Notes under the pieces: model-generated
What the model saw: the letters and a program-made list of their open reading frames with translations, nothing else
The model's database searches: none
What the model was told of the DNA's origin: nothing
From: Oscillospiraceae bacterium
GTDB taxonomy: Bacteria; Bacillota; Clostridia; Oscillospirales; Ruminococcaceae
NCBI GenBank assembly: GCA_017505635.1
Contig: JAFVOU010000008.1
Coordinates: 1 to 45,786, forward strand
Direction of reading: 5' to 3'
DNA length: 45,786 bases
Shown: one piece after another, positions 1 through 45,786 of the stretch
Position numbering within the stretch: position 1 is the stretch's first letter
Layout: each line of letters opens with the position of its first letter
Made by a program: the position numbers and the translations under genes

Positions 1-20
1 ACACTTGCATTACACAAAGT

Positions 21-56
21 AGTGCTGCGTATTTCCGCCTTGCAACAGCACTTTTT
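21..56 (+). terminator. Candidate intrinsic terminator
   Basis: AGTGCTG at 21-27 pairs with CAGCACT at 46-52 and is followed by TTTTT. It may end a gene that lies to the left of the window. The loop is long (18 nt), so this is only a candidate. Confidence 0.4.
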
Positions 57-62
57 GTGCGT

Positions 63-138
63 AAATGTGCAAAAATGTCCCCCTCAAAACACCAAGCTGT
101 GTTTTGAGGGGGATTTATGTTTTCTTATCAGGATGCCG
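63..138 (+). repeat. 76-bp hairpin repeat, copy 1
   Basis: This unit holds a perfect 15-bp stem (TCCCCCTCAAAACAC at 78-92 with its complement at 99-113) around a 6-nt loop. A near-identical unit occurs in inverted orientation at 21382-21457, and the similarity covers the flanks as well as the hairpin, so it is a dispersed repeat and not merely two similar terminators. No open frame is convincing here. Confidence 0.85.
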
Positions 139-164
139 CTTCCGAGGTCGCTTTTTTGTTGGAA

Positions 165-197
165 AGCAAAAAGGAGACATCGCTGTGATGTCTCCCT
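165..197 (-). terminator. Terminator of the membrane-anchored protein gene
   Basis: GGAGACATC at 173-181 pairs with GATGTCTCC at 187-195. Read on the minus strand the stem is followed by TTTTTGCTTT. It lies just past the stop of the minus-strand gene that ends at 207. Confidence 0.8.
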
Positions 198-206
198 GAT
201 TTTTGA

Positions 207-968
207 TTATTTTTCACTGTAAAAGCAGTCCCACACACTGTGGTCAATGTCGCTGTATGGTGTGCGGTATTCTATCAGCAGCACATATCTTTCGTTCAGA
301 AGCTGGTTTGCAAGAAAAACCTGTCCCATTTCCACAGCCTTGTCGCTGTGCTTTTCGCTGCTCATCTGGGTAAGATTGCAGAACATATCCCCTACAAACA
401 CATTGGTGGCGGTTATGTGCTTATACCCGTCCTGCCAGTATTTTTCGGTTTTTATATCACCGTAATAAAGGATATAGTCCTTTTCGTCCTTTATTTTTAT
501 GCCGTCTTTTTCAAGGTCGTGATATTTTACGGTTATCATATATTCCCCGTCTGGAGAAACTGCGCTGTAATCGTAAAAATATGCAGGGTTTGCATCGGCA
601 GCCGGTGTGCCGCACACAGCCTGCCAGCCGTCAGGCAGTTTAAATCCAAGGCCTGTGGACGGGTTGTAATAGCTGTTGGAGTCACTGTCATATTTGCTTG
701 CTGTCAGTTCAAAATCGCCGTAACTGTTATATCCCTTGCCGCCCACATAGGTTATTGCATCTCCTACAAAGCCGTGGTTGATATAGCTGTTTGCGCCCTT
801 GTCCACCACAAAATCGCTTTCGTGACCAATGCAGTAGTCGGGATATGTATAGTCGCCGTCGGCAGACAGCGGTTCGGTGCCCTTTGGAGTGGTAATCATA
901 ATAAACATAACCCCAAAGCCTGCAAGTATTGCTGCAAGGATGTTTTTCATTGTAAACACATTTTTCAC
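207..968 (-). CDS. Membrane-anchored extracytoplasmic protein of unknown function
   Basis: I do not recognise a family. The product is 253 residues. It begins with a short charged stretch and one hydrophobic helix (about residues 9-27), followed by a polar, Tyr- and Asp-rich body, which fits a signal anchor with the bulk outside the cell. No lipobox cysteine is seen. The chosen start is GTG at 968, preceded by GGGAGG eight bases upstream; an in-frame ATG at 950 is the alternative. A TTGACG/TATAAT promoter lies upstream at 1002-1031 and a terminator downstream. The gene is monocistronic and divergent from the dehydrogenase gene. Function cannot be inferred from the neighbours. Confidence 0.75.
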   Translation of the reverse strand: MKNVFTMKNILAAILAGFGVMFIMITTPKGTEPLSADGDYTYPDYCIGHESDFVVDKGANSYINHGFVGDAITYVGGKGYNSYGDFELTASKYDSDSNSYYNPSTGLGFKLPDGWQAVCGTPAADANPAYFYDYSAVSPDGEYMITVKYHDLEKDGIKIKDEKDYILYYGDIKTEKYWQDGYKHITATNVFVGDMFCNLTQMSSEKHSDKAVEMGQVFLANQLLNERYVLLIEYRTPYSDIDHSVWDCFYSEK

Positions 969-1001
969 GGCATATGCCTCCCTGTTTAAATCTGTACCAA
1001 T

Positions 1002-1031
1002 ATTATATATGCTTTGACAATGTTACGTCAA
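1002..1031 (-). promoter_or_regulatory. Promoter of the membrane-anchored protein gene
   Basis: On the minus strand TTGACG (1026-1031) and TATAAT (1002-1007) are separated by 18 bases, and the start codon lies about 35 bases downstream. Confidence 0.65.
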
Positions 1032-1102
1032 TTATATAAAATTAAAGCAGAAATAATATCTCCCGATTTTCAACACAAAAAAGGCGAAAGGTGGAAAACT
1101 TT

Positions 1103-1891
1103 ATGGCAAAAACAGCTTTAATCACAGGGGCATCCGGAGGTTTTGGCGCACAGTTTGCAAAGCTTTTTGCAAAGGACGGCTACAACCTTGTGCTCACTGC
1201 CCGCAGCACCGATAAACTCAATGCAATAAAACACACCCTGGAGGGCGAATACGGCATAGATGTCACCGTTGTCACCAAGGATTTGTCCCACCCCGACTCT
1301 GCCGACGAAATTTTTGCCTTTACACAGCAAAAGGGTATAACTGTTGATGTTCTTGTAAACAACGCAGGCTTCGGCATTCTTGGCGAATTTGCCGCCACAG
1401 ATATGGCAAAACAGCAGCAGCTTATAAATCTCAATATACTCACCCTTACAAAGCTGTGCCGCCTTTATCTGCCGCAAATGACAGAACAGCACAAGGGGCA
1501 CATTCTCAATGTGGCTTCCATAGCCGCCTTTGCACCGGGGCCGCTTATGGCAACCTACTATGCAAGCAAGGCGTATGTGCTGTCCTTCAGCGATGCCCTT
1601 GCCACCGAGCTTAAAGGCACGGGTGTCACCGTAACAGCACTGTGTCCCGGCCCTGTAAACACCGGTTTTGCCGATGCGGCAGGCTTTAAAAACAACATTA
1701 TGTTCAGCGGCAAGGCCGACGGCAAGGCACAGCAGGTAAGCCGATACGGCTACAATGCAATGAACAAGGGCAAAACAATTGCCCTGCCTGATATTATGTG
1801 CCGCCTTGGCGCATTCGGTGTGCGCCTTGTGCCAAGAGAGTTTGCAAAGCAGTTTATATACAGAATGCAAAGCAGCCGAATGGACAAGTAA
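1103..1891 (+). CDS. Short-chain dehydrogenase/reductase (SDR), DltE-like
   Basis: A 262-residue cytoplasmic oxidoreductase of the classical SDR family, expected to use NAD(P)H to reduce or oxidise a carbonyl or alcohol. The Rossmann glycine motif TGASGGFG is at residues 8-15, the NNAG motif near 86-89, a catalytic serine near 139, and the active-site pair Tyr152/Lys156 in YYASK. The ATG at 1103 is preferred over the upstream in-frame GTG at 1091 because AAGGTGG sits eight bases before it. The substrate cannot be told; SDRs of this type are often annotated as general short-chain oxidoreductases. The gene stands alone, with a palindromic repeat and a bidirectional terminator behind it. Confidence 0.9.
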   Translation: MAKTALITGASGGFGAQFAKLFAKDGYNLVLTARSTDKLNAIKHTLEGEYGIDVTVVTKDLSHPDSADEIFAFTQQKGITVDVLVNNAGFGILGEFAATDMAKQQQLINLNILTLTKLCRLYLPQMTEQHKGHILNVASIAAFAPGPLMATYYASKAYVLSFSDALATELKGTGVTVTALCPGPVNTGFADAAGFKNNIMFSGKADGKAQQVSRYGYNAMNKGKTIALPDIMCRLGAFGVRLVPREFAKQFIYRMQSSRMDK

Positions 1892-1917
1892 ATTTTGTCA
1901 TTTTTAACACTCACTTT

Positions 1918-2043
1918 TGTCATTCCGAACTGTAGGGGACGGCGTCCCGACGTCCCGTCTGGCAAGCTCTCTGTCTGCACAGTACAGCGGTTTACATCAA
2001 TCCAACCGCACAGTGATACCCTTTACATACGTTCAGGGTGACA
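1918..2043. repeat. TGTCATTC-ended palindromic repeat, copy 1
   Basis: This intergenic unit begins TGTCATTCCGAAC and ends GTTCAGGGTGACA, so its ends are imperfect inverted repeats. Its core carries GTAGGGGACGGCGTCCCGAC, which recurs at about 12579, 17692, 18405, 27092 and 31126. It resembles MITE- or REP-like elements of Clostridia. Confidence 0.7.
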
Positions 2044-2060
2044 ATTTTATATTCTGAAAT

Positions 2061-2096
2061 AAAAAAGCTGATGTGGAAAACACATCAGCTTTTTTT
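2061..2096. terminator. Bidirectional terminator
   Basis: A 15-bp stem (2061-2075 with 2081-2095) and a GAAAA loop, flanked by A-runs and T-runs on both sides. It can end both the SDR gene and the converging DUF1292 gene. Confidence 0.9.
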
Positions 2097-2104
2097 GCCG
2101 ATAA

Positions 2105-2413
2105 TTACAATTCATATTTCATCACGCTGTCAGCAGCGGCAGCATTTTCTCTTTCTTCGATACGGCGCACAAAAATTTCGATAATCTTTTCAAAGGTTGC
2201 ATCATCTTCGATATCCACCATATATTCCTCACCGTTTTTGTCAACGCGTTTTTCAAGGGCATAAAGGTCATCGTCGCTGAAATCTTCGCCTATAGGCACA
2301 ATTGCAACATAGGTTTTGCCGTCTGCTTCGCACTGGTCCACAACATCTGCAATGATAATTTCGCCTTTTTCATCGGTGAGGGTGATAATTTCGCTTTCAA
2401 ATTCGTTAAACAT
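2105..2413 (-). CDS. DUF1292 family protein (YrzB-like)
   Basis: A 102-residue acidic protein that matches the DUF1292 pattern by eye: an N-terminal ITLTDEKG strand, a segment reading YVAIVPIGED in the middle, and an acidic C-terminal half. The family is common in Firmicutes, often near alaS/ruvX-type genes, and has no established function. The start at 2413 is chosen because AAGGAG lies seven bases upstream; an ATG at 2419 is only one base from that site, so it is unlikely. The gene lies just downstream of msrA on the same strand (about 65 bases), so the two may be co-transcribed. Confidence 0.8.
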   Translation of the reverse strand: MFNEFESEIITLTDEKGEIIIADVVDQCEADGKTYVAIVPIGEDFSDDDLYALEKRVDKNGEEYMVDIEDDATFEKIIEIFVRRIEERENAAAADSVMKYEL

Positions 2414-2478
2414 TTCCATTCTCCTTTTTATGGTATACAGGCTTGACTGCACAGCAAACACAGCTTGCCCGCCTTGTG

Positions 2479-2979
2479 TTATTCTGCTATTCTGCCGCTT
2501 TCCACAAGTTCTTTGTGGAATTCTTCCGGATTTTTCAGATAATAATCCTGATGTTCTTCCTCTGCCTCAAAAAAGTTTTTGTAAGGCTCAAGGCTTATAT
2601 GGGCTTTCATCCCTGCCAGCTGTTCCAGGTCGTGTATAGCCTTTGCAGCAAGTTCTTTCTGTTCCTCGCTGGTGTAATAAACCGCAAGTGTGTAGGAAAA
2701 ACCTCTGTCGATAAACTGGCCGCCCTCGTCAAAAGGGTTTACACTGCACAGAAAGGTGGAAAAAAGTTCCTCAAAACTCACCTGTTCGCTGTCAAAATCA
2801 ATCTTTATGGTTTCTCTGTGACCGCTTTTCTGGCTTTTAACGTCCTTGTAGGTAGGGTTTTCAAGGTCGCCGCCCGCATAACCGCTTACAACAGCGGCAA
2901 CACCGGGTGTTTCCTTGAATGTAGGGGTAATGCACCAGAAGCAGCCCCCTGCAAAATATGCGCTTTCCATTTTAGCCAT
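2479..2979 (-). CDS. msrA: Peptide-methionine (S)-S-oxide reductase
   Basis: MsrA reduces methionine-S-sulfoxide, free or in proteins, back to methionine in the cytoplasm and is a repair enzyme for oxidative damage. The product is 166 residues, close to the usual size for a bacterial MsrA. The catalytic motif GGCFWC is at residues 11-16 with the reactive Cys13. The SGYAGG, GHRETI and NPFDEGGQF segments are typical of the family, and the C-terminal tail lacks a clear resolving Cys pair. The start at 2979 follows AAAGGG. An upstream in-frame ATG at 3036 would add residues with no family similarity. No MsrB domain is fused. Confidence 0.95.
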   Translation of the reverse strand: MAKMESAYFAGGCFWCITPTFKETPGVAAVVSGYAGGDLENPTYKDVKSQKSGHRETIKIDFDSEQVSFEELFSTFLCSVNPFDEGGQFIDRGFSYTLAVYYTSEEQKELAAKAIHDLEQLAGMKAHISLEPYKNFFEAEEEHQDYYLKNPEEFHKELVESGRIAE

Positions 2980-3176
2980 AGTGTATCCCTTTCTTTTACG
3001 GATAATATATTTATATAAAGATAATAACATCTGCACCGATAATTTTCAACAAAACCAAGGGCTGATGTTTAAAATTATCACAAAAACCGAAAACCGCCAC
3101 CACACAAAAGTACGGTAACGGTTTTCAACTTCCAGGAGATGTTATCAGATTTTATATACCACACACAAACAGTATG

Positions 3177-4547
3177 TTACTGTTTAGCAGCGATATCTCT
3201 TGCAACGTGCACACCGCTTGCAGAAGCGTGGCTTAAACTGTGGGTAATGCCACTGCCGTCACCGATAATATAAAGGCCTTTGTGACGGGTTTCCAGTTTT
3301 TCGTCCACCTCTACTTCCATGTTGTAGAACTTAACCTCTATGCCGTAAAGTAATGTGTCATCATTTGCTGTGCCAGGTGCAACTTTATCAAGGGCGTAAA
3401 TCATTTCGATAATGCCGTCAAGAATACGTTTTGGCAGCACAAGACTCAAGTCGCCCGGTGTTGCGTTAAGTGTAGGTGTCATAAAGCTGTCTTCCATGCG
3501 GTTTGCTGTGCTGCGTCTGCCGCGGATAAGGTCGCCGAAACGCTGCATAATAACACCGCCCCCAAGCATATTGCTAAGGCGTGCAATGCTTTCGCCATAG
3601 CCGTTGCTGTCCTTGAACGGTTCGCTGAAATGTTTGCTTACAAGCAGTGCAAAGTTTGTGTTTTCTGTCTGCTTTGCAGGGTCTTCGTAGCTGTGGCCGT
3701 TAACTGTGATAATGCCGTTGGTGTTTTCGTTAACAACAGCACCCTTTGGATTCATACAGAATGTGCGCACCTTGTCGCCGTATTTTTCTGTGCGGTAAAC
3801 AATTTTGCTTTCGTAAAGTTCGTCTGTCAGATGGCTGAACACCTCTGCAGGCAGTTCCACGCGCACACCGATGTCCACGCGGTTGCTTTTGGTAGGGATA
3901 TCAAGGTCGCGGCAAACGGTTTCCATCCATTTGCTGCCGCTTCTGCCCACCGAAACAATGCATTTATCGCAGATGTAGCTGTGGTTATTGCAGTTTACTT
4001 TGTAGCCCTTTTCCAGTTTTTCAACAGAATTTACAGCGGTGTCAAAGTAGAAATCCACCTTGTCTTTAAGATGTGCATAGATATTTTCCAGCACGATGTA
4101 GTTGATATCTGTGCCAAGATGGCGCACAGATGCATCAAGCAGATGCAAATCGTTCTGAATACAGAGTTTTTTGAATTTTGTACCTGCGGTGGTGTAAAGC
4201 TTTGTGCCCTCGCCGCCGTACTGCATATTTATCTGGTCAACATAGCGCATCAGGTCGATAGCCTGCTTTTTGCCGATATATTCATAAAGTGTGCCGCCAA
4301 AATCGTTGGTGATGTTGTATTTGCCGTCGCTGAAAGCACCTGCGCCGCCAAAACCGCTCATAATGGAACAGCTTTTGCAGCCGATACAGCTTTTTATCTT
4401 TTCGCCGTCAATAGGGCAAACGCGTTTTTCCAGAGCGTGACCGCTTTCAAAAACCGCAACTTTAAGTTCCGGGTTAAGCTTTACAAGTTCAAAAGCCGAA
4501 AAAATGCCGCCGGGACCTGCGCCGATAATAATGATGTCGTAGTTCAT
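3177..4547 (-). CDS. FAD-dependent oxidoreductase, COG2509 type
   Basis: A 456-residue flavoprotein. The dinucleotide-binding motif GAGPGG is at residues 9-14 right after the first beta strand, and near residues 44-65 there is a cysteine cluster (CPIDG...CIGCKSC) followed by GFGGAGAFSDGK, which is characteristic of the COG2509 uncharacterised FAD-dependent dehydrogenases. A second FAD-contact segment (GLYIIGDGSG) lies near the C-terminus. The cysteines may bind a metal or an iron-sulfur cluster, which is inference. The physiological substrate of the family is not established to my knowledge. The start at 4547 has an AAGGAG site. The gene appears monocistronic. Confidence 0.88.
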   Translation of the reverse strand: MNYDIIIIGAGPGGIFSAFELVKLNPELKVAVFESGHALEKRVCPIDGEKIKSCIGCKSCSIMSGFGGAGAFSDGKYNITNDFGGTLYEYIGKKQAIDLMRYVDQINMQYGGEGTKLYTTAGTKFKKLCIQNDLHLLDASVRHLGTDINYIVLENIYAHLKDKVDFYFDTAVNSVEKLEKGYKVNCNNHSYICDKCIVSVGRSGSKWMETVCRDLDIPTKSNRVDIGVRVELPAEVFSHLTDELYESKIVYRTEKYGDKVRTFCMNPKGAVVNENTNGIITVNGHSYEDPAKQTENTNFALLVSKHFSEPFKDSNGYGESIARLSNMLGGGVIMQRFGDLIRGRRSTANRMEDSFMTPTLNATPGDLSLVLPKRILDGIIEMIYALDKVAPGTANDDTLLYGIEVKFYNMEVEVDEKLETRHKGLYIIGDGSGITHSLSHASASGVHVARDIAAKQ

Positions 4548-4971
4548 GGTAATTCTCCTTTTTTATAGAGTTACTGCATTTTTAAAAAGGATATGTGCAG
4601 GGCGTAAGGTTATCAATGGGTAGCCTGCCCCAAACACAAACGGCTGAATTATACCACGACAGCATACTTTATGCAAGATGTAATTTGCTAAAAAATGCCG
4701 AAAAAATTGAGCAAGATATACAAAAACACCAAAAATCAGCCACTTTTGGCGAAAAACTAAAAGTTTGTGAAAATAAAAAAATCACTGTTTTTGCAGTGAT
4801 AATTTGAAATGGAATGCTCCCAACAGCTTTTAGCAATCTTGTATATGCGGATGGATATCGCGGGCCGCGGGCTAAAAACAGTCCACCGGACTGTTTTCTT
4901 AACGCCCTGTTCGAATCCACGCTGCGCCTGCGGCACAGCTGCCCCCACCGCAAAGTCAATTAATAAGTAAA
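4548..4971. other. Intergenic stretch with a tRNA T-arm-like segment
   Basis: No gene is convincing here. It holds a small hairpin (ATCACTG/CAGTGAT, 4781-4801), a self-complementary ACAGTCC...GGACTGT hairpin near 4880-4897, and at about 4907-4920 the string GTTCGAATCC, which equals the T-loop consensus of a tRNA and is followed by GC-rich sequence. No full cloverleaf can be drawn around it. It may be a tRNA remnant or part of a dispersed repeat. Confidence 0.5.
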
Positions 4972-4972
4972 A

Positions 4973-5004
4973 ACAAAAAAGGTTCTGAACATAATTCAGA
5001 ACCT
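4973..5004 (-). terminator. Terminator of the tRNA operon
   Basis: AGGTTCTGAA at 4980-4989 pairs with TTCAGAACCT at 4995-5004. On the minus strand it is followed by TTTTTTG. It sits 12 bases beyond the 3' end of tRNA-Tyr. Confidence 0.9.
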
Positions 5005-5016
5005 GTTTTGCTTATT

Positions 5017-5101
5017 TGGTGGGAGCGGATGGATTCGAACCATCGAAGTCACTGACAACAGATTTACAGTCTGCCCCCTTTGGCCACTCGGGAACACTCC
5101 C
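5017..5101 (-). tRNA. tRNA-Tyr (anticodon GTA)
   Basis: Read on the minus strand this is an 85-nt class II tRNA with a long variable arm. The acceptor GGGAGTG pairs with CGCTCCC (one G-T pair), the anticodon loop is CTGTAAA with anticodon GTA, the T-arm contains GGTTCGAATCC, the discriminator is A, and CCA is encoded. It is transcribed after tRNA-Thr from a shared promoter, 9 bases apart. Confidence 0.97.
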
Positions 5102-5110
5102 ACAAAAAAA

Positions 5111-5186
5111 TGGAGCTGGTGGACGGACTTGAACCCCCGACCTGCTGATTACAAATCAGCTGCTCTACCGACTGAGCTACACCAGC
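5111..5186 (-). tRNA. tRNA-Thr (anticodon TGT)
   Basis: Minus-strand 76-nt tRNA. The acceptor GCTGGTG pairs with CACCAGC, the D-arm has GCTCAGTCGG, the anticodon stem-loop GCTGA-TTTGTAA-TCAGC gives TGT, the T-arm is GGGGGTTCAAGTCC, the discriminator is T and CCA is encoded. It is the first gene of a two-tRNA unit. Confidence 0.97.
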
Positions 5187-5227
5187 TTATTGTTATTAAC
5201 TTTTGCGCTATCCCTTAGCGCTTAATT

Positions 5228-5256
5228 ATAATAACACACCATATCCCGATTGTCAA
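5228..5256 (-). promoter_or_regulatory. Promoter of the tRNA-Thr/tRNA-Tyr unit
   Basis: On the minus strand TTGACA (5251-5256) and TATTAT (5228-5233) are separated by exactly 17 bases, with tRNA-Thr starting about 40 bases downstream. Confidence 0.8.
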
Positions 5257-5302
5257 CACTTTTTTTAAAAAATTTTTTATTTTTTTTAAAAATTTTTTTC
5301 GC

Positions 5303-5343
5303 AAACAAAAAGCACCGAAAACAGCAATAATTTTCGGTGCTTT
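5303..5343 (-). terminator. Terminator of the DUF2142-like gene
   Basis: AAAGCACCGAAAA (5309-5321) pairs with TTTTCGGTGCTTT (5331-5343), followed on the minus strand by a T-rich run. It lies 40 bases past the stop codon at 5383. Confidence 0.9.
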
Positions 5344-5382
5344 GGGGGTATATACTTAAATATTTAAAGTTTTACTTTTCCG

Positions 5383-7395
5383 TTATCTCTGCAGAATAAC
5401 AACAAATGCGTTGAGCGCCACCATAATATCTGTCAGTGCCAGCACAAAGCATATTGTGCCAAACATATCTTTGTTTATGGTTATCTTTTTGCTGCGCAGT
5501 GCTATAAGCAGCATCGGCAGGGCAGGCATCAGATATTTGCCCTGAAAACCGTACAGTGTTTCCATTCTTACAAAGGTCCAGGTAATGCACATAAACATTA
5601 CAATGCCAAACACAAGGAAAAATATGCCGCCAAGGGATATGCGCTGAATACCGCTCAGCTCAAACTCCTCGTCACTGCGTGCAAAGCAGGCAATAACGCA
5701 CATAACAATAATAACAATAACAAATGCATCGCTGATGTAAACGCTGTTATAGCTCAGCACACCTCCTGCAAGGCTCTTGATATAGTATGCACCGTTTGCA
5801 AAAAGGGTGTTGAGTATTATTTTAAGAAAATACACAGGGTTCTGTGCTATAAGCTGAAGGCTGAAGCCGAAATCGTTGGTTGCAGGGTCCAGCAGAACTT
5901 CCAGCGGTGCCATTGCAAAGATGTACCAGCGGAAATCAGGGTTTTTCTGCAGCATAATGTATGCCAGCACAGGCACTGTAACAAGTGCGGCAATACCGAT
6001 AAGCACAACCGGCGGAATTTTCCACTTTATTCTGTTGAGCAGCGGAACTTTGCGCCAGTCCAGCAGCAGCACTCCAAGGCAGAGTGTCACATAAATAAAC
6101 TTGCCCGGTGCAAGCAGCACACAGATAACCGCCAGCAGTGCAAGCTGCCACCACTTGTAGGTTTCGTTCTGTTTAAGCAGATAAAGCAGATATGCGGTAA
6201 ACAGAAATGCAAGTGAGATAACAAAGGTATCGCGGGAAAAACTGTTGGCAACGTGTATGGTGATTGGCAGCATGCCCAGCGCCATAAACACTTCCTTGCC
6301 CACAGGGGTTATCTTTATTGCAAAGAACAGGCACAGGGCAAACAGCAGCAGGTTCATAAATCTGCCAAGATACATCATCTGCACATAGCCAAGCCCAAGC
6401 ATCTGTGCCAGTTTTATGCCCACAGCCCCCATAAAGTAAACACCGCCAAAGTCGGTAACCAGCCATGCGTTTTCCACTGTTATGGTTTCGTCGTTTTCAC
6501 AGCGGGTATCAAGGTTTCTGTAGATGTATTCGTAGGTCAGTGTGGTTGTCTTTTTGTCCTCAAACAGCTTGTTTTTGTCCGAAGCACGCTTGTAAAAACG
6601 CATATTGGTAAAATCTTCGTCGCCATAGCCGTCCCACTTGTTCACCATTTTGTATGCGCTGTTGAAATGGCCTTCCTCGTCCGGGGAGGAATAAGGCGGC
6701 AGCACAAGGGTAAACAAACAGCTTACTGCCAGCAGACAGATTGCAAACACAGTTTCCTTTTTGAATTTAAAGATAAAGCAGGCGGCATAAACAGCTACAG
6801 CACCCGCAAGGGCAACCTTTTTCAGCAGGTCAAACCAGCCATAAAGGCTGTCTGCATCAACGATATATTCCAGAATGCCAAATGCGATATTGCCTGTTGC
6901 GGAGTCACCCCATATTTTAAGATAGCTTTCGTCGGGGTTTTCAAAGGTCGGTGTAATGCGCAGGATATAAGGCTGATAGCCCTCCTCGCTGTTGTAATAA
7001 GGTGCGTCAAAGGCAATCTCGTTGTAAACATCGTTTACAATGCGGTGCAAATCGTAGGTGGTGGAAGCCAGCACCTCGTCGGTTTCTGCGTCCACAAGTT
7101 CCAGCAGTGCTGTGCCGTCCTGCACAATGGCAAGGTTGTGCCAGCGTATCTGCACGCCAAAGATATCCCCGTGTGCCTCAAACTCCTGGCTGAAGGTTTT
7201 TCCCTCTTTAAGCTGGGTTATGGGCTGGTCGTATACGTCGTTGATATAATACCTGTCCGACTTGGTGGTTGCAACATCCACAAAGCGGTATTTTATAAAG
7301 AACATTGCGCCAAAAACCACGGCGGCAACACAGCCAAGGGCAATTGCGTGCACCAGTATTTTTTTGATGATAGCAAATATACGTTTGTTGTTCAT
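5383..7395 (-). CDS. DUF2142-like polytopic membrane protein, putative glycosyltransferase
   Basis: A 670-residue membrane protein. It has one N-terminal helix (about 13-34), an extracytoplasmic beta-rich domain of about 160 residues, and then roughly eleven more hydrophobic helices. The loop PPYSSPDEEGHFNSAYK near residue 233 is the hallmark of DUF2142 and related GT-C-fold enzymes, where an acidic residue at the end of the first loop is thought to act with a lipid-linked sugar. By this analogy it could transfer sugars from a polyprenyl carrier outside the membrane; that is inference. Its start at 7395 has only a weak upstream ribosome site. A GT2 enzyme that could charge such a carrier lies 1 kb away (8480-9415). 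Confidence 0.8.
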   Translation of the reverse strand: MNNKRIFAIIKKILVHAIALGCVAAVVFGAMFFIKYRFVDVATTKSDRYYINDVYDQPITQLKEGKTFSQEFEAHGDIFGVQIRWHNLAIVQDGTALLELVDAETDEVLASTTYDLHRIVNDVYNEIAFDAPYYNSEEGYQPYILRITPTFENPDESYLKIWGDSATGNIAFGILEYIVDADSLYGWFDLLKKVALAGAVAVYAACFIFKFKKETVFAICLLAVSCLFTLVLPPYSSPDEEGHFNSAYKMVNKWDGYGDEDFTNMRFYKRASDKNKLFEDKKTTTLTYEYIYRNLDTRCENDETITVENAWLVTDFGGVYFMGAVGIKLAQMLGLGYVQMMYLGRFMNLLLFALCLFFAIKITPVGKEVFMALGMLPITIHVANSFSRDTFVISLAFLFTAYLLYLLKQNETYKWWQLALLAVICVLLAPGKFIYVTLCLGVLLLDWRKVPLLNRIKWKIPPVVLIGIAALVTVPVLAYIMLQKNPDFRWYIFAMAPLEVLLDPATNDFGFSLQLIAQNPVYFLKIILNTLFANGAYYIKSLAGGVLSYNSVYISDAFVIVIIVMCVIACFARSDEEFELSGIQRISLGGIFFLVFGIVMFMCITWTFVRMETLYGFQGKYLMPALPMLLIALRSKKITINKDMFGTICFVLALTDIMVALNAFVVILQR

Positions 7396-7478
7396 ACAGT
7401 GTACCTATATTAATATAAAAATAAATCTTATTTTATATAATAACATATATATACGGGCTTTTCAAATACATCAGAAAA

Positions 7479-7507
7479 TTGACTTTATCATTAGTATCTG
7501 CTAACAT
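7479..7507 (+). promoter_or_regulatory. Promoter of the metalloregulator gene
   Basis: TTGACT (7479-7484) and TAACAT (7502-7507) are spaced by 17 bases, 33 bases ahead of the start codon. The AT-rich inverted stretch around 7440-7450 could be an operator, but no consensus box is clear. Confidence 0.5.
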
Positions 7508-7540
7508 ATACAATAGAAAACTATGTAAAAAGGAGGGCTT

Positions 7541-7927
7541 ATGGACGGTATAAAATCCCGCGAGGACTATCTGGAGACCATTCTTGTGCTGGTTAAAAAA
7601 ACCGGCGACAGTGTGCGCAAAACCGACATTGCCGAAAGTATGGGTTTTTCCCGCCCAAGTGTGACGATAGCCCTTAAAAAGCTTGAGGAAGACGGATATA
7701 TCTTTAATGATGACCGCCGTTTTGTGCATCTTACCCCAAAGGGCGAGATGCTGGCAAAAAAGATTTACGAACGCCATCTGGTGCTCACCCTTATACTTAT
7801 GGAGCTGGGTGTAAGCAAGCAGACTGCAGCAGATGATGCCTGCCGCCTTGAACACCATATGACCGACGAAACCTTTAACAAGGTAAAGGATTTCTACTTT
7901 AAAAACTTCCACGAAAAAAACAGCTAG
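7541..7927 (+). CDS. DtxR/MntR-family metal-dependent transcriptional regulator
   Basis: A 128-residue cytoplasmic DNA-binding protein. The N-terminal KSREDYLETIL followed by a winged helix-turn-helix (IAESMGFSRPSVTIALKKLEEDGYI, about residues 29-53) and the segment ERHLVLTLILMELGV...ACRLEHHM is the DtxR/MntR layout. The Asp of EDYLE, and the Glu/His of ERH and EHH, would be the metal ligands. Such proteins repress metal-uptake genes when manganese or iron is bound. There is no C-terminal SH3 domain, which fits MntR. The start has AAGGAGGG. The next gene begins 9 bases after its stop, so the two form an operon. Confidence 0.88.
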   Translation: MDGIKSREDYLETILVLVKKTGDSVRKTDIAESMGFSRPSVTIALKKLEEDGYIFNDDRRFVHLTPKGEMLAKKIYERHLVLTLILMELGVSKQTAADDACRLEHHMTDETFNKVKDFYFKNFHEKNS

Positions 7928-7936
7928 AGGTGCATT

Positions 7937-8197
7937 ATGAAGGTAGTAATGTTTATGCTTAAAAACTGTCCCTACTGCAAAGAGGCAGACAGATATATAG
8001 AACAGCTGTGCAGTGAAAATCCTGTATACAACGATATCGAAATAGCCCGTATCGACGAAAAGGAAAACGCACTTCACGCCACAAAATACGATTATTTCTA
8101 TGTGCCAAGCTTTTACATCAACGAGGTTAAAATCCACGAAGGCGCAATCACAAAAGAAGATGTAAAAATGGTGCTTGATAAAGCGCTGGAAGGTTAA
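7937..8197 (+). CDS. Small glutaredoxin/thioredoxin-fold protein
   Basis: An 86-residue protein with a glutaredoxin-like pattern: a beta strand (VVMFMLKN), the redox motif CPYC at residues 11-14, and the cis-proline segment VPSFYIN at residues 55-61 that packs against the active site. It likely does dithiol-disulfide exchange in the cytoplasm. It is co-transcribed with the DtxR-type regulator (gap 9 bases, ribosome site AGAGGTG), which hints at a link between thiol redox state and metal control, though this is inference. Confidence 0.88.
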   Translation: MKVVMFMLKNCPYCKEADRYIEQLCSENPVYNDIEIARIDEKENALHATKYDYFYVPSFYINEVKIHEGAITKEDVKMVLDKALEG

Positions 8198-8251
8198 CCT
8201 GAAATATATTAAGGATATTTCGGGTGCTCGAGGGCGGAGCCATCGAATATC

Positions 8252-8420
8252 AATAATGCGGCCGCGTCAAAGGTCGTCTGCGATAGCAGACGGTCGTGAC
8301 CGAAGCGGTGGCAGCCTTGGCGCCACGATGCGAGGTTAGCGAGCCGTGTACAACTTTGCATGGGTCCGCTGCGTGCATCAGCGGCAGTTTTGGTCACTTT
8401 TGCTGACAAAAGTGACATAC
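8252..8420. repeat. ~170-bp intergenic repeat, copy A
   Basis: A GC-rich block with nested palindromes (GTCTGC...GCAGAC near 8275-8292, GTCCGCTGC...GCAGCGG, and GTCACTTTTGC...CAAAAGTGAC at 8393-8416). It aligns along its whole length with the reverse complement of 37088-37259. Shared landmarks in the same order are GCGTCAAAGGTCG, GCAGACGGTCGTGAC, GCTGCGTG and the CAAAAGT palindrome. It lies between the glutaredoxin-like gene and the glycosyltransferase gene and holds no credible gene. Confidence 0.85.
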
Positions 8421-8479
8421 GAAGTATAAAGCGATAAAGCGATAAAGCATGCAACGCTTTAAAATAAAAGAGGTTTGTT

Positions 8480-9415
8480 ATGAAAAAAATATCAGTTGTT
8501 GTTCCCTGCTACAACGAGCAGGAAGCATTGCCTATATTTTATGCCGAAACCACAAAGGAACTGGAAAAAATTCCAGATGTAACCTGGGAATTTGTCCTTG
8601 TGGATGACGGCTCAAAGGACGGCACCCTGCAGGTTATGCAGTCCCTTGCACAGCAGGACGAAAAGGTAAAATATCTCTCCTTCTCCCGCAACTTCGGCAA
8701 GGAAAGTGCAATGTATGCAGGGCTGGAAAACGCATCAGGCGACTATATAGTGCTTATGGACGCCGACCTGCAGGACCCGCCTTCGCTGCTGGGCAGAATG
8801 GTAAAGGAAATCGAAGAAAACGACTACGACTGCGTGGGTACACGCCGTGTTACCCGCAAGGGCGAACCGCCAATCCGTTCCTTCTTTGCCCGTATGTTCT
8901 ACCGTCTTATGGCAAAAATCTCCAAAACCGAAATTGTGGACGGTGCCCGCGACTTCCGCATGATGCGCCGCCAGATGGTGGATGCAGTTGTAAAAATGTG
9001 CGAATACAACCGCTTTTCCAAGGGCATTCTGTCCTGGGTGGGCTTTAAAACCCTGTGGCTGGAATACGAAAACGTGGAACGCGTTGCCGGCACAACCAAA
9101 TGGAATTTCTGGAAACTGTTCCTCTATTCCATCGACGGCATTGTGGCATTCTCCACAGCACCGCTGGTTATCAGCAGCATGCTGGGCATATGCATCTGCT
9201 TTGTTGCCTTCTGCCTTATGCTGTTCTATGCAGGCAAGGCGCTGATTTTCGGCGACCCTGTAAGCGGGTTCCCCACACTTATCAGCGTTATCCTTATGCT
9301 TGGCGGCCTGCAGCTGCTGTGCATCGGCATTGTGGGGCAGTACCTGTCCAAAACCTATCTGGAAACAAAACACCGCCCAATCTACATCACCCGCAAAACA
9401 AATATTGAAAAGTAA
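8480..9415 (+). CDS. Family 2 glycosyltransferase, DPM1/GtrB-like
   Basis: A 311-residue membrane-associated enzyme expected to move a sugar from a nucleotide donor to a polyprenyl phosphate on the inner face of the membrane. The GT-A domain is seen as VVPCYNEQEALP (residues 7-18), DDGSKDGT (41-48) and the metal-binding DADLQDPP (near 94-101). Two hydrophobic helices follow near 230-255 and 265-290, as in the GtrB/YkcC group. The product would feed an extracytoplasmic transferase such as the DUF2142-like protein nearby, a plausible but unproven pairing. The start has AAAGAGG. It could be cotranscribed with the asparaginase gene behind it, but a repeat lies between. Confidence 0.92.
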   Translation: MKKISVVVPCYNEQEALPIFYAETTKELEKIPDVTWEFVLVDDGSKDGTLQVMQSLAQQDEKVKYLSFSRNFGKESAMYAGLENASGDYIVLMDADLQDPPSLLGRMVKEIEENDYDCVGTRRVTRKGEPPIRSFFARMFYRLMAKISKTEIVDGARDFRMMRRQMVDAVVKMCEYNRFSKGILSWVGFKTLWLEYENVERVAGTTKWNFWKLFLYSIDGIVAFSTAPLVISSMLGICICFVAFCLMLFYAGKALIFGDPVSGFPTLISVILMLGGLQLLCIGIVGQYLSKTYLETKHRPIYITRKTNIEK

Positions 9416-9416
9416 A

Positions 9417-9531
9417 AAGGCTCCCTCTGATGAGGGAGATGTCAGCAAAGCTGACTGAGGGAGAGAAGGCTGATACCATACTACCCCTCCGTCACCTGCG
9501 GTGACACCTCCCCTGACAAGCGGAGACAAAA
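9417..9531. repeat. GATGAGGGAG-type palindromic repeat
   Basis: GGCTCCCTCTGATGAGGGAG is followed by further short inverted units (GTCAGC/GCTGAC and GTCACCTGCGGTGAC). A related unit, CCTCCCTTTGATGAGGGAGG, occurs at 10472-10531. Such repeats are common between genes of Ruminococcaceae genomes. It can fold into hairpins in the transcript between the glycosyltransferase and asparaginase genes. Confidence 0.7.
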
Positions 9532-9546
9532 ATAAGGTTGCTTTAA

Positions 9547-10404
9547 ATGATAAATTCTTTATTAATTACCACAGGCGGCACAATAAGCTGTGTTGCAACA
9601 GAAGACGGCCTCAGACCGGGGCTCAAAGGTGCCGACCTGCTTAAATATTCCAACTATTACTGCGATGTGCTGGATTTCAAACTGATAGACTCCAGCGTTA
9701 TGACCGACCCCGAACGTCAGGAAATTGCAAAGGTTATATGGGAAAACCGTGATAAATACGACAGCTTTGTTATCACCCACGGCACCGACAGCATGGCGTA
9801 TACCGCGGCTTATCTTGCCTGCGCACTGCAGAACTTTGACAAAACAGTGGTGCTTACAGGTTCACAGCTGCCTATTGTATATCCCGAAACCGATGCGGTG
9901 GACAATTTAAACCTTGCCCTCAAAACTGCCCTTACGGGGGAATACTACGGCATATGCATTGCAATCGGCGGCCGTCTGCTGCCTGCCGACAGCGTTACCA
10001 AGTTCGAAACAGAGGGCTTTGCCGCCTTTGACAATGTAAACAAGGAATATCTGCACCGCCCCATACCAAAGCCTGTGCTGCCTGCACAGTATCTGGAACC
10101 AAAAACCGATATGGTGGGGGTTATCTACATCACACCAAACCTCAGCCGCGGGGTTATACTCTCCTATGTGGCTATGGACGCTGTGCTGGTGCTGCTGCTT
10201 GGCGCAGGGGGCATGCCTGCCGTGTGTGAAGCCGCCCTTGAACGCCTGCAGGCAGCAGGTGTAAAGGTTTACATCAAAAGCCAGTGTATGTACGGCAAGG
10301 TGGAACAGATTTACGCCGCCCATTCGGGGGTTAAAAAGTTTATCCCTGTTACCAACGAAAGCATCGAGTATGCCATTTATAAAATAATGTTTGATTTAAA
10401 TTAG
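9547..10404 (+). CDS. Asparaginase (L-asparagine amidohydrolase)
   Basis: A 285-residue cytoplasmic enzyme that hydrolyses asparagine to aspartate and ammonia. The first catalytic threonine is in the motif TTGGTIS at residues 8-14 and the second in HGTDSMAYTA near residues 78-87, both canonical for the type I/II asparaginase superfamily. No signal peptide is present, so it is type I-like. It is shorter than the usual 320-340 residues, mostly in the C-terminal domain, so substrate range or oligomer form may differ. The ribosome site is weak (AAGG, 11 bases upstream). A terminator follows directly. Confidence 0.9.
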   Translation: MINSLLITTGGTISCVATEDGLRPGLKGADLLKYSNYYCDVLDFKLIDSSVMTDPERQEIAKVIWENRDKYDSFVITHGTDSMAYTAAYLACALQNFDKTVVLTGSQLPIVYPETDAVDNLNLALKTALTGEYYGICIAIGGRLLPADSVTKFETEGFAAFDNVNKEYLHRPIPKPVLPAQYLEPKTDMVGVIYITPNLSRGVILSYVAMDAVLVLLLGAGGMPAVCEAALERLQAAGVKVYIKSQCMYGKVEQIYAAHSGVKKFIPVTNESIEYAIYKIMFDLN

Positions 10405-10406
10405 AT

Positions 10407-10447
10407 AAAAAGCCGTTACGGTATATTATGCCGCAACGGCTTTTTGT
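10407..10447 (+). terminator. Terminator of the asparaginase gene
   Basis: AAAAAGCCGTT (10407-10417) pairs with AACGGCTTTTT (10435-10445), followed by TGTTTT. Confidence 0.92.
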
Positions 10448-10842
10448 TTTGTAAACGGAATAATAAAAAAGCCTCCCTTTGATGAGGGAGGTGATTTTGT
10501 TGAATAACAAAATCGGAGGGAGAGAGGAAAAGGAAATACCTACTGCTATGAGGGTGGATTGTTATTTTGTAACCACAATATATTGTTGTGGCGGCAACGG
10601 TTTTGTACAACAGGTCGCTAATGGCACAGCGGTAAACAAAAATCCATATGCATTCTGAATATTATGCATACTTTATGCATAAAAATAGATTGTTACCCTT
10701 TTGTAATTTTTGTATGAAACGTTTCCAACCCTTTCAACTGTGGTTTTGTTGATAACTTTTTGTGCAAAATGCAAAAAATATGGACAATTAAATCGCGAAT
10801 TTGTAGTAATTAACAATAAAATTCAAAATTTGTTAATAATTG
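10448..10842. other. Intergenic region with repeat and ATGCAT array
   Basis: No gene is seen. From 10472 to 10531 lies a GATGAGGGAG-type palindromic repeat. At 10648-10653, 10664-10669 and 10675-10680 there are three ATGCAT sites, the last two forming a near-palindrome (TTATGCAT-ACT-TTATGCATAA). The rest is very AT-rich, with several TTGTT/AACAA runs, and leads into the promoter at 10843. Confidence 0.6.
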
Positions 10843-10871
10843 TTGACAATATACATTTGTGGATATATAAT
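10843..10871 (+). promoter_or_regulatory. Consensus sigma-A promoter of the small membrane protein gene
   Basis: Exact TTGACA (10843-10848) and exact TATAAT (10866-10871) are separated by 17 bases, one of the best promoters in the window, 33 bases ahead of the start codon. Confidence 0.92.
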
Positions 10872-10903
10872 CTAGGTAACCTAAAGAAAGGAAGAAAAGA
10901 GTT

Positions 10904-11194
10904 ATGACAAACCTGTTTACAAACGGATTCTATTCAAATGACTATACCAATAACTCTGACTGGGCTGGTTATCAGGCTGGTACTTCCTTCTGTGCATATT
11001 TTGTTGAATTGGTGCATGCTGCATTTGGTGCTGTATGCACTTTTGTTTTGGCTCTTTTGGCAACAGCTATCCTTCGCGGCGCTCTTGGCGTCCTTATTAG
11101 CCTTGCAATAATTAACATCGGCCTTATCGGTTTGATTATTATTAAAGGCGACAACAGGATAGTTAAAGCAAAAGAGTTGTGTGCGGCAGCTTAA
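10904..11194 (+). CDS. Small two-helix membrane protein of unknown function
   Basis: Product of 96 residues. The first 25 are polar and Asn/Tyr-rich; two hydrophobic segments follow (about 34-56 and 60-78), ending in a short basic tail (KGDNRIVKAKEL). I recognise no family. The gene has an ideal promoter, an AAGGAAG ribosome site 11 bases before the ATG, and its own terminator, so it should be well expressed as a single-gene unit. The ATGCAT sites 170 bases upstream of the promoter may be regulatory. Two cysteines in the first helix region are the only obvious reactive residues. Confidence 0.8.
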   Translation: MTNLFTNGFYSNDYTNNSDWAGYQAGTSFCAYFVELVHAAFGAVCTFVLALLATAILRGALGVLISLAIINIGLIGLIIIKGDNRIVKAKELCAAA

Positions 11195-11221
11195 AAACCG
11201 CATAAATCAGCTGTAAAAAAC

Positions 11222-11257
11222 GGGCTGTACTCTTTTGACGGGTACAGCCCTTTATTT
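11222..11257 (+). terminator. Terminator of the small membrane protein gene
   Basis: GGGCTGTAC (11222-11230) pairs with GTACAGCCC (11242-11250) and is followed by TTTATTTA. Confidence 0.88.
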
Positions 11258-11370
11258 AGTATTAAACGGCACAGCCGTTAAAATAAAATCTGACTTTGAC
11301 CTGGCGGAATTTATCCGGAGCTTCCGAACAGGCATAAATACAGAAATATTTTATAAAAGAGGTATTGGTT

Positions 11371-12546
11371 ATGAAAAAATTAATGGCATTATTTTTGGCA
11401 GCAGCAATGATGCTCTCCATGACAGCATGCGGTTCCTCTGAACCTGCAGCTGAAGGCGGCAGCACAGAAACTGAAAAAGTTCTTTTCATCGGCGGTACAG
11501 GTCCACTTACAGGCGACTACGCAACATACGGCACATCTGTTAAACAGGGTGCAGAACTTGCAGCAGAAGAAATCAACGCTGACGGCGGCTTTGCAGACGG
11601 CTGGACAGTTAAAGTAAGAGTAGAAGACGACCAGGCAGACGGCGCACAGGCAGTTCAGGCTTACGCAACACTGTTTGACGACGGCATGGACGTAACACTT
11701 GGCGGCACAACATCCGGCGCATGTATCGCAATCACAGAAGAAGCAGTTAAAGACAATATGCTTCTCCTCACACCATCCGGTTCCCAGCTTGAATGTACAC
11801 AGTACGACAACTGCTTCCGCGTTTGCTTCGAAGACAGCGCACAGGGTCTCTATGCAGCTAACTTTATCAAAGACAATGCAGTAGCAGAAAAAGTTGCTAT
11901 CATCTACGATAAATCCAACGACTACTCCAACGGTCTCAGAAACTCCTTCGTTGCAACAGCAGCAGAAAACGGTCTTGAAATCGTAGCAGACGAAGCTTTC
12001 ACAAACCAGTCCAACACAGACTTCTCCGTACAGCTTCAGGCAGTTAAAGAATCCGGCGCAGACCTCCTCTTCCTCCCAATCTACGCACAGGAAGCAGCAT
12101 ACATCATCACACAGGCTGACAAAGCTGGTCTCGACGTAACATTCTTCGGTTGCGACGGTCTCGACGGTATCCTCGAAAAAATCGGTCAGGACAACCTTCC
12201 ACTTGCTGAAGGCGTTATGCTCCTCACACCATTCGCAGCAGACAGCGAAACAGAACCAACTAAATCCTTTACAGCAGCTTACAAAGCAAAATACGGCGCA
12301 ACACCTGACCAGTTTGCAGCAGACGCATACGACGCAGTTTACGCAATTATAGCAGCATTCGAAAAAGCAGGCGTTACACCTGAAGACGAAGGCTTCAACC
12401 AGGCAATGATTGACGCAATGCTGGAAATCGAAGTTGTTGGTACAACAGGTACAATGAGATGGGACGCTTCCGGCGAACCAGACAAAAACGCAACAGCTGT
12501 TGTTATCGTTGACGGCGTTTACGTTTCCTACGACAACGTTAAATAG
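11371..12546 (+). CDS. livJ: Branched-chain amino acid ABC transporter, substrate-binding lipoprotein
   Basis: A 391-residue type 1 periplasmic-binding-fold lipoprotein that captures leucine, isoleucine, valine or a related ligand outside the cell. A signal peptide with a lipobox ends in MTAC (Cys about residue 20), followed by a Ser/Glu/Gly-rich linker. The mature part has the family's opening GPLTGDYATYGTSVKQGAELAAEEIN. The ATG at 11371 follows AAAGAGG; an in-frame TTG lies 6 bases earlier. Codon use is strongly biased (nearly all Thr as ACA, Ala mostly GCA), pointing to high expression. A 10-bp hairpin in the gap before livH probably makes livJ more abundant than the membrane parts. Confidence 0.95.
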   Translation: MKKLMALFLAAAMMLSMTACGSSEPAAEGGSTETEKVLFIGGTGPLTGDYATYGTSVKQGAELAAEEINADGGFADGWTVKVRVEDDQADGAQAVQAYATLFDDGMDVTLGGTTSGACIAITEEAVKDNMLLLTPSGSQLECTQYDNCFRVCFEDSAQGLYAANFIKDNAVAEKVAIIYDKSNDYSNGLRNSFVATAAENGLEIVADEAFTNQSNTDFSVQLQAVKESGADLLFLPIYAQEAAYIITQADKAGLDVTFFGCDGLDGILEKIGQDNLPLAEGVMLLTPFAADSETEPTKSFTAAYKAKYGATPDQFAADAYDAVYAIIAAFEKAGVTPEDEGFNQAMIDAMLEIEVVGTTGTMRWDASGEPDKNATAVVIVDGVYVSYDNVK

Positions 12547-12576
12547 TTTTACTGCATAACTGCAAACAGGTATTTC

Positions 12577-12606
12577 TGTAGGGGTCGGCATTTCCGACGG
12601 CCTGCG
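12577..12606. repeat. GTAGGGG-core repeat fragment
   Basis: The string TGTAGGGGTCGGCATTTCCGAC matches the core of the TGTCATTC-ended palindromic repeats, without their outer ends. It lies just behind livJ. Confidence 0.5.
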
Positions 12607-12722
12607 GATACCACAACAATTATCCGGAATTTACACTTTTACACACAAGCAGACAAGCTTTAAAAATCACACTTACACTTTTACACACTTTTAAGTTGAA
12701 ATCAAAAAAATAAAACCGACAA

Positions 12723-12752
12723 ATCGGGCAGGAACACCTGCCCGATATTGTC
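12723..12752 (+). terminator. Intercistronic hairpin between livJ and livH
   Basis: ATCGGGCAGG (12723-12732) pairs perfectly with CCTGCCCGAT (12737-12746). The tail ATTGTCC is poor in T, so it may act as a partial terminator or as a 3' stabiliser of livJ mRNA. Confidence 0.6.
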
Positions 12753-12770
12753 CTAAAACGGAGCGTTATT

Positions 12771-13646
12771 ATGAGTTTTCTTTCAAACCTTATAAGCGGC
12801 TTAAGCCTGGGCAGTATCTACGCCCTGATAGCCCTTGGTTACACAATGGTATACGGCATAGCAAAGATGCTTAACTTTGCACACGGTGACGTTATTATGG
12901 TAGGTGCGTTCACCGTTATTGTCGCAGTAAACAGCATGGGTCTTCCTGCTGTACTGGGCATCGTTCTCAGCGTTCTGATATGTGTTGTAATGGGTGTGAC
13001 AATCGAAAGAATTGCATACAAACCACTTCGTTCTTCACCACCTCTTTCAGTGCTTATCACCGCTATCGGCGTATCCTACTTTTTGCAGTCTCTTGCACTT
13101 ATCATCTTTGGTTCCACACAGAAAAGCTTTCCAAAAGTATTCAATATGGAACCTGTTCACCTTGGCGAACTCACAATCAAAGGCGAAAGCATCGAAACTC
13201 TTGTTGTTACAACAGCTATCATGATTGGCCTTACATTGTTTATAAATAAAACAAAAATGGGCAAGGCTATGCGCGCTGTTTCCGAAGACCGCGCTGCAGC
13301 CGAACTTATGGGCATCAGCGTTAACAAAACAATCACTGTTACATTTGCAATCGGTTCTGCCCTTGCATCTGTTGCAGGTCTGTTCTTTGGTGCAACCTAT
13401 GGCTTTATCGGCCCTTACACAGGCAGTATGCCTGGTATCAAGGCTTTCGTTGCTGCTGTTTTCGGCGGCATCGGTTCCATCCCTGGCGCTATGCTTGGCG
13501 GCATTCTTCTTGGGGTTATCGAAAACCTTGCAAAAGCTTACATCTCAACAGAACTTTCCGACGCAATCGTTTTCGGTGTTCTTGTTCTTGTTCTCTGCCT
13601 TAAGCCAACAGGCCTCCTGGGCAAAAAAATCAACGAAAAGGTATAG
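12771..13646 (+). CDS. livH: Branched-chain amino acid ABC transporter permease LivH
   Basis: A 291-residue permease with about eight transmembrane helices, forming the channel with LivM. The opening LISGLSLGSIYALIALGYTMVYGIAKMLNFAHGD contains the LNFAHG signature of LivH, and the EAA-like contact segment near residue 165 (AMRAVSEDRAAAELMGI) binds the ATPases. The length is usual. It is the first gene of livHMGF; its start lies about 225 bases after livJ. livM follows 12 bases after its stop. Confidence 0.96.
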   Translation: MSFLSNLISGLSLGSIYALIALGYTMVYGIAKMLNFAHGDVIMVGAFTVIVAVNSMGLPAVLGIVLSVLICVVMGVTIERIAYKPLRSSPPLSVLITAIGVSYFLQSLALIIFGSTQKSFPKVFNMEPVHLGELTIKGESIETLVVTTAIMIGLTLFINKTKMGKAMRAVSEDRAAAELMGISVNKTITVTFAIGSALASVAGLFFGATYGFIGPYTGSMPGIKAFVAAVFGGIGSIPGAMLGGILLGVIENLAKAYISTELSDAIVFGVLVLVLCLKPTGLLGKKINEKV

Positions 13647-13658
13647 GAGGTGTCAGGT

Positions 13659-14675
13659 ATGAAAAAATCACAGAAAAAACTCAGAAAAAGCACTGTAAAC
13701 AACCTGATAAACTATGCTATCGTTGCAGCATTCTATCTTGTTGTTACAGTTATGATTCAGACAGGCAGCGCAACCCGACATATGAAAAGTATGCTGGTGC
13801 CAATCTGCGTTGCAGTTATCCTTGCAGTTTCCTTAAACCTTGTTATCGGTTTCCTTGGCGAACTTTCCCTCGGTCATGCAGCATTTATGTCCATAGGTGC
13901 CTACACCGGCGGTCTGCTTTCCAAGTTTATCGCAAACCAGTTCCCGCAGATTCCTGTAGCAGTGCGTTTCCCTGTATCTCTGCTTGCAGGCGGTATCCTC
14001 GGTGCAGTTTTTGGCGCACTGGTTTGTCTGGTTGTTCTGCGTCTTAAAGGCGACTATCTTGCAATCGTAACCCTTGCATTCGGCGAAATTCTCCGAAGCA
14101 TTGTTATCAACCTGGAATTTACAGGCGGTGCAGCAGGTCTTAAAGGTGTTCCGCAGGACGCAAGCTTTACATACGGCATCATTCTGGTTTTCATCACACT
14201 CTTTGTTATCCAGAACCTTGTAAAATCCAAACACGGCCGTGCAATCCAGGCATTGCGTGACAACACAATCGCTGCAACCAGCGTTGGTGTAAACGCAACA
14301 CGCTACAAACTTATCGTTTTCTCCCTTTCCGCTTTCTTTGCAGGCGTTGCAGGCGTACTTTACAGCCACAACTACTCCATCCTCACAGCAGGCACATTCG
14401 ACTACAACTACTCCATCGAAATTCTGGTTATGGTTGTTCTCGGCGGCATCGGTTCCATCCGCGGCAGCGTTATCGCAGGTGCACTTATTGTTATGCTTCC
14501 TGAAATGCTGCGTTCCCTGCAGGACTACCGCATGCTCATCTACGCAATAGTTCTTATCGTTATGATGATTTTCACATCCAACGATACAATCAAAATGTAT
14601 ATGGCAAAATACAACCCTGTTAACTTTGTAAAAAACAGTATGACAGCAAAAAAATCACAGAAGGAGGAAAACTAA
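13659..14675 (+). CDS. livM: Branched-chain amino acid ABC transporter permease LivM
   Basis: A 338-residue permease, partner of LivH. After a basic N-terminus, about nine hydrophobic helices follow. GELSLGHAAFMSIGAYTGG near residues 67-85 is the LivM counterpart of the LNFAHG motif, and the coupling segment AIQALRDNTIAATSVGVN near 192-210 is conserved. The ATG at 13659 is preferred over the GTG at 13650 because AGGAGG lies eight bases before it and overlaps the GTG. It runs into livG with a single intervening base. Confidence 0.95.
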   Translation: MKKSQKKLRKSTVNNLINYAIVAAFYLVVTVMIQTGSATRHMKSMLVPICVAVILAVSLNLVIGFLGELSLGHAAFMSIGAYTGGLLSKFIANQFPQIPVAVRFPVSLLAGGILGAVFGALVCLVVLRLKGDYLAIVTLAFGEILRSIVINLEFTGGAAGLKGVPQDASFTYGIILVFITLFVIQNLVKSKHGRAIQALRDNTIAATSVGVNATRYKLIVFSLSAFFAGVAGVLYSHNYSILTAGTFDYNYSIEILVMVVLGGIGSIRGSVIAGALIVMLPEMLRSLQDYRMLIYAIVLIVMMIFTSNDTIKMYMAKYNPVNFVKNSMTAKKSQKEEN

Positions 14676-14676
14676 T

Positions 14677-15525
14677 ATGGCAGTAAAACCATCAGAACGT
14701 ATTATGGTTCCCCTTCCAAGCCATTCCATCGTGCCTATCGAAGATATGCACAAGGCACCTGTGCTTCAGACACATCAGCTGGGCATCGACTTTGGCGGTC
14801 TTACAGCGGTTAACAACCTTAACCTTGCTATCGGTCCAACCGAAATCTGCGGTCTTATCGGCCCAAACGGCGCAGGCAAAACCACAGTTTTCAACCTTCT
14901 CACAAACGTTTATCAGCCAACACGCGGCACAATCCTGCTGGACGGCTACGACACAAAGGGCAAAAGCTGCGACCAGGTAAGCAAAATGGGTATTGCTCGT
15001 ACCTTCCAGAACATCCGTCTCTTCGGCAAAATGACCGTTATGGACAATGTTAAAATCGGTATGCACAACCAGCTTCACACAAGTCTTCTGTCTTCGGTAA
15101 CCCACGGTTTCGGCTACAAACAGGCCGAAAAAAAGGCATACGACAAGGCAAAGGAACTGCTGGACTTCTTTGGCATGGCAGATTTGCGCCACCATCAGGC
15201 AGGCAGCCTGCCTTACGGTGCACAGCGCCGTCTTGAAATTGTGCGCGCACTGGCAACAAACCCAAAAATTCTCCTTCTGGACGAACCTGCCGCAGGTATG
15301 AACCCTTCCGAAACAGCAGAACTTATGGAAAACATCCGTCGCATCCGTGACGAATTCCAGATTGCAGTTATGCTTATCGAACACGATATGAATCTTGTTA
15401 TGGGCATCTGCGAAGGTATCTGTGTTCTCAACTACGGCGAAATCATCGCAAAAGGCACACCTGACGAAATCAAAGCTAACCCTAAGGTTATCGAAGCTTA
15501 TCTTGGTAAAAAGGCGGACAAATAA
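14677..15525 (+). CDS. livG: Branched-chain amino acid ABC transporter ATPase LivG
   Basis: A 282-residue cytoplasmic ATPase that powers import together with LivF. Walker A GPNGAGKTT is near residues 62-70, the signature is LPYGAQRRLEI (a variant of LSGGQ, usual for LivG) near 176-186, and Walker B is ILLLDEPAAGMN near 197-208, followed by the IEHDM switch histidine. It carries about 28 extra residues at the N-terminus compared with a typical LivG; the ribosome site GGAGG before ATG 14677 supports this start. The stop codon abuts the livF ATG. Confidence 0.96.
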   Translation: MAVKPSERIMVPLPSHSIVPIEDMHKAPVLQTHQLGIDFGGLTAVNNLNLAIGPTEICGLIGPNGAGKTTVFNLLTNVYQPTRGTILLDGYDTKGKSCDQVSKMGIARTFQNIRLFGKMTVMDNVKIGMHNQLHTSLLSSVTHGFGYKQAEKKAYDKAKELLDFFGMADLRHHQAGSLPYGAQRRLEIVRALATNPKILLLDEPAAGMNPSETAELMENIRRIRDEFQIAVMLIEHDMNLVMGICEGICVLNYGEIIAKGTPDEIKANPKVIEAYLGKKADK

Positions 15526-16227
15526 ATGTTAAAAGTTGAAAATATAAATGTTTATTACGGACAGATTCACGCCATCAAAGACGTTTCCTTTGAAGTGCAC
15601 GAAGGCGAAATTGTTTCCCTTATCGGTGCAAACGGCGCAGGCAAGTCCACAATTCTCAAAACAATCTCCGGCCTTTTGCGCTCCAAAACCGGCCACATCA
15701 CCTTTAAAGGCGAAGATATCAGCAAAACCGAAGCTTACAAGCTTGTTCCAAAAGGTCTTGCACATGTGCCGGAAGGACGCCGCATCTTTCTGCAGATGAC
15801 CGTTAAGGAAAATCTGGAGATGGGCGCTTATACAAAAGGCGAAAATATGGCAGAGGATATCGAAAGTGTTTACAACCACTTCCCCCGTCTGCGTGAAAGA
15901 CAAAACCAGATTGCAGGCACACTTTCCGGCGGCGAACAGCAGATGCTGGCTATGGGCCGTGCTATGATGAGCCACCCGGACCTGCTTATTCTGGACGAAC
16001 CATCAATGGGTCTTGCGCCTATTCTTGTTCAGGGCATCTTTGACATCATCAAAGAATTCCACAAGATGGGCACAACAATCCTGCTGGTTGAACAGAATGC
16101 CGAAATGGCACTGTCCATTGCAGACCGTGCCTACGTTCTGGAAAGCGGCCGCGTAGTTCTCACCGGCACAGGCGAAGAACTCAAAGCCAGCGACCAGATT
16201 AAAAAGGCATACCTTGGCGGTAACTAA
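15526..16227 (+). CDS. livF: Branched-chain amino acid ABC transporter ATPase LivF
   Basis: A 233-residue ATPase, second nucleotide-binding subunit of the importer. Walker A GANGAGKST is near residues 34-42, the signature LSGGEQQML near 133-141, Walker B LLILDEPSMGLA near 152-163, and the switch histidine is replaced by Gln in VEQNAEMA, which is normal in LivF. Its ATG directly follows the livG stop, so translation is probably coupled. A strong terminator closes the operon. Confidence 0.96.
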   Translation: MLKVENINVYYGQIHAIKDVSFEVHEGEIVSLIGANGAGKSTILKTISGLLRSKTGHITFKGEDISKTEAYKLVPKGLAHVPEGRRIFLQMTVKENLEMGAYTKGENMAEDIESVYNHFPRLRERQNQIAGTLSGGEQQMLAMGRAMMSHPDLLILDEPSMGLAPILVQGIFDIIKEFHKMGTTILLVEQNAEMALSIADRAYVLESGRVVLTGTGEELKASDQIKKAYLGGN

Positions 16228-16254
16228 TACCCCTTAAAAGTGTAAAATATATAA

Positions 16255-16302
16255 AGCAAACCACCGGCTGCTATCTCCGTGACAGCCGGTGGTTTGCTGT
16301 TT
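16255..16302 (+). terminator. Terminator of the liv operon
   Basis: A perfect 16-bp stem, AGCAAACCACCGGCTG (16255-16270) with its complement at 16283-16298, followed by GTTT. The tail is short but the stem is very strong. Confidence 0.85.
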
Positions 16303-16323
16303 AAATGACTGTTGTCAACTGTC

Positions 16324-16426
16324 TGTCATGCTGAACGTAAGTGAAGCATCTCGCGGTACGATTGAAATAATGGTCAACCGACAGTTTGTACAAACAGAGG
16401 GATTTTTCGCTTTGCTCAGAATGACA
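16324..16426. repeat. TGTCATTC-ended palindromic repeat, copy 2
   Basis: The unit begins TGTCATGCTGAACG and ends GCTCAGAATGACA, imperfect inverted ends. The inside (ATCTCGCGGTACG, GAGGGATTTTTCGC) differs from the other copies. It lies between the liv terminator and the LysR gene. Confidence 0.65.
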
Positions 16427-16452
16427 AAAATATGTCGCGAGGTTTTTTATAA

Positions 16453-16490
16453 AAGAAAAAACGCATACATTTCTGTATGCGTCTTTTCCC
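16453..16490 (+). terminator. Free-standing terminator-like hairpin
   Basis: ACGCATAC (16461-16468) pairs with GTATGCGT (16475-16482), followed by CTTTTCC. It may back up the liv terminator. The rest of the stretch to 16620 shows no gene. Confidence 0.5.
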
Positions 16491-16620
16491 ACTGCAATTT
16501 CCTTTTATGAGGGGTAAAGTTATGTATATAACTTCAAAAGGTGTACCATATGCCAAAACAGCCTGCAAACGGTCAGGTTTGCTGTGCCGCCTTAACATAG
16601 TTGATATTATATACCAATAT

Positions 16621-16649
16621 TTGACATAAGTAAAATTAATAATTATAAT
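16621..16649 (+). promoter_or_regulatory. Promoter of the LysR regulator gene
   Basis: TTGACA (16621-16626) and TATAAT (16644-16649) are both exact consensus with a 17-base spacer. The dyad around AAGCTTATAAG just after the -10 box could serve autoregulation. Confidence 0.88.
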
Positions 16650-16691
16650 AAGCTTATAAGTTTAACTAATGAGAATTGGAAAGGTTAATAT

Positions 16692-17585
16692 ATGGATTCT
16701 GTTTCAAAATACGGTGTTTTCTGCAAGGTGGCAGAACAGAAAAGCTTTACAAAGGTGGCAAACGAAATCGGATACAGCCAGTCGGCAGTAAGCCAGATTA
16801 TAAAATCTCTGGAAAAAGAGTTTGACACCACACTTATAAACCGCGGCAAGGACGGCATATCACTAACCAGGGACGGCAGCGAATATCTGCCCTACATACA
16901 GTCCGTATACCTTGCCGAACAGAACCTTGCCACAAAAAACAGAGAGATGGCAGGGCTGGAAAAAGCAACGGTAAGCATGTGCGCCCTTTCGTCGGTCGGC
17001 AGGCATATTCTGCCCTACTGTATGCGGGATTTCAAAAAGAAATATCCGCAGGTAAACTTTGTTGTCAGACAGGGTGACTACAACGACACCCACGACGGCA
17101 TTATGGACGGCACACTGGATTTTGGCTTTACCATTATCGGTGCATCTCCGCAGCTGGAAAACGTGCCGCTGTACAGCGACAGAATGATGGCAATTCTGCC
17201 AATTGACCACCCGCTTGCAAACGAAAAATCGGTAACCTTTGCACAGCTTGCCGACCAGCCTTTTATACTGCACTTTGAGGGGGAATATCTCAACATCCTC
17301 AATGCCTTCAGCAGGGAGGGTGTAACCCCCGACATACAGTACAAGGTGTACGATGACTATTCCATAATTTCCATGGTTAAAAAGGGCCTTGGCATATCGG
17401 TGCTGTACAAGGCGGTGCTTAAGGACGTAAGCTTTGACCTTGCGGTTGTGCCTATAGAGGGCAACCACAGCAGAACAATCTCCCTTGTTTATAAAAACTG
17501 GGACACCCTGCCAAAAGCGGCACAGAAATTTGCAAAATACGTTATTGACCACGCAAAGGAAATATTCGACAGCATCGAGCTGTAA
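16692..17585 (+). CDS. LysR-family transcriptional regulator
   Basis: A 297-residue DNA-binding regulator of standard length. The N-terminal winged helix is seen as FCKVAEQKSFTKVANEIGYSQSAVSQIIKSLEKEF (about residues 9-43), then the linker helix and a LysR substrate domain (YPQVNFVVRQGDYNDTHDGIMDGTLDFGF) that senses a small effector. It lies directly downstream of the liv operon on the same strand but has its own promoter, so control of liv by it is possible but unproven; LysR regulators more often control a divergent neighbour, and none is present here. Confidence 0.93.
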   Translation: MDSVSKYGVFCKVAEQKSFTKVANEIGYSQSAVSQIIKSLEKEFDTTLINRGKDGISLTRDGSEYLPYIQSVYLAEQNLATKNREMAGLEKATVSMCALSSVGRHILPYCMRDFKKKYPQVNFVVRQGDYNDTHDGIMDGTLDFGFTIIGASPQLENVPLYSDRMMAILPIDHPLANEKSVTFAQLADQPFILHFEGEYLNILNAFSREGVTPDIQYKVYDDYSIISMVKKGLGISVLYKAVLKDVSFDLAVVPIEGNHSRTISLVYKNWDTLPKAAQKFAKYVIDHAKEIFDSIEL

Positions 17586-17670
17586 AACAGTACAATAAAA
17601 ACTGCCTGCAGGCTCAATGTCATTAAGTCAGCAAAATTGAAAACCATCAACTTAATATCACAAAGCAAAA

Positions 17671-17780
17671 TGTCATTCTGAGCGCAATGTTGCAGGGGAG
17701 GTTGTCCCCTGCGTTCCGTTAAATCTCCTTGTCTGATTAAACCGGGAGATTCTTCGGCACTTGCGTTACTCAGAATGACA
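17671..17780. repeat. TGTCATTC-ended palindromic repeat, copy 3
   Basis: A 110-bp unit with ends TGTCATTCTGAGCGCAA and TTGCGTTACTCAGAATGACA and inner segments CAGGGGAGGTTGTCCCCTG and AATCTCC...GGGAGATT. An outer inverted repeat (CTGCAGGC...ATGTCATTAA at about 17609-17624, and TTAATGACATCGCCTGCAG at about 17797-17815) encloses it, giving a nested palindrome. It closely matches the copy at 31103-31212. Confidence 0.85.
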
Positions 17781-17824
17781 TATTTTTGTTAATTTAATGA
17801 CATCGCCTGCAGATTAACTGCTTT

Positions 17825-18355
17825 TTACATTTCATATTCCGCCACAAAGGCATTTTCCGGCGAATAATGAAAAAACTCCTCGCTGGTCATATCCTCAAAG
17901 TAGGTTTTTATCATACGGCTTACGCCGCCGTGGCAGACAAGCAGCACGGTTTTGTCGGGATATGCCTTTTTTACATCCTCCAGCAGATTATAAACGCGCT
18001 GTGCAAGCTGCAGCACACTTTCCCCTTTTGGAAATTTTGCCGCAAACTGATATTTCTGCTGCCAGTATTCCTCTTTTGTGCGGTCAACCCCTTCAAATTC
18101 GCCATAGTCGTGTTCCCGCAGACGGTCGTCCATAACAACGGGAATACCCGTCGCAAGGCTCACCGCACCTGCAGTCTGCATTGCACGCATCATCGGCGAT
18201 GCAATAATCACATCTATGTTTTTGTCCTTCATCTTTTCGGCAAGGGCTTTTGCCTGTTCCTTGCCAAGCTCGGTCAAAGGCAGATTGGTGCTTCCGCACA
18301 CAAGGTTTTTGCTGTTGTAATCTGTCTGTCCGTGTCTTGCTACATAAAGTTTCAT
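17825..18355 (-). CDS. Histidine phosphatase family protein (phosphoglycerate mutase-like)
   Basis: A 176-residue cytoplasmic phosphatase of the RHG superfamily. The catalytic motif ARHGQTDYN puts the phospho-histidine at His8, the acidic segment REHDYGEFEG near 82-91 carries the proton donor, and the second histidine is in LLVCHGGVSRMI near 140. It is shorter than true phosphoglycerate mutases and resembles CobC/PhoE-type or broad-range phosphatases. A cobalamin role is not supported by the neighbours. AGGAG lies 7 bases before the ATG at 18355. The gene overlaps no other and is followed by a palindromic repeat that may stop transcription. Confidence 0.9.
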   Translation of the reverse strand: MKLYVARHGQTDYNSKNLVCGSTNLPLTELGKEQAKALAEKMKDKNIDVIIASPMMRAMQTAGAVSLATGIPVVMDDRLREHDYGEFEGVDRTKEEYWQQKYQFAAKFPKGESVLQLAQRVYNLLEDVKKAYPDKTVLLVCHGGVSRMIKTYFEDMTSEEFFHYSPENAFVAEYEM

Positions 18356-18399
18356 ATTTTATCTCCTGAATTGCTGTGAAGATGGTTTTGTAATTTTTG

Positions 18400-18431
18400 G
18401 TTGCAGGGGAGGTTGTCCCCGACATTCCGTG
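18400..18431. repeat. GTAGGGG-core repeat fragment
   Basis: TTGCAGGGGAGGTTGTCCCCGACATTCCG matches the core of the palindromic repeat at 17671 without its outer ends. It lies between the two minus-strand genes. Confidence 0.55.
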
Positions 18432-18457
18432 TGTATATCGCAACTGTTAAAGCTGTT

Positions 18458-19144
18458 CTATTTCAGCTTTTCGCCGCAGTAAATGCAGAAATTGGAACTG
18501 TCCGCCACATCCTTGCCGCAGAACGGGCAAACACGGCGCAGGCCTTCGCTGTCGGTAGGGTATGCATGTTCTTCTGTGTTCTGCTGTGGCTGGTATGTAT
18601 TGTAATCATTGGACATACTGTCTGTCCCGTTGCCGTAAGGATTATATCCGCTGTTGTTTGTGTTGTTGAAGAAACTGCCCGCAAAGCTGTTGCTGACACC
18701 GCGGTTTATCTCTTCCATCTGCTGACGGGTGTAACCGCCTTTTACAAACAGTTTTCTGCGGTTGTAGTAGTATATACCCACAGGTATGCAGCGTATAAGT
18801 GTGCCAATCAAGGCCGAAAGGGTAAAGTTTGTGTCGCCGCCTGTGGTTACTGCCACAAGGTACATTGCCATAACATATATAATGTTTTCTGCCAGCTGTG
18901 CAAAAACGCTTACAAGGGCACTGCGTTTCCAGCGGAAAAAGCCGCCCATAGCCATTGCAAACAGCACACCGCTTAAAAGGTAATGCGCCATATCCACCCT
19001 TGTGTAAACATCAATGTTCTGCATATTCACAGAAAGGGTGCCAAAGTTCCACCCGCCCAGTATAACCTGTACAGGCATCCATATTTTCCAGTAAAACTTG
19101 TGGAATTTAAGCGGCGTTGTGCGGATATCGGTGTAGGTTTTCAT
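18458..19144 (-). CDS. Zinc-ribbon membrane protein of unknown function
   Basis: A 228-residue protein with about four hydrophobic helices in the first 125 residues, a Tyr/Asn/Gln-rich linker, and a C-terminal zinc ribbon (CPFCGKDVADSSNFCIYCGEKL) with two CxxC pairs. Such ribbons at a cytoplasmic tail are common in Clostridia, but the function is unknown. The ribosome site is weak (AAAGAGA). It lies upstream of the phosphatase gene on the same strand, about 100 bases apart with a repeat between. Confidence 0.78.
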   Translation of the reverse strand: MKTYTDIRTTPLKFHKFYWKIWMPVQVILGGWNFGTLSVNMQNIDVYTRVDMAHYLLSGVLFAMAMGGFFRWKRSALVSVFAQLAENIIYVMAMYLVAVTTGGDTNFTLSALIGTLIRCIPVGIYYYNRRKLFVKGGYTRQQMEEINRGVSNSFAGSFFNNTNNSGYNPYGNGTDSMSNDYNTYQPQQNTEEHAYPTDSEGLRRVCPFCGKDVADSSNFCIYCGEKLK

Positions 19145-19382
19145 ACAAAATCTCTTTTCGTTTTATTTGATATTATTCTATCATATATCATAGACCTGTT
19201 TAAAGATAAAAATGTGAAAACAGCAGATAAAAGCAGATTGAAAAATAAAATGTCACCCCGAACTCCCCCTCTGTCACCCTGAACGCAGCAAAGGGTCTGC
19301 CGGTGTGAAAAAACAACACTCCGGTTTGTAAAATTGTACATTTCAAACTGAATTTTTTATGAAATGACACAATCTCAAAACA
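19145..19382. other. Intergenic stretch with repeat fragment
   Basis: No gene is seen. At 19251-19308 lie two tandem TGTCACCC(C/T)GAAC units, which resemble the ends of the TGTCATTC palindromic repeats. The remainder is AT-rich and leads to the promoter at 19383. Confidence 0.5.
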
Positions 19383-19411
19383 TTGAAACACGGGTGCTAA
19401 AGGAATATAAT
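19383..19411 (+). promoter_or_regulatory. Promoter of the LRR/Fn3 protein gene
   Basis: TTGAAA (19383-19388) and TATAAT (19406-19411) with a 17-base spacer, giving a leader of about 70 bases. Confidence 0.75.
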
Positions 19412-19486
19412 ATAAAATATAATGCAAAACTATTTGCTTTGAGAAGTTATTCTCACAATTAAAAGAATATATCAGGAGGAGAAAAT

Positions 19487-21364
19487 ATGAAAAAACTGCT
19501 TACATTGCTGCTGACCTTGTCGGTTGTTGTGACACTTTTCAGTCTCAATGCCTTTGCAGCAACAGATGACATCGTTGACAGCGGCAGCTGCGGAGCGGAT
19601 GTGACCTACATACTGTACTCTGACGGCGAACTTGTTATCAGCGGCACAGGTGACATGGCAAACTATTTATCGAACGAACCTGCACCATGGTATATGCACA
19701 AAGATGGAATACAAAAGATAACAATAGAATACGGTGTAACATCGGTAGGAGACTATGCTCTCTCTGACTGCAGAAATCTTACAAGCGTAACAATTCCAAA
19801 TTCTGTAAAAACTATCGGTGAGTATGGGATTTCCAATTGTGACAGTCTCGAATCAATTACAATTCCATCCTCTGTTACAACTATAGGAAATAATGCATTT
19901 TTCCAGAACCAAAGTCTTGTATCTGTTACAATTCCATCCTCTGTCAAATCTATAGGCGATTATGCGTTTTACTTGAACAAAAGTCTTGTATCAGTTACAC
20001 TCCCATCCTCTGTTACATATTTAGGCCATGACGTGTTTATTCATTGCTCCAATCTTGAGAAGGTGGAATTATCTTCCAATCTTACCGAAATATCCAATGG
20101 TTTGTTCTGCCACTGTGTAAACCTTAAAACTGTAACCATGGGCAACAAGGTTAAATACATCAATACGGGTGCTTTTGAAGATTGTCCAAGTATTTCAAAT
20201 ATTATCTACAGCGGTACAAAAGCACAGTGGGATGAAATTGTTATAGAAAGGGACGGCAATGCCCAGCTTAAAAAAGCAGCGGTTATCACAGTGCCTGATG
20301 TAGCAATCTCTGTAAATGCGGCAGGCAAACCAAAACTCAGCTGGGAAGCAATCAGCGGCGCAGCAAAATATCAGATTTACCGTTCAACAAGCGGCAAAAC
20401 AGGTTCATTTGCGCTCAAAACAACAGTTACAGGCACAAGCTACACCAATACAGATGCAGTTGCAGGCACAACATATTACTACAAGGTTCGTGCTGTTGCT
20501 GCTGATGGAACAAAAGGCGTATTCAGTACACCGGTATCGGTAAAAGCAGTCAATACAACACCTGTGCCAACAGCAGCAACCGTGCTCAACACAGGCAAAC
20601 CAAGGGTAAAATGGAATGCAGTTCCAAATGCAGCAAAATACCAGATTTACCGTTCCACAACAGGCAAAACAGGTTCATTTGTGTTCAAAACAACAGTTAC
20701 GGGTACAAGCTATACCAATACAGATGCAAAAGCAGGCACAACCTACTACTACAAGGTAAAGGCGGTGTTTGCTGATGGCACAAAAGGCAACCTCAGTACA
20801 GCTGTATCTGCAAAAGCATACAACCCTGTGCCAACTGTAAACGGCACTTACATCGTTGCAAGCGGCAAGCCAAAACTTACATGGAATGCAGTTCCAAATG
20901 CAGCAAAATACCAGATTTACCGTTCAACAAGCGGCAAAACAGGTTCATTTATGCTCAAAACAACAGTGACAGGTACAAGTTATACCAATACGGATGCAAA
21001 AGCAGGTACAACCTACTACTACAAGGTTAAGGCAGTGTTCTCCGATGGCACAAAAGGTGAACTCAGCACACCTGTATCGGTAAAATGCCGTTATCCTGTA
21101 CCAACACCAAAAGCACAGCTGTCCACAGCAGGCAAACCAAAAATCACATGGAATGCTGTGACAAATGCCAAAGAATATCAGATATACCGCTCCACAACAG
21201 GCAAGGACGGTTCCTTTGTAAAAATATATACAACAAAAGGAACAAGCTACACCAACACAGGTGCAAAGGCAGGTACAAAGTACTATTATAAGGTGCGTGC
21301 AGTATTTACAAATGGTGTTATCGGTAACCTCAGCAGTCCGGTTAATATTACAGCAAAAAAATAA
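19487..21364 (+). CDS. Secreted leucine-rich repeat (BspA-like) and fibronectin type III repeat protein
   Basis: A 625-residue secreted protein. A signal peptide (about 1-24, cut after AFA) leads to BspA-type LRR_5 repeats (about 70-245; recurrent units such as SVTIPSSV and SIGDYAF), closed by IYSGTKAQW, and then four fibronectin type III-like modules with the unit GKPKLTWNAVPNAAKYQIYR. The modules start near codons 280, 370, 460 and 549, a period of 90, 90 and 89 residues. There is no LPXTG, transmembrane helix or choline-binding tail, so it is probably released or wall-associated by other means. Such proteins bind host or surface polymers; that is inference. The start has AGGAGGAG. Confidence 0.9.
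   Translation: MKKLLTLLLTLSVVVTLFSLNAFAATDDIVDSGSCGADVTYILYSDGELVISGTGDMANYLSNEPAPWYMHKDGIQKITIEYGVTSVGDYALSDCRNLTSVTIPNSVKTIGEYGISNCDSLESITIPSSVTTIGNNAFFQNQSLVSVTIPSSVKSIGDYAFYLNKSLVSVTLPSSVTYLGHDVFIHCSNLEKVELSSNLTEISNGLFCHCVNLKTVTMGNKVKYINTGAFEDCPSISNIIYSGTKAQWDEIVIERDGNAQLKKAAVITVPDVAISVNAAGKPKLSWEAISGAAKYQIYRSTSGKTGSFALKTTVTGTSYTNTDAVAGTTYYYKVRAVAADGTKGVFSTPVSVKAVNTTPVPTAATVLNTGKPRVKWNAVPNAAKYQIYRSTTGKTGSFVFKTTVTGTSYTNTDAKAGTTYYYKVKAVFADGTKGNLSTAVSAKAYNPVPTVNGTYIVASGKPKLTWNAVPNAAKYQIYRSTSGKTGSFMLKTTVTGTSYTNTDAKAGTTYYYKVKAVFSDGTKGELSTPVSVKCRYPVPTPKAQLSTAGKPKITWNAVTNAKEYQIYRSTTGKDGSFVKIYTTKGTSYTNTGAKAGTKYYYKVRAVFTNGVIGNLSSPVNITAKK
20324..21361 (+). repeat. Four tandem ~270-bp coding repeats (Fn3 modules)
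   Basis: The codon string for GKPK/R starts at 20324, 20594, 20864 and 21131. Long stretches between modules are near-identical in DNA, for example the parts around AAATACCAGATTTACCGTTC. This points to recent duplication or gene conversion, and slippage may change the copy number. Confidence 0.9.
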
Positions 21365-21381
21365 ACCCAAACCAGATAAAA

Positions 21382-21457
21382 CGGCATCCTGATAAGAAAA
21401 CATAAATCCCCCTCAAGACACCAAGCTGTGTTTTGAGGGGGACATTTTTGCACATTT
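21382..21457 (-). repeat. 76-bp hairpin repeat, copy 2 (inverted)
   Basis: The reverse complement of this unit matches 63-138 almost base for base. Differences are within the hairpin arm and its loop, which appears flipped. The GGGGG stem with T-run can also act as a terminator for the LRR/Fn3 gene and the converging flippase gene. Confidence 0.85.
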
Positions 21458-21481
21458 CCCTTATATTATTAAATACATATT

Positions 21482-22942
21482 CTATTTTTTCAGAAATTTG
21501 CCCAGCACCTCTTTGCCAAGGGCAACTGCGCTTACAAGCTGACGGCGGTAGATAATCACATAAACTGCCATGCCCGCAACACCTGCTGCGGCTTTAAGTG
21601 CAAAATTGCCTGCCCATACTGTGCCAAAAAAGGCTATCACAAACAGCAGACAGCACACAACCGTTGTGCGCATATAGCTTGGTATGGAACAGTACAGCTT
21701 CTGTGCAATAACTGTGCGGAACACAAACATAACAAGGTTGGAAAGGCACAGTGCCACACACACGCCGTAAAGCTGGTATTTAGGCGCTAAAAGGAAACAG
21801 AACAGAATGTTGGTAACAACCGACAGACCAATGCCTATAGTGTCAAAAATCGGTTTTTTGGCAATGGATATGCCATACACTGTTGTTTCGCTGATAATAA
21901 GGAACACAGGCACAAGCACCATAACAGGGAACACTGTGATGCCCTGTGCATATTCGCTGCCCAGTATCCAGAAGATAATATCCTCAAAGATAACCAGCAC
22001 ACAGAAAAACTCAACAATAACAAAGGTCAGATAATCGTGCACCTGTTTGATTTTTTCCTGCTCGGTTTTATAGTTGGCATAGATAAATGCGCTCCAGAAT
22101 GTGGCAAAACCCGCCTGAATAATGGCAACCACGTTGCTGATTGTGCTTACCATACTGAACACGCCTGCCTGGCTGTTGCCAATGGTTTTGGCAATGTAAA
22201 CCTTGCTGAAAAGGCTGTTGAGCCACAGCATAACCGCAGTAGGCATAAGTGCAAGACCATATGGCAGCAGCTGACGGTTTGCCTTTGTAAACAGCACATT
22301 GGGGTTAAGGGTGATATCTCTGCGGATAACAAACATAAACAGCAGCCCAAAAGCGGTCATACCGCCCACAGCCCACAGCACAAGGGTGTCAAGCTCGGTG
22401 CTGAACAGTGCCCCGAAGATAAAGAACACCTTGGTGAAAAACTGCATCAGCACACTTTCAAGGGTGTACAGCTTTATGCTGCCGCTCATGCGGTAAACAA
22501 GGTTTACATATCTGCCCACCATTGCCATAAAGGCATTGATAAACAGATAAGCCACATAGATGTTTGGCATCTTTTCGCTGAAAAATACTCCCAGCAAAGC
22601 CTGCGGACACACCACAAAGCAGAAGATACCTGTCACCACAAGGCAGAGTGCCGAAATGCCAAAACAGCTGCCCAGCAGTCCCCGCCTGTCAAGCGGACTT
22701 GGCGGCTCGTTGAAAAACCGCATAAAGCTCTGGTCAAGACCGAGAATACAGATGTTCATTATCAAAGTGGAGGTGCTGATAAATATATCCAGCTGCCCCC
22801 ATATATCTGCAGGAATAAACCAGGCAACAAGCAGAAGTGAGGAACCGTAGATAATAAAGTTCACCCATGTGGCTATTGAATATTTAAATATTGATACAAG
22901 CAAATCCAGCGGATTAAGTCCGCTCTTTTTTTCTTCTGACAT
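21482..22942 (-). CDS. Polysaccharide flippase (MOP superfamily, Wzx-like)
   Basis: A 486-residue integral membrane protein with about 12-14 hydrophobic helices. The N-terminal segment with FIIYGSSLLLVAWFIPADIWGQLDI and the helix pattern with NxxFSKVYIAKTIGNSQAGVFS near residue 245 are typical of oligosaccharide flippases. It would move lipid-linked glycans across the membrane. The start at 22942 has an AAGGAG site. The gene stands alone, not within a capsule cluster, so its substrate cannot be predicted. The neighbours downstream and upstream belong to other pathways. Confidence 0.88.
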   Translation of the reverse strand: MSEEKKSGLNPLDLLVSIFKYSIATWVNFIIYGSSLLLVAWFIPADIWGQLDIFISTSTLIMNICILGLDQSFMRFFNEPPSPLDRRGLLGSCFGISALCLVVTGIFCFVVCPQALLGVFFSEKMPNIYVAYLFINAFMAMVGRYVNLVYRMSGSIKLYTLESVLMQFFTKVFFIFGALFSTELDTLVLWAVGGMTAFGLLFMFVIRRDITLNPNVLFTKANRQLLPYGLALMPTAVMLWLNSLFSKVYIAKTIGNSQAGVFSMVSTISNVVAIIQAGFATFWSAFIYANYKTEQEKIKQVHDYLTFVIVEFFCVLVIFEDIIFWILGSEYAQGITVFPVMVLVPVFLIISETTVYGISIAKKPIFDTIGIGLSVVTNILFCFLLAPKYQLYGVCVALCLSNLVMFVFRTVIAQKLYCSIPSYMRTTVVCCLLFVIAFFGTVWAGNFALKAAAGVAGMAVYVIIYRRQLVSAVALGKEVLGKFLKK

Positions 22943-23120
22943 AAAACTCCTTATATAAAAAGGATATTGAATATTTTATACAGCCGCGTGGCCGAATGGC
23001 ATCACGCGCTTTCATCTATGGGGGTGACAGCAAAATTTTTAAGCTTGTCGTTAAAATTTTGTGTCAAGAGGGGGATAATCCCCCTATGACAACGGCACTA
23101 CATATTCGCACTCATTGTGG

Positions 23121-24593
23121 TTAACCATTCTGCTTTTCGTTAAGCAGGCGCATCTGTTCAAGCCACAGTTTTTCGCTGTAGTCCACATAGTAGATGTGTG
23201 GATATTCAAGACGTTTAACTTCGTCCCAAAGGGTGTCAATCTGCTGTGCGCAGAAGGTTTTTATTTCTTCTATGGACGGAGTTTCATAAACTTTTTTGCC
23301 GTCCACAAAGATTGGCACAAGCAGCGGTTTAAGTTCGATATTTTCCAGAGTCTGACGTTTCCAAGGCTCTGTAGGGCTGAAAATTGTCATTTCATTTGGG
23401 CAGAGGTCAACATTTTCGTCCCAGATGGAGATATAGTCGGCTGTTGCCTTGCCTGTTGCCTTGTCGTATATGCGGTAAACCTGTTTTTTGTAAGGCAGGG
23501 TAATTTTTTCGATACTTGCGCTGATTTTGATTTTTGGCTCGTAGCTGCCGTCTTCTTTTTTAATGGCAGTCAGCTTGTAAACACCGCCAAGGACAGGTGT
23601 TGTCTTGCTGGTAATCATACATTCGCCCACGCCAAAGCTGTCAATTTTTGCATCGTTTATCAGCAAATCGCGGATAATATATTCGTCAAGGCTGTTGGAA
23701 GCCACAATCTTGCAGTCAGGATAGCCTGCTTCGTCCAGCATAATTCTTGCCTGTTTGGAAAGATAAGCAATGTCGCCGCTGTCAAGGCGGATACCTACAG
23801 GACGTTTGCCCTGTGGTTTAAGCACTTCGTCAAACACTTTTATAGCGTTTGGCACACCGCTTTTAAGCACGTTGTATGTATCAACAAGCAGAATTGTGTT
23901 GTCAGGATATTTTTCCGCAAAGGTTTTGAATGCTTCGTATTCATTTGGGAACATCTGCACCCAGGCGTGTGCCATTGTGCCCCCCGCAGGGATAAGCATA
24001 TCGCGTTCCATCATTGTGTTGGAGCTGGACACACAGCCGCCGATATAGCAGGCGCGTGTGCCGTAGTTTGCAGCATCAACACCCTGTGCACGGCGTGCAC
24101 CGAATTCCTGCACAGGTCTGCCCATAGCACTGCGCACAATGCGGTTTGCCTTTGTGGCGATAAGAGTCTGGTGGTTCATAAGAATAAGCAGTGCTGTTTC
24201 CAGCATCTGTGCCTGAATTGCAGGGCCTTCCACCACCATCATAGGTTCCTTAGGAAATACAGGTGTGCCTTCCGGCATTGCCCACACGTTGCATTTGAAC
24301 TCAAAGTTTTTCAGATATTCCAGAAATTCTTCGCAGAAGATGCCTCTTTCGCGCAGATATTCAATGTCGCCGTCGGTGAAATGCAGGTTGTCAAGATAGT
24401 CTATGGCCTGTTCAAGACCGCAGAAGATGGCAAAGCCGCCCTGGTCAGGCACACGGCGGAAAAACACGTCGTATACGCAGACAATATCTCTCAGCGGGCT
24501 CTGAAAAATACCGTTGGCCATCGTGAGTTCGTAAAAGTCTGTAAGAATTGATAAGTTGCGGGGATCTTTGACCTGATAAGATTTTCTTTCCAT
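23121..24593 (-). CDS. pncB: Nicotinate phosphoribosyltransferase
   Basis: A 490-residue enzyme of the NAD salvage pathway that joins nicotinate and PRPP, with ATP, to make nicotinate mononucleotide. TDFYELTMANG near residues 18-28, FGARRAQGVDAANYGTRACYIGG near 160-182, the DTYN loop and RLDSGDIAYLSKQAR near 274-288 are all conserved in the family. Length is typical for the Firmicutes form. AGGAAAGG precedes the ATG at 24593. No NAD-sensing riboswitch was recognised in the short leader. The 170-base gap behind it holds small hairpins (GGGGGATAATCCCCC near 23070). Confidence 0.95.
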   Translation of the reverse strand: MERKSYQVKDPRNLSILTDFYELTMANGIFQSPLRDIVCVYDVFFRRVPDQGGFAIFCGLEQAIDYLDNLHFTDGDIEYLRERGIFCEEFLEYLKNFEFKCNVWAMPEGTPVFPKEPMMVVEGPAIQAQMLETALLILMNHQTLIATKANRIVRSAMGRPVQEFGARRAQGVDAANYGTRACYIGGCVSSSNTMMERDMLIPAGGTMAHAWVQMFPNEYEAFKTFAEKYPDNTILLVDTYNVLKSGVPNAIKVFDEVLKPQGKRPVGIRLDSGDIAYLSKQARIMLDEAGYPDCKIVASNSLDEYIIRDLLINDAKIDSFGVGECMITSKTTPVLGGVYKLTAIKKEDGSYEPKIKISASIEKITLPYKKQVYRIYDKATGKATADYISIWDENVDLCPNEMTIFSPTEPWKRQTLENIELKPLLVPIFVDGKKVYETPSIEEIKTFCAQQIDTLWDEVKRLEYPHIYYVDYSEKLWLEQMRLLNEKQNG

Positions 24594-24905
24594 AGTTTTC
24601 GCCTTTCCTGTATATATGTTTTTTTATATTTATATACTTGTATATTAACTGCATCTGGTTAATAGTGAACATTGGGATATTTGTTTTTGTGAAAACAGCA
24701 AGTCTGCTTTTTGCTTTGCAAAAATGAACAAAGGTGTCTGAGGACGGCCAAAACCAAAGTTTTGGTGTGTCCGAGTTCTTTGTTCAAAGACCTTGCGGCT
24801 GTGAAAAGGAGGCGGGGTCCGCTGCCTGCCACAGCGGCGCATTTGGTCACTTTGTGCGGTCAAAGTGACGTCCAAAGGACAAAAAGCAGTGTGCAGATAC
24901 TGCGC
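24594..24905. other. Intergenic stretch with partial repeat copy
   Basis: No gene is seen. It contains several short palindromes: CCAAAACCAAAGTTTTGG near 24749, and the segment 24814-24872 which matches the distal third of the ~170-bp repeats at 8252 and 37088 (GGTCCGCTGC...CAGCGG...TTTGGTCACTTTGTGCGGTCAAAGTGAC). Confidence 0.65.
24814..24872. repeat. ~170-bp intergenic repeat, partial copy C
   Basis: GGGGTCCGCTGCCTGCCACAG and TTTGGTCACTTTGTGCGG are close to 8364-8416 in copy A, in the same orientation. The rest of the unit has diverged or is absent. Confidence 0.65.
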
Positions 24906-26252
24906 TTATTTGCGGCCCCGATGAATCTTCTGCATCTTCTCATACCGTTTGCCCAACCAGTAGCGGAAACCGGCAAATGCGGCAATAACCACGGCAGTCA
25001 CGGCTATAACAACCTTAAAGTAAAGGCTGGATGCAATCTCCATCATCTTTTCCACAATAAAAATAATTGTGTCGCGTTCATAGCTTTCTGCAGCGATAAG
25101 GTCGGTGGTGCCAACAAGGTCACCTGCAATATAATAGCTTACCGTGCCCACAACGTCACCTGCGTTAATCGGTGCATACACCTGTTCCGGCACGTTGAAA
25201 ATTTTCTGGAATGCGCTTTCGTCAACGCTGTTGGGCAATACGCTGTATATTTCTCCCGCAGGATAAAGCAGCAGATTGTCCTTGTCCTTGACATATCTCA
25301 GCGGCACTTCGGTTACAGGTGCTTCAAGGCTGTTTGCAGGTTTAAGGCTGTATTCCTCAAAGAAATAGTCCATAATCTGTGCTGTGGCTTCAAATGCTGC
25401 AGAAGTCCATTTGCTACCGTCCTCGCGGTAATAAGGTGCGCCCATAACTACAAGGATATATCTTTCGCCGTCAGCTTCGCACAATGTCACAAAGTTGCGG
25501 CCTGCTTCTTCGGTGGAACCTGTCTTCATACCATACACATAATCGCGGTAAAGGCTTGGAAAACCTTTGTTCTGCATGGATATTGTAGAGGTGATAAGAT
25601 ATTTTTCTGCGTGACGTGTGTTTGCAGGCAGATAATAGTGCACCGTTGTGGCAATATCCATAAAGCCCGGTGTTTCATAACAGGCTTTTGCAATGCGGTA
25701 CATATCCCACGCGGTTGTATAGTGGTTGTCGCTGAACAGCCCGTGAGGGTTGGAAAAGTTGGTATCGGTACAGCCAAGGCGCTTTGCCTCGGTGTTCATA
25801 AGCATACAGAAGTTGCTTTTACTGCCGTTGCCTATGTTGTCCGCCACCATATTTGCCGCTTCGTTGCCGCTTGGCAGCATCATCGCATACAAAAGCTGGC
25901 GCATTGTCAGGGTTTCGCCGTTGCGGATATCAGCGGTGGAACTGTTCATACCGTACAGCTCGTCGGTGTGACGGGTGGTCTGTGTAACGGTAGTTGCATC
26001 AAGGTCATCGGTATATTTCATTGCCACATAGGTGGTAAGCAGCTTGGTCAGCGATGCAGGCGGGCGCTGGGTATGTGCGTTCTTTTCAAAAACAACCTCA
26101 CCTGTGTCAAGGCTTATCAGCAGATAACTTTCCGCCACAGGGTCAAAAGGCAGCTCGTATCTTGCACCGTCCGCAAAGGCGGCAAAGGGTGCAGCAAGGC
26201 AGCTTATGGCAATCACAGCCGCAGCCATAAAAATTTTAAGTGTTTTTTTCAT
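24906..26252 (-). CDS. D-alanyl-D-alanine carboxypeptidase (DacA/PBP5 family)
   Basis: A 448-residue low-molecular-weight penicillin-binding protein that trims the terminal D-Ala of peptidoglycan stem peptides outside the cell. A signal peptide (about 1-28) leads to the S11 peptidase domain: SxxK at Ser67-Lys70 (PPASLTK), SGN at 128-130 and KTG at 243-245. A beta-rich C-terminal domain follows, then one transmembrane helix (about 412-430) with a basic tail, in place of the amphipathic helix of PBP5. All catalytic motifs are intact. It appears monocistronic and diverges from the metallophosphoesterase gene. Confidence 0.94.
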   Translation of the reverse strand: MKKTLKIFMAAAVIAISCLAAPFAAFADGARYELPFDPVAESYLLISLDTGEVVFEKNAHTQRPPASLTKLLTTYVAMKYTDDLDATTVTQTTRHTDELYGMNSSTADIRNGETLTMRQLLYAMMLPSGNEAANMVADNIGNGSKSNFCMLMNTEAKRLGCTDTNFSNPHGLFSDNHYTTAWDMYRIAKACYETPGFMDIATTVHYYLPANTRHAEKYLITSTISMQNKGFPSLYRDYVYGMKTGSTEEAGRNFVTLCEADGERYILVVMGAPYYREDGSKWTSAAFEATAQIMDYFFEEYSLKPANSLEAPVTEVPLRYVKDKDNLLLYPAGEIYSVLPNSVDESAFQKIFNVPEQVYAPINAGDVVGTVSYYIAGDLVGTTDLIAAESYERDTIIFIVEKMMEIASSLYFKVVIAVTAVVIAAFAGFRYWLGKRYEKMQKIHRGRK

Positions 26253-26386
26253 ATGGACAATCCTTGGAATTTATGTTTTAATGATGTTAAATTTATCACG
26301 AATGAGATATACTATCCCAATTTTAATATCTTTTTCTTAACTAATTATTCTATCACAAAAATGTTAATAAATAAAGGAAAAATATA

Positions 26387-27067
26387 ATGATTTTTGTAAC
26401 AGCAGACACCCACGGCGATATGGAACGCTTTGAGACAAAGGCAATTAAAAAGCTTAAAAAAACCGACACCCTTTTTGTCCTTGGCGATTTTGGCTTTATC
26501 TGGAATGATGACGAAAAAACCGAAAAGGATTTAAAGAAACTTGCAAAGCTGCCTTTCCGCATTATGTTTATCGACGGTCTCAACGAAAATTTTGACAGAC
26601 TTATGCAGTATCCCGAAACAAAGCTTGGCGGTGCCCACTGCCGCGAGGTGGTAAAGGATAAAATCTACTACATTCCACGGGGCACACTGCTGGAACTTGA
26701 GGGCAGAAAACTGCTCTGCTTCGGTGGCTGTGACAACTATGATATGGATATCATCACATCGGAAAACGACCCCTCTGCAAAGGACTACAACCGCTGCACC
26801 GCAAACCTTAACCTTAACAACAACAGTGTTGACTATATTCTCACCCATATGCCAAGCGGAAAGATAAACCGCTTTATCAATCTGGACAGCAACTTCTACA
26901 GCGAATGTATGGACTATTTTGACACCTTGTCACAGAAGGTGAACTATACAAAATGGTATTTTGGCTGCCTGCATCTGGACAAGTACATAAGCCCTAAAGT
27001 GCAGGCGGTGTACAGCGACGTACTGCCCCTGTGGGAAGAAGAAAAGAAGGGCTTTTTCAAACGGTAA
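26387..27067 (+). CDS. Metallophosphoesterase-family protein with altered active site
   Basis: A 226-residue calcineurin-like phosphoesterase by fold. Motif I DTHGD (residues 7-11) and motif II GDFGF (33-37) are intact. Motif III, usually GNHE, reads GLNEN at the same place (IDGLNENFD), and the last motif, usually GHxH, reads GCLH (YFGCLHLDKY) near residue 196. Metal-binding Asn/His positions are therefore shifted or lost, so activity may be reduced or absent. Homologues with intact motifs are broad phosphodiesterases. The start has AAAGGA before the ATG at 26387. It is divergent from dacA. Confidence 0.82.
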   Translation: MIFVTADTHGDMERFETKAIKKLKKTDTLFVLGDFGFIWNDDEKTEKDLKKLAKLPFRIMFIDGLNENFDRLMQYPETKLGGAHCREVVKDKIYYIPRGTLLELEGRKLLCFGGCDNYDMDIITSENDPSAKDYNRCTANLNLNNNSVDYILTHMPSGKINRFINLDSNFYSECMDYFDTLSQKVNYTKWYFGCLHLDKYISPKVQAVYSDVLPLWEEEKKGFFKR

Positions 27068-27087
27068 ATCACATTGTTTTGCCATTT

Positions 27088-27160
27088 GGAATGTAGGGGG
27101 CGGCGTCCCCGACGCCCCGCTGAAATCTCTCTGCCTTCACAGAACAATGTCCTGCATCAG
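27088..27160. repeat. GTAGGGG-core repeat
   Basis: GTAGGGGGCGGCGTCCCCGACG followed by CTGAAATCTCTCTGC is the core of the TGTCATTC palindromic repeats and resembles copy 1 at 1918; the TGTCATTC ends are lost. Confidence 0.6.
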
Positions 27161-27186
27161 TCTGGGCAACACTATACATACAAACA

Positions 27187-27220
27187 AAAAAGCTACCTTT
27201 TGCAAGGTAGCTTTAATTTT
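27187..27220. terminator. Bidirectional terminator
   Basis: AAAGCTACCTT (27189-27199) pairs with AAGGTAGCTTT (27204-27214). A-runs and T-runs flank both sides. It serves the metallophosphoesterase gene and the converging G5/3D gene, whose stop lies 10 bases away. Confidence 0.9.
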
Positions 27221-27223
27221 TTA

Positions 27224-28273
27224 TTATTCAATGATATAGATGTTAACTGTGTTTTTCCAGTTAAGGCTGGACTCCTTGTATGTTTCATAGAACAGGTCCA
27301 CGCCGATAGTGCCTTCCATAAGTGCAGAGCCTGTGTCGGTTGCAATGGCAAAGCCGTATACAAATTCGCCGTCAGGGCTTGTGATGTACAGCTTGCTGCC
27401 ATAAGGGATAACATTAGGGTTAACGGCAACCGAACCGTAAAAAAGTCCAAGACCGCTTGCACCCTTGCCGCGTGAGGAATAATATCCTGTTGCAGGCACA
27501 CCCTGAATAACACTTTTGTATCTTGTAGGTGCGTTGTTTACAATTTCAACCCCTGCAGGTGCCGCCAGCGGAGAAACAGGCTCCGGTGCATATTTAAGCA
27601 CAAGCTGGTTTACAGGTTCGCGCACTGTCTCAATTTTTGTAACAAGTGCACTTTCCATCTCGCCGTCAACAAATCTTTCGCGGTAGGTTACAAGGTTAAG
27701 ACCTTCAACACCTTCTTTAAGAACATACTGACGTTTTTTGAAACGGAATGTCAGACTGTTTGCACGGTAGTCTGTACCGTAAGGAATTGTCTCCTCATAA
27801 ACACTGTCACGGTATTCCACGCGGTAAACGCGTATGGAATCGCCGTTTTCCACAGGTGTGTTGAGGCTTGGCTCGGTATAGTCGTGTTCGCCAAGCACAA
27901 TGCCTGCGTTTTCAAGGCAGGTCTGCACAGTGCCGTGATGGATGTGTGCATTAACTGTTGTGCCGTCAACTGTAACAGGCACATCAAAACCTTCTGTTAT
28001 AGTGATATTTGCATATCTGTCCGGAAATGTGGTGTAAAGAACCTGATTGTCGTCGCCCGGAGTATAGCCCGCAAGGGACAAAAGCTTATCCTGGTCGCTG
28101 AACAGTGTAATCACTGTTTTGCTGCTGGTTGCGTCCTGAACAGTTACAACGTTCAACAGACTGAATGTCATGCAGCTGACACAGCACAGCACAGCCACAC
28201 ACACAGCCATACAGCCAAGGCGGTGGCGGTTGTCGTACAGGCACAACAGAAATCTGTTTTTAATCTTTGCCAT
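27224..28273 (-). CDS. G5 and 3D domain cell-wall protein (YabE-like)
   Basis: A 349-residue secreted or membrane-anchored wall protein. A basic N-terminus and one hydrophobic helix (about 20-40) lead to DUF348-type segments (VTVDGTTVNAHIHHGTV), a G5-like module (ETIPYGTDYRANSLTFRFKKRQYVLKEG) and a C-terminal 3D domain with the acidic residues in FAIATDTGSALMEGTIGVDLF. Related proteins (YabE, Rpf-like) cleave peptidoglycan glycan strands or bind them during growth or revival. The start at 28273 is chosen because AAGGAG sits seven bases upstream; an in-frame ATG at 28408 would add 45 residues lacking a ribosome site and lying within the leader. The leader is about 150 bases. Confidence 0.9.
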   Translation of the reverse strand: MAKIKNRFLLCLYDNRHRLGCMAVCVAVLCCVSCMTFSLLNVVTVQDATSSKTVITLFSDQDKLLSLAGYTPGDDNQVLYTTFPDRYANITITEGFDVPVTVDGTTVNAHIHHGTVQTCLENAGIVLGEHDYTEPSLNTPVENGDSIRVYRVEYRDSVYEETIPYGTDYRANSLTFRFKKRQYVLKEGVEGLNLVTYRERFVDGEMESALVTKIETVREPVNQLVLKYAPEPVSPLAAPAGVEIVNNAPTRYKSVIQGVPATGYYSSRGKGASGLGLFYGSVAVNPNVIPYGSKLYITSPDGEFVYGFAIATDTGSALMEGTIGVDLFYETYKESSLNWKNTVNIYIIE

Positions 28274-28293
28274 ATAATCTCCTTCAGTGATAA

Positions 28294-28344
28294 GAGCCAT
28301 ATCATAGGTGCGGACTGCACCATTATAAAAATAACCTTTGGCTC
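28294..28344 (-). promoter_or_regulatory. Structured leader of the G5/3D gene
   Basis: On the minus strand GAGCCA and TGGCTC form an outer stem and GGTGC/GCACC an inner stem, 20 bases ahead of the start codon. I could not match it to a known riboswitch class, including the c-di-AMP element often found with such genes. Confidence 0.4.
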
Positions 28345-28428
28345 GGTTTAAAAGTTTATATATTGGATTTTTGCCAGTCGTTGTTTTTTTAGTCTTTATT
28401 GGGTACACAACTTTCGGTACCGCAGATG

Positions 28429-28458
28429 ATTATAGCACTAATACTGCAGTTTTGTCAA
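28429..28458 (-). promoter_or_regulatory. Promoter of the G5/3D gene
   Basis: On the minus strand exact TTGACA (28453-28458) and exact TATAAT (28429-28434) lie 18 bases apart, giving a 5' leader of roughly 150 bases. Confidence 0.8.
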
Positions 28459-28522
28459 AAAAATACGCCCATTTTCGGCGTTTTGCACAACAATAAGCGG
28501 ATATTTGGCAAAAACCCCTTTC

Positions 28523-28550
28523 CCGTACAGTCCTTTCGGGCTGTTTTTTT
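28523..28550 (+). terminator. Orphan terminator-like hairpin
   Basis: ACAGTCC (28527-28533) pairs with GGGCTGT (28538-28544), followed by seven T. No plus-strand gene ends nearby. The rest of 28459-28748 shows no gene. Confidence 0.6.
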
Positions 28551-28763
28551 GTGTACAATTACATATGCAAAAAAGTTATAGCAGCGGCTTTTCTGCGGTT
28601 TTTTGGGTCAAAAAGCACTTTGCAGGCACACAGATAAGCCCTGTTGCATAGAATATATACGACGGCAAAGCAATTTTGGCGGAGTGCAGTTTCGGGGCAT
28701 CTTCCGCAGCTTTGCATACAGGGCAGCAGCCACACAAAGAATATTTGCGGAGGAAATCTATCT

Positions 28764-29816
28764 ATGACCTATGACCAGAGAAACTGCAAGGATTTTTTAA
28801 ATGCAAACAGCCGCAGATTCGGCATTACCGAACCAAATTTAAGAAGTGAATATCTTGATATATGTGCCCGCAATGTTCGGTGCATCGCATCCCGCCGCAT
28901 CGACGAAAAAATTGTTCTGCCAAGTATGAGCAGTTTTATCAACAGCTGCACAGGTCTTGTGGACTGCGCAGGCGGCATCGATACAGGCTTTGCCTCCCTG
29001 CGCGTAACCCACGCAAAGGAAGAACTTGTGGACTGCGACACAAACTGTCCGGGGGTAAAGGTTGTTATAAAAGGGCAGATTATCGTGCGCACAAAAAACT
29101 GCAACCCATGCTGTTCCCCAAGCTATATGGCAATTCCCGTAGAACTGTGCAGCGAGGTTATACGGGACTTTTATCACACATCCAGCGGCGAAAGGGTTGC
29201 ACAGCTTAAAAACGAACTGCCCAACATCGACGGCAGCTGTATGGTAATCAACCTCAGTTGCCGTGTATGGCGCGAGGTATGCAACGGCTGCAGCAGATAT
29301 GTTGCCCATATCCGCGGCAGTCTGGTGGATAAACTGTGGAAGCTGGAAAACATCTGGGTGGAAGGCATCCGCCCTTATCCGGCACACTCCATAACAGTAA
29401 GCGACAGATTCAGCAAGGATGTATGCACCTGCTGCGAAGACGGCGGCTATATCCGTATGAACGCACAGCAGACAACAGAAGACAGCTGCTGTGAAACACC
29501 TCATCAGACGGCAGACTGCTGCGGCTGCGGCACAAACTGCGGCTGCGGCACAAACTGCGGTTGCGATACAAACTGCGGTTGCGGCACATATGCAGATGAC
29601 TGCGGAACAGACTGCGGCTGTGATACAGACTGTGGCTGTGCAAATAACTGTGACTGCGGCTGTGATACAGACTGTGGCTGTGCAAACAACTGCGGCTGCG
29701 GTACATATGCAAACAACGGCTGTGCAAACAACTGCGGCTGCGGCACATATGCAAACAACGGCTGTGCAAACACCTGCTGTGCCGATACTGCCGACAACGG
29801 CTGCGGCTGCGACTGA
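28764..29816 (+). CDS. Cysteine-rich protein with tandem CGC-(G/D/A)-(T/N)-(N/D) repeats
   Basis: A 350-residue protein of unknown family. The first 240 residues form a soluble domain with about 18 cysteines (NCNPCC, CTCC and others) and no signal peptide. The last 100 residues are a low-complexity tail with about 31 cysteines in units such as CGCGTN, CGCDTD, CGCANN and CGCGTYANNG. Repeats are visible in DNA as AACTGCGGCTGCGGCAC. The start at 28764 is set by GGAGG ten bases upstream; an in-frame ATG at 28644 has no ribosome site. The Cys density suggests a disulfide- or metal-cross-linked structural protein, for example a spore coat component; this is inference. A terminator follows. Confidence 0.8.
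   Translation: MTYDQRNCKDFLNANSRRFGITEPNLRSEYLDICARNVRCIASRRIDEKIVLPSMSSFINSCTGLVDCAGGIDTGFASLRVTHAKEELVDCDTNCPGVKVVIKGQIIVRTKNCNPCCSPSYMAIPVELCSEVIRDFYHTSSGERVAQLKNELPNIDGSCMVINLSCRVWREVCNGCSRYVAHIRGSLVDKLWKLENIWVEGIRPYPAHSITVSDRFSKDVCTCCEDGGYIRMNAQQTTEDSCCETPHQTADCCGCGTNCGCGTNCGCDTNCGCGTYADDCGTDCGCDTDCGCANNCDCGCDTDCGCANNCGCGTYANNGCANNCGCGTYANNGCANTCCADTADNGCGCD
29509..29813 (+). repeat. Cys-repeat coding tandem array
   Basis: About 300 bases of imperfect repeats of 15-18 bases built on GCGGCTGCGGCACA/GACTGTGGCTGTG units, with two longer repeats (CATATGCAAACAACGGCTGTG) near 29703-29720 and 29747-29764. It encodes the Cys-rich tail and may vary in length. Confidence 0.85.
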
Positions 29817-29836
29817 TTTAACATTACGGCAAAACA

Positions 29837-29865
29837 AAAAGGGGGCAATGCCCCCTTTGCTTTTT
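29837..29865. terminator. Bidirectional terminator
   Basis: AAAGGGGGC (29838-29846) pairs with GCCCCCTTT (29850-29858), with A- and T-rich flanks on both sides. It serves the Cys-rich gene and the converging PLC-like gene. Confidence 0.9.
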
Positions 29866-29869
29866 GTAT

Positions 29870-30757
29870 TTAACTGTCAATTGCCACACCGGTAATATAG
29901 CCTTTGTTGCCTATATCCTCCAGCAGGTCATGGATGCTGTAAACACCGCCAAAGTATTTAAGACCAACTGCTATATAATCGGCACTCTGCTGGTTTGCCC
30001 TGCCAAACAGTTCTTCTATGGTGCTGTCGCAGAAAAAACCGGTTTCGTTGTTGCGCCAGATGCTCACGTTTTTCAGCTGGTCGGTGCAGGGCTGCATATG
30101 GCTTGTAATGTATCCTTTGGGATATCGCAAAGCAATCTCTGCAAGGCGGCTGATACTGATTTTCAGCTTGCCCGGCGAATACATAGCCTTTTTGATTTTA
30201 CGGAAATCTGCAAACAGCTTTACATATTCGCTGCGGTCAAATTCAATATCGGTATAGGTTGCCTCCACCGCCTGCTTGAACAGTGTTACAATCTGGTCAA
30301 GATACATCTTTTTGATTTCGGGGGCATAGGCGTTTGGGTGGGCGGCAGGGTCGCCGCATTCGTCAAAGGAAATATGGCTGTCCAGACTGCTTTCAAACCA
30401 GTGGTGCCCGTGTTCCCGGTTGTATGGGTGGCCGTATGCTGTGGTGATATAGTTTATATACGGGTGCATAACACTGTCAAGGGAATAATGACACAGAAAT
30501 CCAAGGCAGTAATCCTTCTGGGCATTGGTCTGTGCAAAGCGGAACAGGTTCTGCAGAAACAGCCCTGTTTTTTCGGTGTGCATACGGTGGGCAAGGTCCT
30601 GCAGGGAGAATTTGCGCCACGGATTGTACATCTGATAAAAATACAGCGGGTCGGGACCGTTGCAGCCAAGAATAAAGGCGCGGTAGTTGCGCGGCTTGTA
30701 CTGTGCAATATTCATTGCACAAACAGCATTGTATTTGTGGGCAAACCCGTCAGGCAT
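29870..30757 (-). CDS. Zinc-dependent phospholipase C-like protein
   Basis: A 295-residue protein that fits the bacterial zinc-dependent phospholipase C/S1-P1 nuclease pattern: MPDGFAHKYN at the start, ILGCNGPDPLYFY near residues 29-41, HYSLDSVMHPYINYI near 90-104 and a HHWFES segment near 118. The His and Asp residues are spaced as tri-zinc ligands. No signal peptide is seen, so it may act inside the cell or be exported by another route. True activity is unknown; many relatives are only annotated as zinc-dependent PLC domain proteins. AGGGGG precedes the ATG at 30757. Confidence 0.82.
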   Translation of the reverse strand: MPDGFAHKYNAVCAMNIAQYKPRNYRAFILGCNGPDPLYFYQMYNPWRKFSLQDLAHRMHTEKTGLFLQNLFRFAQTNAQKDYCLGFLCHYSLDSVMHPYINYITTAYGHPYNREHGHHWFESSLDSHISFDECGDPAAHPNAYAPEIKKMYLDQIVTLFKQAVEATYTDIEFDRSEYVKLFADFRKIKKAMYSPGKLKISISRLAEIALRYPKGYITSHMQPCTDQLKNVSIWRNNETGFFCDSTIEELFGRANQQSADYIAVGLKYFGGVYSIHDLLEDIGNKGYITGVAIDS

Positions 30758-30856
30758 AACCGCACCCCCTTTTAAAGATTATATATGTATATATTATATA
30801 TATTATTCTTTAAAAAAACAAGAAGCAACCAAAACCTTGCTGTAAAAGCAACAGGG

Positions 30857-31021
30857 TTATCTGCCGTTTAATTCTATAACACCGTACAGGTTTTCAAATT
30901 CAGATATGTGTCTTTTTATAAGCATCAGAATCTGGCTGTTGGCGGAACGTCCTTTGTATGCTGCTGCAAAATGCAGTTTACGCAAAAGGTTTTCATCAAT
31001 GCGCAGTGTAAAATGTTTCAT
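30857..31021 (-). CDS. 54-residue ribbon-helix-helix (Arc-type) DNA-binding protein
   Basis: The minus strand reads MKHFTLRIDENLLRKLHFAA and continues to a 54-residue product. A beta strand (HFTLRID, residues 3-9) and two helices (about 10-21 and 27-42, with the turn KGRSANSQ) are the ribbon-helix-helix fold that binds DNA as a dimer. AGGTGA sits five bases before the ATG. It is too short for many gene finders. It could repress its own operon or a toxin partner; no toxin gene is seen next to it, so it is not clearly an antitoxin. The PLC-like gene follows on the same strand about 100 bases downstream. Confidence 0.85.
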   Translation of the reverse strand: MKHFTLRIDENLLRKLHFAAAYKGRSANSQILMLIKRHISEFENLYGVIELNGR

Positions 31022-31102
31022 AAAATCACCTCACAGATATAATAACGCAAAACCGCAGCATTGCATATTGTGGAGGTTTTCACAATAAAAACAAAAACAA
31101 AA

Positions 31103-31212
31103 TGTCATTCTGAGCGCAGTACTGTAGGGGACGGCGTCCCCGACGTCCCGTTAAATCTCCCTGTCTGATTAAACCGGGAGATTCTTCGTCACTTGCGTTC
31201 CTCAGAATGACA
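31103..31212. repeat. TGTCATTC-ended palindromic repeat, copy 4
   Basis: A 110-bp unit, close in length and sequence to 17671-17780: ends TGTCATTCTGAGCGCA and TGCGTTCCTCAGAATGACA, core GTAGGGGACGGCGTCCCCGAC, and CTCCCTGTCTGATTAAACCGGGAG inside. It can form one long hairpin with side stems and lies between the RHH gene and the end of the P-type-like gene. Confidence 0.85.
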
Positions 31213-31276
31213 TGTTTTTTATCTTAATGACGTTGGTCTTTTCTGACCTCTGCTGTTTTTATATTATATATACTTA

Positions 31277-34200
31277 TCAGTAATATCTTGTTGCAACAGC
31301 TCTCACAAGGCTCAATCCAAGCCAGCCAAAGCCAAGCAGCAGCACGCTTGTCAGCGGAATGCTCCACAAGGTCTGACTGAGGCTGAACATCACTGCCAGC
31401 ACAGCACCTGCAACAACGCTTACAATCTGCATCAGTGCACAGGTGTTTGCGGCGCGTTTTGCCTTGTCGGCACCAAAGAACCCTGCACTAAGACTGTGCA
31501 GACTGTCAAGGTGAGCCATTGCGCTGTCGGTGTGTTCGCTGTAGGCGGTATAGTTAAGCAGCAGGGCGGTTTCGTTTTTGTTCAGCACCTGAACAGTGTC
31601 CTGCGGCAGGCTGTAAACCAGCTCAAGCAGCTGACTGTCCACATTGAAATCGTTGCTCTGCAGTATAATGCATTTGCCGCTTTCGATAAGATGCAGCAGA
31701 TTTTCCTTTACTGCATGGTCCGGGTGATAGCTTACTACAAACATACCGAACATCTTGCCGTTAACCGACAGATAAATCGGTTTTTTGCCCTCGGACATAT
31801 AGGCGGTTTCCATACTGATTGGCGGCAGATTTATGCCAAATTCTTCCATTATGCTGCGGTTGCCCATAATAACGCGGTTGTTTTCAATCCATGCCACATA
31901 GCCCTGTCCAACCTTGTACTCACAGCTTTCGATAGGATAAAGCATATCCTTTTTGCCGTCGATAACGGTCATAAACACGCTGCGCAGATTGTCCACATAT
32001 TCAATGGCGATGCTTGCGGCATAAAGAATTGCAAGGTCAAGCCGTTCCTTTTCAAAGGTTTTGATGCCGTGAAGCACCACACATCCTTTGGGGAACAGAT
32101 GTTTTGCATCAAAGCTTACATGGGTTGCGTCGCTGAGCTGATAGATGCCCTGCCAGCCGTTTACAAGTGCGCCCACCTTGTTTAGGGCTTTCTGCATCAG
32201 GCTGCCCGGAACACTGCTTATAAGGCTGTGTGCCAGCGGAAGCATAAGCACCCCTGCGCCTGCGGCGGCAAAAATGCCCATGCGCCAGTCGCCTGCGCTT
32301 TTCCAGCCAAGGGCAAAGCATACAACGCTTACAACGGCTGTGAATATTGCAAGAATTTTTGTGCTTTTTTCACTTCTGTGGGTGGAGAACCCGCCGCTGA
32401 TAAAGTTGGAGATATATCCTGTCTTGCGGCTTACCAGTATCTGCGGATTTTTTTCCTCCAGTGTTCTTGCCAGACGTTTAACGTCCTCCATATCCTTGAG
32501 GATATAACCTGCGTTTATGCCTTCCGGCACTTCGGCAAGGCGCAGATTGTGCATAATGGTGTTTGCGCTTATATATTTGCCCAGTGCATTGAAGCCGAAA
32601 GCCAGCACTGTAAATGCGGCAAAGATTGTTGTTGCGGATGTGTCAAGCCCGCTGTTTGCAAAGATGCACACGTTAAGCTGAACAAAGCTCCACACAGCCG
32701 GCACAACCACAAAGCTGTCCTGCGTTGGTGCCTTTGCAAAGCCTGTAATGCCGTTTGCCACAGTTGGCAGAAAACCGATAACAGCAATTGCAAAGAACAC
32801 AAGGTTTACAAGATAGAACATCAACGGCTGTGCCGCAGGGTCAATTGCGGCAGGCAGCGGCAGCGGGCCGTTTGCTGCAAAGTTGAGATACAGCAGAACA
32901 AGCGAAACCGCACCGCTTAAAATCATGCGGATGGCAAGGGTGGATTTAAAGCTTTTAAGCTCGTCGTAAATTTCCTCGGGGTCATCGCTGAACTGCTGGG
33001 TAAGATATTCGTTTTCAAAGTTTTCTTCTTCGCTTTCAAAAACCTCTTCCTCTTCGTCGGCAGGCTGGTCAAAAAAGCTGTCGCCGTCGTCAAGGTCGTG
33101 TTTTTTAAGTATGCCTGCAGCGGCAAACATCTGGGTGATATCCCCTGTTATGCGGCGCATCTTCTGGTCTGCCTCGGATTTTGGCACAACCTCAACAGCC
33201 TTTTCCTCGTCCTCTGCCAGTTCCGGCGGCATATAGACGGTGTTTTCAATTGTGTCTTCAAAGCTTTCCCGCTTGGGCACAAAGGGGCTGTGCTTTTCCT
33301 TGAGCTCAACAGTTGGCTCGTTTGATACAGCTTTTACGGTGGTAACGATAATCGGATTTTCCATCACCGCACCCTCTGCGGCGGCAACAACGGTTGCCTC
33401 GCTTTGTTTTTTTGCTTTTATAGCTTTTAAAATGCTTTCGGCATCCCTTGGTTTTGGTTCTTCGCTTACCTCCGCTTTTGGCGGCGCAGGCTTTCCGTCA
33501 TCATAATAAAGGATAACGCTGTCATTTTTTGCTTCCGGCAGGAACATTTCTCTGTCTGCAGTTTTTACAGAAGAAACATTTTCGTCAGGCTGTTCAGCTG
33601 CTGCAAAAACAGGGGCTTCTGCCTTTGCTGCTGCAGTTTCCGCAGTGTTTTCCTTTTCTCTTTTATCCATAACCTCTGCCGCAAATTTTGCAGCATCAAG
33701 GGGGATTTCGTCGGTTTTATAGCGCATAAACAGCGGTAGGCTGTCTGCCTGCTGTGCTTCTGCCTGCTGTGCTTCTGCCCTTGCTTTTCTTCTGCCGAAC
33801 AAACCGCGTTTTTCTTTTGGGGTTTCCTCTGCAGCTTCAGTCTGGTCAAAGGCAAAGGCGTTTTTTAATTTTTCGCCTGCAGAGCTGTGTTCCTTTGCAG
33901 GTTTTTCCGCTTTTGGGGCAGAAAAGGCACTCTGTTCTGCCTTTTTGTCACCGCCCGAAGTGCCAAGTATAATATCCTTTGCAAGCTCGGCAGTGGTTGG
34001 CTTTGCCACCTTCTGCTGACGCTTGTCCACCTCCTCCTGAGGTATGGAAAGTGTAAGGCTGTCGGTGATATATTTTTTGCGGAAAAATCCGCCTTTTCTG
34101 CGTTTTACAAGTATTTCGCTGGTTGGCTGACGTTCCACCGCCACAGTGGTGGTGAAAAAGTTTACAAATTTATCGTCCACATAGCTTGCTGCGGTAATGT

Positions 34201-34537
34201 TGACGGTGTTTTTGTTTCTTTCGTCAAGGTTTTCGTCAACTTCTTCCACAAGGTCGGCAACTGCAGGGTTTTCTTTAAGGGCGGTTGCCAGCTTTGAAAA
34301 GAACTCACTTTCAATTTCGTGGGTTCCGGCAGTATTTTTTTCTTCCGTGCCAACAGCAGCCACATTGGTCTGTGACTGTGCGTTTTCTGCCTGCTGAGAT
34401 GCCTTTGCGGCGGTTTCCCTTGCGATAATTTCGCCAAGGCGGTCGCCGGTCATTGTGCCGCTGGGGGCAGGCTTTGTATCGGGATAAGCCTTTTTTAAGC
34501 TTTGCAGAATCTTTTCAACATCTTTGTCGCTTGCCAT
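31277..34537 (-). CDS. Degenerate P-type ATPase-like membrane protein with long acidic N-terminal region
   Basis: A 1086-residue protein. Residues 1-530 are low-complexity (Ala/Glu/Lys-rich, acidic stretch near 490-520) and cytoplasmic. From about 533 the layout is that of a P1B-type ATPase: four helices (533-660), two more near 728-748 and 755-780 with the conserved Pro777 (SSVPGSLMQKAL), a cytoplasmic domain, and two C-terminal helices. But the phosphorylation motif DKTGTLT reads DAKHLFP (Asp810), no TGE actuator loop is seen, and the hinge TGDN reads SNDFN near 961-965. An N-domain-like GNRSIMEEFGI lies near 892. It is probably a non-catalytic relative with a sensing or scaffold role. AGGAG before ATG 34537 sets the start. 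RlmB lies upstream on the same strand. Confidence 0.8.
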   Translation of the reverse strand: MASDKDVEKILQSLKKAYPDTKPAPSGTMTGDRLGEIIARETAAKASQQAENAQSQTNVAAVGTEEKNTAGTHEIESEFFSKLATALKENPAVADLVEEVDENLDERNKNTVNITAASYVDDKFVNFFTTTVAVERQPTSEILVKRRKGGFFRKKYITDSLTLSIPQEEVDKRQQKVAKPTTAELAKDIILGTSGGDKKAEQSAFSAPKAEKPAKEHSSAGEKLKNAFAFDQTEAAEETPKEKRGLFGRRKARAEAQQAEAQQADSLPLFMRYKTDEIPLDAAKFAAEVMDKREKENTAETAAAKAEAPVFAAAEQPDENVSSVKTADREMFLPEAKNDSVILYYDDGKPAPPKAEVSEEPKPRDAESILKAIKAKKQSEATVVAAAEGAVMENPIIVTTVKAVSNEPTVELKEKHSPFVPKRESFEDTIENTVYMPPELAEDEEKAVEVVPKSEADQKMRRITGDITQMFAAAGILKKHDLDDGDSFFDQPADEEEEVFESEEENFENEYLTQQFSDDPEEIYDELKSFKSTLAIRMILSGAVSLVLLYLNFAANGPLPLPAAIDPAAQPLMFYLVNLVFFAIAVIGFLPTVANGITGFAKAPTQDSFVVVPAVWSFVQLNVCIFANSGLDTSATTIFAAFTVLAFGFNALGKYISANTIMHNLRLAEVPEGINAGYILKDMEDVKRLARTLEEKNPQILVSRKTGYISNFISGGFSTHRSEKSTKILAIFTAVVSVVCFALGWKSAGDWRMGIFAAAGAGVLMLPLAHSLISSVPGSLMQKALNKVGALVNGWQGIYQLSDATHVSFDAKHLFPKGCVVLHGIKTFEKERLDLAILYAASIAIEYVDNLRSVFMTVIDGKKDMLYPIESCEYKVGQGYVAWIENNRVIMGNRSIMEEFGINLPPISMETAYMSEGKKPIYLSVNGKMFGMFVVSYHPDHAVKENLLHLIESGKCIILQSNDFNVDSQLLELVYSLPQDTVQVLNKNETALLLNYTAYSEHTDSAMAHLDSLHSLSAGFFGADKAKRAANTCALMQIVSVVAGAVLAVMFSLSQTLWSIPLTSVLLLGFGWLGLSLVRAVATRYY

Positions 34538-34657
34538 ATCTGCTCCTAACCGTTTGATTTGTTTTATATAATGGGATATCTGCAGGGTGGTGCACCCGGC
34601 TGGGTGCTCTTTTATCACACAGGATAGTCAATGCCGCTGTGCCTGCAAAACAGCAGC

Positions 34658-35407
34658 CTACAGACTTCTCTGTCTGGAAATTTCGTACATAATAATGCCT
34701 GCGGCTACAGATGCGTTAAAGCTGTCCACGGCGCTGTGTTCGTTGCACATAGGAATGCTTACAATATCGTCGCAAAGGCTTTTTACAAGTGGCTGCACAC
34801 CCTTGCCTTCGCTGCCCACAACCAGTGCGATAGGGCCTGTCAGGTTCTGCTTGTACAGCGGCACAGGGCTGAAATCCGCAGCGTAAACAAAAATATTGTT
34901 TTCTTTAAGTGTGCGCACAGCCTGTGCTATGTTTGCAACCTTTGCAACAGGCATATGCATGCTTGCGCCTGCACTTGTTTTGTGCACAACGCCTGTTACC
35001 GAAACGCCGCCGCGTTTTGGAATGATAATGCCGTGTGCCCCCATAAGATAAGCACTTCTCATAATGGCACCAAGGTTGTGGGGGTCTTCAATGCCGTCGC
35101 AGATAACCACAAAAGGTGCTTCGCCTCTGCTGCGTGCAACCTCGAGAATCTGTGGAATGGAAACATATTCCACAGTGCTTGCATATGCTGCAACACCCTG
35201 ATGGTTTTCGCTCTGGCAAAGGGTTTTGAGTTTAAGGGGATGCACGCGTTTTACAACGGCGCCGCATTCCTTTGCCAGGGCAGTGTAGTAGTTCTGCACA
35301 CTTGGGTTAAGACTTTCGGATATAAAAACTGTGTCCACGCCTGCCTTGCTTTTAAGCAGCTCTGTCACAGGGTTTTTGCCATAGATAACTTCGCTTTTCT
35401 GTTCCAT
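34658..35407 (-). CDS. rlmB: 23S rRNA 2'-O-methyltransferase RlmB-type (SpoU/TrmH family)
   Basis: A 249-residue SPOUT-class methyltransferase that 2'-O-methylates a ribose in 23S rRNA (G2251 in the E. coli RlmB case). An N-terminal substrate-binding domain (VIYGKNPVTELLKS) is followed by the knot: DPHNLGAIMRSAYLMGAHGIIIPKR near 110-134, LVVGSEGKGV near 196-205 and IPMCNEHSAVDSFNASVAAGI near 215-235. All three SpoU motifs are present. TrmH-like tRNA activity cannot be excluded. AAGGAG lies before the ATG at 35407. The P-type-like gene follows after about 120 bases. Confidence 0.93.
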   Translation of the reverse strand: MEQKSEVIYGKNPVTELLKSKAGVDTVFISESLNPSVQNYYTALAKECGAVVKRVHPLKLKTLCQSENHQGVAAYASTVEYVSIPQILEVARSRGEAPFVVICDGIEDPHNLGAIMRSAYLMGAHGIIIPKRGGVSVTGVVHKTSAGASMHMPVAKVANIAQAVRTLKENNIFVYAADFSPVPLYKQNLTGPIALVVGSEGKGVQPLVKSLCDDIVSIPMCNEHSAVDSFNASVAAGIIMYEISRQRSL

Positions 35408-35422
35408 AAAAAGCTCCTTTAC

Positions 35423-35473
35423 AAAAAAATGGTATACTAAAAATATTAATTACTAATACCTTATAGTATACCA
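35423..35473 (-). terminator. Terminator between the small tail-anchored gene and rlmB
   Basis: TGGTATACTA (35430-35439) pairs with TAGTATACCA (35464-35473) across a 24-base loop. On the minus strand seven T follow. The dyad overlaps a possible -10 box (TATACT) for rlmB. Confidence 0.65.
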
Positions 35474-35498
35474 AAAGTTTTTATATAATAAAAGTCTT

Positions 35499-35747
35499 TT
35501 ATACAAATAAAATCACCGCAGCTGCAATTATCACAACTGCCGCACCTATGCCCCACAACAGCTTTGGCCTGCGCCACACTGCCGAGGTCTTTTTTATATC
35601 CAGCTCCTTTATCATCTCTGCAGCCTGTGCACGGGTGGTCATCAGTGCAACGTTGGTGGCCTCGGGCTTTAAAAATACCAGAATTTTATCTATGTTGTCG
35701 TTCTGGGTATCGCATATTTCTATAACATTGTGTTTTAAACCTTTCAT
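35499..35747 (-). CDS. Small tail-anchored membrane protein of unknown function
   Basis: An 82-residue protein. The first 60 residues are soluble and mixed alpha/beta (EICDTQNDNIDKILVFLKPEATNVALMTTRAQAAEMIKEL when read in parts), then a basic stretch (WRRPKLLW) and one C-terminal helix (about 65-81). I recognise no family. GGGAGGTG lies about nine bases before the ATG. A hairpin terminator separates it from rlmB, so it is its own unit. Confidence 0.75.
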   Translation of the reverse strand: MKGLKHNVIEICDTQNDNIDKILVFLKPEATNVALMTTRAQAAEMIKELDIKKTSAVWRRPKLLWGIGAAVVIIAAAVILFV

Positions 35748-35759
35748 ATTTTAAGCACC

Positions 35760-36097
35760 TCCCGCAGCTGTGTTGAAAACTGTTGTCTGTATATACCGCA
35801 TAAAGCATCACAATATTACAGTATATACAAAAAGTAAAGCAAAAATTACAATCCGTAAACTGTTAAAAACCTGTTGATTGTTGAAAACTCTGTTGAAAGT
35901 GTGGAAAAGTGCCCCAAAATAAAGGTTTTTCGGCTGGTTTAAAGGGCAGCACAATACACAGTTTTCAACATCGTGTTAAAAACTTTGTTTAAAACTTTAA
36001 GTTATACACATCAAAGTCAACTGTAAATATCACCAAAGTTTCTGATAAAATTATAGCCTTTTTGCGGATAAAATAATCAGTGTGCACAAACAGAAAT
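35760..36097. other. AT-rich intergenic region with TGTTGAAAAC-like motifs
   Basis: No gene is seen. Copies or near copies of TGTTGAAAAC lie at about 35772, 35878 and 35889, with an inverted copy (GTTTTCAACA) near 35961 and the related GTTAAAAAC near 35865 and 35975. TGTGGAAAA near 35899 and TTATACACA near 36002 each differ by one base from the DnaA box TTATCCACA or its complement. Confidence 0.5.
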
Positions 36098-36106
36098 GTG
36101 GTATAA
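36098..36106 (+). promoter_or_regulatory. Extended -10 promoter of the glycosylase gene
   Basis: TGGTATAAT is an extended -10 element (TG-n-TATAAT). No good -35 is present. It lies 44 bases ahead of the chosen start and rules out the ATG at 36096. Confidence 0.6.
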
Positions 36107-36149
36107 TATCTGTAAAAAATTCAATAAATTTCCAGAGGATATGCAGTAT

Positions 36150-37040
36150 ATGCAAAAAATACATTACGATATACAGGATAACAAAATTCTATACACAGAT
36201 TTCGGCGACTATCACCTTGCACAGACCTTCGAGTGCGGACAGGCGTTCCGCTTTGACAGATACAAAGACGGTTATAAAGGCTTTATCGAAAAACAGCTGT
36301 GCTACATCACCCTTGACCGCGATGCAGACAGCCTGCCAAATTGCCAGAAAACCGATGAAGGCATCTGCGGCAAAAACGCTGTGCTGACGGTGGAACTGCT
36401 CCACACACAGCCGACCGATGAACTTGCGGTAAAAATCGGGCAGTTTCTTTCCCTTGACGTTGACTATACCGCACTCAAAAACCGCTTTGCCAAAAACGAA
36501 ACCCTTGCCCGGGCAATTGCCTTTGCCCCGGGCATCCGCGTGCTCAATCAGGACTTTTTCGAAACCCTTATCACCTTTATCATCAGCCAGAACAACAACA
36601 TCCCCCGCATAAAACAACTTTGCGATCGTTTGGGCGAAAGATACGGCACAAAGGTGGGCGATACCTTTGCATTCCCAACCCCACAGCAGATGGCGGATAT
36701 CACCGAGCAGGACTACAGGGATATGAAGTTTGGCTTCCGTGCAAAATACCTTGCCGATGCGGTTGCAAAGGTGCTGAACGGCGAAATTGACGAAACCACA
36801 GTGAAAAGCCTTTGTTACGAAGATGCACAGAAATATCTTATGCAGATAAAGGGCGTGGGGCCAAAGGTTGCCGACTGCGTGCTGCTGTTCAGCTGCAGAC
36901 AGTACCGCAGTTTCCCTAAAGATGTGTGGATTAAAAAGGCAATGGCACAGCTTTTCCCTGCCGGCATACCGACAGAGGCGGAAGGATATGAGGGCATCGC
37001 CCAGCAGTATATATTTCATTATGCAAGGCATACGCTGTAG
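36150..37040 (+). CDS. 8-oxoguanine DNA glycosylase/AP lyase, OGG1-like
   Basis: A 296-residue DNA repair enzyme that removes oxidised guanine and nicks the strand. An N-terminal OGG_N-like domain (DYHLAQTFECGQAFRF) precedes a helix-hairpin-helix domain with QIKGVGPKVADCVLLF. Lys239 in GVGPK matches the Schiff-base lysine and Asp258 in PKDVWI the catalytic aspartate; the 19-residue spacing equals that of human OGG1. The start at 36150 is chosen because AGAGGA lies ten bases upstream, while the ATGs at 36096 and 36141 are inside the promoter or too close to that site. It is monocistronic, followed by a large palindromic repeat. Confidence 0.92.
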   Translation: MQKIHYDIQDNKILYTDFGDYHLAQTFECGQAFRFDRYKDGYKGFIEKQLCYITLDRDADSLPNCQKTDEGICGKNAVLTVELLHTQPTDELAVKIGQFLSLDVDYTALKNRFAKNETLARAIAFAPGIRVLNQDFFETLITFIISQNNNIPRIKQLCDRLGERYGTKVGDTFAFPTPQQMADITEQDYRDMKFGFRAKYLADAVAKVLNGEIDETTVKSLCYEDAQKYLMQIKGVGPKVADCVLLFSCRQYRSFPKDVWIKKAMAQLFPAGIPTEAEGYEGIAQQYIFHYARHTL

Positions 37041-37087
37041 CACAGACTTACGTCTGTGACTGATAAGGGCGAACATTGTTCGCCTGC

Positions 37088-37259
37088 TTATGTACTTTTG
37101 ACACCAAAAGTACCAAAAGTGGCGCTGATACACGCAGCGCCCCAAGTAAAAAGGTACGCGGCACGCTGACTGCCGCATCGTGCAGGCAAGCCGTTGCACC
37201 GCGTCAGTCACGACCGTCTGCCTTGCGGCAGCCGACCTTTGACGCCGGCCGCTTATTGT
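37088..37259. repeat. ~170-bp intergenic repeat, copy B (inverted)
   Basis: The reverse complement aligns with 8252-8420 from end to end, 172 against 169 bases. Shared pieces include GCGTCAAAGGTCG, GCAGACGGTCGTGAC, GGCGCTGCGTG and the TACTTTTG/CAAAAGTA palindrome. The palindrome arms carry matching changes (GTCAC becomes GTAC on both sides), suggesting that base pairing is kept. The flanking part to 37350 holds no gene. Confidence 0.85.
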
Positions 37260-37350
37260 TATAAGGGGGCTCTGCCCCCGTTAACACCCCCAAAGTATCA
37301 CAGTTGAATATTAAAAACCACAAATTTCTATGTAATTATTTTATAAAGTA

Positions 37351-37359
37351 TGTTATACT
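37351..37359 (+). promoter_or_regulatory. Extended -10 promoter of the aldolase gene
   Basis: TGTTATACT gives TG-n-TATACT, about 55 bases ahead of the start codon. The -35 region is weak. Confidence 0.55.
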
Positions 37360-37412
37360 GTAACCATAAAATATAAAATACACTTTGCAAAAAGTAAAAG
37401 GAGACTATAAAA

Positions 37413-38276
37413 ATGTTAGTAAATGCAACAGAAATGCTTAAAAAAGCAAAAGCAGAAGGCTATGCAGTTGGTCAGTTCAACATCAACAACCTTGAATGGA
37501 CAAAAGCTGTGCTGCTTACTGCAGAAGAATGCAAAAGCCCTGTAATCCTCGGTGTTTCCGAAGGCGCAGGCAAATATATGACAGGCTACACAACAGTTGC
37601 AGCTATGGTTAAAGCTATGATTGAAGAACTTTCCATCACAGTTCCTGTAGCACTTCACCTTGACCACGGCAGCTACGAAGGCGCAAAAAAATGCATCGAT
37701 GCAGGCTTCTCCTCCATCATGTTTGACGGCAGCCACTACCCAATCGAAGAAAACGTTGCAAAAACAAAAGAACTTGTTGAACTTGCACACAGCCTCGGTA
37801 TCTCCGTAGAAGCAGAAGTTGGCTCTATCGGCGGCGAAGAAGACGGCGTTATCGGCAAGGGCGAAGTTGCAGACGCAAACGAATGCAAAATGATTGCAGA
37901 CCTCGGCATCGATTTCCTTGCAGCAGGCATCGGCAACATCCACGGCAAATATCCTGCAAACTGGCAGGGCCTTGATTTCGAAGCTCTGGAAGCAATCAAA
38001 AACGCAACAGAAGGCATGCCGCTTGTTCTCCACGGCGGCACAGGCATTCCTGCTGATATGATTAAAAAGGCAATCAGCCTTGGCGTTGCAAAAATCAACG
38101 TTAACACAGAATGCCAGCTCTCCTTTGCAGCAGCAACAAGAGAATATATCGAAGCAGGCAAGGACCAGCAGGGCAAAGGCTACGACCCAAGAAAACTTCT
38201 TCTCCCTGGCTTCGAAGCTATCAAAGCAACAGTAAAAGAAAAAATGGAACTTTTCGGTTCTGTAAACAAAGCTTAA
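37413..38276 (+). CDS. fba: Class II fructose-1,6-bisphosphate aldolase
   Basis: A 287-residue zinc-dependent enzyme of glycolysis and gluconeogenesis that splits fructose-1,6-bisphosphate into glyceraldehyde-3-phosphate and dihydroxyacetone phosphate. The metal-binding HLDHG motif lies near residues 80-84, SIMFDGSHYP near 105-114, EAEVGSIGGEEDG near 135-147, HGGTGIP near 207-213 and KINVNTECQ near 228-236. Length and motifs fit the class IIB group; a tagatose-bisphosphate aldolase is the alternative. Codon use is highly biased (Thr ACA, Ala GCA), as expected of an abundant enzyme. AAGGAG precedes the ATG. Confidence 0.94.
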   Translation: MLVNATEMLKKAKAEGYAVGQFNINNLEWTKAVLLTAEECKSPVILGVSEGAGKYMTGYTTVAAMVKAMIEELSITVPVALHLDHGSYEGAKKCIDAGFSSIMFDGSHYPIEENVAKTKELVELAHSLGISVEAEVGSIGGEEDGVIGKGEVADANECKMIADLGIDFLAAGIGNIHGKYPANWQGLDFEALEAIKNATEGMPLVLHGGTGIPADMIKKAISLGVAKINVNTECQLSFAAATREYIEAGKDQQGKGYDPRKLLLPGFEAIKATVKEKMELFGSVNKA

Positions 38277-38294
38277 TAATACAAAGCATTATTT

Positions 38295-38326
38295 AAGGAG
38301 AGGCTGCGGCCTCTCCTTTTTATTTA
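38295..38326 (+). terminator. Terminator of the aldolase gene
   Basis: AAGGAGAGGC (38295-38304) pairs with GCCTCTCCTT (38309-38318), loop TGCG, then TTTTATTT. Confidence 0.93.
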
Positions 38327-38455
38327 TGCATACTGCCCGCACAGCAGGCGCATTACCATTGTTTTTGTGCGTTATGTACAATAAACACATTTCTTTTTCT
38401 ACAATTCGTTGTTGAAAAAAACGAAAAAATTGTTTAAAAAATATTTTATTTATTG

Positions 38456-38461
38456 TATAAT
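38456..38461 (+). promoter_or_regulatory. Probable -10 box of the EF-G-like gene
   Basis: TATAAT in a very AT-rich stretch, 68 bases ahead of the start codon. No convincing -35 at the right spacing. Confidence 0.45.
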
Positions 38462-38529
38462 CATTTTATGACAGTGCGCAGACAGGTTAAATGCGCCGAA
38501 ATTGATACATAAAAGGGAGGTTCATTCAT

Positions 38530-40608
38530 ATGGACTACAAACAGTTAAAAATTAAAAACGTTTTGGTTGCCGGCCATGCTGGCAGCGGTAAAACAAGCCT
38601 TGTTGAAGCTTTGCTTTATATGAACAAAGCAAACGACCGCCTTGGCAGAACAGACGACGGCAACACAGTTACAGACTTTGAAGCAGAAGAAATCAAAAGA
38701 AAATGTTCCCTCTCAAGTGCAGTTGCACCATTCGAATACAGAGATGCAAAATTCAATATGATTGATGTTCCTGGTCTTTTTGACTTCGAACTCGGCATTT
38801 ACGAAGGCATCAAAGCATGTGAATCCGTTCTTCTTACAGTTTCTGCAAAAGACGGCGTTGAAGTTGGCACACAGAAAGCTTACAAACTTGCAGAAAAAAA
38901 CAAAAAAGGTACAATGATCTACGTTTCCAAAGTTGACGTTGAAAACGCAGACTTCTATAAAGTTTTCGAAGAACTCAAAGCTACATTCGGTCCAAAAATC
39001 TGTCCTACATCCGTTCCTGTAGTAACAGACCACGGCACAGTTTACATCGACCTTATCGAATTTAAAGCTTATACATACAAAAACGGCAAAGCTGAAGAAG
39101 TTATGATGCCTGCAACAGGTCACCGTCTTGACGGTCTTGTAACTTCCATGATGGAAGCTGTTGCTGAAACAGACGAAGAACTTTTCGAAAAATACTTCAG
39201 CGGCGAACAGTTTACAAAAGCTGAAATCATCAAAGGTATCAAAGCAGGTTTCAAAGCAGGTTCCATCACACCTGTTATGTGCGGTTCCTCCACATTGATG
39301 GAAGGTCTTGACCTCACACTGGAAACACTCTATGCACTTGTTCCTTCTCCGGAAGATACAGAAGGCACAGAACTTCTTATCGGCGATACAGAAGTTACAC
39401 TTCCATTCAACGAAAACAGCCAGGTTGCAGCACTCGTGTTCAAAACAGTTGCAGACCCATTCGTTGGTAAAATGAGCTTTGTTAAAGTTCTCAGCGGTAA
39501 CCTCAAAAACGACTCCAACGTTGTTAACACAACAACAGGCGAACCAGAAAGAATGGGCAAAGTTCTCTTTGTACGCGGCAAAAAACAGATTGATGCAGAA
39601 TACATCAAAGCAGGTGACATCGGCGCTGTAACAAAACTTGCAAACGCAAAAACAGGCGACATCCTCTGTGACCCACAGAACGAATATAAATATCCAACAT
39701 TCGAATTCCCTACACCAACACTTGAAATGTGCATCAAGCCAAAGAAAAAAGGCGAAGAAGCAAAAATTTCCGCATCTCTCCAGAGAATTATGGAAGAAGA
39801 CTGCACAGTTGGTTACCGTCAGGACGTAGAAACAAGCCAGCAGCTTATCAAAGGTCTTGGCGAACAGCACCTTGACGTTGTTCTTGCAAAAATGAAAGGC
39901 AAATTCGGCGTTGAAGCAGAACTGTCCCAGGCTCGCGTTGCTTACCGCGAAACAATCCGCAAAAAAGTGGAACTTGTTGAAGGTAAACACAAAAAACAGT
40001 CCGGCGGTCATGGTCAGTACGGTCACGTTAAAATCACATTCGAACCACACGACGGCGAAGAACTTATCTTTGCAGAAGAAGTATTTGGCGGTTCCGTTCC
40101 AAAGAACTACTTCCCAGCAGTTGAAAAAGGTCTCCAGAGCGCAATCAAATACGGTGTGCTTGCAGGTTATCCTGTTGTTGGCCTTAAAGCAACATTGATG
40201 GATGGTTCCTACCACGCAGTTGACTCCTCCGAAATGGCATTCAAACTTGCTGCAACACTTGCTTACAAAGCAGGTCTGCCAAAAGCAAGCCCTGTTCTTC
40301 TCGAACCATTCGGCACACTTACAGCTTATGTTCCTTCCGCTAACGCAGGCGACGTAATGGGCGAAGTTAACAAACGCCGCGGCCGCGTTCTCGGTCTTGA
40401 CCCGGCAGAAGACGGCATGCAGGCAGTTCTTGCAGAATGCCCAATGAGCGAAATGTCCAACTTTACAACATACATCCGCTCCCTCACAGCAGGTGCAGGC
40501 TGGTTTACATTTGAATTTGTAAGATACGAACAGCTGCCAGCTCACCTCGAAGAAAAAGTAATCGCAGAAGCTAAAGAATTTATCAACGTTAAATACGACG
40601 AAGAGTAA
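38530..40608 (+). CDS. Elongation factor G-like GTPase (EF-G paralogue)
   Basis: A 692-residue translational GTPase with the EF-G domain order (G, II, III, IV, V). G1 is GHAGSGKT (residues 15-22). G3 reads DVPGLFDF (79-86), so the catalytic His of DTPGH is Leu, and G4 reads SKVD (133-136) in place of NKxD. Domain IV has GHGQYGHVKITFEP near 496-509, and domain V ends with the usual RSLTAGAGWFTFEFVRYEQLP. It is not next to rpsL/rpsG/tuf, so it is a paralogue of the main fusA, of the EF-G-like/EF-G2 kind. Heavy codon bias implies strong expression. It may serve ribosome recycling or stress; not proven. GGGAGG precedes the ATG. Confidence 0.88.
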   Translation: MDYKQLKIKNVLVAGHAGSGKTSLVEALLYMNKANDRLGRTDDGNTVTDFEAEEIKRKCSLSSAVAPFEYRDAKFNMIDVPGLFDFELGIYEGIKACESVLLTVSAKDGVEVGTQKAYKLAEKNKKGTMIYVSKVDVENADFYKVFEELKATFGPKICPTSVPVVTDHGTVYIDLIEFKAYTYKNGKAEEVMMPATGHRLDGLVTSMMEAVAETDEELFEKYFSGEQFTKAEIIKGIKAGFKAGSITPVMCGSSTLMEGLDLTLETLYALVPSPEDTEGTELLIGDTEVTLPFNENSQVAALVFKTVADPFVGKMSFVKVLSGNLKNDSNVVNTTTGEPERMGKVLFVRGKKQIDAEYIKAGDIGAVTKLANAKTGDILCDPQNEYKYPTFEFPTPTLEMCIKPKKKGEEAKISASLQRIMEEDCTVGYRQDVETSQQLIKGLGEQHLDVVLAKMKGKFGVEAELSQARVAYRETIRKKVELVEGKHKKQSGGHGQYGHVKITFEPHDGEELIFAEEVFGGSVPKNYFPAVEKGLQSAIKYGVLAGYPVVGLKATLMDGSYHAVDSSEMAFKLAATLAYKAGLPKASPVLLEPFGTLTAYVPSANAGDVMGEVNKRRGRVLGLDPAEDGMQAVLAECPMSEMSNFTTYIRSLTAGAGWFTFEFVRYEQLPAHLEEKVIAEAKEFINVKYDEE

Positions 40609-40640
40609 ACACAACTCCCTTTTACTTTTAACCGGCAAAG

Positions 40641-40668
40641 AAGGCCCGCAATTGTGGGTCTTTTTTGC
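40641..40668 (+). terminator. Terminator of the EF-G-like gene
   Basis: AAGGCCCGC pairs with GTGGGTCTT (two G-T pairs), followed by TTTTTT up to 40666. Confidence 0.85.
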
Positions 40669-40680
40669 TGTAACAATGCA

Positions 40681-40719
40681 AAAAAACCGCTGTATCACGG
40701 CTATGGGATACAGCGGTTT
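40681..40719 (-). terminator. Terminator of the anchored LRR gene
   Basis: AAACCGCTGTAT (40684-40695) pairs with ATACAGCGGTTT (40708-40719), followed on the minus strand by TTT. It lies 30 bases past the stop of the LRR gene. Confidence 0.85.
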
Positions 40720-40748
40720 ATGTTTTTTATTTTATGTCTGCAGACTGA

Positions 40749-42440
40749 TTAGTCAGCCTTTTTCTTTTTTATCAGAACAGCAGCAACAATGATTATTACA
40801 AGCGCAATTATGCCGACAGGCAGTACAGGTATGCCGCTGCCGTTGTCTGCCTGGGTCTGCTGCGGTGCAGGTGTCGGTGCAGCAGTAGGTGCAGGTGTCG
40901 GTGCTGCGGTCGGTGCAGGTGTTGGCTCTGGTGTAGGTTCTGGGGTTGGCTGGGCGGTCGGCTGCGGTGTTGCCACAATTTCCGGTGCACGGCTGATTAC
41001 CAGAGTGTAGAACCAGTTGGTTTTGCCGTCTTCCGCAGTTGTTTTTACAACTATTGTGTTGTCACCTACAGCAAGGGGATGTTTCCACAGGTTGTCAGCC
41101 CATGCAGCCCAGTGGCTCATTGTGCCGCCAAGTGTTACGGAATCCTTTTCAAAAGGCACGTTTATACGATAGCTGAACACAAGACGGTCAAAGCCTTCGA
41201 GATTTTTGCCGTCAACAGTTATCATATCCATACCGCCGTCAACACTCTTTGCAGCAGGGATATATTCGGGTGCAATCTCTGCCTCACCCTCTCCACCTTC
41301 CTCACCCTGACCGCCGTAAGGTATGCAGGAAACTGTTATTTCTGCTTTTCTGTCAGGATATTCAAACCTGAAAAACTGCGAGCCGTCACCGATTGCATAG
41401 CTGTCTGCGTTTTCCGGAATGCCTTCAATTTTGTCCAGCATATAGCCGTCTTTGGGTGATAAACCGAGGGTAATAGGGCTTTTGTCATTATCGGCATCAT
41501 AAATCATATCCAGGCTGACTTCGCAGTTTTCGTCAGCTTTAAGGGACAGGTTTTTCATTTCGATGCTGTTTGAGGATAAATATGCTTCTTTCAGCAAAGG
41601 ATTGTTGGTGAGGTCAATGTGGGAGATTTTTGCGCCTGATGCAGCAAAACAGCTAAGCTCTGCATTGGCAGAAAGGTCAATGCTTTCGATATCTGTGCTG
41701 GTTAAAGACAGCGTTTCCAGCTTTGGATTGCCCGAAACATCAAGCTGTTTTATCCTGCTGAAATCAATATCCAGCGTTGTAAGTTCCGGCAGACATGATA
41801 CATCTATGGCTTCAAGTGGACAGTTGTAAAAGTAAGCGGCTTCAAGTTTGCTGTTGGCGGACAAATCTATCGAGGTCAGTCCTGTATTTGAAATGATGAG
41901 GTATTTAAGCTCAGTGTTGGCAGAAAGGTCAAGTTCTGTTATGGCTGTGTTGCCTGCATCAATCATTTCAAGGGCAGGACAGCCGCTGACATCAAGAGAA
42001 GACAAAGCTGTTCCGGAAACGGCTATAGTTTTGACAGGGCTGTTTTCCGGCAGAATCAAAGCATCAAGTTCCGGGTTTGAGTGGCAGTAGAGTGTTTTCA
42101 GATGTTCAAAGGCCGAAAGGTCCATTGTCCCTCTGAAATCTGCGTCATACATAGTAACACCTGAAATATGAAACAATCCGTCAGACTTTGGATTCCAGAC
42201 CAATTCTATAAACGTGGTTCCATCCGGGGCAGCATATTGCCATATATCGGGAATGGTTGTTCTGTCAATGCTGTTTCGGATAGTTTCGCTGCCTATTGAT
42301 TCGATAAGCTGGTTTACAGCAGCCACATCGCTGTCATAATATCCGTCGCCGTTGGCATCCGGTTCTGCGGCAAAAGCCGTAAAGGCGCACAGGCATATGG
42401 AAAGCAGCATACAAAGCAGAATGCATAAACGTTTTTTCAT
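40749..42440 (-). CDS. Membrane-anchored leucine-rich repeat surface protein
   Basis: A 563-residue surface protein. A signal peptide (about 1-24) is followed by a dockerin-like calcium loop (DANGDGYYDSDVAAVNQL, about 28-45), internalin-like LRRs of about 21 residues (about 110-310; units such as LSSLDVSGCPALEMI), a beta domain, a cadherin-like module near 400-480, a Pro/Thr/Glu/Ala stalk (PTPEPTPAP), and one C-terminal helix with a basic KKKK tail. There is no LPXTG. Only one calcium loop is present, so a true dockerin (two loops) is not claimed. It likely displays the LRR domain outside the wall. AAGGAGG precedes the ATG at 42440. Confidence 0.88.
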   Translation of the reverse strand: MKKRLCILLCMLLSICLCAFTAFAAEPDANGDGYYDSDVAAVNQLIESIGSETIRNSIDRTTIPDIWQYAAPDGTTFIELVWNPKSDGLFHISGVTMYDADFRGTMDLSAFEHLKTLYCHSNPELDALILPENSPVKTIAVSGTALSSLDVSGCPALEMIDAGNTAITELDLSANTELKYLIISNTGLTSIDLSANSKLEAAYFYNCPLEAIDVSCLPELTTLDIDFSRIKQLDVSGNPKLETLSLTSTDIESIDLSANAELSCFAASGAKISHIDLTNNPLLKEAYLSSNSIEMKNLSLKADENCEVSLDMIYDADNDKSPITLGLSPKDGYMLDKIEGIPENADSYAIGDGSQFFRFEYPDRKAEITVSCIPYGGQGEEGGEGEAEIAPEYIPAAKSVDGGMDMITVDGKNLEGFDRLVFSYRINVPFEKDSVTLGGTMSHWAAWADNLWKHPLAVGDNTIVVKTTAEDGKTNWFYTLVISRAPEIVATPQPTAQPTPEPTPEPTPAPTAAPTPAPTAAPTPAPQQTQADNGSGIPVLPVGIIALVIIIVAAVLIKKKKAD

Positions 42441-42745
42441 AAAAAGCCTCCTTTATATAAAGATGCGGACGTGGCACACAATGTGCCGGCTGACCGTTGT
42501 TTACAGTAATTGAGATTGTTATCAATATAACATTTTTTATGAAAGTATTCAATACAAAGGTGCAAATTGCCGCACGGTGCAGAACCGTGCATCTGATGCG
42601 GCGAATAAAACATCTGCCTTCTGCATATAATTAAACATCACCGGCACACAGCTGAAATGTTGGCTTAACCCACACAAAAATTGGACAAAACAGCAAAAAA
42701 GCCTGTAAAACACAGATTTTTCACTGTAAAAATCCACAAAAGTTA
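42441..42745. other. Intergenic stretch without a gene
   Basis: It holds a small hairpin (GCACGGTGCAGAACCGTGC near 42572-42590) and AT-rich sequence. No coding region with a ribosome site is seen on either strand. Confidence 0.5.
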
Positions 42746-42774
42746 TTGACTTTTGCGCCTTTTATCTATATACT
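42746..42774 (+). promoter_or_regulatory. Promoter of greA
   Basis: TTGACT (42746-42751) and TATACT (42769-42774) with a 17-base spacer. Transcription should start near 42781, giving a leader of about 80 bases. Confidence 0.8.
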
Positions 42775-42798
42775 ATGTTAGGTTATTAAAAAGAGATT

Positions 42799-42840
42799 CA
42801 GCTATGCCCCATTTCTCACACACGGCATAGCTGTTTTAAC
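42799..42840 (+). promoter_or_regulatory. Leader hairpin of greA
   Basis: CAGCTATGCC (42799-42808) pairs perfectly with GGCATAGCTG (42824-42833), followed by TTTTAAC. It lies between the promoter and the ribosome site and could act as an attenuator. Confidence 0.6.
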
Positions 42841-42859
42841 AATAAAGGAGATTATAAAA

Positions 42860-43330
42860 TTGAGTAAAGAAATTTTGTTGACACAGACAGGTTATGACGA
42901 CCTTGTTAAAGAACTTGATTACCTCAAAAGCGAAAAACGTGCTGAAATTGCAGAAAAAATCAAGGTAGCACGCGGCTTTGGCGACCTTTCCGAAAACAGC
43001 GAATACGACGAAGCTAAAAACGAACAGGGCCTTGTTGAACAGAAAATCAACGAACTTGAATACACAATCAAACACGCAAAAATTGTAAACAAGGAAGATA
43101 TGCAGGCAAACGGCATCAATGTTGGCAGCCACGTTGTTGTTGTGGACGAAGACGATTTTGAAGAAGAATACGACATTGTAGGCGCAACAGAATTTGACCC
43201 GTTCAACAACAAAATCAGCCTCGAAAGTCCAATCGGTGCAGCACTTGTAGGCAAAAAAGCAGGCGAAGTTGCTGAAGTTATTCTTCCAACAGGCGCAAAA
43301 ATGCAGCTTACAATCAAATCCGTTGGTTAA
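42860..43330 (+). CDS. greA: Transcription elongation factor GreA
   Basis: A 156-residue RNA polymerase cofactor that rescues backtracked complexes by stimulating cleavage of the RNA 3' end. The N-terminal coiled coil carries the acidic tip in GFGDLSENSEYDEAK near residues 39-53, and the C-terminal domain has VGSHVVVVDEDD and SPIGAALVGKKAGE near 120-133. Length is typical. The start codon is TTG at 42860, with AAAGGAG ten bases upstream; no in-frame ATG exists near it. It is separated from lysS by its own terminator, and both are highly codon-biased. Confidence 0.96.
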   Translation: MSKEILLTQTGYDDLVKELDYLKSEKRAEIAEKIKVARGFGDLSENSEYDEAKNEQGLVEQKINELEYTIKHAKIVNKEDMQANGINVGSHVVVVDEDDFEEEYDIVGATEFDPFNNKISLESPIGAALVGKKAGEVAEVILPTGAKMQLTIKSVG

Positions 43331-43362
43331 TTGCTGTAAAATCTGATATCTGCAAAAAAGTG

Positions 43363-43396
43363 TAAGGGTGAACTGTGTTCACCCTTATTTTTTATT
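43363..43396 (+). terminator. Terminator of greA
   Basis: TAAGGGTGAAC (43363-43373) pairs with GTTCACCCTTA (43377-43387), followed by TTTTTTATTTT. Confidence 0.93.
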
Positions 43397-43446
43397 TTAT
43401 ACAATATTATCCACCATTTTGCCCCCATTTTTATCATTGTCACATA

Positions 43447-43475
43447 TTGCGGCATAAATATATATATGATATAAT
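43447..43475 (+). promoter_or_regulatory. Promoter of lysS
   Basis: TTGCGG (43447-43452) and exact TATAAT (43470-43475) with a 17-base spacer. The leader is about 95 bases and shows no T-box features. Confidence 0.6.
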
Positions 43476-43576
43476 ATTACAGATAATGGATTAGTATGTC
43501 CGCAGGGCAATTGTCATTATCAGAACATTTTTGGTTTTTAAGTAATTTTCAAATAAAATTTTAAAAGGAGTACAAA

Positions 43577-45088
43577 ATGGAACAGAAAAATCCAAACATT
43601 GAAACAGCTGAAACAGAAGTTTCTTTAAGCGAAATTCTCCAGGTTCGCCGCGACAAGCTTAAAGCACTGCAGGAAAAAGGTCAGGACCCTTTTGCAAAAA
43701 CAAAGTTCAATGTTACAAGCTATGCCAAAACAGAAGTGGACAACTTTGACGACGAAGCAGAAGAAGTTAAAACAGTAAGCCTTGCAGGCCGCATTATGTC
43801 CAAACGTGTTATGGGCAAAGCTGCATTTATGGATTTGAGAGACAACAGCGGCAAAATTCAGCTTTATCTCCGTCAGGATGCCCTTGGCGTTGACTATTTC
43901 AAAGAAGTTTGCACATGGGACATCGGCGACATCGCAGGCGTTACAGGCGAAGTTTTCCGCACAAAACACGGCGAAGTTTCCATCCGCGTAAAAGCAATCG
44001 AACTTCTCAGCAAATCTTTGCTTCCGCTTCCTGAAAAATTCCACGGTCTCAAAGACCAGGATACACGCTACCGTCAGAGAGAACTTGACCTTATCGTTAA
44101 CCCTGAAGTTAAAGATACATTCGTAAAACGCAGCCTTATCCTTCGCACACTCCGCGAATTTCTGGATAACCGCGGCTTCCTTGAAGTTGACACACCAATC
44201 CTCAACCCAATCGAAATCGGCGCTTCCGCACGTCCATTCTACACACACCACAACACACTTGATATGGACATGGTTCTGCGTATCGAAACAGAACTTTACC
44301 TCAAACGTCTTATCGTTGGCGGTTTTGACAAAGTTTACGAAGTTGGCCGCATCTTCCGCAACGAAGGTATGGACACAAAACACAACCCGGAATTTACATC
44401 CATCGAACTTTACCAGGCATACACAGACTACAACGGTATGATGGACCTTGTTGAAGATATGATGAAAACAGTTGCACAGAAAGTTTGTGGCACACTGGAA
44501 ATTCCATATCAGGGCAACACAATCAACCTTGGTCACTGGGAACGTATGACAATGAAAGAAGCTGTTAAAAAATACAGCGGCGTTGACTTTGACACAATTG
44601 CAACAGACGAAGAAGCAATTGCAGTTGCAAAAGCACACAATGTTGAACTTCCTGAAGTTCCAAGCAAAGGCGCAATTATTGCAGAATTCTTTGATGCATA
44701 TGTTGAAGACAAGCTTATCCAGCCAACATTTATCTACGACTACCCTGTAGAAATCAGCCCTCTTGCAAAACGCAAACCGGAAGACCCACAGTTCACAGAA
44801 CGTTTCGAATACTTTATCAATGCAACAGAATTCGGCAACGCATTCAGTGAACTCAACGACCCAATCGACCAGCGCGCACGTTTTGAAAAACAGGTTGCAG
44901 ACCGCAAAGCCCTCGAACCAAACACAAAAGCACAGGTTGACTACGACTATGTAACAGCCCTCGAATACGGCCTTGCACCAACAGGCGGCCTTGGCTTTGG
45001 TCTGGACAGACTTGTAATGCTTCTCACAGACTCCAGCAGCATCCGTGACGTACTGCTCTTCCCCACGATGAAGCCCCTCGACAAGTAA
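43577..45088 (+). CDS. lysS: Lysyl-tRNA synthetase, class II
   Basis: A 503-residue enzyme that charges tRNA-Lys. The N-terminal OB-fold (VSLAGRIMSKRVMGKAAFMDL, near 56-77) precedes the class II core: motif 2 FRNEGMDTKHNPEFTSIELYQAY near 262-284 and motif 3 GLGFGLDRLVMLL near 472-484. The end reads RDVLLFPTMKPLDK. Throughout the gene every Thr codon is ACA and Pro is CCA, CCT or CCG, but the final nine codons contain the only ACG and the only two CCC codons, plus AAG twice. This suggests that the 3' end was supplied by an inserted element (see the junction entry). AAGGAG precedes the ATG. Confidence 0.96.
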   Translation: MEQKNPNIETAETEVSLSEILQVRRDKLKALQEKGQDPFAKTKFNVTSYAKTEVDNFDDEAEEVKTVSLAGRIMSKRVMGKAAFMDLRDNSGKIQLYLRQDALGVDYFKEVCTWDIGDIAGVTGEVFRTKHGEVSIRVKAIELLSKSLLPLPEKFHGLKDQDTRYRQRELDLIVNPEVKDTFVKRSLILRTLREFLDNRGFLEVDTPILNPIEIGASARPFYTHHNTLDMDMVLRIETELYLKRLIVGGFDKVYEVGRIFRNEGMDTKHNPEFTSIELYQAYTDYNGMMDLVEDMMKTVAQKVCGTLEIPYQGNTINLGHWERMTMKEAVKKYSGVDFDTIATDEEAIAVAKAHNVELPEVPSKGAIIAEFFDAYVEDKLIQPTFIYDYPVEISPLAKRKPEDPQFTERFEYFINATEFGNAFSELNDPIDQRARFEKQVADRKALEPNTKAQVDYDYVTALEYGLAPTGGLGFGLDRLVMLLTDSSSIRDVLLFPTMKPLDK

Positions 45089-45227
45089 AAGTCGAAAAAA
45101 CCCAGTGTTTATGCGGGTTTCGGGACTTTCTAAACCGGATAAATTTACCTCTTTACACCAAATTTACACCAATCGGTGCTGAAAACGGTGCAGGGACTAA
45201 AAAATCGCATAATTTTGAGTTTCACAC

Positions 45228-45266
45228 AGCTCCTGAGAAGTTACGGCTTTTCAGGAGCTTCTTTTA
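45228..45266 (+). terminator. Terminator inside the junction region
   Basis: AGCTCCTGA (45228-45236) pairs with TCAGGAGCT (45251-45259), followed by TCTTTTATTT. It could insulate the element from lysS transcription. Confidence 0.8.
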
Positions 45267-45320
45267 TTTCTCATAGTTTTCGGGCTACATCGCAAACTAC
45301 ACCAATCCTGTTTTTCTCAA

Positions 45321-45326
45321 TATAAT
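45321..45326 (+). promoter_or_regulatory. Possible -10 box of the zinc-ribbon gene
   Basis: TATAAT lies 34 bases ahead of the ATG at 45360. No good -35 is seen. Confidence 0.4.
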
Positions 45327-45359
45327 GAGGATAATCACAGAGGAAGGGGTGGTTAAACT

Positions 45360-45786
45360 ATGAGCAACAGTTTAGCAAGCGTTCACCCGGAGCTTATTTC
45401 TGAATGGTCAGCGAAGAATTTACCGCTGACGCCGGATAAGATAACCTTCGGTTCAAATAAAAGAGTGTGGTGGAAAGGTGCTTGCGGACACGAGTGGGAA
45501 ACGAGCGTCAAAGCTCGCTCAAAGGGCGAGAAATGCCCGATATGCTCAGGAGCGAGAGTAATAGAGGGTATCAATGATTTAGCCACATTGAAGCCCCTGT
45601 TGGCTCAGGAGTGGTCTAAAAAGAACAAATTAAAGCCTACCGAGGTATCTGTCGCTTCTCATAAGAAGATTATTTGGAAATGCAAACACGGACACGAATG
45701 GGAAGCAAGCGTTAAAAGCAGAACGATAAACGGTACAGGCTGTCCATACTGCTCACACAATAAAGTCCTTGCCGGATTCAATGACC
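45360..45786 (+). CDS. Repeated zinc-ribbon (DUF4379-like) protein, truncated by the window end
   Basis: At least 142 residues, open at the right edge. It is built of repeats of about 65 residues, each with the pattern W-x-C/GHEW followed by CPxC: CGHEWETSVKARSKGEKCPIC and KHGHEWEASVKSRTINGTGCPYC when read in parts. This matches the probable zinc-ribbon domain DUF4379 (PF14311), often found in several copies, sometimes ahead of a nuclease domain. AGGAAGGGG precedes the ATG at 45360. Codons (ACG, CCG, TTA, GAG) differ sharply from lysS next door, supporting foreign origin. Function is unknown; nucleic acid binding is likely, and a C-terminal nuclease may lie beyond the window. Confidence 0.8.
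   Translation, partial: MSNSLASVHPELISEWSAKNLPLTPDKITFGSNKRVWWKGACGHEWETSVKARSKGEKCPICSGARVIEGINDLATLKPLLAQEWSKKNKLKPTEVSVASHKKIIWKCKHGHEWEASVKSRTINGTGCPYCSHNKVLAGFND

Follow-up and report, generated by a model that had tools for sequence, protein, structure and literature searches.

A probable pseudoenzyme family related to P1B-type ATPases and encoded beside rlmB

The window, by which we mean the whole stretch of 45,786 nucleotides analysed in this study, carries on its minus strand a long gene that an earlier note, written from the sequence alone, had interpreted as a catalytically dead P-type ATPase located after rlmB. The upstream gene was confirmed as rlmB by its match to TIGR00186, and the features of this locus are as follows.

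31277..34537, minus strand: pseudo-P-type-ATPase gene, 1086 aa plus stop, from ATG, frame open
32993..34537, minus strand: N-terminal acidic extension, residues 1-515 (D+E 102, K+R 71), little conserved beyond short blocks
34490..34525, minus strand: short motif KDVEKILQSLKK close to the N terminus, residues 5-16 (its broad form matched in 69 of 131 tailed family ORFs)
34049..34183, minus strand: tail block YVDDKFVNFF...KKYITDSLTL, residues 119-163, partly conserved (alignments of 121 rows and 26 rows)
33407..33445, minus strand: second short-motif copy DAESILKAIKAKK, residues 365-377, repeating the first motif
32537..32992, minus strand: membrane-core helices 1-4, residues 516-667 (AF2 model)
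32375..32536, minus strand: A-domain remnant without TGE, residues 668-721 (AF2 model and alignment)
32180..32374, minus strand: helices 5-6 (M3-M4 equivalents), residues 722-786, with P767 at the CPC Pro position and both Cys replaced by Leu
32090..32110, minus strand: DKTGT position, D810-A-K-H-L-F-P816 (alignment with P1B)
31502..32179, minus strand: P/N head without GDGxND, residues 787-1012, keeping G879 (GxG), G892 (GN) and D963 (TGD)
31292..31501, minus strand: helices 7-8 (M5-M6 equivalents), residues 1013-1082 (AF2 model)
34658..35407, minus strand: rlmB, 23S rRNA (guanosine-2251) methyltransferase (TIGR00186, 219.4 bits against a cut-off of 160.15)

The ATG at 34537 is preceded immediately by AGGAG and corresponds to the start in close homologues, while an alternative start, the GTG at 34618, would lengthen the protein by 27 residues. 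The N-terminal extension, previously described as acidic, of low complexity and about 530 residues long, is indeed acidic, but it ends at about residue 515 and is not featureless.

As checks of the proposed kinship, the earlier note had suggested a profile search and a structure prediction, and both gave positive results. Homology of the C-terminal 571 residues to P1B copper pumps is shown by a profile search of PDB sequences (E 1.4e-14), and phmmer on PDB sequences detected one match, LpCopA (3rfu), at E 5e-7 over residues 731-968. The fold predicted for the same 571 residues (pLDDT 90) has LpCopA as its closest solved structure. In the AF2 model of the window protein, eight membrane helices are arranged 4+2+2 around the P/N head, as had been proposed from the sequence, with both the P and N domains present and the A region shortened; P and N domains and an eight-helix membrane core are likewise predicted for a second member of the family. 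A chance resemblance to P-type ATPases is ruled out by the two E-values and the fold match. The window protein falls short of the cut-off in all Pfam and NCBIfam models, in good agreement with the earlier statement that no named family is at hand: the sole Pfam match, MerC, stays under it at E 0.013, the better of two sub-threshold NCBIfam matches is a zinc/cadmium ATPase model, and the window core gives 31.4 bits for TIGR01525 (P1B) against a cut-off of 346.25. In a tree built with a quick method and no mixture model from 59 of 117 family rows and 30 P1B rows, in which long branches were flagged by the program, the family splits from P1B as one side of a branch with an SH-aLRT of 100. The best match of the family in both sequence and fold is the P1B-1 copper exporters, LpCopA (3rfu, 4bbj) and ATP7B, with which it shares the 4+2+2 helix layout, the P/N head, the second Gly of GxG, the GN, the CPC Pro and the TGD Asp; unlike these exporters, it is devoid of DKTGT, TGE, GDGxND and the CPC Cys pair, and most members carry a long acidic tail. 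Judged from sequence, the family is a P1B relative by descent and not a P1B ATPase by its defining motifs. The phospho-Asp site is given as the signature of P-type ATPases in PMC10654040.

Individual sites were compared in an alignment of 117 family cores and 30 canonical P1B pumps, one of the pumps coming from the window's own genome, with rows sorted into the two groups by motif content. In this alignment DKTGT is present in none of the 117 family members and in all 30 pumps, and the window sequence D810-A-K-H-L-F-P stands at the DKTGT site, just as had been read by eye. Asp occupies the phosphorylation position in 36 of the 117, the window's D810 among them, and DxDxF is found at the site in 39 of the 117 members but not in the window. 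The TGE position is a gap in every family row, in line with its reported absence, and the loss goes beyond mere mutation since the A region is also about half in length (median 75 residues, against 140 in P1B). The GDGxND position is likewise a gap in 117/117, while all 30 pumps keep both TGE and GDGxND. The claimed replacement of TGDN by SNDFN was seen in the alignment with D963 kept, and the TGD Asp is retained in 104 members, preceded by Thr or Ser in 90, with the following stretch covering 50 residues (82 in P1B). The stretch GNRSIMEEFGI, noted before as N-domain-like, aligns with the GN stretch of P1B. His of the HP motif, present in 30/30 controls, does not appear among the family's listed residues. 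At the CPC site the window has L-P-L; across the family the Pro is kept in 90/117 and the first Cys in 7/117, and the second Cys is not among the listed residues. The proline of the transport helix had been assigned to Pro777, which is in fact conserved (74%), but the CPC Pro aligns with P767. The family-wide conservation is thin, with 16 columns at 72% or above, of which 6 hold the same residue as a P1B column with conservation of 90% or more (211 such P1B columns in total), and the 16 columns include no polar set within the helices.

The same absence of catalytic motifs was observed in all three protein searches, which used the core query (residues 530-1086; 223 proteins at E<=1e-3, best 120 of 223 listed), profile A2 from 31 core sequences (312 proteins at E<=0.01, best 120 of 312 listed) and profile A5, led by deep members (44 proteins at E<=1e-20, consisting of 34 family members and 10 canonical pumps). 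Among the matches listed, DKTGT and GDGxND are both absent from all 268 family proteins, and both are present in all 10 canonical pumps of the A5 search. The ORFs from fetched loci fall into 167 family ORFs with neither motif (some of them the same gene fetched twice) and 31 with both, and none has one alone. The description as a catalytically dead P-type ATPase is supported by sequence, predicted fold and homologues together. Neither outcome that the earlier note had named as refuting it occurred: the model yields P and N domains with a shortened A region, and a family member with DKTGT was not found. The related genomes also keep the linkage to rlmB. The Asp at the phosphorylation position in 36/117 and the TGD Asp in 104/117 nevertheless make some residual chemistry conceivable. 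Most of the listed homologues have no source name, and the named ones are mainly 'hypothetical protein', with one record each of 'cation transport ATPase' (P0238) and 'Cu+-exporting ATPase' (P0124).

The order concerned, which from the named matches we take to be Oscillospirales (GTDB), was searched with profile A4; of its 297 sampled genomes, 289 contain a match at E<=1e-45, covering 143 of 146 genera, and motif content was examined in loci of 106 of these 289. Named members of the group include Gemmiger, Faecalibacterium and Fournierella. There is a single match per genome except for G222, in which two contigs carry one piece each. Below this threshold, G275 and G295 have a diverged family copy beside rlmB, and in G023 the contig stops about 420 nt after rlmB. 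Five genomes (G053, G076, G088, G111 and G209, with G053 and G111 from one genus) show neither a family match at the threshold nor an rlmB over the cut-off, the rlmB call for G076 and G209 being based on weak E-values and the tally of 291/297; shared loss and shared assembly gap both fit this pattern. In G097 the family gene is cut at the contig end and rlmB gives no match. Outside the order, 1e-45 is reached by none of the 471 genomes sampled (278 from the class, 193 more from the phylum); the best matches there, 1.9e-39 and 1.6e-37, cover the P/N region, against 4.9e-59 for the weakest family match in the genome searches, and all 29 fetched matches from outside the order are intact P1B pumps. 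The scores of full ORFs overlap: the weakest family ORF gives 197.9 bits, and among intact P1B ORFs 26 are listed below 200 bits and five above. The diverged copies, at 174.7 and 144.8 bits, are told from P1B by motif content and position, not by score. A highly diverged member outside the order could escape this search, given that two inside the order fell below 1e-45. Among seven close relatives (21 pairs), dN/dS is about 0.07-0.25 for the core, with dS partly saturated, and on these sequences the core is under purifying selection; for the tail, under the same saturation of dS, it is about 0.19-0.34. The copy in G020 (locus L066) has one in-frame TGA, for which recoding, an error or decay may account; the other listed genome matches are free of stops. 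We infer a single recruitment of a pump, predating the diversification of the order.

The linkage to rlmB was followed in the window, in 51 loci from titled records and in 40 from genomes, 92 in all. In 87 of these, rlmB lies upstream of the family gene and shares its strand, and in the five without it no more than 176 nt separate the start of the family gene from a contig edge; all 40 genome-derived loci have it, with a median gap of 25 nt, and three further loci (L203, L204 and L207) agree. The gap from rlmB to the called start ranges from -202 to 194 nt in 86 loci and is 640 nt in L048, and in the window the spacer between the two genes holds no minus-strand terminator-like site. RlmB (TIGR00186), the upstream neighbour in each locus with upstream DNA, is a soluble methyltransferase unrelated to the pseudo-ATPase, and nothing about it is odd besides its being a fixed neighbour. 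Between the N-terminal part of RlmB and the tail, 87 pairs gave no correlation in length or charge (Spearman -0.15, p 0.16, and -0.02, p 0.87), which lends no support to a direct contact of RlmB with the tail; the linkage may reflect shared transcription alone. Upstream of rlmB in the window, an 82-aa predicted tail-anchored small protein is encoded at 35499-35747 (minus strand), with a cluster found in 23 of 92 loci and no Pfam or NCBIfam match; it carries NIDKIL, close to the short motif of the pseudo-ATPase. An EF-G-like protein (NF009381, 805.8 bits) is encoded at 38530-40608 on the plus strand, and 28 of 92 loci have a member of its cluster near the pseudo-ATPase gene, mostly on the downstream side.

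The tail varies from 0 to 689 residues over 87 loci, with a negative net charge in 79. Of 137 family ORFs with a complete 5' end, six are shorter than 650 aa, and a tailless group consists of five ORFs of 550-554 aa; because this group lacks the extension, the acidic extension is not the core of the function. Within the tail, an alignment of 121 rows shows partial conservation of residues 5-16 and 119-163. Matches to the broad short motif were counted within the first 110 residues, the 69 observed comparing with a mean of 1.0 and a maximum of 5 after shuffling, and 62 of the 131 tailed ORFs have no match; at residues 121-230 the motif appears in 7 of 95 ORFs. A narrower pattern matches 43/131 tailed ORFs (shuffled mean 0.54), both patterns having been composed after inspection of the sequences and the ORFs being non-independent. 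A strict DNA pattern for F-S/T-L-D/E-D/E-I-L-A-E was found in 2 of 78 genomes, both times within the pseudo-ATPase gene, and since it misses most forms of the motif it says little about the motif elsewhere in the genomes. A short N-terminal motif so frequent on a tail so variable makes the tail resemble docking equipment.

The closest known analogue is ERMA/TMEM94, a eukaryotic ER Mg2+ transporter with a similarly degenerate P-type architecture; according to PMC13322241, TGES is absent and GDGVND replaced, Mg2+ uptake is reported to depend on Asp427, and the nucleotide pocket is described as inaccessible to Mg-ATP in all available structures. On the same source, ERMA has 10 helices and keeps its Asp in DKQGI, whereas the family has 8 predicted helices (window protein and second member) in the P1B layout and its Asp, present in the window, is not conserved family-wide. 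The strongest rival reading, which we hold to be unlikely, follows from this example: the protein would still be a transporter, either by a non-canonical mechanism as in ERMA/TMEM94 or as a passive channel-like path. The P1B helix layout of the predicted membrane core, the prevalent CPC Pro and the Mg2+ uptake reported for so degenerate a protein as ERMA (PMC13322241) all suit such a reading, against which stand the Asp reported to be needed by ERMA being found in just 36/117 here, the near-complete loss of the first CPC Cys with the second not among listed residues, a post-TGD stretch shorter by 32 residues, and the lack of a polar helix set among the 16 conserved columns.

It is more doubtful that the family serves as a regulatory or dominant-negative partner of canonical P1B pumps of the same cell, pairing with them via the membrane core. 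Such a partner is nearly always at hand, as all 98 genomes sampled from the order for this purpose contain a canonical P1B match (96 above the cut-off), but 14 of 14 control genomes also have one (13 over the cut-off), so that co-occurrence is uninformative on partnership; moreover the fixed neighbour is rlmB, a canonical P1B ORF lying about 4 kb off in one locus, L100. Conversion of the P domain into a different HAD-type enzyme, with D-x-D replacing DKTGT in some members, would be compatible with the 39 DxDxF members and with the retained TGD Asp and its preceding Thr/Ser, and yet we regard it as very improbable: the Mg2+-holding acidic loop (GDGxND) is gapped throughout, 78 of the 117 members lack DxDxF, as does the window, and the combination of a DxD motif I with an acidic motif IV expected of HAD phosphatases was not found. 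Decay of a pseudogene would equally give a loss of all catalytic motifs, and L066 has its in-frame TGA; retention in nearly all genomes of the order with otherwise stop-free listed matches, the core dN/dS of 0.07-0.25 and identical losses in all members examined refute a pseudogene, frameshift, sequencing error or assembly artefact, to which we give practically no weight.

The family is best read, from its sequences, as an ancient, order-wide family of P-type pseudoenzymes without an existing name. We consider with a probability of about 0.6 that it represents a P1B-pump relative which lost the motifs for phosphorylation, dephosphorylation, Mg2+ binding and metal binding and now acts as a membrane-anchored, non-pumping scaffold or sensor, the scaffold role being suggested by the losses together with the short motif; more broadly, we infer a scaffold, sensor or regulatory role. 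The predicted eight-helix core would anchor the P/N head to the membrane, the head, with its N-domain glycines retained, may bind a ligand such as nucleotide, and the acidic tail would dock a putative cytosolic partner through the short N-terminal motif. Co-transcription with rlmB would tie the pseudo-ATPase level to ribosome maturation. Rather unlikely is the farther-reaching proposal that a copper pump was turned into an essential or near-essential pseudo-pump tying the membrane to ribosome maturation, made together with RlmB and sensing nucleotide or membrane state by its P/N head. The phospho-Asp, TGE and Mg2+ loops are lost and yet the gene is near-universal in the order, which suggests a second bacterial use of the fold. 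This almost universal and nearly always single-copy protein of the order has stood without a name; if the farther-reaching proposal is true, it would define the order as one of its core proteins and establish a family of P-type pseudoenzymes in prokaryotes. Among the matches listed in a literature search of open-licence papers, we recognised none on a prokaryotic P-type pseudoenzyme or its rlmB neighbour, which is weak evidence of absence.

Several other features were observed in the window. At 28644-29837, a Cys-rich repeat ORF with CGCGTNCGC repeats occupies the plus frame 28644-29816 and a long ORF lies on the opposite strand, the minus-strand ORF within this region matching no Pfam family. 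A protein of the Zn-dependent phospholipase C family (PF00882, 32.7 bits against a cut-off of 26.8) is encoded at 29870-30757 and a protein with leucine-rich repeats and a cadherin-like domain at 40749-42440, both on the minus strand, which also carries the tRNA-Tyr and tRNA-Thr genes at 5017-5186.
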